Part shown: piece after piece, positions 1-25,537 of the stretch | Position numbering within the stretch: the first letter of the stretch is position 1 | How the letters are laid out: the number at the start of each line of letters is the position of its first letter | From: a virus | Direction: 5' to 3' (one strand) | Length of the DNA: 25,537 bases | IMG/VR virus record: IMGVR_UViG_3300047546_002947 | Location: 1-25,537 of that record | The notes under the pieces: model-generated | What the model saw: only the letters and a program-made list of their open reading frames with translations | The model's database searches: none | Told to the model about the DNA's origin: nothing | Position numbers and translations under genes: made by a program

Positions 1-621
1 GTATCTTTGTAGTTCATTAAGGACACGACGCCAATCAGGCACATGCTTATTAATAAGCTCAGCAACAACAGCTTTATCATATTCTACCTCTTCTTTAGAA
101 AGTATTCCCACTGTTCTTTTAAAGAATTGTACAGCAAGTCTAGGTAGATCGTCTTTGGAAATTTTGAAGTCAACCACGGAGCATCGTGAGTGTAATGGTT
201 CAATGATGCGGTGCTTGAAGTTACACGTGAGTATGAAGCCGCAGTTCCGTGAGAACTCTTCCATGAAATTGCGTAGAGCTGGCTGTGTAGAGTTGGCGTT
301 AAGGTAATCGGCTTCGTCGAGGATGACATACTTTCTTCCCCCACTAAAAGATACTGAGGAAGCAAATTGTTGGATGTCGTTTCGGAGTGTGTCAATATTA
401 CCATTCATAGATCCATTGATTACAATGTAGTCAGCACCAATCTGTTCTAACATAGCCTTTGCTACTGTTGTCTTACCAACACCAGCAGAACCTGTCAATA
501 ACAGATTAGGTATGTTTCCACTATCTATAAAAGAGCTGAAGGTCTGCTTGAGACCTTCAGGAAGTATACAATCATTAATTGTCTTCGGTCGATACTTTTC
601 GACCCAGAGAAATTCATCCAT
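1..621 (-). CDS. 44: Sliding clamp loader large subunit, gp44-like (3' end beyond window)
   Basis: AAA+ ATPase that with gp62 loads the sliding clamp on primer-template junctions during phage replication. The 207 codons present begin MDEFLWVEKYRP, the typical gp44/RFC start. The Walker A motif GSAGVGKT is at residues 44-51, Walker B with the DEAD box (ILDEAD) at about 100-105, sensor 1 TCN at 132-134 and the SRC arginine-finger motif at 145-147. The C-terminal collar domain is off the left edge; T4 gp44 has about 319 residues. The ATG lies 2 nt after the clamp stop codon, so the two are one transcription unit, as in T4. No anomaly was seen. The family assignment is firm. Confidence 0.95.
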   Translation of the reverse strand, partial: MDEFLWVEKYRPKTINDCILPEGLKQTFSSFIDSGNIPNLLLTGSAGVGKTTVAKAMLEQIGADYIVINGSMNGNIDTLRNDIQQFASSVSFSGGRKYVILDEADYLNANSTQPALRNFMEEFSRNCGFILTCNFKHRIIEPLHSRCSVVDFKISKDDLPRLAVQFFKRTVGILSKEEVEYDKAVVAELINKHVPDWRRVLNELQRY

Positions 622-623
622 AA

Positions 624-1289
624 TTAACCACCAAATGAGCTAGATGCTTCAGTGGCAACATAGTACATGACATTACCAGTTGACCACTTTGACAAACCAC
701 GAGATGATATCTTAACATCATAGTTGCCTGAAATCAACTTAATAATATTTTCTAATTTGAAAATCATGCTGAATGATTTATCCGTTTCACCAACCTCAAC
801 AGCAAACACGTCAGTGGTTGGATTTTTAGAATTGGTAGCAGTGACGGTGATGTGGTGGTTATCACCTGTCACTGCAATTTCCGGCAACTGGAGAACACCA
901 GAAGCTCTTACGACCTTCTGTAGCTCTTCTTGAGAAATGGAGAACTCAACATCAGCTGCTGGAAAATTAATATCCTTATTTGGATCTGGTGCAACGATCA
1001 TTGAAGGGTCGGCGTATGTATAGTTTACTGACTGACGACCTGAAACGATCTTTACTTGTCTATCACCAAAATCCAATTCAGGTTCTTTAAACAAAGATGT
1101 AATACCTAAGAACTTATTAAGTTCATAAATTGCAAATTGTGTAGGAAAATTTTCTTCTACCATTGCCTTTGCATAAATGCTCTTTGTTGGTGACATTGTA
1201 GTAATGATATTACCAGGATGGACCAACAAAGAAGGATTAATGGTAGAAAAATTCTTCAATATATTAGTTGTATTTTCACTAAGTTTCAT
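624..1289 (-). CDS. 45: DNA polymerase sliding clamp, gp45-like
   Basis: Processivity clamp for the phage DNA polymerase; in T4 it is also the mobile activator of late transcription together with gp55 and gp33. The 221 residues compare with 228 in T4, and the pattern MKLSENTTNILKNFSTINPS, then LVHPGNIITTMSPTKSIYAKA, is typical of gp45. The start ATG follows an AAGGA box about 10 nt upstream. The gene lies directly before the clamp-loader gene and after a glycosyltransferase gene. A gp55 gene elsewhere in the window fits the coupling of late transcription to replication known from T4; that link is by analogy. Confidence 0.93.
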   Translation of the reverse strand: MKLSENTTNILKNFSTINPSLLVHPGNIITTMSPTKSIYAKAMVEENFPTQFAIYELNKFLGITSLFKEPELDFGDRQVKIVSGRQSVNYTYADPSMIVAPDPNKDINFPAADVEFSISQEELQKVVRASGVLQLPEIAVTGDNHHITVTATNSKNPTTDVFAVEVGETDKSFSMIFKLENIIKLISGNYDVKISSRGLSKWSTGNVMYYVATEASSSFGG

Positions 1290-1304
1290 AATATAAAAAA
1301 TCCT

Positions 1305-2369
1305 TTAGAGTGCTACTTTTTTAAACTTCTTAATCAGATTAGGATCATTTGCAATCACTGGTGATACAGGCTTAGCAGCAGTTGCTGAAGCTTCACCTGA
1401 TCTCATTTTTCTAATAAGTTCTGCATCGGCAGTTGCTGAAGCACCAATAGAAGCCAATGCAGGAAGTTTACCTCCAAACACATATGTACCGGTGTGTTGG
1501 AGATGCATCCAAGGACACAACCAAACCTTCATACCAGCTTTGCGAACATTCTGGCAGAAAAGATAATCTTCAGAAAGATAACGATCAGTTGATGAATTAA
1601 TTTTCTTTTCTGCTTCAGCAAGAGCTGTAGATGCTTCTTCTGAAGTAACAACTTCACCTGATGAAATCTTCTTAAGTAGATTTTCATATGTCTTAGTAGG
1701 ATTATGTCTATCTACTTCAGCTTGAAAATACATACCGATCTTACGTGAACCATCAAATGCTTCTGTGCGAACATGATCTGGTTTATACATAATTTCAGGA
1801 TATGCTTCAAGGTATTTTTTGAAAGTATTACGACGAACCATCATAAAACCTGTGCCTGTTTCTAGGACTTCAGCTGGCTCATCAAGACGAATAGATTTTG
1901 AATTTTCACCTGGTGCCATGTAAGGATTGAAAACAAAGTCACCAACAAAATCTTCAAGTACATTTGCATTTTGATCTGCAACACCTTTGTTAACTGCTTG
2001 ATAAATCTTTTCCCATGTAATGCATTTCTTAGGATATGGAGCTGCAATAACATCATATTCAGATTCAGGTGTTTGTAGTGCCATCATAGCAATAACATCT
2101 TGAGGATTAAATCCAATATCCGAATCAATAAACAAAAGATGATCAGCTTCTGAACGAAGAAATTCATCAACACAATAATTACGTGCACGTGTAATTAATG
2201 ATTCATTGAAAAGAAAATAGGACCTAAGTTCTATATTATATTTTACACACATAGCAGTCAAATCGCAGAGAGAACGTGTATACATACCTCCTGCCATACC
2301 ACCATACATTGGAGTAGCAACAAACAACTTGCGTTGTCTAAGTGACTCTAAATCAATTTTAATTTCCAT
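1305..2369 (-). CDS. Putative glycosyltransferase (GT-A-like, DXD motif)
   Basis: Predicted nucleotide-sugar-dependent glycosyltransferase of 354 residues. It opens with a beta-strand followed by a glycine-rich turn (KLFVATPMYGGMAGGMYT, about 14-31), has an N-E-S-L-x-T-R-A-R-N segment near 55-64 and the metal-binding DXD motif in LLFIDSDIGF (D82, D84). A lysine/glutamate-rich stretch near 215-255 is probably an inserted helix pair. The ATG at 2369 is preferred to an upstream GTG because AAGGAA lies 7 nt before it. The sugar and acceptor are unknown: it may act on DNA bases, as T4 glucosyltransferases do, or on virion or host surface molecules. Its place after the dpdA/queC cluster and before the clamp makes a DNA role worth considering, but that is inference. 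Confidence 0.72.
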   Translation of the reverse strand: MEIKIDLESLRQRKLFVATPMYGGMAGGMYTRSLCDLTAMCVKYNIELRSYFLFNESLITRARNYCVDEFLRSEADHLLFIDSDIGFNPQDVIAMMALQTPESEYDVIAAPYPKKCITWEKIYQAVNKGVADQNANVLEDFVGDFVFNPYMAPGENSKSIRLDEPAEVLETGTGFMMVRRNTFKKYLEAYPEIMYKPDHVRTEAFDGSRKIGMYFQAEVDRHNPTKTYENLLKKISSGEVVTSEEASTALAEAEKKINSSTDRYLSEDYLFCQNVRKAGMKVWLCPWMHLQHTGTYVFGGKLPALASIGASATADAELIRKMRSGEASATAAKPVSPVIANDPNLIKKFKKVAL

Positions 2370-2383
2370 TTTATATTTCCTTA

Positions 2384-2536
2384 TTACCACGAACCATCAT
2401 CAATGATGAATTCTATTTTAAACATTAATAACTTAATAATTATCAAATGCATTTTAGGGTTAAAACTATCCAAAAAATCATTGGGTCCATTATATTCAAA
2501 GTCTATATTCCAGTTTACCGGATTAAATATAAACAT
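2384..2536 (-). CDS. Possible small ORF, 50 aa, unknown function
   Basis: An open frame fills the 175-nt space between the dUTPase-like gene and the glycosyltransferase. From ATG 2536 it codes for about 50 residues, starting MFIFNPVNWNIDFEYNGPND, acidic in the middle and hydrophobic near the end. The stop lies just before the ribosome-binding site of the glycosyltransferase, which is the spacing expected of a real gene in this compact genome. Against it, the nearest Shine-Dalgarno-like AGGTGG is 15 nt from the ATG, so an ATT start or no translation are alternatives. No homologue is recognised. Confidence 0.4.
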   Translation of the reverse strand: MFIFNPVNWNIDFEYNGPNDFLDSFNPKMHLIIIKLLMFKIEFIIDDGSW

Positions 2537-2564
2537 TATTACAATATTTGACCACCTAAGATAA

Positions 2565-3068
2565 TTAAGTATACTTTTGATCATGTGCTTTACCAATACC
2601 ATAATCACCATCATACTTCTTTAGTGATTGTGACTTGAAGAGGAGGAACTGTCCGACTCTTGTTCCTTTTTTGATTCTTGCAAAAGATTTGACATGTAAC
2701 GCGCCAGCCATAACACCATTATAACCGGAATCATATAAACCACTAGTGATATAAAGACCGTTACGATTAAGAGTAGATCTAGTGATGACCCATCCAGCTT
2801 CATCAGCTCCAACATTGATTATGTTCTCCATAACAATTTCATATGTGCCTGGTGGAAGATTCCAATAACCTTGACCATCTGTAGGTACTTCATGGGATCC
2901 TCGATGAATCTTTACTTCTTTTCCATCTTCTTCACCAATAACAAAAGCACCTTCATTCATTTGAAAAATCTTACCTACCCGAAGATCAACAGCATTAGGT
3001 TGAATATCTTCATCTTTAAGATTTGTAAGGGTTGATTGTGTATCTTGTGCTGCAACATGAATCATCAT
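2565..3068 (-). CDS. dUTPase / dCTP deaminase superfamily protein
   Basis: Nucleotide-pool enzyme of the trimeric dUTPase/dCTP deaminase fold, 167 residues. Visible motifs are AVDLRVG (about 26-32, motif 1 Asp28), TRSTLNRNGL (96-105, motif 2) and SGLYDSGYNG (109-118, motif 3 with Asp113, as in dUTPases). ARIKKGTRVGQFLLF is motif 4, and the tail YGIGKAHDQKY occupies the place of the flexible C-terminal motif. The Glu that deaminates dCTP in true Dcd proteins appears to be Ala at the aligned position, so hydrolysis of dUTP (or another dNTP) is more likely than deamination. ATG 3068 overlaps the amidotransferase stop by 3 nt; a second ATG at 3065 is also possible. It shares the operon with dpdA and queC. 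Confidence 0.8.
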   Translation of the reverse strand: MMIHVAAQDTQSTLTNLKDEDIQPNAVDLRVGKIFQMNEGAFVIGEEDGKEVKIHRGSHEVPTDGQGYWNLPPGTYEIVMENIINVGADEAGWVITRSTLNRNGLYITSGLYDSGYNGVMAGALHVKSFARIKKGTRVGQFLLFKSQSLKKYDGDYGIGKAHDQKYT

Positions 3069-3691
3069 TTCACTTCATCCATAAAAAAATAAGGGTTTTC
3101 AACTGTATTAAATTTGCCAATTTTGTGTATACCTGAACCTAGTAGAAACTCCCATATAGTATTAGGTTCAAGAGATAACGATCCTTCAAACTTAGTTGAA
3201 GAGATGTTATGATCTGCGTCTATAAAGAGAGGAGAGATCTCATTACGAAATAATTGCAAACTACCATTACCAAAATATACACAAGAGAAGGTACCATCAA
3301 TATCATCTAGATTACCGGTACTAAGATATTTATGCAAGATCAAAAAAGTATCCCATGAGTTGTCAATATTATATTCTTTCATTGCGTTCTTAACCCAATG
3401 ATCTTTAATAATACCATTATGCCATAACCATGCACCTTGTGTATATGCAGGATGTACAGATTCAATAGTTTTATTATCTGTAGTAGGTGCTTGCATATGC
3501 GCAATACAATATGCACCTTCCGGTATCTTAATTTGATCCAAAGGTATTTCACCTAGACCCTTCGTGACGGTAATATCGTTGGTATCGGGATAATAGTAAC
3601 TATAAGAAAATGAGTGCTGACCTCTATAACGATTAAGTTCAGCTAACTCTACTAACTTATCTTTGCTAAAAGAACCAAAAATACTACACAT
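3065..3691 (-). CDS. Free-standing class II glutamine amidotransferase (Gat)
   Basis: Ntn-hydrolase glutaminase domain of 208 residues without a synthetase partner domain. After removal of Met1, Cys2 would be the catalytic nucleophile (MCSIFGSF). NRYRGQHSFS (20-29) matches the RG substrate-binding loop, IAHMQAPT (63-70) the second loop, and WHNGIIKDH (90-98) carries the Asn-Gly oxyanion residues. LDDIDGTFSCVYF matches the usual L-x-G-x-F-A strand. The start codon overlaps the queC stop by one base (TGATG). In some Crenarchaeota and in Escherichia phage 9g a Gat domain is fused to QueC and has been tied to archaeosine formation from preQ0. Here the two halves are separate but coupled, so ammonia delivery to a deazaguanine nitrile is inferred. 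Confidence 0.85.
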   Translation of the reverse strand: MCSIFGSFSKDKLVELAELNRYRGQHSFSYSYYYPDTNDITVTKGLGEIPLDQIKIPEGAYCIAHMQAPTTDNKTIESVHPAYTQGAWLWHNGIIKDHWVKNAMKEYNIDNSWDTFLILHKYLSTGNLDDIDGTFSCVYFGNGSLQLFRNEISPLFIDADHNISSTKFEGSLSLEPNTIWEFLLGSGIHKIGKFNTVENPYFFMDEVK

Positions 3692-4458
3692 CAGAGATCA
3701 TAAACCGTTACAGGTAAAAATTTATCCCAATCAATAGGAGGGTTATAAGGAATTGGATCTTTCACTCTTGCTTTAATAAAATTGGCAATTCGTTCAGAGC
3801 ATGAAGGACATTTTCCACAAGAATGACCATTTTCATCTGGATTATAACATGTAAGCGTATAATCAAAACGAACATTACCTAATTCCATTGCAATCATAAT
3901 CTCATCATACTTTGACAGCAAACTAAAAGGTGCTTCTAGTTTAACTTTATGAGTACGATTTTGATCAGCTACAGCATTCATAGCATCAACAAAACGTTGA
4001 GATGTATCCCAATATCCATACTCATCATGAACTTGAAGACCAGTAAAGACATGAGAAGCTTTATTTGATTCAGCAAATGAAAATGCTAATGCATTGAGAA
4101 TCATATTGCGGAATGGTACATAAGTTTTAGGTTGTGGATCTCCAAGAACATCTTTGATGGTTGGCATAGCCACGTCAGTACCACCAATGTTAGCACTAAC
4201 ATCCTTTACAATATCACCAAGAATTCCAAGATCCAATACTTTATGAGCAATACCAAGATGTTGACACGTCTTAGCAGCCATCTCAAGTTCTTTTATTTGT
4301 TTTTGTCCATAATTATATGAAAGAGCATAAACGCGTTCTTTACCATACTTAGCAACAAGAATGTAAGTCATAATTGTTGAATCAAGACCACCAGAAAGAA
4401 CAGATACTACATTATGTTCTGTATCAGGTAACTTACTTAGAGCTTCGTTCATATTCAT
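3691..4458 (-). CDS. queC: 7-cyano-7-deazaguanine (preQ0) synthase QueC
   Basis: ATP-dependent conversion of 7-carboxy-7-deazaguanine and ammonia to preQ0. The PP-loop SGGLDS is at residues 22-27, SYNYGQK follows at about 48-54, and the PFRNMILNALA segment lies near 115-125. A four-cysteine zinc site is formed by C204, C214, C217 and C220 (the CGKCPSC cluster). The 255-residue length is normal for QueC. ATG 4458 is chosen because AGGAAG lies 8-10 nt upstream; an in-frame TTG at 4464 is too close to that box and another ATG is at 4452. The gene overlaps the upstream DUF3310 gene by 26 nt and is followed with a 1-nt overlap by the amidotransferase. Confidence 0.95.
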   Translation of the reverse strand: MNMNEALSKLPDTEHNVVSVLSGGLDSTIMTYILVAKYGKERVYALSYNYGQKQIKELEMAAKTCQHLGIAHKVLDLGILGDIVKDVSANIGGTDVAMPTIKDVLGDPQPKTYVPFRNMILNALAFSFAESNKASHVFTGLQVHDEYGYWDTSQRFVDAMNAVADQNRTHKVKLEAPFSLLSKYDEIMIAMELGNVRFDYTLTCYNPDENGHSCGKCPSCSERIANFIKARVKDPIPYNPPIDWDKFLPVTVYDL

Positions 4459-4780
4459 TTGCAATTTCTTCCTGTAAATACCACATAGCTTTATGTAAAT
4501 CTTCTAAACGTTTTGTAGGATCTTTTTTACCAGCTCGCGCAACATACTTAACTACATTACCAAGAGAAAAACTTAGATCCCAGGCTCTTATAACTTTAAT
4601 AACCTCAAAAGGATTATCTTTGCCACCATAATGAGCAGGATGATTGACTGCTTCCTTCTTGCGACCCAATTCTCTGTGTACAGGTTGTTGTACTATCTGA
4701 GGATCAGGTTGCGGAGGAGTATCTGATTTTTGTTGTGCAGCTGTAATTACTGCACCTGGTCCATTTAATTTCAATGCCAT
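4433..4780 (-). CDS. DUF3310 family protein, copy A
   Basis: 115 residues with a disordered Pro/Gln-rich N-terminus (to about 40) and a C-terminal DUF3310 domain. The motifs are VNHPAHYGG (about 45-53), FEVIKVIRAWDLSFSLGNVV and KYVARAGKKD, then an amphipathic helix EDLHKAMWYLQEEI. T7 gp1.7, a nucleotide kinase acting on dGMP and dTMP, contains a DUF3310-type region, so nucleotide-pool work is plausible but unproven. It lies between the shorter paralogue and queC in the dpdA operon. Its last 26 bases overlap queC and contain the queC ribosome-binding site. Confidence 0.8.
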   Translation of the reverse strand: MALKLNGPGAVITAAQQKSDTPPQPDPQIVQQPVHRELGRKKEAVNHPAHYGGKDNPFEVIKVIRAWDLSFSLGNVVKYVARAGKKDPTKRLEDLHKAMWYLQEEIANEYERSSK

Positions 4781-4787
4781 CGTAACC

Positions 4788-5039
4788 TCACGATTTGGTA
4801 GTTTGATCGCGCATCAATCTAATCCGATCAACTTCTCTTTCAATATACCACTTTGCCTTTTCAAGATCTTCAATCTCTTTACTAAGAGCGTCATATCCTT
4901 GTTCAGCCTTCTTACCAGCTCTAAGAATATACTTTACTGCATTACCTCTAGAAAAATTCAACCCAAAGATTTCAATGACATCAATGGCTTGTAATTTTCC
5001 TACACCTTTATAATGATTAGGATTAATCTTGTCTTCCAT
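4788..5039 (-). CDS. DUF3310 family protein, copy B
   Basis: 83 residues that are almost entirely DUF3310 domain: INPNHYKGVGKLQAIDVIEIF, then NFSRGNAVKYILRAGKKAEQG and a long helix EIEDLEKAKWYIEREVDRIR. It is a diverged tandem paralogue of the next gene downstream, sharing the N-H-Y/A-H-Y-x-G, GN-x-VKY and RAGKK signatures but lacking the disordered N-terminus. The start is set by AAGGAA 9 nt upstream, which lies inside the 3' end of dpdA (17-nt overlap), so translation is coupled to dpdA. The biochemical activity is unknown; a nucleotide kinase role by analogy with T7 gp1.7 is a guess. Confidence 0.8.
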   Translation of the reverse strand: MEDKINPNHYKGVGKLQAIDVIEIFGLNFSRGNAVKYILRAGKKAEQGYDALSKEIEDLEKAKWYIEREVDRIRLMRDQTTKS

Positions 5040-5874
5040 TTAAAATTTCCTTAAACATATTAACATTATGATATAGCAATTCCATATCTATATCACTCTT
5101 TTTCATGTGATAAACTTTATCAAATGTTGCATTAGGTTTACCGATGACACCAGCTGTTGAATATTTGTTACCATCAATAGCTGCCATAACAGGATTGGAA
5201 GTGTCAACAGAATAGACCCAATCATATTCTTTGTAGTAAGCAAATTCGCCAGCCCACCATGTTCCAAGTAGATGGTGCTTACGATTCTTATCAATTACTC
5301 TAGATTCATGCATACGACGAAGTAGTTTAATTCTTTCATTTGCCTGAACAATAGGATCTTTCTCGGCCCAAGAATATACGAAGGGAATGCCAATCATATA
5401 AATTTGATCAACACCTTCTGGAGTATTTGGAAATAAACCTGATTTAATTCTAAAATCTCTAAATTCTTGGTAACATTCAATCATCTCTTCTGGAGATGAT
5501 CCTTGAATGACTGCCATACCATAATGAGCAGTCTCAGGATAAGATTTTAGAAATTCAAATGTTTGATCTAATGTTGCTTTCTTATTACCAAGAGTATCAG
5601 GAAGAATTACAACAGCAGGTGTGATCTTCTGACACCATGCATAGAGCATTTCATTACTTAATGATGCTCCTAATTCAAAACAACTATTATCAAGATAAAC
5701 AGCGTGTGAGGTACCATTAAAGGCACCGGTATTCATGATGTCTACTACTGCATTATAATATTCAGGATCTTCTATGAGTTTATGTAACAACACATAGGTA
5801 TAGTCATTGATCTTAAAATGATCTTCTGACTTCATAAGAGATAGAGGTGTTTCGTGGGCAACTAATTTTTTCAT
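5023..5874 (-). CDS. dpdA: DpdA-like DNA 7-deazaguanine transglycosylase
   Basis: A 283-residue member of the TGT fold that in phages exchanges guanine in DNA for a 7-deazaguanine base. Residues matching catalytic positions of tRNA-guanine transglycosylase are visible: YLDNSCFELG (Asp62, base-binding, like the DSGGFQ loop), VVILPDTLGNK (Asp93) and VYSVDTSNP (Asp224, candidate nucleophile). The C-terminal zinc cysteines of bacterial TGT are absent, as in short phage DpdA proteins. It leads an operon with two DUF3310 genes, queC, gat and a dUTPase-like gene, which argues strongly for DNA rather than tRNA as substrate. A sigma70-like promoter and a hairpin lie just upstream. Which deazaguanine it inserts cannot be told from sequence. 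Confidence 0.87.
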   Translation of the reverse strand: MKKLVAHETPLSLMKSEDHFKINDYTYVLLHKLIEDPEYYNAVVDIMNTGAFNGTSHAVYLDNSCFELGASLSNEMLYAWCQKITPAVVILPDTLGNKKATLDQTFEFLKSYPETAHYGMAVIQGSSPEEMIECYQEFRDFRIKSGLFPNTPEGVDQIYMIGIPFVYSWAEKDPIVQANERIKLLRRMHESRVIDKNRKHHLLGTWWAGEFAYYKEYDWVYSVDTSNPVMAAIDGNKYSTAGVIGKPNATFDKVYHMKKSDIDMELLYHNVNMFKEILNGRQD

Positions 5875-5905
5875 TCACAATTCCATAATAAAGTATCAAT
5901 GATTA

Positions 5906-5934
5906 AATATAATGAAGGTTGATAATTAAATCAA
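5906..5934 (-). promoter_or_regulatory. Sigma70-like promoter for the dpdA operon
   Basis: On the - strand TTGATT (5934-5929) and TATATT (5911-5906) are separated by exactly 17 nt, with dpdA starting 32 nt further on. The -35 box lies over the stop codon of the upstream gene and inside a 9-bp hairpin. The two hexamers are 4-5/6 matches to consensus; start of transcription is not shown by sequence alone. Confidence 0.5.
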
Positions 5935-5938
5935 CCTT
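5915..5938 (-). terminator. Stem-loop at the end of the 224-aa gene
   Basis: Perfect 9-bp inverted repeat: AAGGTTGAT (5915-5923) and ATCAACCTT (5930-5938), with a 6-nt AATTAA loop. It covers the stop codon of the upstream leftward gene. On the - strand it is followed by CATTATATTT, only a weak T-tract, so it may be a poor terminator, an mRNA 3'-end stabiliser or a protein site over the dpdA promoter. Confidence 0.45.
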
Positions 5939-6605
5939 TATATTTTTCACCTTTTGCACGAGCCTTTGCTGCTGCCTTTTGGCCGGCTTCTACTCGCTTT
6001 TGAAACTCTGCTTTACCGAGACGTTTACGACCAGCTGCGGCTGCAATTGCACCAGCTGCTTTATAATCTACACCAGCTGACTTTGCAATCTTCTTTACGA
6101 ATACATCTTTACCAGCTGCATCTTTTGGACCCTCATTGAGGATTTCTTCTTCTAAATGTTCTTTAAATGTTTTCATTTTATTTTTCTCAATTGCATTTTT
6201 AAGTGAACCAAGTCTTTGTTTTTGTGCGTAGTTATGAGTACCTGGTTTGGATTTCATATTCCAAAAAGATGCTCTTTCTGATCTAGGTTTATTAGCATCA
6301 GGATCTACCTTACTTCTGCCAAACATCTTAGCAATCTTTTCGGGTGAATGCCAATCGCCAACAATATCCCATTTCTTACGAATATTATAATTATATGTAT
6401 GAAATTCTTTTCCGTCTGAATGTCTTTTCAGATTGATTTTATACCTATTGATTCCAATTCTTTTATTACCGGTAACTGTATAAGAGGTAGGCTTATCATG
6501 TTCAATCTTATCATTACCATCATAAACAAAAGATCCAGCTGGAGCTTTGAGCTTAATATCTTTAAGAACTTGTCCACCAGAGCTTACAAGAGGAACGTAA
6601 ACCAT
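5931..6605 (-). CDS. Basic protein with internal capsid-targeting-like peptide; candidate head-internal protein
   Basis: 224 residues, no recognised family. The N-terminal ~140 residues look globular and are rich in Lys, Arg and aromatic residues (VPLVSSGG, DKPTSYTVTGNKRIGINRYK). At residue 144 comes MKTFKEHLEEEILNEG, which resembles the capsid-targeting leader of T4 internal proteins (MKTYQEFIAE, from memory) and contains LNE followed by Gly, the type of site cut by the T4 prohead protease. The last 80 residues are alanine/lysine-rich and histone-like (KAAAKARAKGEKYKG). The gene is the third of a set with TAATG/TGATG overlaps behind a late-promoter-like octamer. A role inside the capsid is inference; a separately translated C-terminal product is possible. 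Confidence 0.6.
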   Translation of the reverse strand: MVYVPLVSSGGQVLKDIKLKAPAGSFVYDGNDKIEHDKPTSYTVTGNKRIGINRYKINLKRHSDGKEFHTYNYNIRKKWDIVGDWHSPEKIAKMFGRSKVDPDANKPRSERASFWNMKSKPGTHNYAQKQRLGSLKNAIEKNKMKTFKEHLEEEILNEGPKDAAGKDVFVKKIAKSAGVDYKAAGAIAAAAGRKRLGKAEFQKRVEAGQKAAAKARAKGEKYKG

Positions 6606-7021
6606 TACTTATTCTTTCTACCTTCTAACTCTGAACCAAGCTTGTTTACATATTCAGTATGAGTCTTTGGTGTAGATTTAAATTGAAAGCCATACTTACG
6701 ATTCTTGAGATCTTTGTGAACAGCCTCAAGATCTTTTGTTGATACATTCTCAAGACCACCTGAATCTGCTTTTTCATTTTCAGTATATTTGTCTTTAGTA
6801 GAAGCAAGATGATCGGCATGCTTATTAAACATAGCACGTACAGGTCCACTATAACCAAGACCAGTCATTCTCATCCAATTAAGAACGCGACCATGATTCT
6901 CTTTAGTTGGATTCTTTTTAAGAAAACCAAGAACATGATGAATCTTCTCATCAGGTTCTTTTATCTTCTTTGCTTGAACTCTAGTCAACTGCCAGTGAAT
7001 GTTAAATTTATTAACAGCCAT
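6605..7021 (-). CDS. Unknown basic protein, 138 aa
   Basis: Not recognised. It is highly charged, beginning MAVNKFNIHWQLTRVQAKKI, with helical character, a segment GRVLNWMRMTGLGYSGPVRAMF (about 45-66), then acidic and Ser/Thr-rich, and a lysine-rich end (LGSELEGRKNK). No signal, membrane segment or catalytic motif is seen. ATG 7021 is preferred to ATG 7024 because AGGAG stands 7 nt before it and it overlaps the preceding stop as TGATG. It is sandwiched between two proteins with capsid-targeting-like peptides, so a virion-internal or packaged role is possible. Its own start lacks that peptide. Confidence 0.65.
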   Translation of the reverse strand: MAVNKFNIHWQLTRVQAKKIKEPDEKIHHVLGFLKKNPTKENHGRVLNWMRMTGLGYSGPVRAMFNKHADHLASTKDKYTENEKADSGGLENVSTKDLEAVHKDLKNRKYGFQFKSTPKTHTEYVNKLGSELEGRKNK

Positions 7022-7380
7022 CATATAGCTCCTGTCTTGTAACGATAATCTTCTTTATCGAAAGGTTCACCAAGCATATTACGCCAATGAATGCGAACAT
7101 CCTTGCGAAGCTCATCTGTCTCTTTTTGACCCGCTGTCTTACCTGTTCTATGAACTGATCCTGTCAATACATTAAGAACACGACGAACAGCTAAAGGACT
7201 CTTCTTATTCTTATTGAAATAAGAACGAAGAGTTGAGACATTCTTTTTATGATTGTGAACCCAATTGCCGATTAGAGACTTACGAATGCCTTGCCACTCT
7301 GGATCATCAACAACTTTCTTGATGTCCATCCCCTTAACCTTACGAGCATCTTCCATAAGATGTTGTTCAAAAGTAAGCAT
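7021..7380 (-). CDS. Basic protein with N-terminal capsid-targeting-like peptide
   Basis: 119 residues with no recognised domain. The start MLTFEQHLMEDARKVKG closely follows the layout of the T4 internal protein leader (MKTYQEFIAEA, then basic residues, from memory). The mature part would be strongly basic (NWVHNHKKNVSTLRSYFNKNKK), as expected for a protein bound to packaged DNA. ATG 7380 is chosen over ATG 7392: the upstream ATG is part of an ATGGAGAGA box in which GGAGAG is the ribosome-binding site. A late-promoter-like octamer lies 22 nt before the start. Cleavage after the glutamate at residue 10 is inferred, not shown. Confidence 0.68.
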   Translation of the reverse strand: MLTFEQHLMEDARKVKGMDIKKVVDDPEWQGIRKSLIGNWVHNHKKNVSTLRSYFNKNKKSPLAVRRVLNVLTGSVHRTGKTAGQKETDELRKDVRIHWRNMLGEPFDKEDYRYKTGAI

Positions 7381-7401
7381 ATGTCTCTCCATTTGATATA
7401 A

Positions 7402-7409
7402 TATTTATT
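7402..7409 (-). promoter_or_regulatory. Candidate T4-type late promoter
   Basis: The - strand reads AATAAATA, 7 of 8 bases of the T4 late -10 octamer TATAAATA that gp55-bound RNA polymerase recognises. It sits 22 nt before the start of the first putative head-internal gene. A TATAAT overlaps it, so a weak sigma70 promoter is an alternative, although no good -35 box is present. Confidence 0.4.
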
Positions 7410-7426
7410 ATACCAATCTTTTGAAA

Positions 7427-7885
7427 TTAATGCCACTCGTAATAAATTGAATGATTACAATAGTTTAGGAAATAATCCCTATCGGGATATAGATTAGGCT
7501 TTTGTAATATACGTTCTTTTATGCGTTTTATGACAGTCTTATATGCCTCTTCGTTAGGAATATAGTCATTATACCATATACCCGGAAAAGATGTCTGTAT
7601 CTTTTCTAATCTTTTTTTAAAATTTTCAGGATCTGTTTTGATCCCTCTGCTATTCATATTATCATAAAGGTCTCTAAATCTTTTTTCAAGATAATAACCT
7701 TTATCATAAAAGAACTTTACATGTCCACCATCAAGACTAAACTTTTCTGGTATCTTAACAGTATGCAAGGATCCCTTGCTAGCTGTTCTTTGCATAGGAA
7801 AAATAATTTGTGTTAGTTCTTTATATTCAGCAACAAGGTGTCTAGCTGTAAGAAGATCAGGATTTACTAGATTTATTCTTGTCAT
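7427..7885 (-). CDS. denV: Pyrimidine-dimer DNA glycosylase, DenV (T4 endonuclease V)
   Basis: Base-excision repair enzyme that cuts the glycosidic bond of UV-induced pyrimidine dimers and the DNA backbone. The start MTRINLVNPDLL...HLVAEYKEL aligns without gaps to T4 DenV (MTRINL...HLMAEYREL, from memory). Thr2 is the amine nucleophile after Met removal, His16 is conserved and Glu23 is the catalytic acid. GGHVKFFYDKGYYLEKR (53-69) matches GAGHVTFFYDK of T4. At 152 residues it is slightly longer than T4's 138, mainly from a middle insertion. It is the last gene of the early operon starting at 9442 and overlaps the previous gene by 29 nt. Confidence 0.93.
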   Translation of the reverse strand: MTRINLVNPDLLTARHLVAEYKELTQIIFPMQRTASKGSLHTVKIPEKFSLDGGHVKFFYDKGYYLEKRFRDLYDNMNSRGIKTDPENFKKRLEKIQTSFPGIWYNDYIPNEEAYKTVIKRIKERILQKPNLYPDRDYFLNYCNHSIYYEWH

Positions 7886-8267
7886 TCTTCTTTACAATGT
7901 TGAGAGGAGGATTATAAACCTCAACAAGTCTTGATTCTACTGATTCATGATTAATATATTCACTATCAAATAGTTGCTCGCGAATTGAATCTCTTGTCAA
8001 AGCATAAACAAACACTAAATTGCTGTCAACCATTTCTTTAAGAATGTCGGCTTTAAAGTGAACAAACTTATCTAATCTTTTATTAATCCAACGTTGTTGA
8101 AGTGTGTTGCTATAAGATCCAATGTATAATAATTTATCATTTACATAAACGGCATATACACCACCAACAGAGTTAAACAATTCTTCGTTGATTAAATGAA
8201 AAAATTCTTTATTAAAAGAAAAAGCTTTCTTAAAAACAAGACCATTAATTAGAACACTGTCTAACAT
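7857..8267 (-). CDS. GIY-YIG endonuclease, resembles T4 endonuclease II (DenA)
   Basis: 136 residues with the GIY-YIG nuclease core: GVYAVY (36-41), LLYIGS (46-51), Arg59, the catalytic glutamate E111 in ESRLVEVYNPPLN, and N123. T4 DenA is also 136 residues and, from memory, ends with a comparable glutamate and NPPWNIQHKK, close to NPPLNIVKK here. DenA nicks and cuts unmodified host DNA at the start of T4 host shut-off. A DenA-like role fits the early operon position, but a homing nuclease of the Seg type is an alternative; there is no separate DNA-binding domain, which disfavours it. Overlaps both neighbours (TGATG upstream). Confidence 0.72.
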   Translation of the reverse strand: MLDSVLINGLVFKKAFSFNKEFFHLINEELFNSVGGVYAVYVNDKLLYIGSYSNTLQQRWINKRLDKFVHFKADILKEMVDSNLVFVYALTRDSIREQLFDSEYINHESVESRLVEVYNPPLNIVKKNDKNKSSKS

Positions 8268-8692
8268 CAGAAAGTCTCCAAGAGATTACCGTTACCAGCA
8301 ACGCGTTCTGCTTCTTTAAATGACATACCGTTTTTATTCATGAGATCAATTATTTGTAAAAACTCTTCATAATTCCACGTTCTCATTTCTGTAATGCCGG
8401 AGAGTTGTTTAGGTTCAAACCAATTATGAAATCTACCACCTTTAGCTATAGTATTCATAATCAATTGTTCAATACGTTCTGCTTCTTCTCTATTAGGAGC
8501 CCAAACTGAATGCATGATTTTAATATCATCAAATGTTTCACTAATAGGATTAGCCTCATCTGATCCTGTATACATCAAACGTTTCATAGCATCTGATGAA
8601 GCTGTAATACCAACCTTCATTACTGTTTTAGGTAAACCAGAAACAGCTGTAGAACGTTTCAACTTAGCAAGATAAATTTTATACGGTTGCAT
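8267..8692 (-). CDS. Putative T5orf172/MUG113-like (GIY-YIG-related) protein
   Basis: 141 residues. The start MQPYKIYLAKLKRSTAVSGL, then MKVGITASSDAMKRLMY, resembles the Y-L...K-V/I-G-I-T...R pattern of T5orf172/MUG113 domains, which are distant GIY-YIG nucleases. WAPNREEAERIEQLIMNTI and WFEPKQLSGITEMRTW continue it, with candidate glutamates in the last segment. This is a motif-level guess. ATG 8692 overlaps the preceding stop as TGATG and is preferred to the upstream GTG 8695. It lies directly before the DenA-like gene, so two related nuclease folds may stand side by side. Confidence 0.55.
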   Translation of the reverse strand: MQPYKIYLAKLKRSTAVSGLPKTVMKVGITASSDAMKRLMYTGSDEANPISETFDDIKIMHSVWAPNREEAERIEQLIMNTIAKGGRFHNWFEPKQLSGITEMRTWNYEEFLQIIDLMNKNGMSFKEAERVAGNGNLLETF

Positions 8693-9228
8693 CACTTGAT
8701 TCCATATTCTTTTTTAACTGCATGAGATTTAAAATCGACATCATCAATCAATTTAATCTTAGCCTTTTTATACATATCAACCCAATTATCTTTCATTATA
8801 TCAAAATCTTTTTGATATTCTTTGAGCCTAATATTTTCTTCTAATGTAGTTTTAACAATAAACAAATTCTCAAGCCAGAATTTAAAAAATTCTTTCTTAG
8901 TAGGAATTTTATTTTTATTCAGAAGATACTTTGCAATATTACGATATGTGATTGGATGTTCTAAAGATACACTTTCAGCCTTAGAAACTGATTTACCTTT
9001 GTATTTTTTTATTTTCGATTTAAAAGCATTAACACTAATCAATTTTGAATAGTAACCATTAATACCTGCTTCACCTATAGAACTTTCAACTTGTCTAATA
9101 TGATAGGTTTTGACCTTTTCATCAGAAGTTGATTTATAGACCTTGCGATGAAATTTAAATTCTTCATATACAGAATTGTAAATTTCTTTTTTAACAGGAT
9201 TGAGTGTGCCACCTTTTGTTCTAGCCAT
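8692..9228 (-). CDS. Unknown basic protein, 178 aa, early operon
   Basis: Not recognised. It is lysine-rich (starts MARTKGGTLNPVKKEIYNSV) with predicted helices throughout, a basic centre (FKSKIKKYKGKSVSKAES) and a segment HPITYRNIAKYLLNKNKIPTK that could be a helix-turn-helix-like or nuclease-associated unit. The high Lys content suggests nucleic acid binding. It begins one base after the previous stop codon and overlaps the next gene (TGATG), so it belongs to the five-gene operon from 9442 to 7427 ending in denV. Confidence 0.65.
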   Translation of the reverse strand: MARTKGGTLNPVKKEIYNSVYEEFKFHRKVYKSTSDEKVKTYHIRQVESSIGEAGINGYYSKLISVNAFKSKIKKYKGKSVSKAESVSLEHPITYRNIAKYLLNKNKIPTKKEFFKFWLENLFIVKTTLEENIRLKEYQKDFDIMKDNWVDMYKKAKIKLIDDVDFKSHAVKKEYGIK

Positions 9229-9229
9229 A

Positions 9230-9442
9230 TCACTTCACCTTCAATCCTTCACCTGACAACATATAATTGGAAGCAATCTTATCTAATTGTATACCAGATA
9301 ATGTTTTTGATTTCAAGATATTTAATTTTTTGGTCTCATTAGTGCCATGAGATTCATTTACCAAAATCTCAAAAGCACTTTGTTTTTCATCTCGAGACTT
9401 AGCATTCCAAACTGCATTAACAAATTGTGTCAAATCACGCAT
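9230..9442 (-). CDS. Unknown small protein, 70 aa, first gene of the denV early operon
   Basis: Not recognised. It starts MRDLTQFVNAVWNAKSRDEK and is mixed helical, with no cysteine, membrane segment or signal. A strong AAGGAG lies 8 nt before the ATG. It is the promoter-proximal gene behind the early-type promoter at 9470-9499, a position often used in T4-like phages for small host-directed proteins; that role is inferred from position only. Confidence 0.7.
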   Translation of the reverse strand: MRDLTQFVNAVWNAKSRDEKQSAFEILVNESHGTNETKKLNILKSKTLSGIQLDKIASNYMLSGEGLKVK

Positions 9443-9469
9443 AGTTGTCTCCTTCCAAACAATAACTAT

Positions 9470-9499
9470 ATAATACGTTATTTTCAGAAAAAAAGCAAC
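9470..9499 (-). promoter_or_regulatory. Early-type promoter P1 (denV operon)
   Basis: On the - strand -35 TTGCTT (9498-9493), a 17-nt spacer CTGAAAATAACG-ended and rich in T, and -10 TATTAT (9475-9470). A second T-run lies upstream of the -35. The same 30-nt layout recurs at 22811-22840 and 22953-22982 with near-identical sequence (GTTGCT, T-run, GAAAATA, TATTAT), so it is a promoter family of this phage. It lies 28 nt before the first gene of the operon. Confidence 0.75.
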
Positions 9500-9511
9500 C
9501 GGAAAAAAAGT

Positions 9512-9532
9512 GTAATGATTTCAATTAGTTAC
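9512..9532 (+). repeat. Copy 4 of a 21-bp palindrome-like repeat upstream of P1
   Basis: GTAATGATTTCAATTAGTTAC matches three copies at 22852-22937. Here the outer arms are GTAA/TTAC instead of CTAA/TTAG, so both arms changed together. It ends 12 nt upstream of the P1 core and overlaps the last codons of folE. Confidence 0.6.
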
Positions 9533-9540
9533 ATTGAAAT
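9518..9540 (-). terminator. Possible terminator hairpin at folE end
   Basis: An 8-bp perfect stem ATTTCAAT/ATTGAAAT (9518-9525 and 9533-9540) with a 7-nt loop holding the folE stop codon. On the - strand a run of seven T follows after about 8 nt. It is AT-only in most pairs, so termination is uncertain; it overlaps the 21-bp repeat. Confidence 0.4.
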
Positions 9541-10274
9541 TTCTGCATCTTTATATTATTAAAGAACTCTTCACGTGCAGATTGTGTATAAAACAAGCCA
9601 TGAACAACGGTTGTTTGTGTCGTAGAATTAGAAGCCATGACACCACGATTTTCACAGCAACCATGCTTTGCTTCGATATAAACAGCTACGTTTTCAGACT
9701 TAGTAGCTTTCATGATTGAGGTTGCAATATCATTACACAATTCTTCTTGTAGAGTTCCACGACGAGCACAATGTTGAGCGATACGAATATACTTACTAAG
9801 ACCAATAACATGTGTTGATGGAATAACACCAATATAAGCAGTACCAGTAACAGGCTGGTGATGATGAGAACACATAGACTTAAGTTCAGCACGAACAACT
9901 AACATACCTGCATAAGGTTTTGTTCCATGTGAACCATCATTTGGGAAGGAAGTTACTTCTGGTTCATCATGATACCGGCCATACATCAATTCATTAATAT
10001 ACATCTTAGCTAAACGTTTAGCTGTTCCCTTTGAATTAGGATCAGTTTCAACATCAATGATCAATGAACGAAGAACACCATCAAACTTTTCTGTTACCTC
10101 GTCAATGAGTAACTCACGATCCCCATCATCCATAAATTTGCTAATGTTATCATTGGCATGAAAACGAGCATTTGCATCTTTTATCTTTCTTTTAATTTTC
10201 ATTGAAACAGGTTGGTAGCTGACAGCTGTTTCAATTTGTGTTGGCTCTACAATAATATCTTTCACTTTACTCAT
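9525..10274 (-). CDS. folE: GTP cyclohydrolase I, FolE
   Basis: Converts GTP to 7,8-dihydroneopterin triphosphate, the first step to 7-deazaguanine. The tail-end motif NSKGTAKRLAKMYINELMYG (about 80-99), SMCSHHHQPVTGTAYIGVIP with the zinc and catalytic residues C135 and H137-H138, GLSKYIRIA, RRGTLQEEL and IEAKHGCCENRGV are all present and in order. The 249-residue length includes a roughly 50-residue N-terminal extension compared with the compact bacterial enzyme. The ATGA overlap with queD fixes the start and couples the two. The gene ends the queE-DUF6065-ORF-queD-folE run. Confidence 0.96.
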   Translation of the reverse strand: MSKVKDIIVEPTQIETAVSYQPVSMKIKRKIKDANARFHANDNISKFMDDGDRELLIDEVTEKFDGVLRSLIIDVETDPNSKGTAKRLAKMYINELMYGRYHDEPEVTSFPNDGSHGTKPYAGMLVVRAELKSMCSHHHQPVTGTAYIGVIPSTHVIGLSKYIRIAQHCARRGTLQEELCNDIATSIMKATKSENVAVYIEAKHGCCENRGVMASNSTTQTTVVHGLFYTQSAREEFFNNIKMQKFQCN

Positions 10275-10768
10275 GCGAACAAATCCTCATTCCATTCTCT
10301 ATGACCTTCACGGTATGCCATATTAGCCAATGTTTCACGAACTTCAACTCTGAAACACCATAGGCGTTCGGCTTCACCTGGTCCCCACATGTCTGGTATG
10401 TAAACACCATTAACATACTTATATAACATATCTGCTAAACTTTCGCAACCTAATTTTGGAAGAATAGTAAGCTTAGCTAAATTTTTCGATTCAAGAAGTT
10501 TATATGTTTCCATTTCTGGATCATCTTGTGCTACAAGTAATGTATGGTCAAATTGATCCTCTAAAACCTTCTTCAATTCTTTCAATCCACCATAATCAGC
10601 TGCCCAATTACGAACATCAAGATCATCAGTTCCAAAATAAAATTTCATTGAAAATGCATATCCATGAATTAGATTGCAATGACTATCAGCTCTCCATTGA
10701 CGATATGCAACTGGAAATGCGTTGTGATATTCTTTTGTGCTTACATATTTGTAGGTTCTAGGTTGCAT
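10271..10768 (-). CDS. queD: 6-carboxytetrahydropterin synthase-like protein, QueD
   Basis: T-fold enzyme expected to make 6-carboxy-5,6,7,8-tetrahydropterin from dihydroneopterin triphosphate. Catalytic Cys31, Asp74-His75 (FDHTLL) and a late glutamate (VEVRETLANM) match QueD. The classic zinc histidines are altered: the AAH motif is VAY (Tyr22) and HGH is HGY (H35, Tyr37), while an extra His30 precedes the cysteine. The segment YRQWRADSHCNLIHGYAFS belongs to a recognisable QueD subtype, so activity may be kept with other ligands. 165 residues is longer than E. coli QueD (about 120). AGGA lies 6 nt upstream of the ATG, and the 3' end overlaps folE. Confidence 0.88.
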   Translation of the reverse strand: MQPRTYKYVSTKEYHNAFPVAYRQWRADSHCNLIHGYAFSMKFYFGTDDLDVRNWAADYGGLKELKKVLEDQFDHTLLVAQDDPEMETYKLLESKNLAKLTILPKLGCESLADMLYKYVNGVYIPDMWGPGEAERLWCFRVEVRETLANMAYREGHREWNEDLFA

Positions 10769-10769
10769 T

Positions 10770-10985
10770 TTAGGTCCTCATATAAGTGTGTATTCTACGA
10801 TCGATATATTCATCGAGATGTTTTTTAAATTTATGTTTTGCAGAAGGTATAATAACATTTCTAATATTATCTGCTTTACGCCATTCTCCTTCATTATTAT
10901 GATGCCATTCATCATCCAGGGCATCAATAAGAGATTCTAATGACGAAATTACATCTTCAATAATTTCACTACTTTTTCTTTCCAT
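10770..10985 (-). CDS. Unknown acidic-helical protein, 71 aa, inside the que operon
   Basis: Not recognised. It is wholly helical in appearance: an acidic first half (SSEIIEDVISSLESLIDALDDEWHH) and a basic second half (SAKHKFKKHLDEYIDRRIHTY). No metal or membrane motif is seen, although several His and Trp residues are present. Its ATG overlaps the DUF6065 stop as TAATG and its stop is just before the queD ribosome-binding site. Its position between deazaguanine genes suggests an accessory role, without other support. Confidence 0.68.
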   Translation of the reverse strand: MERKSSEIIEDVISSLESLIDALDDEWHHNNEGEWRKADNIRNVIIPSAKHKFKKHLDEYIDRRIHTYMRT

Positions 10986-11704
10986 TATTTTTCTATACTT
11001 CCTGTAAGTTTAATCTTTGTTTGATGATCTACTGGGCATTTGACTCCGTCAGGATATCTACCTTGAAAATATTCTTTTTGCCAATCATTTTTTCTATCAG
11101 GATTTTTATTAAAAGATGTTCTACTTTCATGAAAAATTTTATATTGTGTTCTCATCTCATCATTTTCAGATAACATCTTATGTTCTAATTCAAATGATTC
11201 AGATAATTTTCTCTCAACTGGAAAAATATAACAGATAGGATCTGTTGTATTAAATTCAACAAACCCTGGTCTTAATATTCTCCAGTTCATTGTAAATGAA
11301 TAAGGAGCCCAATCTGATTCATATATTCCAGAAAGAGGCCATACATTGGAAATAAAATGATTTGGTGCACCTGTAATATATAGGTTGTAGCCAGGTGGTG
11401 TTTTAAATAAGTAATGTATATGAAAAGTTAATACACCACTACCAAATATAGATGTTGCAATTCCACCTTCCTCAATCATAGTAATTGCTTCTTTATCAGC
11501 ATTACCGTTCCATTCGCATCTAACCCTCTTCTTAGGAAAGATAGACCAACCATGTTGGTTAGCAATAGTTAGAGGTAAACATCTATAAGCAAATTTTTCA
11601 AATGTTTGATCCATCCATGTTCTAGTAGGTGAACCTTGAACTATAGTTACAGGAGGTGGAAATTGCTCATGAACCTGATAGGCGGTGATTTTTAATTCAC
11701 TCAT
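10985..11704 (-). CDS. DUF6065-like protein in the que operon
   Basis: 239 residues from ATG 11704, which overlaps the queE stop (TAATG); an upstream in-frame start would run 57 nt into queE and is not needed. The sequence MSELKITAYQVHEQFPPP, TWMDQTFEKFAYRCLPLTIANQHGW (about 29-53), WNGNADKE, GSGVLTFHIHYLFKTPPGYNLY and FTMNWRILRPGFVEF recalls the DUF6065 family as remembered; no enzymatic role is known to me. Conserved-looking Asp, Arg, His and Trp residues suggest an enzyme, possibly cupin-like. It sits between queE and queD, so a role in base modification is a hypothesis. Confidence 0.72.
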   Translation of the reverse strand: MSELKITAYQVHEQFPPPVTIVQGSPTRTWMDQTFEKFAYRCLPLTIANQHGWSIFPKKRVRCEWNGNADKEAITMIEEGGIATSIFGSGVLTFHIHYLFKTPPGYNLYITGAPNHFISNVWPLSGIYESDWAPYSFTMNWRILRPGFVEFNTTDPICYIFPVERKLSESFELEHKMLSENDEMRTQYKIFHESRTSFNKNPDRKNDWQKEYFQGRYPDGVKCPVDHQTKIKLTGSIEK

Positions 11705-12582
11705 TAAGTTCCCCAGGCATTTTTCCACAATTGAACCTGAAGACGTGGTGTATAACGCCAACCATGTTTCATAGCAAGATCAGCAACCCACTTCTCGTTT
11801 GTATCATATACTTTTGTAGTACCGCCTGCTGGCATTAGATATACAGGAATGTTATACCCGTCTAATAGTTTATTATATTCCTTAACTGCACGAACTACAT
11901 CATAGTAATCATCAGCATCAGATACTACCCATTTAAAGTATCCTTTAGCCCAAGGACGATCAAAGCCCTCTAATTTATCAAAATAACCTTGAACAATTTC
12001 TGGTCTGATCGCTTCTTCCCATTTCTCACCGGATGATGGTAGTTTGGATGAGATAGAAAACATAACTTCTACACCAGCAAAGTTTTCACTCTCTCTCATA
12101 TATTCTGCTAGATCATCTTTAAGTTCTTGAGTACCATTTGTTTCAAATGTGAGATTGGTCAATCCCATATCACGTTTTGCAATTTCTTCAAACAAAGCAA
12201 TATATGAACGTTGCCAACCAAGTAACGGTTCACCACCCGTAATAATCAAATGTTTATCAGGTCCAAATTTACCTTCAGGAAGAAGCTCTTGCATCTTATC
12301 TACAATTGCTTCTACAGTAAGCATTGGAGAGAGATGTTTGAATCGAGGATCCCAAGATGCATAAGAATCACAACCAGTATGAACTAAAGGTAGATCTTCA
12401 TATTTTTCAAAACTATCTGGATCAATGTTCATACGTTCTTCTGATAGTTGTCCACGAGGCATACCGAAACCGGCACACATAAAATTACATCCAAATGTGC
12501 GAAGAAAAATACTTGGTGTTCCAAGATATTGACCCTCACCTTGTAAGGAATAAAATAACTCAGCTACTTTGATCTTTGACAT
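11704..12582 (-). CDS. queE: 7-carboxy-7-deazaguanine synthase QueE (radical SAM)
   Basis: Radical SAM enzyme that rearranges 6-carboxytetrahydropterin into 7-carboxy-7-deazaguanine. It opens with ELFYSLQGEGQYLGTPSIFLRTFGCNF, the QueE signature, and has TGGEPLL (about 114-120) and ETNGT for SAM and substrate binding. The cluster cysteines are unusual: C32-x3-C36, then a 34-residue insertion, then C71 in GCDSYASW, where C-D-S replaces the C-D-T of the usual CxxxCxxC. The 292-residue length reflects this insertion and others. It overlaps the preceding 90-aa gene by 23 nt and the next by 1 nt. Substrates come from FolE and QueD encoded downstream. Confidence 0.92.
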   Translation of the reverse strand: MSKIKVAELFYSLQGEGQYLGTPSIFLRTFGCNFMCAGFGMPRGQLSEERMNIDPDSFEKYEDLPLVHTGCDSYASWDPRFKHLSPMLTVEAIVDKMQELLPEGKFGPDKHLIITGGEPLLGWQRSYIALFEEIAKRDMGLTNLTFETNGTQELKDDLAEYMRESENFAGVEVMFSISSKLPSSGEKWEEAIRPEIVQGYFDKLEGFDRPWAKGYFKWVVSDADDYYDVVRAVKEYNKLLDGYNIPVYLMPAGGTTKVYDTNEKWVADLAMKHGWRYTPRLQVQLWKNAWGT

Positions 12583-12832
12583 TTTCTTTTTCCGTTTCTA
12601 GTGCTCTGGATAACATTTTATTTAATTCATCATTAATCATTTGTTCAAGACCTGGAGTCAATGCAGTATTAACTTTGACTGCTCTATTGTCTTTTTCTAT
12701 TTTATAAACATCAACCATAATATACATTCCCTTAGAATCTTCTTTTACAAAATCACCAGGAGGGAATGTCACAAAATATTCACCTATTCTGAAACCATCG
12801 CGGTTGTTATCAAATAAAGGATTGTCTGTCAT
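12560..12832 (-). CDS. Unknown protein, 90 aa
   Basis: Not recognised. It appears to have a beta-rich first half (FRIGEYFVTFPPGDFVKEDSKGMYIMVDVYKIEKDNRAVKV) and an acidic helical tail (GLEQMINDELNKMLSRALETEKENVKDQSS). AAGGA stands 9 nt before the ATG, which overlaps the deformylase stop (ATGA). It may be a small phage accessory protein; no partner can be named from the sequence. Confidence 0.68.
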   Translation of the reverse strand: MTDNPLFDNNRDGFRIGEYFVTFPPGDFVKEDSKGMYIMVDVYKIEKDNRAVKVNTALTPGLEQMINDELNKMLSRALETEKENVKDQSS

Positions 12833-13314
12833 TTATAAAATCCTTTCAATGCCTTATCTCTATGATATTTGTTTGCTCTATTAAAAAATAATACACCATT
12901 TAAATGATCAAGTTCGTGTTGGAAAACTCTTGCGGTTAATCCAGAAAAATTCATTGTAACTGTTTCACCTGAAGGTGTCTGAAATCTTGTTTTAATTTCC
13001 TTTGCTCTTTTTATTTTTACATTAACACCAGGAAATGAAAGACAAGCTTCCTCTAACGTTTCTAATTCGTCACTATATAAAACTATTTTAGGATTAAAAC
13101 AAACAAAATTTTCAGGGTGCCCTCTCATAACAAAAACTCTGAAAGGAACACCAACTTGATTAGCTGCTAACCCTACAGCTTTATAATCATTCATAAGTCT
13201 AATTAAAGCAACGCCTAACTCTGAAGGATCTCCTGGAGGATTTTGAAAATTAAATTCCTCGCAGGGTGTTGTTAATATTGGATCTGGGTATTTAATTAAA
13301 TGATCGTCTGTCAT
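12829..13314 (-). CDS. def: Peptide deformylase
   Basis: Removes the N-formyl group from new proteins. All three motifs are present: GLAANQ (48-53, usual form GLAAPQ), EACLS (89-93, metal-binding Cys91, usual form EGCLS) and HELDH (133-137, metal ligands H133 and H137, catalytic E134). 161 residues is normal for a bacterial-type enzyme, slightly short at the C-terminus as in phage deformylases. The ATG overlaps the oxygenase stop as ATGA. Phage deformylases are known from marine T4-like phages, where they are thought to speed synthesis of phage or photosystem proteins; the target here is unknown. Confidence 0.95.
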   Translation of the reverse strand: MTDDHLIKYPDPILTTPCEEFNFQNPPGDPSELGVALIRLMNDYKAVGLAANQVGVPFRVFVMRGHPENFVCFNPKIVLYSDELETLEEACLSFPGVNVKIKRAKEIKTRFQTPSGETVTMNFSGLTARVFQHELDHLNGVLFFNRANKYHRDKALKGFYK

Positions 13315-13952
13315 AGTGTCAACAACGTTAAAGAATCTTCAGTGCCAATAGTTCCCTTCAAGTATGAATTAAAGGTCAGTGTTGTTCTTAAATTTTTGCC
13401 AACTTTAGGAGCAACATAATGATCTACATGAGAAGGAAATATAATGATTCTACCAGTTTTGGCTTTGATTGTATGAGTAGAATTATTATACGAGTTCATT
13501 TCTTCTGAATAAAGTCTGAGTGAATTGTAAATATGAGGTTTAAAAAACATTATAGAATCCAAATTTTCATCTGCATCAATATACAATGTACCTGATAGAA
13601 AACTATTTGGATGATTGTGAATATGATGAAATTCACCTTCTTTAGTAATTGTCAACCACGATTGTGTAATATAAGGTAACACATCATTTACGGGTCTATA
13701 AATTTGTTTAATAAACAAATACAACATTTCAACAATATCATATTTTAAATTTTCCATTTCAGGAGCTTCTAGAATAGTGGTACTGTTAGAAATATAATTT
13801 TTATTTTTATACTTATGACCTTTTGAACCGTTATATTTCAAATCACCTTCAATTTGTTTTTTAAAGAAATCCATCTCTTCTTGAGAAAAATCTCTTTTAA
13901 AATCAGCAACCATTACTGGTGTAGGAAATAAATTATGTAATTCTATATTCAT
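13311..13952 (-). CDS. Putative 2OG-Fe(II) oxygenase (TIGR02466-like)
   Basis: 213 residues with a double-stranded beta-helix oxygenase pattern. The start NIELHNLFPTPVMVADF is typical of the TIGR02466/PF13759 family. An iron-binding HxH-type cluster lies in EFHHIHNHPNSFLSGTLYID (H109-H114), and the second histidine and 2OG-binding arginine in FPSHVDHYVAP...LRTTLTFN (H175/H178, R189). ATG 13952 is chosen because GGAGGA is 6 nt upstream and it overlaps the previous stop as ATGA; ATG 13958 would abut the box. The substrate is unknown; proteins, nucleobases or small molecules are all possible. Confidence 0.85.
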   Translation of the reverse strand: MNIELHNLFPTPVMVADFKRDFSQEEMDFFKKQIEGDLKYNGSKGHKYKNKNYISNSTTILEAPEMENLKYDIVEMLYLFIKQIYRPVNDVLPYITQSWLTITKEGEFHHIHNHPNSFLSGTLYIDADENLDSIMFFKPHIYNSLRLYSEEMNSYNNSTHTIKAKTGRIIIFPSHVDHYVAPKVGKNLRTTLTFNSYLKGTIGTEDSLTLLTL

Positions 13953-14131
13953 ACCCATTCCTCCGCAATACCAATAAGTTCAGCTACCAGAAATGAGAAA
14001 GCAATGCAGCTAATTAATTCAGCAAATGGTGCTATCCAAAGAACAGTCACACAACCAGCAATGCGAACTGCTGATTTAATGTATGACATATAAGTATGCC
14101 ATTTACGGTAGTTGTTTTCAAAATCATTCAT
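13949..14131 (-). CDS. Small predicted membrane protein, 60 aa
   Basis: 60 residues with a charged N-terminus (MNDFENNYRKWHTYMSYIKS) and one long or two short hydrophobic helices (RIAGCVTVLWIAPFAELISCIAFSFLVAELIGI). It is probably an inner-membrane protein. No holin or lysis motif can be assigned, and there are no lysis genes nearby. It overlaps the oxygenase start by 4 nt and follows the zinc-ribbon gene by 2 nt. Confidence 0.65.
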   Translation of the reverse strand: MNDFENNYRKWHTYMSYIKSAVRIAGCVTVLWIAPFAELISCIAFSFLVAELIGIAEEWV

Positions 14132-14133
14132 AA

Positions 14134-14409
14134 TTAATACCCCGCTGCACCATTGCTGCTTACTGGTGTCTTGTTAAAATAATCTGGGCCTACTGCGCCA
14201 GTAGCGGTTGCTCTAGTAGGGCAGCCATAAAAGTTACACACTACACCAGTAATACCTGTTCTACCACAAACTGGACATCCTGTCCAATTATTATCTTTAG
14301 GTACGTACGGATTTAAAAGATTACCATCTTGCCTACCTTGCTTGTAACCTAAATCAAAACCATCTTTAAATCCATCTCTATAAACTTTTAGCTTTTCTTC
14401 TTCTATCAT
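14134..14409 (-). CDS. Small zinc-ribbon protein, 91 aa
   Basis: The N-terminus is a charged helix with GF-x-GF-x-LGY-x-QG-x-QDG spacing (about 13-29). The middle has a four-cysteine zinc ribbon: C45-P-V-C48 and C58-x4-C63 (NFYGCPT). The C-terminus is Gly/Ala-rich. Zinc ribbons like this often bind nucleic acid or partner proteins; the function is unknown. The ATG overlaps the gp46 stop (ATGA). Confidence 0.68.
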   Translation of the reverse strand: MIEEEKLKVYRDGFKDGFDLGYKQGRQDGNLLNPYVPKDNNWTGCPVCGRTGITGVVCNFYGCPTRATATGAVGPDYFNKTPVSSNGAAGY

Positions 14410-16121
14410 GCTGCTATCCTTGAGAAGTTTTTATGTTTTTCAAATTTTAATACATTACTAAATTTATCATACATCTGATCTGTCTTATGACTAATAATAA
14501 ATGTATTTGTATCTTGAGTCAACGTATTAATAATTTTTAGGAACTCATCAGTGCCGTTACTATCCAACGAACCATCGAGGACTTCGTCCATAATAAGTAG
14601 ATTAGTGCTAGCACTATTGCGTAACTTAGCAACAGCTCTCCAAGTGAATAGTATAGCCAAGTTAATTCGCATTTTTTCTCCTTCTGAGAAGGAGGCGTAG
14701 CTAAATTCATCTCTGAATCTTGATTTGATTGTTTCTTCAAAATTTTCATTGAGTTCAAAATTAACAAAGAAGTCCATTGCAGCCAAATACTTATTAATCA
14801 ATTTATTGATAACAGGTACATACTGTTTAATGATTCTTGCTTTGATACCATTATCTTTAAGAATGATTGATGCTATATTTAAGGCATCTTTATCTTTAAG
14901 TAGATCAGTTTTCTGTTCAGTGAGACTACCAAGATAAACTTCCAACTCTTTCATCTTATCATCATTCATAACAAGATCATCAGATTTATCTTGAAGTTCT
15001 TTCATCTCTCTAGCAATCTTCTTACATTGTGTAATCATACCATTAATATTATTATTCTTTGTAATATTCTCAATATTCAACGAAGAAATTTTAGATGATA
15101 CCTCAGCAATCTGTTGGATCTTTTCTTGTATCGTGGTAATTTCTTCCTTGAGTTTTTCAATACCTTGCTGGGTTTCCTGTATTTGTGCTTGTTTTGCATC
15201 AACAGTCTCACACTTAAACGCATTATCAATATCCTGCTTGCATGTAGGACAGCTATCGTGTGAAGTAAAGAACTCGATGTCAGCTTGGAGTTTGGAAATT
15301 TTATCTGATAATTGTATATCGAGTCTTTGTAATGTTTTTTGCTTTTTGTTGACTTGCTCTTGATCTTCAATTGTGGCTCTGAGCGATAGAATTTGTTTGT
15401 CGATAGATTCAATTTCATTTTTTTCTAGCTCTATAAGATCAGTTTGATGTTTCAATTCTTTACGAAGCTTTTCAATTTGATCATCATTATTTTTTTGCAT
15501 TGCGACAATATGTTCGTTCTGCATTTTAATCTTCTCTGAAGTAAGATCATACTGATACTCTACTTCCATCAACTTACTATTATTAGAACTAATTTTATCT
15601 TTAAGAAGACTATTCATAGTAGAAAAAATTTGTATATCAAGAAGATCTTCAATTACTTCTCTGCGAGCTGCAGCTGTAAGTTGCATGAACGGAACAAATG
15701 AAGCTGAACCAAGTACTACCACTTGACAAAATGATTTGTGGTTAAGTTTTAATATTTGCTTCTCTAAAACTTCTTGATAGTCTTTTGTTTCAGCATCCTG
15801 ATTAATTAGTTTGTTATTCTGATACACTTCAAAGATAGCTGGTTTAAGACCGCGTACGATCTTATACATATGTGAACCAATATTAAACTCAATCTCTACA
15901 ACAAGATCTTTCTTGTTAATAGAGTTAAGCAATTGTGGTTTATTTACTTTACGGAAAGGTTTATTGTAGAGAACAAATGAGAGAGCATCGAGCATAGTAG
16001 ATTTACCTGCTCCATTCTCACCAACAATCAGCGTAGTATTGTTTTTACTATAATCAATTTCGGTAAAACTATTTCCGGTTGAAAGGAAATTCTTCCATCT
16101 AATCTTTTTAAAAAATATCAA
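14406..16121 (-). CDS. 46: Recombination endonuclease subunit gp46 (SbcC/Rad50-like)
   Basis: SMC-type ATPase that with gp47 resects DNA ends for recombination-dependent replication. The Walker A GENGAGKST is at residues 34-42, followed by the Q-loop region; coiled coils run from about 190 to 400, broken by the zinc hook CPTC at 291-294. The ABC signature SFSEGEKMRINLA lies near 475 and Walker B LLIMDEVLDGSLD near 508. 571 residues compares with 560 in T4. The start is TTG, overlapping the previous stop (TTGA), with AGGTG 7 nt upstream; no in-frame ATG exists before the Walker motif. Confidence 0.95.
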   Translation of the reverse strand: MIFFKKIRWKNFLSTGNSFTEIDYSKNNTTLIVGENGAGKSTMLDALSFVLYNKPFRKVNKPQLLNSINKKDLVVEIEFNIGSHMYKIVRGLKPAIFEVYQNNKLINQDAETKDYQEVLEKQILKLNHKSFCQVVVLGSASFVPFMQLTAAARREVIEDLLDIQIFSTMNSLLKDKISSNNSKLMEVEYQYDLTSEKIKMQNEHIVAMQKNNDDQIEKLRKELKHQTDLIELEKNEIESIDKQILSLRATIEDQEQVNKKQKTLQRLDIQLSDKISKLQADIEFFTSHDSCPTCKQDIDNAFKCETVDAKQAQIQETQQGIEKLKEEITTIQEKIQQIAEVSSKISSLNIENITKNNNINGMITQCKKIAREMKELQDKSDDLVMNDDKMKELEVYLGSLTEQKTDLLKDKDALNIASIILKDNGIKARIIKQYVPVINKLINKYLAAMDFFVNFELNENFEETIKSRFRDEFSYASFSEGEKMRINLAILFTWRAVAKLRNSASTNLLIMDEVLDGSLDSNGTDEFLKIINTLTQDTNTFIISHKTDQMYDKFSNVLKFEKHKNFSRIAA

Positions 16122-16345
16122 ATTTTTACACCTATCATTTCAACATCAGCATCTGTTTCAATCCAGAGCTTGGCACCACATGGTCTAGGCTTATTAGGAC
16201 TATATACCATACGAGATGGTCCTTTAATATCTACTTCCATACAATACTTAACTACACCATTCTCCTCGACACGGACAACAGGTTCATCCCTACCATGTTT
16301 AGCGTTTTGTTGAATGATGTTACGATTAATGTGTATGATTTTCAT
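16118..16345 (-). CDS. Unknown protein between genes 47 and 46, 75 aa
   Basis: Not recognised. It is beta-rich: MKIIHINRNIIQQNAKHGRDEPVVRVEENG, then YCMEVDIKGPSRMVYSPNKPRPCGAKLWIETDADVEMIGVKI. Two cysteines are present but no paired zinc motif. It overlaps gp47 (ATGA) and gp46 (TTGA) by 4 nt each, so it is translated with both recombination subunits. T4 also keeps small ORFs between these genes, though I cannot show homology. A minor role in the gp46/47 complex is conjecture. Confidence 0.7.
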   Translation of the reverse strand: MKIIHINRNIIQQNAKHGRDEPVVRVEENGVVKYCMEVDIKGPSRMVYSPNKPRPCGAKLWIETDADVEMIGVKI

Positions 16346-17451
16346 AATACATCATGAGCTTCAATATACAGGTTTTGAATAATGTTTTCAACTCTTTTTC
16401 TATCTATATTAATGTTCATGCCGTCAATGAACTTATGAATTATACTCATTGTGTCTTCTGCTTCATTGACAATATCATCATCTGCTTCCAAATCTAAATG
16501 AAAATGATCTTCAACTACTTGTAGGTCAGCTGCTCCTGACTTCTCAAGTCTTTCAATAACAAGATCAAACCAATACGGATTTGTTTTATTCTTAATAACA
16601 ATCTTTACATAACAATCTTTATAGATATCAGCATCAAACAAAAGTACTTCATCCATATTTTTGTTTAAGTCATCATAGAAAAATTTATGAAAGATTTGAT
16701 TAGGATTAGGAATAAATTCTAAACTTCGGGTGGATGTATCAAGGATATGAAACCCTTTAGTATCCACATAATCACTCCATGTATACTGAAAAGGAGTCCC
16801 CAGATAATGGATATTACCGCTACTGGAACGAGTATGATAATGCCCAGAAAGTACGAGATCGAATTTATCAAAGATCTTAGGATCATCACCATGATCACTC
16901 ACCTGTCCTTTAAACATTTCATACCCAACTAATTCAAGATGACCTAAAGCAATAGGTGCTGTTGTTTCTTCAATTGCTTTAAGTGTCTGAGTTCTATTAG
17001 TATCACATATCCATGGCATAACAAATAATTTTGCATATGTGATATCACCCATTGTAGGACCTGGAGTCAAAGATATATCTTTGAGAATTAATTCACCAGG
17101 AACCTCATCATATATTGTAACGTTATTATATTTACCATCTACAAGTTCTCTTAGACTATTAATAGAATTTGTATTCTTATAATAAGTATCATGATTACCA
17201 GCGATGATAAAAGTATCAATGTTTCGTTGTTGTAATGGATTTAAAAAATCATCACGTAATCGTTTGGCTGTTACATAGTTAATATACTTGCGGCGATCAA
17301 CAAGATCCCCAAGATGAATAACAGTAGTAATACCATTTCCGTCAATGTAAGGAAAGAATATTTCATCTAAAAACTTCTTCATATGGTTATGCATAATTGG
17401 AGAATCATTTCTGATTCCCCAATGTGTATCTGTTATTAATGCAATCTTCAC
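16342..17451 (-). CDS. 47: Recombination endonuclease subunit gp47 (SbcD/Mre11-like)
   Basis: Manganese-dependent calcineurin-like phosphoesterase, nuclease partner of gp46. The five-motif metal site is visible: D8-x-H10 (ITDTHWG), G48-D49 (HLGDLVD), G85-N86-H87-D88 (IAGNHD), a GH-type histidine in the middle (ALGHLELVGYE) and SGHYH at about 205. The C-terminal ~100 residues form the cap and gp46-binding region. 369 residues compares with 339 in T4. The start codon is GTG, overlapping the previous stop as GTGA; no ATG lies near. Confidence 0.95.
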   Translation of the reverse strand: MKIALITDTHWGIRNDSPIMHNHMKKFLDEIFFPYIDGNGITTVIHLGDLVDRRKYINYVTAKRLRDDFLNPLQQRNIDTFIIAGNHDTYYKNTNSINSLRELVDGKYNNVTIYDEVPGELILKDISLTPGPTMGDITYAKLFVMPWICDTNRTQTLKAIEETTAPIALGHLELVGYEMFKGQVSDHGDDPKIFDKFDLVLSGHYHTRSSSGNIHYLGTPFQYTWSDYVDTKGFHILDTSTRSLEFIPNPNQIFHKFFYDDLNKNMDEVLLFDADIYKDCYVKIVIKNKTNPYWFDLVIERLEKSGAADLQVVEDHFHLDLEADDDIVNEAEDTMSIIHKFIDGMNINIDRKRVENIIQNLYIEAHDVL

Positions 17452-17666
17452 TTAGATACCTCTACACTTCTACTACCACGGCCTCGTTTAAATATATTAG
17501 TATTAACTTCCATATTATGCCTACGAATAGCTTCGTCACAGTAATCGCGTATAGCCTCTAATCTAATAATATAATTTAGGCGAAGATTATCTTGTTTAGT
17601 TGTAGCAAGTGATTGTGCACAATCAACTATCACCTGTGGTATTAAATGTAATTTTTCATTCTTCAT
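17448..17666 (-). CDS. Unknown protein, 72 aa, between genes 55 and 47
   Basis: Helical protein MKNEKLHLIPQVIVDCAQSLATT...LRLNYIIRLEAIRDYCDEAIRRHN with a basic tail (IFKRGRGSRSVEVSK). ATG 17666 is used because GGAG is 7 nt upstream; it overlaps the last codons of gene 55 by 11 nt, whereas the longest open frame would run 89 nt into gene 55. No domain is recognised. Coupled to gp47 through a GTGA overlap. Confidence 0.66.
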   Translation of the reverse strand: MKNEKLHLIPQVIVDCAQSLATTKQDNLRLNYIIRLEAIRDYCDEAIRRHNMEVNTNIFKRGRGSRSVEVSK

Positions 17667-18210
17667 AAAACTTCTCCACTCCTTGGCGGCGTGATTTACT
17701 CTTCTTTTGCTTTTCTGCTTGTTTCTTATCGTATGATTCAACAAGTCCCTTCATATATTCATTATCTAAATTCACACTAACAGGTTTATTGTCATCATCA
17801 AAACCTTGTTCAGCTAACATACCTTCAAAGTAAAAATTCTCTAATGTCTTTTGTTTTATATAAAGATGTTTCTTTTCTTTTTCAATACGTCTAATAAAAG
17901 CATACCAGATAATTTGTGTAAAATAGGCAAATGGATTATCTGATTTTTCTGGATTAAAATTATTTAAGTAACTAATACAGTTTTCTAAACCATCAGAAAT
18001 CATTTCATCTCTATAAGTGTAACTTATAAAATTAGGTTTAAGAGATAATCTCGTGGCAATCTTGTAGAGACATTCACCAATATAGGCTGGGATACGAGGT
18101 TCTTGTTTACCTGCAGCCTTAGCTTCATCTACATTTTTTTTATGTTGTAACAAGGCTGTATAAAATTTTTTATTGTCAATATAATGTTTGCTATTTTTTG
18201 GTTCAGCCAT
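17656..18210 (-). CDS. 55: Late-transcription sigma factor gp55-like
   Basis: Divergent sigma factor that directs host RNA polymerase to T4-type late promoters (TATAAATA). The 184 residues match the 185 of T4 gp55. Region-2-like segments are YIGECLYKIATRLSLKPNFISY and YRDEMISDGLENCISYLNNFNPEKSDNPFAYFTQIIWYAFIRRIEKEKKHLYIKQK (about 62-118), the typical sigma70 region 2.1-2.4 pattern. The tail is basic and glutamine/lysine-rich, where the clamp-binding end of T4 gp55 lies. A sigma70-type promoter is just upstream, and the gene is first in the 55-47-46 run. Confidence 0.9.
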   Translation of the reverse strand: MAEPKNSKHYIDNKKFYTALLQHKKNVDEAKAAGKQEPRIPAYIGECLYKIATRLSLKPNFISYTYRDEMISDGLENCISYLNNFNPEKSDNPFAYFTQIIWYAFIRRIEKEKKHLYIKQKTLENFYFEGMLAEQGFDDDNKPVSVNLDNEYMKGLVESYDKKQAEKQKKSKSRRQGVEKFYEE

Positions 18211-18246
18211 GATAATTCCTAATACTAATTAATCAATATAACTACT

Positions 18247-18275
18247 AATGTAGCATATTGTTAAAATAAAGTCAA
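18247..18275 (-). promoter_or_regulatory. Sigma70-like promoter before gene 55
   Basis: In the only untranslated gap here (18211-18279) the - strand has TTGACT (18275-18270) and TACATT (18252-18247) with a 17-nt AT-rich spacer. It reads GTTGACT...ATTTT, partly like the early promoters P1-P3. Gene 55 starts 37 nt downstream. Confidence 0.6.
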
Positions 18276-18279
18276 CAGA

Positions 18280-18606
18280 TTAATGTAAATTTTTGAACTT
18301 TAATGGTTCTATTTTTTTGCTTGAAGAAGGTTTTTTTACTTCTATTTTTCTTTCTCTTAAAGATTCAAGCAATTCGAGATAATATTGTTTAATTTCATCT
18401 TCAACAGGTGCGATACCAATAACATTTGTTTTGCTAAAAGCTACCATTCCCGCTTTTGCAAAAGGCATGAAGGGAGTAGAATAAACATGAGAGTCGTCTC
18501 TAAAAAGAGCTACAGGATGTTCAACATTTAAAAAATCTTCATCTTCACTAATTACATTGGCAACAAGAGGTTGACTTCCGGCTATTGCTAAGAGAACAAT
18601 TTTCAT
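18280..18606 (-). CDS. Unknown protein, 108 aa, possible small beta-barrel fold
   Basis: The first ~60 residues are beta-rich (MKIVLLAIAGSQPLVANVISEDEDFLNVEHPVALF...YSTPFMPFAKAGMVAFSKTNVIGIAPV), with the YxxPFxPFA...V layout of small Sm-like barrels common in T4-like phages. Then comes a helix EIKQYYLELLESLRERKIEVKK and a basic tail. The Sm-like idea is a fold guess only. GGAG lies 6 nt before the ATG, directly after the uvsW stop. A promoter and gene 55 follow. Confidence 0.66.
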   Translation of the reverse strand: MKIVLLAIAGSQPLVANVISEDEDFLNVEHPVALFRDDSHVYSTPFMPFAKAGMVAFSKTNVIGIAPVEDEIKQYYLELLESLRERKIEVKKPSSSKKIEPLKFKNLH

Positions 18607-20082
18607 TTAAATCTCCGTGTTGAAGATTTTGTATTCAAAACCTTCACTGTTGTAAATATTTATTCTCTCCATAAAATGTTGTAATGTAAAGTTAGTATGT
18701 GTACCAACTCTTAGGTCATCAGCAATATCATAAAGAGTCATTGCATCTTTATTATCTCCAATTCTTAATCCACGACCAATGGACTGAAGAATTCTAATCC
18801 TAGACTTAGAAGGACTAGCAAGAACAACACTGTGTAAGTTGCGAATGTTAATACCAGTTGAGAACGTACCATAGCTTGCCACAATAATGGCATCGGATTC
18901 GTTTTCGACAATTCCTCTAATTCTTTCTCTGTCATCACCTTCCACTCCTCCGTGGACAAAAAATATTTTACGATCTGGTGCTTTTGCTCTCATCATATCA
19001 CTGAGAACTTTACCATGCTTTTCTACATACTGGAAAAGCACTAATGTATTACCTTCTAACGATAATGCTAGATTTCGAATAAATTTATTTCTCTTTTCAT
19101 ATCTAACTAGAAAATCTATTTCTTCTTGATAATTATATTTTTTACAATCTTTTCTAGTATCTTTATCATATTGTAGTATCAATGCTTTAATCTTTAGGCT
19201 AGCAATATGACCTTGTTCCATTAATTCTGCAGATGTAGTAAGCTGCTTAACTGGTCCAAATAAACCTTCTAGTGTTACCTTATTAGTAAGTGATCCATCT
19301 AATGTTCCTGTAAGTCCATAACGGTATTTACAGTCAATAAGTTTTTCCATTATTGATTTGAGAGATGTTGCTTTAAACAGGTGAACTTCATCACCAATAA
19401 CACAACCAAATTGTTTAAACCAATCCTTAGGCATTTTAAAAATTGATTGCCATGTTGATATAACAACTGGTGAGGTAGTAACTTTATCAACACCTGCAGT
19501 AATACAATGTATATCTAAAGAATGACCTGCATACTCTTCAAAGTCTTTCTTCAACTGAAGAACTAGAGACACTGTAGGAACAACAACAAGTACTCTCTGC
19601 TTTTTAAGAATAGAAAGATAATAACAAGCAATCAAATAAATGATAAGTGATTTACCAGAAGCTGTAGGAGAAAGAAAGATTGCTCTATCAGATGTTATAG
19701 CAATATTAAAAGCAAGTTTTTGATAATCGCGAGGAGCTATTTTACTAAGATTAGAAATATGTTCTTGCAACTGTTTATCATCTAACAATGCACCAGGTTG
19801 TAGTTCGGGGTCAACTTCTACATCATAATTACGCGATGCCGCAAACTCAGAAATCTCTTTAACCAGCCCCGCATATGTGAGACCAGTTAAAGAGTTCAAT
19901 AATCTTATCTTACCATCCCAAAATTTATTTTTAAAGGCAGGAGAAAATTTTGCTCCTGGAACCATAAATGTAAGATGATCAGATAGTTCTTGCATAACAG
20001 AGGCTTCGGTAGAAACCCTTAAATAAACTTCATTGACTTTTTGAAGTTGCAATTTATCACGCACCCACTTTAAATTTTTCAT
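18607..20082 (-). CDS. uvsW: DNA/RNA helicase UvsW
   Basis: SF2 helicase that regresses forks and removes R-loops, shifting T4 from origin- to recombination-dependent replication. The N-terminal domain ending in FSPAFKNKFWDGKIRLL matches T4 UvsW (FNPRFRYGNWDG). Motif I is SPTASGKS (138-145), motif II DEVH (231-234), motif III LTGTLDGS, then VASYGTFSTGINIRNL and QSIGRGLR (motif VI). About 491 residues compares with 503 in T4. ATG 20082 is used; a GTG at 20094 is an alternative. Either start overlaps uvsY. Confidence 0.94.
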   Translation of the reverse strand: MKNLKWVRDKLQLQKVNEVYLRVSTEASVMQELSDHLTFMVPGAKFSPAFKNKFWDGKIRLLNSLTGLTYAGLVKEISEFAASRNYDVEVDPELQPGALLDDKQLQEHISNLSKIAPRDYQKLAFNIAITSDRAIFLSPTASGKSLIIYLIACYYLSILKKQRVLVVVPTVSLVLQLKKDFEEYAGHSLDIHCITAGVDKVTTSPVVISTWQSIFKMPKDWFKQFGCVIGDEVHLFKATSLKSIMEKLIDCKYRYGLTGTLDGSLTNKVTLEGLFGPVKQLTTSAELMEQGHIASLKIKALILQYDKDTRKDCKKYNYQEEIDFLVRYEKRNKFIRNLALSLEGNTLVLFQYVEKHGKVLSDMMRAKAPDRKIFFVHGGVEGDDRERIRGIVENESDAIIVASYGTFSTGINIRNLHSVVLASPSKSRIRILQSIGRGLRIGDNKDAMTLYDIADDLRVGTHTNFTLQHFMERINIYNSEGFEYKIFNTEI

Positions 20083-20491
20083 AGTCGATAGCACTCTTAA
20101 TAAGGTATCCCCTATTACTTATCGACTTGATAATTGACTCGAGTGTATCAACCTTTTCTTGCTGCATAGCTATTTTCAAGTTCATTTTGATTATGTCTTG
20201 ATCAGCATCAATATGCATAGGAATATCTGATTTCAATACATTGTATCGAAATGGTTCCCATCCATTTGCTTTAAGATCTTCTTCAGGCATCACACCACGA
20301 TAGTAATCATATTTGGTTTTTAACAGTTCACGTTTTTCTTCTTCTAATTTTCGAAGAGTCAAACGTTCTTCTGTAAAACACCTTAAATACTTACTATGTA
20401 ATTTGGGGATTTTTAAAGCTTCATCACCCAGCTCAGTACGATCCACATGGCAGTCTTCTGCCCACATATTCAAAATTTCATCGAGCTTCAT
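20057..20491 (-). CDS. uvsY: Recombination mediator UvsY
   Basis: Mediator that loads UvsX recombinase on gp32-coated single-stranded DNA. 144 residues (T4: 137) with the same plan: MKLDEILNMWAEDCHVDRTEL at the N-terminus, IPKLHSKYLRCFTEERL, a central coiled coil (LRKLEEEKRELLKTKYDYYRG, about 47-67) and the end IIKSISNRGYLIKSAIDYEKFKVG, like the T4 tail AIKSRGFAIKHIQDMRAFEAG (from memory). It precedes uvsW with an overlap of 26 nt. The ribosome-binding site is weak, with a TTTTTATATT leader like that of the clamp gene. Confidence 0.88.
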   Translation of the reverse strand: MKLDEILNMWAEDCHVDRTELGDEALKIPKLHSKYLRCFTEERLTLRKLEEEKRELLKTKYDYYRGVMPEEDLKANGWEPFRYNVLKSDIPMHIDADQDIIKMNLKIAMQQEKVDTLESIIKSISNRGYLIKSAIDYEKFKVGA

Positions 20492-20501
20492 AATATAAAA
20501 A

Positions 20502-21023
20502 TTAAACTTTCTTTACATGAAATATTTTGTATTTAAATGATGCTGTTGCAGAAATATAATTAACATCATTATCTGAGGTAGTAAAATTAATATCATTGAT
20601 ACCTGTTGGAAATAAATCTTCAAATGTTACTTCAATGTTAGGCACCATATCACTAGTCATTATAGTTAATGTTGCATCTGAAAGCAACTGATTAGGTGTA
20701 CCCTTTTGTGCTTCCTTTAAACCTTTATATTGTTCAAATTTTTCAGGAAAACCAATTGCAATTAACCAATTATATATTTCAAAATAAGTAGACATGTCTT
20801 CATCTAACAAAAATGTTAAATCAAGATCACCATATTCTAATTTACTACCGGGAATATTAATAGATTTAAAAGGGGTGGGAACTTCTACTGTATTTAATGT
20901 AATTAATGGCAAATTGACATTAGTAACAAAAAAGTTAAGGTTAGGTGCACGCTTAAGCTTGAACCTAAACCCTAACGGAGATAAAAAATTAATATTTGCA
21001 GGTTGTTCGTGTATTGCAGCCAT
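20502..21023 (-). CDS. Tail-tube-like virion structural protein
   Basis: 173 residues with the beta-rich layout of myophage tail tube and baseplate tube proteins: SPLGFRFKLKRAPNLNFFVTNVNLPLITLN (about 15-44), VPTPFKSINIPGSKLEYGDLDLTFLLDEDMSTYFEIYNWLI (48-88) and a C-terminal strand SATASFKYKIFHVKKV. The L-x-V/L-x-F-L-x-DE...Y-x-E-I-x-x-W segment is the key clue. In T4 the genes next to uvsY encode baseplate wedge proteins, so gp25/gp26-like or gp19-like roles are possible; no firm T4 counterpart is claimed. A late-promoter octamer lies 20 nt upstream. Confidence 0.7.
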   Translation of the reverse strand: MAAIHEQPANINFLSPLGFRFKLKRAPNLNFFVTNVNLPLITLNTVEVPTPFKSINIPGSKLEYGDLDLTFLLDEDMSTYFEIYNWLIAIGFPEKFEQYKGLKEAQKGTPNQLLSDATLTIMTSDMVPNIEVTFEDLFPTGINDINFTTSDNDVNYISATASFKYKIFHVKKV

Positions 21024-21042
21024 TTAATACCCCTTTATAGAG

Positions 21043-21050
21043 TATTTATG
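21043..21050 (-). promoter_or_regulatory. Candidate T4-type late promoter before the tail gene
   Basis: The - strand reads CATAAATA followed by CTC, 7 of 8 to TATAAATA. It is placed 20 nt before the start of the tail-like gene, in a gap otherwise too short for a sigma70 promoter, and overlaps the stop of the preceding small gene. The presence of gene 55 supports late promoters of this type. Confidence 0.5.
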
Positions 21051-21219
21051 ACTCCTGTTTATGGCGTTGCTTAATATCATTAACTTCTAGAAAAGCCCCT
21101 TTTATAGCATGAGTCATAAGAACAACGAAAGCGGCAACTGATATAATAGTAAGAATAAACAATGAAACAATAAAGATCAGGTCTTGAGGTGAATAGCAAG
21201 CTTTGAGTTCAGTAAGCAT
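21046..21219 (-). CDS. Small single-pass membrane protein, 57 aa
   Basis: Starts MLTELKACYSPQDLIFIVSL with an acidic or neutral N-terminus, one strong transmembrane segment (LIFIVSLFILTIISVAAFVVLM, split here as residues 14-35) and a charged tail ending DIKQRHKQES, suggesting N-out/C-in. AGGAAAG stands about 9 nt upstream of the ATG. It ends in the late-promoter octamer of the tail gene. No function is recognised; superinfection exclusion or membrane remodelling are possibilities only. Confidence 0.68.
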   Translation of the reverse strand: MLTELKACYSPQDLIFIVSLFILTIISVAAFVVLMTHAIKGAFLEVNDIKQRHKQES

Positions 21220-21230
21220 ATTAGTCTTTC

Positions 21231-21413
21231 CTATTTTTTAATATGTGATAAGGTGCCAAAAATTACAAATGAAGCAAACCATGTTTCAAGAGTATAAGGA
21301 ATGTTAAGAACGGGAAACAAAGTATTAAGTGCCCATATATTAACAAATCCAACAATAGCAAATACTATAACAATTACTACTAGACCACCAATAACTTTCA
21401 TAAAATCTTCCAT
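21231..21413 (-). CDS. Small membrane protein, 60 aa
   Basis: Starts MEDFMKVIGGLVVIVIVFAI and is mostly hydrophobic: one helix from about 6 to 27 and a second from about 41 to 55 (LETWFASFVIFGTL), ending SHIKK. It is probably a two-pass inner-membrane protein. ATG 21413 overlaps the previous stop as TGATG, with AGAGGA 8 nt before it. It forms a pair of tiny membrane genes with the next one downstream. Confidence 0.68.
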   Translation of the reverse strand: MEDFMKVIGGLVVIVIVFAIVGFVNIWALNTLFPVLNIPYTLETWFASFVIFGTLSHIKK

Positions 21414-21589
21414 CACATATTTCCTCTATAATCAGTAAGACCAAGCTGTTCACATTCTTCTGGGAACTTGTCCCATACTTCCATAATAAGTTCCTTGCGC
21501 TTAGAAGACATTCCAGGAATCTCAATTATCTCAGAGATAAGAACAATCTCTTCAATATAGTTAGAAAAAGACCAATCTTGACGTTTCAT
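21413..21589 (-). CDS. Unknown acidic protein, 58 aa
   Basis: Small acidic protein starting MKRQDWSFSNYIEEIVLISE, with EIPGMSSKRKELIMEVWDKF, then CEQLGLTDYRGNM. It is probably two or three helices. TAGGAAG is 6 nt before the ATG, inside the last codons of the preceding gene, and the stop overlaps the next start (TGATG). No family is recognised. Its tight coupling to the membrane protein gene downstream may mean they work together. Confidence 0.66.
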   Translation of the reverse strand: MKRQDWSFSNYIEEIVLISEIIEIPGMSSKRKELIMEVWDKFPEECEQLGLTDYRGNM

Positions 21590-21590
21590 T

Positions 21591-21917
21591 TTAACTTCCT
21601 ATGTTAGCGTAGATCTTACCCTTATCTTTGGTAAACATTTCTACATATACACCCCAATAACCAGTCTGCTTTACTAGATCAAGAATATCTTGATAGATTG
21701 TATCTTCATTCCATTTTCCATCTTTTACTTCTACAACCTTTGAGAACTCACGGCCCGACCACTTATAGAAGATCTCTACCGGTCCATCGTGAAGGAACTT
21801 AATACGATTGGGAGCAAAATTAGTATCCTTATCGTAGTCATAATACCAGGCGGCATAATTAGGTTGCCAATCATCTACGTTATCACTAGATGTATCTTTA
21901 AAAATTGACCAGGACAT
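21591..21917 (-). CDS. Unknown protein, 108 aa, aromatic-rich
   Basis: Rich in Trp, Tyr and Asp: MSWSIFKDTSSDNVDDWQPN, AAWYYDYDKDTNF, then a beta-rich middle RIKFLHDGPVEIFYKWSGREFSKVVEVKDGKW and a helix TIYQDILDLVKQTGYWG. The ATG overlaps the preceding stop (TAATG). No catalytic motif is recognised; a cytoplasmic early protein of host-takeover type is a guess from location. Confidence 0.66.
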   Translation of the reverse strand: MSWSIFKDTSSDNVDDWQPNYAAWYYDYDKDTNFAPNRIKFLHDGPVEIFYKWSGREFSKVVEVKDGKWNEDTIYQDILDLVKQTGYWGVYVEMFTKDKGKIYANIGS

Positions 21918-22132
21918 TATACCATTCCTTCTTTAGCAGCTTGTTCATTAAAAGATTTAGCCATGGATATAATCCATGCTGATACATCTTTTTTATAACA
22001 TTCATTTCTAAAAAGAGTGAACATGATATCAGCAATTTCATGTTCAAGAAAACCTTGATAATCACAATTTTCAAAAGCCTCATAAGCTTCATCAGAGACT
22101 TTGAAGGTCACATTGATTGTAAGCTCAGCCAT
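21917..22132 (-). CDS. Unknown acidic helical protein, 71 aa
   Basis: Starts MAELTINVTFKVSDEAYEAF with one beta-strand, then helices containing ENCDYQGFLEHEIADIMFTL and WIISMAKSFNEQAAKEGMV. The TFKVSDEAYEAF part resembles the ribbon of small ribbon-helix-helix-like proteins, but the match is loose. It overlaps the 65-aa gene upstream by 8 nt and the next by 1 nt. Confidence 0.64.
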   Translation of the reverse strand: MAELTINVTFKVSDEAYEAFENCDYQGFLEHEIADIMFTLFRNECYKKDVSAWIISMAKSFNEQAAKEGMV

Positions 22133-22322
22133 TTGCTACCACCATTTCATCATAATATTTTTCATAATCAAAAGCTTCATCATTAATGTCAGCATGAATC
22201 ATTTCTACAATATTCTGTATATCAGAAAGAATAGCATTACTATCTTTGATTTCACTCTTCTTATGAAATTCCAAAAGCATGTTAAGCAATTCTAAGATTT
22301 TATAACGATCACTGAACATCAT
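22125..22322 (-). CDS. Unknown acidic protein, 65 aa
   Basis: Wholly helical and acidic: MMFSDRYKILELLNMLLEFH, then SEIKDSNAILSDIQNIVEM and a tail FDYEKYYDEMVVANG. ATG 22322 (or 22319) is preferred to an upstream GTG because GTGGAGAG is the ribosome-binding site itself. A near-consensus sigma70 promoter lies just upstream, so this is the first gene of its own unit. Function unknown; acidic early proteins may mimic DNA, which is untested here. Confidence 0.66.
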   Translation of the reverse strand: MMFSDRYKILELLNMLLEFHKKSEIKDSNAILSDIQNIVEMIHADINDEAFDYEKYYDEMVVANG

Positions 22323-22344
22323 ACTCTCCACAATCTATATTATG

Positions 22345-22373
22345 ATAATACTACAGAACTTATATAATGTCAA
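22345..22373 (-). promoter_or_regulatory. Near-consensus sigma70 promoter
   Basis: The - strand has TTGACA (22373-22368, perfect -35), a 17-nt spacer and TATTAT (22350-22345), 23 nt before ATG 22322. The -35 overlaps the stop codon of the upstream 70-aa gene. It is the best match to the sigma70 consensus in the window and lacks the T-runs of the P1-P3 family. Confidence 0.7.
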
Positions 22374-22582
22374 GCAGAAGTTACTTCGGATCCATAAAAC
22401 ATTTCACGCATACCTTCCATTACAATCCAGTAAGCCTTGCATTCCTCTGCTGTGAAGGTCTCAGCAAATTTATGAAAACCATAATCATAAACCTTCTTCA
22501 TATATTCTAATGTTTCAAGAATACCTGAATCATGATCTTTTGCATATGCGCTAATAATTGAAGTGGCTTCTGCTTGCGTCAT
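22370..22582 (-). CDS. Unknown acidic protein, 70 aa
   Basis: Starts MTQAEATSIISAYAKDHDSG, then ILETLEYMKKVYDYGFHKF and a helix FTAEECKAYWIVMEGMREMF. ATG 22582 is preferred because the upstream ATGGAGAGA supplies the GGAGAG ribosome-binding site right after the stop of the previous gene; a longer frame would overlap that gene. No family is recognised; it is likely an early accessory protein. Confidence 0.64.
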   Translation of the reverse strand: MTQAEATSIISAYAKDHDSGILETLEYMKKVYDYGFHKFAETFTAEECKAYWIVMEGMREMFYGSEVTSA

Positions 22583-22596
22583 TTCTCTCTCCATTT

Positions 22597-22785
22597 TCAT
22601 TGATTCTGCCAAACAACAACCTGATTCTTTAAATCTACTACATGACCCCATTCGTATGGTATAACAGAGTCATCATTAGATTTATAAAAAGCTTCACGAG
22701 CTTCTTCTAACGATTCATACATACCCACAAAATCTTCCCATCCACCACCAGGATAGTAGTCTTGACCAGCAAACAATATAAACAT
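22597..22785 (-). CDS. Unknown small protein, 62 aa, first gene of the leftward early run
   Basis: Starts MFILFAGQDYYPGGGWEDFV, then GMYESLEEAREAFYK and YEWGHVVDLKNQVVVW. The G-x-D-Y-Y-P-x-GGW...D-x-x-G...S-x-E-E-A pattern is that of small proteins widespread in tailed phages, without known function. The true start is the ATG at 22785, since ATGGAGAGAG upstream is the ribosome-binding site. It is directly behind promoter P2. Confidence 0.7.
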   Translation of the reverse strand: MFILFAGQDYYPGGGWEDFVGMYESLEEAREAFYKSNDDSVIPYEWGHVVDLKNQVVVWQNQ

Positions 22786-22810
22786 TTCTCTCTCCATTTC
22801 TTATATTATT

Positions 22811-22840
22811 AATATACGATATTTTGAAAAAAATAGCAAC
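22811..22840 (-). promoter_or_regulatory. Early-type promoter P2 (leftward)
   Basis: On the - strand -35 TTGCTA (22839-22834), a 17-nt spacer with a T-run and CAAAATATCG, and -10 TATATT (22816-22811), plus an upstream T-run of eight. Its sequence aligns without gaps to P1 at 9470-9499. It drives the small leftward genes starting at 22785. Confidence 0.75.
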
Positions 22841-22851
22841 AGAAAAAAAAT

Positions 22852-22937
22852 CTAATGATTTCAATGGGTTAGGATTTTACTGAAAAATCCAATGATTTCA
22901 AGGGGTTAGAAAAAACCTAATGATTTCAATAGGTTAG
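22852..22937 (+). repeat. Three copies of a 21-bp palindrome-like repeat between divergent promoters
   Basis: Copies are at 22852-22872, 22889-22909 and 22917-22937, with core AATGATTTCAAKRGGTTAG. Start-to-start steps are 37 and 28 nt. Copies 1 and 3 have CTAA/TTAG outer arms; copy 2 has CCAA/TTAG. The set lies 11 nt from P2 and 15 nt from P3. A fourth copy is near P1. They are too few and irregular for a CRISPR, and likely bind a regulator or initiate replication. Confidence 0.8.
22872..22890. other. Small hairpin between repeat copies 1 and 2
   Basis: Inverted repeat GGATTTT (22872-22878) and AAAATCC (22884-22890), loop ACTGA. It lies inside the divergent promoter region and follows repeat copy 1 directly. 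It may be part of a regulator site or a transcription-start structure; no terminator T-run follows. Confidence 0.4.
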
Positions 22938-22952
22938 ATTTTTGATATTTTT

Positions 22953-22982
22953 GTTGCTTTTTTTATGAAAATATCATATTAT
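22953..22982 (+). promoter_or_regulatory. Early-type promoter P3 (rightward)
   Basis: -35 TTGCTT (22954-22959), a 17-nt spacer TTTTTATGAAAATATCA and -10 TATTAT (22977-22982), with a T-rich stretch just upstream. It has the same sequence plan as P1 and P2 but on the opposite strand. The first rightward gene starts 28 nt downstream. Confidence 0.75.
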
Positions 22983-23009
22983 AAAGAATAGGCAAACAGG
23001 AGAGTAAAA

Positions 23010-23276
23010 ATGTCAAATTACAAATCCAAATTTCTTACTCAATTAATTCCTTCAACCGAACAAAATACCAATTTCTTAATTGATATTTTAGAAAAGGTTT
23101 TAGATTCAAATCTTATTAATAAATCTGAAAAAGAACAATTATGGTATATTCTTGATTCATCTTTTAATCAGGTTCAAATTTTAGATCAAAATGAATATTT
23201 GGAAAATATTCCTTTCACCGAATTCTTTTTAGAAAACTGCCCTTCATTATCTCAACCTAAAACTAATATTAACTAA
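23010..23276 (+). CDS. Unknown protein, 88 aa, first rightward gene
   Basis: Starts MSNYKSKFLTQLIPSTEQNT and is mostly helical (NFLIDILEKVLDSNLINKSEKEQ, split here as a helix pair) with an Asn/Gln/Phe-rich end. AGGAGAG is 5-6 nt before the ATG, the strongest ribosome-binding site in the arm. No family is recognised. Its position right behind P3 makes it an immediate-early candidate. Confidence 0.74.
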   Translation: MSNYKSKFLTQLIPSTEQNTNFLIDILEKVLDSNLINKSEKEQLWYILDSSFNQVQILDQNEYLENIPFTEFFLENCPSLSQPKTNIN

Positions 23277-23288
23277 AAGGAATATAAT

Positions 23289-23645
23289 ATGAAGGTTGTT
23301 GTAAGAAATGAATTAAGAAAGATTGATGCATTTTCACATATGCCTCAGACGTATGAATTTGAGGGAGAGGTGGTAGCTACACCTAAATGGGTGCCATATG
23401 AGGCTATTGCTTTGACAACTGGTAATAAATCTTTTCCTATTAGAATTATTGACCGTAGTAACATTATATCTATGGATGAAGAAATAGTCAACAGAAAAAA
23501 GCAGGATGACACAAAAAAAGTTTTTGTTGTCAAAGGATCAAAAGGCAATGAGTATGTTGTGACCGTTGAGGGCACAAATAAATCTTGCACCTGCCAAGCT
23601 TTTATGTATCGAAGGTCTTGCCGTCATATTGCAGAAGCGGTATAA
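23289..23645 (+). CDS. SWIM-type zinc-finger protein, 118 aa
   Basis: Two parts. Residues 1-75 are beta-rich (FEGEVVATPKWVPYEAIALT, FPIRIIDRSNIISMDEEIV). Residues 77-118 form a SWIM-like zinc finger: KKVFVVKGSKGNEYVVTVE, then C100-T-C102-QAFMYRRS-C111-R-H113, the CxC-x8-CxH signature. SWIM domains bind DNA or proteins. The gene is second behind P3, so a regulator or host-targeting protein is possible. AAAGGA lies 9 nt before the ATG. Confidence 0.8.
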   Translation: MKVVVRNELRKIDAFSHMPQTYEFEGEVVATPKWVPYEAIALTTGNKSFPIRIIDRSNIISMDEEIVNRKKQDDTKKVFVVKGSKGNEYVVTVEGTNKSCTCQAFMYRRSCRHIAEAV

Positions 23646-23665
23646 TAAACAAAATGGAGATGTAA

Positions 23666-23845
23666 ATGTTTTTTAGTCGACGCAAAAAGACTATCAATTT
23701 TAAGGAACCGGATTATGTTGAGAATCCGTTGATTACCTTTGAATGGAATAAAGTATTAATTGTTACAGATGAGGGTCATGTATTAGTGGTAGAAGAAAAA
23801 CCAAAGCGTGGCCGCAGTAAGAAGGAAGAAGACAGTGAAGATTAA
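23666..23845 (+). CDS. Small basic/acidic-tailed protein, 59 aa
   Basis: Starts MFFSRRKKTINFKEPDYVEN, then a beta-hairpin-like centre (LITFEWNKVLIVTDEGHVLVVEE) and a charged tail KPKRGRSKKEEDSED. GGAGATGTAA precedes the ATG with a spacing of about 7 nt. It overlaps the next gene's start, which fixes the junction. No family is recognised. Confidence 0.7.
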   Translation: MFFSRRKKTINFKEPDYVENPLITFEWNKVLIVTDEGHVLVVEEKPKRGRSKKEEDSED

Positions 23846-24281
23846 TACAGAAAGCTCTTTCCTTAAACAAGATGCTATTGATATTATAGAAAGAGAATAT
23901 AATGCCAAATATGTTCTAGAGACAGATCTTAGAGGTAAAGATCAGCACTCTGGTGCTTTGTTCTGGGGCAATAAACCAGCTGCTATCTTCTATACTGAGA
24001 AAGCTCATCCCAAAGGTTCTAATTATTTTGCTCTCTACTTCAGAGGTGATACTCTTATGATTACTGATGGATTACCTTCAATTAAAGATGTAGTGTTTAG
24101 TGGTATTGAGGCAGAAGGCGAAGTAGTATACTCACGTTATCGTCATGATTTTCGCGAAGGTAAGAATGGAGCATTTGTAGATGGTGGGCGAGATTATTTT
24201 AAGTATGGTGGGGATCGTTTCAACGATTACAACGTTGTTAAATTCAAGGTAGTTGGTGATCATTTGGAATTTATTGAATAA
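23835..24281 (+). CDS. Unknown protein, 148 aa, GTG start
   Basis: Not recognised. It starts at GTG 23835 (residues KINTESSFLKQDAIDII follow) with AAGGAAG 6-8 nt before it; the longer in-frame GTG 23808 lacks a box. The centre is a beta-rich domain with QHSGALFWGNKPAAIFYTEK, then NYFALYFRGDTLMITDGLPSI and DYFKYGGDRFNDYNVVKFKV. This looks like a compact globular enzyme or binding protein, but no catalytic motif stands out. The TAATG overlap leads into the next gene. Confidence 0.7.
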   Translation: MKINTESSFLKQDAIDIIEREYNAKYVLETDLRGKDQHSGALFWGNKPAAIFYTEKAHPKGSNYFALYFRGDTLMITDGLPSIKDVVFSGIEAEGEVVYSRYRHDFREGKNGAFVDGGRDYFKYGGDRFNDYNVVKFKVVGDHLEFIE

Positions 24282-24493
24282 TGGACCTCGTTAAACGGTT
24301 GCGTAATGGCGATACAACAGTAAAAATAAATGCTGATGGATCAATAAAGTATATAAAAGAGGAAGCCGCCGACGAGATTGAGCGGTTGCGGGAAGCGTTG
24401 CTGAAAATATCTAGCTGTGAAACGTGTGGATGCCAAGTTGAATGTGATGATATGGTAAAAATTGCCCTTGATGCGCTTAAGGAGAATGTGTGA
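24281..24493 (+). CDS. Small phage protein with CxxCxC motif, 70 aa
   Basis: MDLVKRLRNGDTTVKINADG, then AADEIERLREALLKIS and C-E-T-C-G-C-Q-V-E-C. The D-L-V-x-R-L-R...A-A-D-E-I-E-R-L-R-E-A-L pattern is a common small protein of tailed phages; four cysteines (residues 46-55) may bind metal. A coiled-coil helix is likely at 29-43. The start overlaps the previous stop by one base. Confidence 0.74.
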   Translation: MDLVKRLRNGDTTVKINADGSIKYIKEEAADEIERLREALLKISSCETCGCQVECDDMVKIALDALKENV

Positions 24494-24855
24494 TGAGACT
24501 TCGTGATATTCTTCGAGAGATGGATAAAAAATACTTTGATAAAAAAGGTCTCGATTTTTATGAACTTGATGTTTATCTTAGAGAACTGCATAAGATAAAT
24601 GGTGCTGTTGTTCAGCTTGAACGAGATGAGGCAGCTGCAAAGGCTATGGCTACAGTATGGAAAGAAGCATATCTCGATCAGGTTAGAGAGAACGTAAAGT
24701 TACAGGCCAAAGCATTTGCTGATGTTGCTGGTAAGTATGAGGATAAGATTGGTGATGAATTATTAGTACATAACTTTGTATCACGTCTTAGCGAGAAAGA
24801 AAAAGAAAATTGGCGTGAATTATTTAAAGAGTTAGATAAAAATTTAAGGAGTTAG
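24493..24855 (+). CDS. Unknown helical protein, 120 aa
   Basis: Strongly helical and charged: MRLRDILREMDKKYFDKKGL, then VYLRELHKINGAVVQLERDE, a stretch rich in Ala and Glu, and a tail EKEKENWRELFKELDKNLRS. It may form a coiled coil. GGAG is 8 nt upstream of ATG 24493, which overlaps the previous stop (TGATG); an upstream GTG at 24490 is less likely. Function unknown. Confidence 0.68.
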   Translation: MRLRDILREMDKKYFDKKGLDFYELDVYLRELHKINGAVVQLERDEAAAKAMATVWKEAYLDQVRENVKLQAKAFADVAGKYEDKIGDELLVHNFVSRLSEKEKENWRELFKELDKNLRS

Positions 24856-24858
24856 ATA

Positions 24859-25152
24859 ATGAACAGACGTAGTTTATTTGGAGTGATTGCTTTATCACCT
24901 ATTATGGCAGTAGAAGCATTTGCTAAGGAGAAGCCAACAGGAGAGCCTTTAGAAGATTCAGTAAAAATGACTCTTATGGGAGCTAAGAAAAAAGACGGTA
25001 CAATGATGTATCTTGGAAATGGTTCTTCTATGATGCTAGGCAATTTCCCTCAATATGATCCTGATAAACAGGTATCAATGGCTGTAGGTGATGATGGTAA
25101 TCTTTGGTTGAAGCGTACAGACGGTGAATGGAGAAAGGTAGTAACAGAATGA
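24859..25152 (+). CDS. Exported small protein with Tat-like signal peptide, 97 aa
   Basis: The N-terminus MNRRSLFGVIALSPIMAVEA followed by FAKEK has twin arginines, a hydrophobic core (VIALSPIMAVEAF) and an AFA cleavage site at about residue 22, the form of a signal peptide with Tat features. The mature part is short and Gly/Met/Lys-rich (LMGAKKKDGTMMYLGNGSS, then VGDDGNLWLKRTDGEWRKV). An AAGGAG box lies 8 nt before the ATG. A periplasmic or envelope-directed role is suggested, perhaps superinfection exclusion; this is inference. Confidence 0.72.
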   Translation: MNRRSLFGVIALSPIMAVEAFAKEKPTGEPLEDSVKMTLMGAKKKDGTMMYLGNGSSMMLGNFPQYDPDKQVSMAVGDDGNLWLKRTDGEWRKVVTE

Positions 25153-25526
25153 GTAAGCTAGTAGAAGAAATCTTAAAGAATGAAATTGAAGTATTAAAGT
25201 CAAAGTATCTCCCAGAAGATACTGGTCATCTTCGTACTGCTGTAAGTGTATTAGAAGAGCGCATTAAAGAACTTCCAGTAAGTGATCAAGCTTACTTTAC
25301 TATGCATAATATTCAACTTGCTATGATGGAAGAATTTAATACAAAGCTCTCTAGCTTCTCTGATGACAGAAATAATATATGGAATCGTCAATGGGCTATC
25401 GAGAATGCTATTAAGATTATTGAGGTAATGAAAGAAGTTAATACCAGAAATTTAATTTATGTAGCAGATCTACTATTTGAATATATTCATATGAAAGATG
25501 TTTGTGAAAAGGATAACAAAGCATGA
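25149..25526 (+). CDS. Unknown helical protein, 125 aa
   Basis: All-helical and acidic: MSKLVEEILKNEIEVLKSKY, HLRTAVSVLEERIKELPVSD, NIQLAMMEEFNTKLSS, then WAIENAIKIIEVMKEV. ATG 25149 overlaps the preceding stop (ATGA) and has AAGGTAG upstream; a longer frame from 25128 is less likely. Its stop overlaps the next start. No family is recognised. Confidence 0.68.
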   Translation: MSKLVEEILKNEIEVLKSKYLPEDTGHLRTAVSVLEERIKELPVSDQAYFTMHNIQLAMMEEFNTKLSSFSDDRNNIWNRQWAIENAIKIIEVMKEVNTRNLIYVADLLFEYIHMKDVCEKDNKA

Positions 25527-25537
25527 CTATGGAAGAA
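25523..25537 (+). CDS. Start of a further rightward gene (cut by window edge)
   Basis: ATG 25523 overlaps the stop of the 125-aa gene as ATGA, with AAGGATAA upstream. Only five codons (MTMEE) are visible, so nothing can be said about the product. The junction matches the others in this operon. Confidence 0.45.

Follow-up and report, generated by a model that had tools for sequence, protein, structure and literature searches.

A DpdA-like transglycosylase and a proposed separate amidotransferase partner of QueC in a predicted 7-deazaguanine DNA modification locus of an uncultured T4-like phage

Introduction

Pathways that place 7-deazaguanines in phage DNA are known, but only a minority of environmental phages have DNA of known chemistry. 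The DpdA1 phages CAjan, Rosebush and 9g (dPreQ0 or dG+ in DNA) combine FolE, QueD, QueE and QueC with a TGT-fold transglycosylase, as does the locus described here. In JenP2 (9g-type), a single 471-aa gene holds the amidotransferase and QueC parts. In a Schizotequatrovirus-type cluster (Vibrio phages KVP40, nt-1, and D480) and in Pseudomonas phage pf16, QueC is directly followed by a separate amidotransferase (Gat) gene of the kind found in our locus, and the transglycosylase is DpdA2; in Vibrio phage D480 DpdA2, QueF, QueC, and Gat are consecutive. Phages pf16 and D480 add QueF and nt-1 adds an ArcS-type protein (a match to PF17884), whereas our module has neither.

The DNA of nt-1, which has the split pair and is QueF-less, was reported to contain dPreQ0, dADG, and dG+ in decreasing order (PMC6884629). 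Because its modification is very low (dPreQ0 at 0.11% of G) and because of its ArcS-type protein, nt-1 is a weak guide. In Vibrio phage 6E351A, which has QueF in its 7-deazaguanine cluster, dPreQ1 reportedly amounts to 15% of dG (PMC12028318). The sole cultured relatives found for the transglycosylase of our locus come from CP220 (Firehammervirus) and the Flavobacterium phage immuto. Neither record gave a Gat match, unlike our locus; that of immuto also includes QueF and a gene annotated as formyltransferase. We take these two transglycosylases to be the "DpdA3" of Cui et al. 2023; a literature word search for DpdA3 returned nothing relevant.

Results

Gene content of the locus

The window is the whole stretch of viral DNA analysed, 25,537 nucleotides (IMG/VR record IMGVR_UViG_3300047546_002947, positions 1 to 25,537); its positions 1-22357 are 100% identical to part of a 50,075-base contig. 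The initial annotation had placed folE, queD, queE, queC, and a DpdA-like gene within 3065-12582, and all five are open frames there on the minus strand. The features are as follows.

2565..3068, minus strand: DCD, dCTP-deaminase/dUTPase-like gene (PF22769, 2.1e-14); overlaps gat; linkage in relatives
3065..3691, minus strand: Gat, class II glutamine amidotransferase (PHROG phrog_12378, function unknown, 4.7e-53; fold; Cys2)
3691..4464, minus strand: QueC, ATP-dependent preQ0 synthase (PF06508, E 5.7e-53; TIGR00364, 169.2 vs. cut-off 150.3 bits)
4433..5039, minus strand: two DUF3310 genes (PF11753), between dpdA and queC
5023..5874, minus strand: predicted DpdA-like DNA-guanine transglycosylase (tblastn, predicted fold, conserved residues)
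5875..5930, minus strand: non-coding sequence ahead of dpdA; conserved in part among the five relatives compared; hairpin present in the window
9525..10274, minus strand: FolE, GTP cyclohydrolase I (PF01227, 6.2e-39); 4-base overlap with queD
10271..10768, minus strand: QueD, 6-carboxytetrahydropterin synthase (PF01242, 6.6e-14; PHROG QueD, 5.2e-35)
11704..12582, minus strand: QueE, 7-carboxy-7-deazaguanine synthase, radical SAM (PHROG phrog_2076, E 2.7e-49)

FolE, QueD, and QueE stay below the NCBIfam cut-offs, with family matches in Pfam or PHROG (PHROG for QueE). The QueE match to TIGR03365 (5.3e-13) is split over two stretches, the protein has an insert of ∼34 residues between the second and third cluster cysteines, and its score of 28.1 bits falls slightly short of the 29.5 bits that Pfam requires for Radical_SAM.

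The earlier view that the five genes make up a full preQ0-to-DNA set holds in that the GTP-to-preQ0 genes are complete and a protein of TGT/DpdA fold is present, but the list was one gene short. The overlooked gat gene forms the real left boundary of the 3065-12582 interval, and since Gat pairs with QueC, the five named genes do not by themselves settle the product. Independence from the host had also been inferred; the host would still supply GTP, SAM, glutamine, ATP, and reductants.

From queE through the gene after gat the genes form a single co-directional run with intergenic gaps of at most 82 bases, and relatives in IMG/VR keep the pathway genes linked, though not always in the same order. 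The initial annotation had split the pathway over two operons, and the stretch before dpdA is a possible second transcription start. A division into operons from a promoter/terminator scan was dropped, as there was no excess over shuffled sequence (50 promoter-like sites found vs. 57.1 expected).

The DpdA-like transglycosylase

Pfam and NCBIfam profile searches gave no match to the DpdA-like protein. Its family profile showed no significant sequence-profile similarity to DpdA1 (JenP2), and an hhalign comparison with a DpdA2 (locus L015) covered 25 columns at E 0.0047 and probability 7.5, which is not significant. BLAST against nt-1 DpdA2 gave a best E of 2.6 over 8 residues, and the family profile, when run against PDB sequences, returned two weak unrelated matches. 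Identification from sequence alone was set aside because these routes gave nothing significant, and the identity was settled only by fold.

The predicted model (pLDDT 81) gave 50 listed Foldseek matches, all of them tRNA-guanine transglycosylases (best E 2e-7). VIA-align scored it at Z 17.3 against the DNA preQ0 insertase 7ui4 (rmsd 3.4, 242 aligned) and at Z 17.7 against the archaeosine TGT 1iq8. By its model the protein has the TGT barrel fold, and it is this predicted fold only that links it to DpdA1 and DpdA2. D62, D93, Q124-G125, H201-L-L-G204, D224-T-S, and P228 are identical in 92/92 relatives; by motif, Asp62, Asp93, and Asp224 may match the known catalytic residues of this family, which has two catalytic aspartates. 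In tblastn the protein aligned at 5e-33 with an immuto gene that bears the annotation DNA guanine transglycosylase (31.6% identity over 98% of the query) and also with the CP220 transglycosylase gene (30.5% over 86%). The target would be DNA, rather than tRNA, and the base inserted would be preQ0.

A tree was built from 92 of 124 DpdA loci kept at 97% identity, 7 of the 92 being without a QueF call. The clade that includes the window protein has 27 rows, every one from uncultured contigs, and a long branch (100% SH-aLRT) parts this clade from a sister clade that holds CP220 and immuto. The relatives were the best 80 of 566 in one search and the best 80 of 121 in another, so the sample favours close relatives.

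A split Gat-QueC pair

The last base of queC is the first base of gat, and the two are separate frames, not one polypeptide. Gat has, as modelled, a class II glutaminase domain: fold comparison gives its best Z with PurF (20.2) and reaches 19.2 with GlmS (Z falls from 11.7 to 5.1 where the amidotransferase-type rows end), the family profile matches GlmS at 4.8e-4, and the predicted nucleophile Cys2 is invariant in 15/15 sequences.

Window QueC is 61% identical to the KVP40 protein and 51% to that of pf16. It keeps SGGLDST, VPFRN, and the zinc cysteines (spaced Cx9C vs. Cx8C in E. coli), whereas YPDC has become YWDT and YxQxH has become YGQKQ; it differs at Cys134, His39, and Pro132. Residues Y35, R99, Y131, and Y189, essential in E. 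coli QueC (PMC13329287), are all present.

Among 95 distinct Gat genes with QueC in the locus, fewer than 150 bases lie between the two frames in 83, and QueC precedes Gat in 91. Where Gat is adjacent, Thr replaces Cys134 in 85/86 QueC proteins and Gln replaces His39 in 82/86; His39 is kept in four Gat-associated proteins, and nt-1 and D480 retain Cys134 (YWDC) despite Gat. QueC without Gat keeps both residues in 18/19 cases, the exception (L007) being a truncated locus that ends 2 bases after queC; L092, L110, L120, and L127 extend fewer than 400 bases past queC, so that a Gat there could escape notice. Both residues are also missing from 5/5 QueC proteins that exceed 400 aa and were treated as Gat-QueC fusions. 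In the comparison across lineages, Gat-less meant not fused and with no Gat in the annotated flanks. Length alone decided the unannotated Pa-V and Ep032, the latter being counted as fused; the BSTP8 protein, annotated as amidotransferase/QueC, was placed with the Gat-less ones, its length being only 223 aa. The archaeal and phage fused proteins have the same two parts in one polypeptide, and the fused and split lineages alike have changed Cys134, and His39 in most, whereas the window has two genes with QueC first. The residue pattern comprises one independent pair on starred branches and two on all branches, too few for a statistical test, and with so few lineages shared ancestry could explain it. 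We read QueC and Gat as a two-subunit, glutamine-fed preQ0 synthase in which Gat would feed QueC. No title or abstract among those listed in the literature searches describes the split Gat, and we claim no priority.

The slot between dpdA and queC

Neither QueF nor a formyltransferase lies between dpdA and queC in any of the 27 window-clade rows (a count that excludes the partial loci L010 and L196), whereas 34 of 37 sister-clade rows carry QueF there. The counts are limited to rows in which a single locus holds both genes and dpdA precedes queC (27/27 of the window clade, 37/65 of the sister clade). The two DUF3310 genes fill the slot where sister-clade relatives carry formyltransferase and QueF. 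No QueF over the cut-off, ArcS, or dCMP hydroxymethylase was found in the 50-kb contig or in two ∼150-kb relatives. ArcS was weighed as another way to complete the pathway, but its profile PF17884 matched neither the window nor the 50-kb contig, and it gave no hit in five related contigs or in pf16 and CP220.

Gat occurs together with QueF in 19/24 DpdA2 loci and in 28/44 sister-clade loci, many of which were found through Gat. In loci found through DpdA, it is present in 4/10 sister-clade loci with QueF, in 0/2 without, and in 16/20 of the QueF-less window-clade loci, where the other 4/20 show no Gat despite enough room. The tally counts distinct QueC sequences and includes L010 and L196, placed in the window clade and absent from the tree. 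Since Gat is also found with QueF, its use as a simple marker of dG+ is weakened, in favour of a QueC helper. Its higher frequency without QueF in the DpdA-found loci would also suit a Gat acting on preQ0 itself.

Phage group and the hydroxymethylcytosine question

The DNA polymerase is closest to those of T4-like cyanophages (∼50% identity), an affinity that, judged by sequence, indicates the phage group and not the host. In a scan of genome contigs, an Acidimicrobiaceae MAG yielded the single contig found (20.6 kb), which is probably a binned phage contig.

It had been suggested that 7-deazaguanine stands in place of the T4 hydroxymethylcytosine. The PF00303 search detects gene 42 in T4 (positive control) and found nothing in the 50-kb contig, a 36.8-kb relative, the two ∼150-kb relatives, or S-SM2, a cyanophage in culture that lacks gene 42 in its gp43-uvsX region as well. 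As the hydroxymethylase gene is also missing in S-SM2, its absence is more widespread and is not tied to the 7-deazaguanine pathway. We therefore rejected the replacement as framed.

Discussion

We propose that FolE, QueD, and QueE would convert GTP to 7-carboxy-7-deazaguanine, that the separate Gat subunit would hydrolyse glutamine and pass ammonia to QueC, and that the pair would thus form preQ0. The DpdA-like transglycosylase would then replace guanine in phage DNA by preQ0, so that dPreQ0 would be the main product, and the modified guanine may shield the DNA from host nucleases. We put the probability of this reading as a whole at about 55%. Our data show the gene content, predicted folds, conserved linkage, conserved residues, and the lack of QueF between dpdA and queC; the feeding of QueC by Gat, DNA rather than tRNA as the target, preQ0 as the inserted base, and protection of the DNA are what we infer from them. 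dPreQ0 is our best guess for the main product, with dG+ and dADG as rivals.

A rather unlikely alternative is that the Gat-QueC pair makes the archaeosine base G+, so that virion DNA holds mainly dG+. In E. coli the fused Gat-QueC of 9g together with its DpdA was reported to give dG+ at 18 and 9% of G in two plasmid pairings, and 9g DpdA alone at most 0.3% dPreQ0 (PMC6884629); a fused Gat-QueC that makes dG+ would predict dG+ in our phage too. That no QueF was found to divert preQ0, and that Gat is commoner where QueF is absent in DpdA-selected loci, fits as well. However, the split Gat accompanies QueF in many loci, and G+ formation there would branch off from the main route. In nt-1, which has the split pair, dPreQ0 reportedly exceeds dG+ about fivefold (PMC6884629), and the resemblance between the split Gat and the Gat domain of JenP2 is remote (hhalign E 4.5e-4, probability 33%).

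Less probable again is an amide product: QueC might stop at the amide intermediate, or the phage might insert the amide, with dADG as the outcome and perhaps all guanines affected, as happens in Campylobacter Firehammervirus. ADG is an intermediate made by QueC (PMC13329287), and in CP220, with a DpdA of the sister clade, 100% of dG was reported as dADG (PMC8306585), but the CP220 DpdA lies beyond the long branch at the low identity given above, and CP220 has a QueC that keeps the cysteine (FPDC) and no Gat match. We consider it very improbable that the genes serve tRNA, with host queuosine boosted and the transglycosylase acting on RNA. The DpdA fold does fit tRNA-guanine transglycosylases and 7ui4 equally well; against this, the sister-clade phage CP220 was reported to have 7-deazaguanine in DNA (PMC8306585), preQ0 genes accompany the window-type DpdA in relatives, and the module is without QueF, a weak argument as the host could supply it.

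The preferred dPreQ0 pathway is of a kind already known, here with a DpdA branch seen only in uncultured viruses and with a gat gene next to queC. The search of cultured phages found no member of this DpdA branch, which is now tied to a defined gene set, and Gat, labelled hypothetical in most cultured records among the matches listed (KVP40, nt-1, and pf16 included), becomes a candidate second subunit. More tentatively, it is possible that a widespread uncultured T4-like lineage replaces much or all of its guanine with a nitrile- or amide-type 7-deazaguanine through an unrecognised DpdA branch, the split Gat-QueC with its rebuilt active site supplying the base. Relatives may swap the contents between folE and queC (DpdA alone, DpdA with formyltransferase and QueF, or DpdA2 with QueF) and so change their DNA chemistry. 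The gene content of one slot should then predict the base in phage DNA.

Gene content of the locus

The locus derives from a T4-like phage represented by a 25.5-kb virus record, and a 50,075-base IMG/VR contig contains the same sequence, with identity spanning window bases 1-22357. The genes concerned are, in reading order:

12582-11704, minus strand: queE (family profiles)
10768-10271, minus strand: queD (family profiles)
10274-9525, minus strand: folE (family profiles)
5874-5023, minus strand: dpdA (predicted fold)
4464-3691, minus strand: queC (family profiles)
3691-3065, minus strand: gat, class II glutamine amidotransferase (PHROG match, family profile, predicted fold)
3068-2565, minus strand: dCTP-deaminase/dUTPase-like gene

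Matches to family profiles supported the folE, queD, queE and queC genes named in the initial annotation, and the DpdA-like transglycosylase that it proposed was borne out by a predicted fold matching tRNA-guanine transglycosylases and the solved DNA preQ0 insertase DpdA (7ui4). The locus is very probably a known kind of system for 7-deazaguanine DNA modification. The shared direction of the genes and the short gaps between them do not demonstrate the two operons that had been suggested.

A DUF6065 gene (10985-11761) separates queD from queE in the window and the identical contig; it had no match in the close relatives L007 and L008. A pyrimidine-dimer DNA glycosylase gene (PF03013, the family of T4 DenV; 7427-7885) lies between folE and dpdA. 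Upstream of dpdA is a partly conserved non-coding stretch (5875-5930), in which GTTGATTTAATT is kept in the window and 5/5 relatives compared and a hairpin occurs in some of these six sequences. QueE carries an insert of ∼34 residues between the second and third cysteines of its iron-sulphur motif. This spacing was 34, 36 or 38 in 72 of 104 frames counted (redundant loci included; 25 without a pattern match), whereas it is 2 in ordinary phage QueE, CAjan and JenP2 being examples.

DpdA and the dpdA-queC interval

DpdA (283 residues) had no match in Pfam or NCBIfam, and only 18 relatives, from Campylobacter and Flavobacterium, were found among 50,697 phage records (30.5-31.6% identity). Its AlphaFold2 model (pLDDT 81, pTM 0.83) matched tRNA-guanine transglycosylases (Foldseek E 2e-7), with Z-scores of 17.7 to the archaeosine TGT and 17.3 to 7ui4. 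Sequence comparison reached neither DpdA1 nor DpdA2. Asp62, Asp93, Gln124, Gly125, His201-Leu-Leu-Gly204 and Asp224-Thr-Ser were invariant in all 92 aligned relatives.

A tree of these 92 distinct relatives, out of 124 loci, was built by a quick method with SH-aLRT as the only support measure. It separated 27 rows with the window type from 65 rows with CP220 and the Flavobacterium phage immuto, on long branches with 100% support. Residues separating the clades include positions 162, 164, 205 and 208, which by motif would lie at the base pocket. QueF was called absent in 27/27 window-clade rows and present in 51 of the 58 sister-clade rows having a call; its state requires a minimum of 6 changes on the tree.

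The contents of the dpdA-queC interval track the DpdA branch. Slot genes were named by Pfam (QueF, PF14819/PF14489; formyltransferase, PF00551). All 27 window-clade intervals lack both genes (median 219 bases), whereas QueF occupies 34 of the 37 sister-clade intervals with both flanking genes in that order (median 1978 bases), and 32 of those 34 also hold the formyltransferase. Among 24 DpdA2 loci, including nt-1 and pf16 and with most of the others found via Gat, QueF was present in 19 and formyltransferase in 0. A search of the 50-kb contig and a 36.8-kb relative found no QueF; two ∼150-kb relatives gave sub-threshold QueF hits only, at positions computed to fall within their folE genes.

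Many sister-clade loci have a small kinase-like AAA gene (PF13521) between formyltransferase and QueF (e.g., L028:4960-5499). The dCTP-deaminase/dUTPase-like gene accompanied Gat in 24/28 window-clade, 25/30 sister-clade and 0/24 DpdA2 loci. Locus L229, whose contig was assigned by binning to an Acidimicrobiaceae MAG, holds a window-clade module of FolE, DpdA, DUF3310, QueC, Gat and the dCTP-deaminase/dUTPase-like protein.

Gat and the QueC active site

Gat (208 residues) adjoins QueC and matched only a PHROG of unknown function and, faintly, an NCBIfam GlmS model (E 0.035). Its family profile matched GlmS chains at E 4.8e-4, and its model (pLDDT 90.6) gave Z-scores of 20.2 to PurF and 19.2 to GlmS. 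Cys2 is invariant. The same gene directly follows queC in KVP40-group Vibrio phages and Pseudomonas phage pf16. Of the 95 distinct Gat genes that share a locus with QueC, 83 are <150 bases away from it and 91 are downstream of it. The family, phrog_12378, was matched in one of 14 control genomes, Sulfolobus acidocaldarius; we suspect this to be that organism's Gat-QueC.

QueC motif positions were taken from PMC13329287, which describes four E. coli residues as essential; the window QueC keeps all four. Where Gat is present, Thr replaces Cys134 in 85/86 QueC sequences and Gln replaces His39 in 82/86; where it is absent, both residues are kept in 18/19, the exception being a truncated locus. A wider, partly overlapping set (n = 48) gave Cys134 kept in 24/24 and His39 in 23/24 Gat-less sequences, both lost in 5/5 judged fused to Gat, and losses of 18/19 and 16/19, respectively, in split pairs. 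Phages nt-1 and D480 are exceptions, with Gat present and Cys134 kept. The simplest reading is that ammonia would be supplied to QueC through Gat, so that residues serving free ammonia may be free to change. We offer this as a hypothesis and not as a statistical result, because the tree provides at most two independent contrasts. Gat-less QueC from L086, L093, L094, L096, L103, L107 and immuto (L046) have YPDC and His39 and lack the zinc cysteines (NTSYKP...SDYKS).

Relation to T4 hydroxymethylcytosine

The proposal that the pathway replaces T4 hydroxymethylcytosine was not upheld. PF00303 detected gene 42 in T4, used as a control, and found none in the 50-kb contig, the 36.8-kb relative, the two ∼150-kb contigs, pf16 or cyanophage S-SM2; the single nt-1 match (E 1e-80) was taken for thymidylate synthase. 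In S-SM2, gp43 is followed by one small gene and then uvsX, and in the 50-kb contig, too, the gene after gp43 was judged to be uvsX on visual inspection. The phage polymerase is closest to those of T4-like cyanophages (about 50% identity). Together, these observations give no sign that the modified base displaced hydroxymethylcytosine in this lineage. Between the polymerase and clamp-loader regions, the 50-kb contig (L036:15196-19996) encodes a CHASE2-adenylate/guanylate cyclase, a FecR-domain protein and a protein whose repeats resemble curlin by eye, representing either unusual phage content or an assembly join.

Predicted product

According to Hutinet et al. (PMC6884629), the plain gene set yields dPreQ0 and the fused Gat-QueC of phage 9g yields dG+, which would favour Gat as a marker of dG+. 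Among DpdA-found loci, Gat occurs in 16/20 of the window clade vs. 4/10 QueF-bearing and 0/2 QueF-less sister-clade loci, in line with that idea. It is weakened, however, by Gat occurring alongside QueF in pf16, in Vibrio phage D480 (gene order DpdA2-QueF-QueC-Gat) and, in the tally as a whole, in 19 loci with DpdA2 and 28 from the sister clade. Phage nt-1, which has a split Gat like the window plus an ArcS-type DUF5591 protein, was reported to contain 232 dPreQ0, 72 dADG and 44 dG+ per million nucleotides (PMC6884629). Two further papers report 15% of dG modified in Vibrio phage 6E351A, the mass agreeing with dPreQ1 and QueF belonging to the cluster (PMC12028318), and complete dADG in CP220 of the sister clade (PMC8306585).

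The window variant, which pairs a split Gat-QueC with a DpdA branch encountered in this analysis only in uncultured contigs, is absent among the cultured phage records searched. Since no QueF or ArcS was found, dPreQ0 is predicted as its most probable product, followed by dG+ and then dADG.
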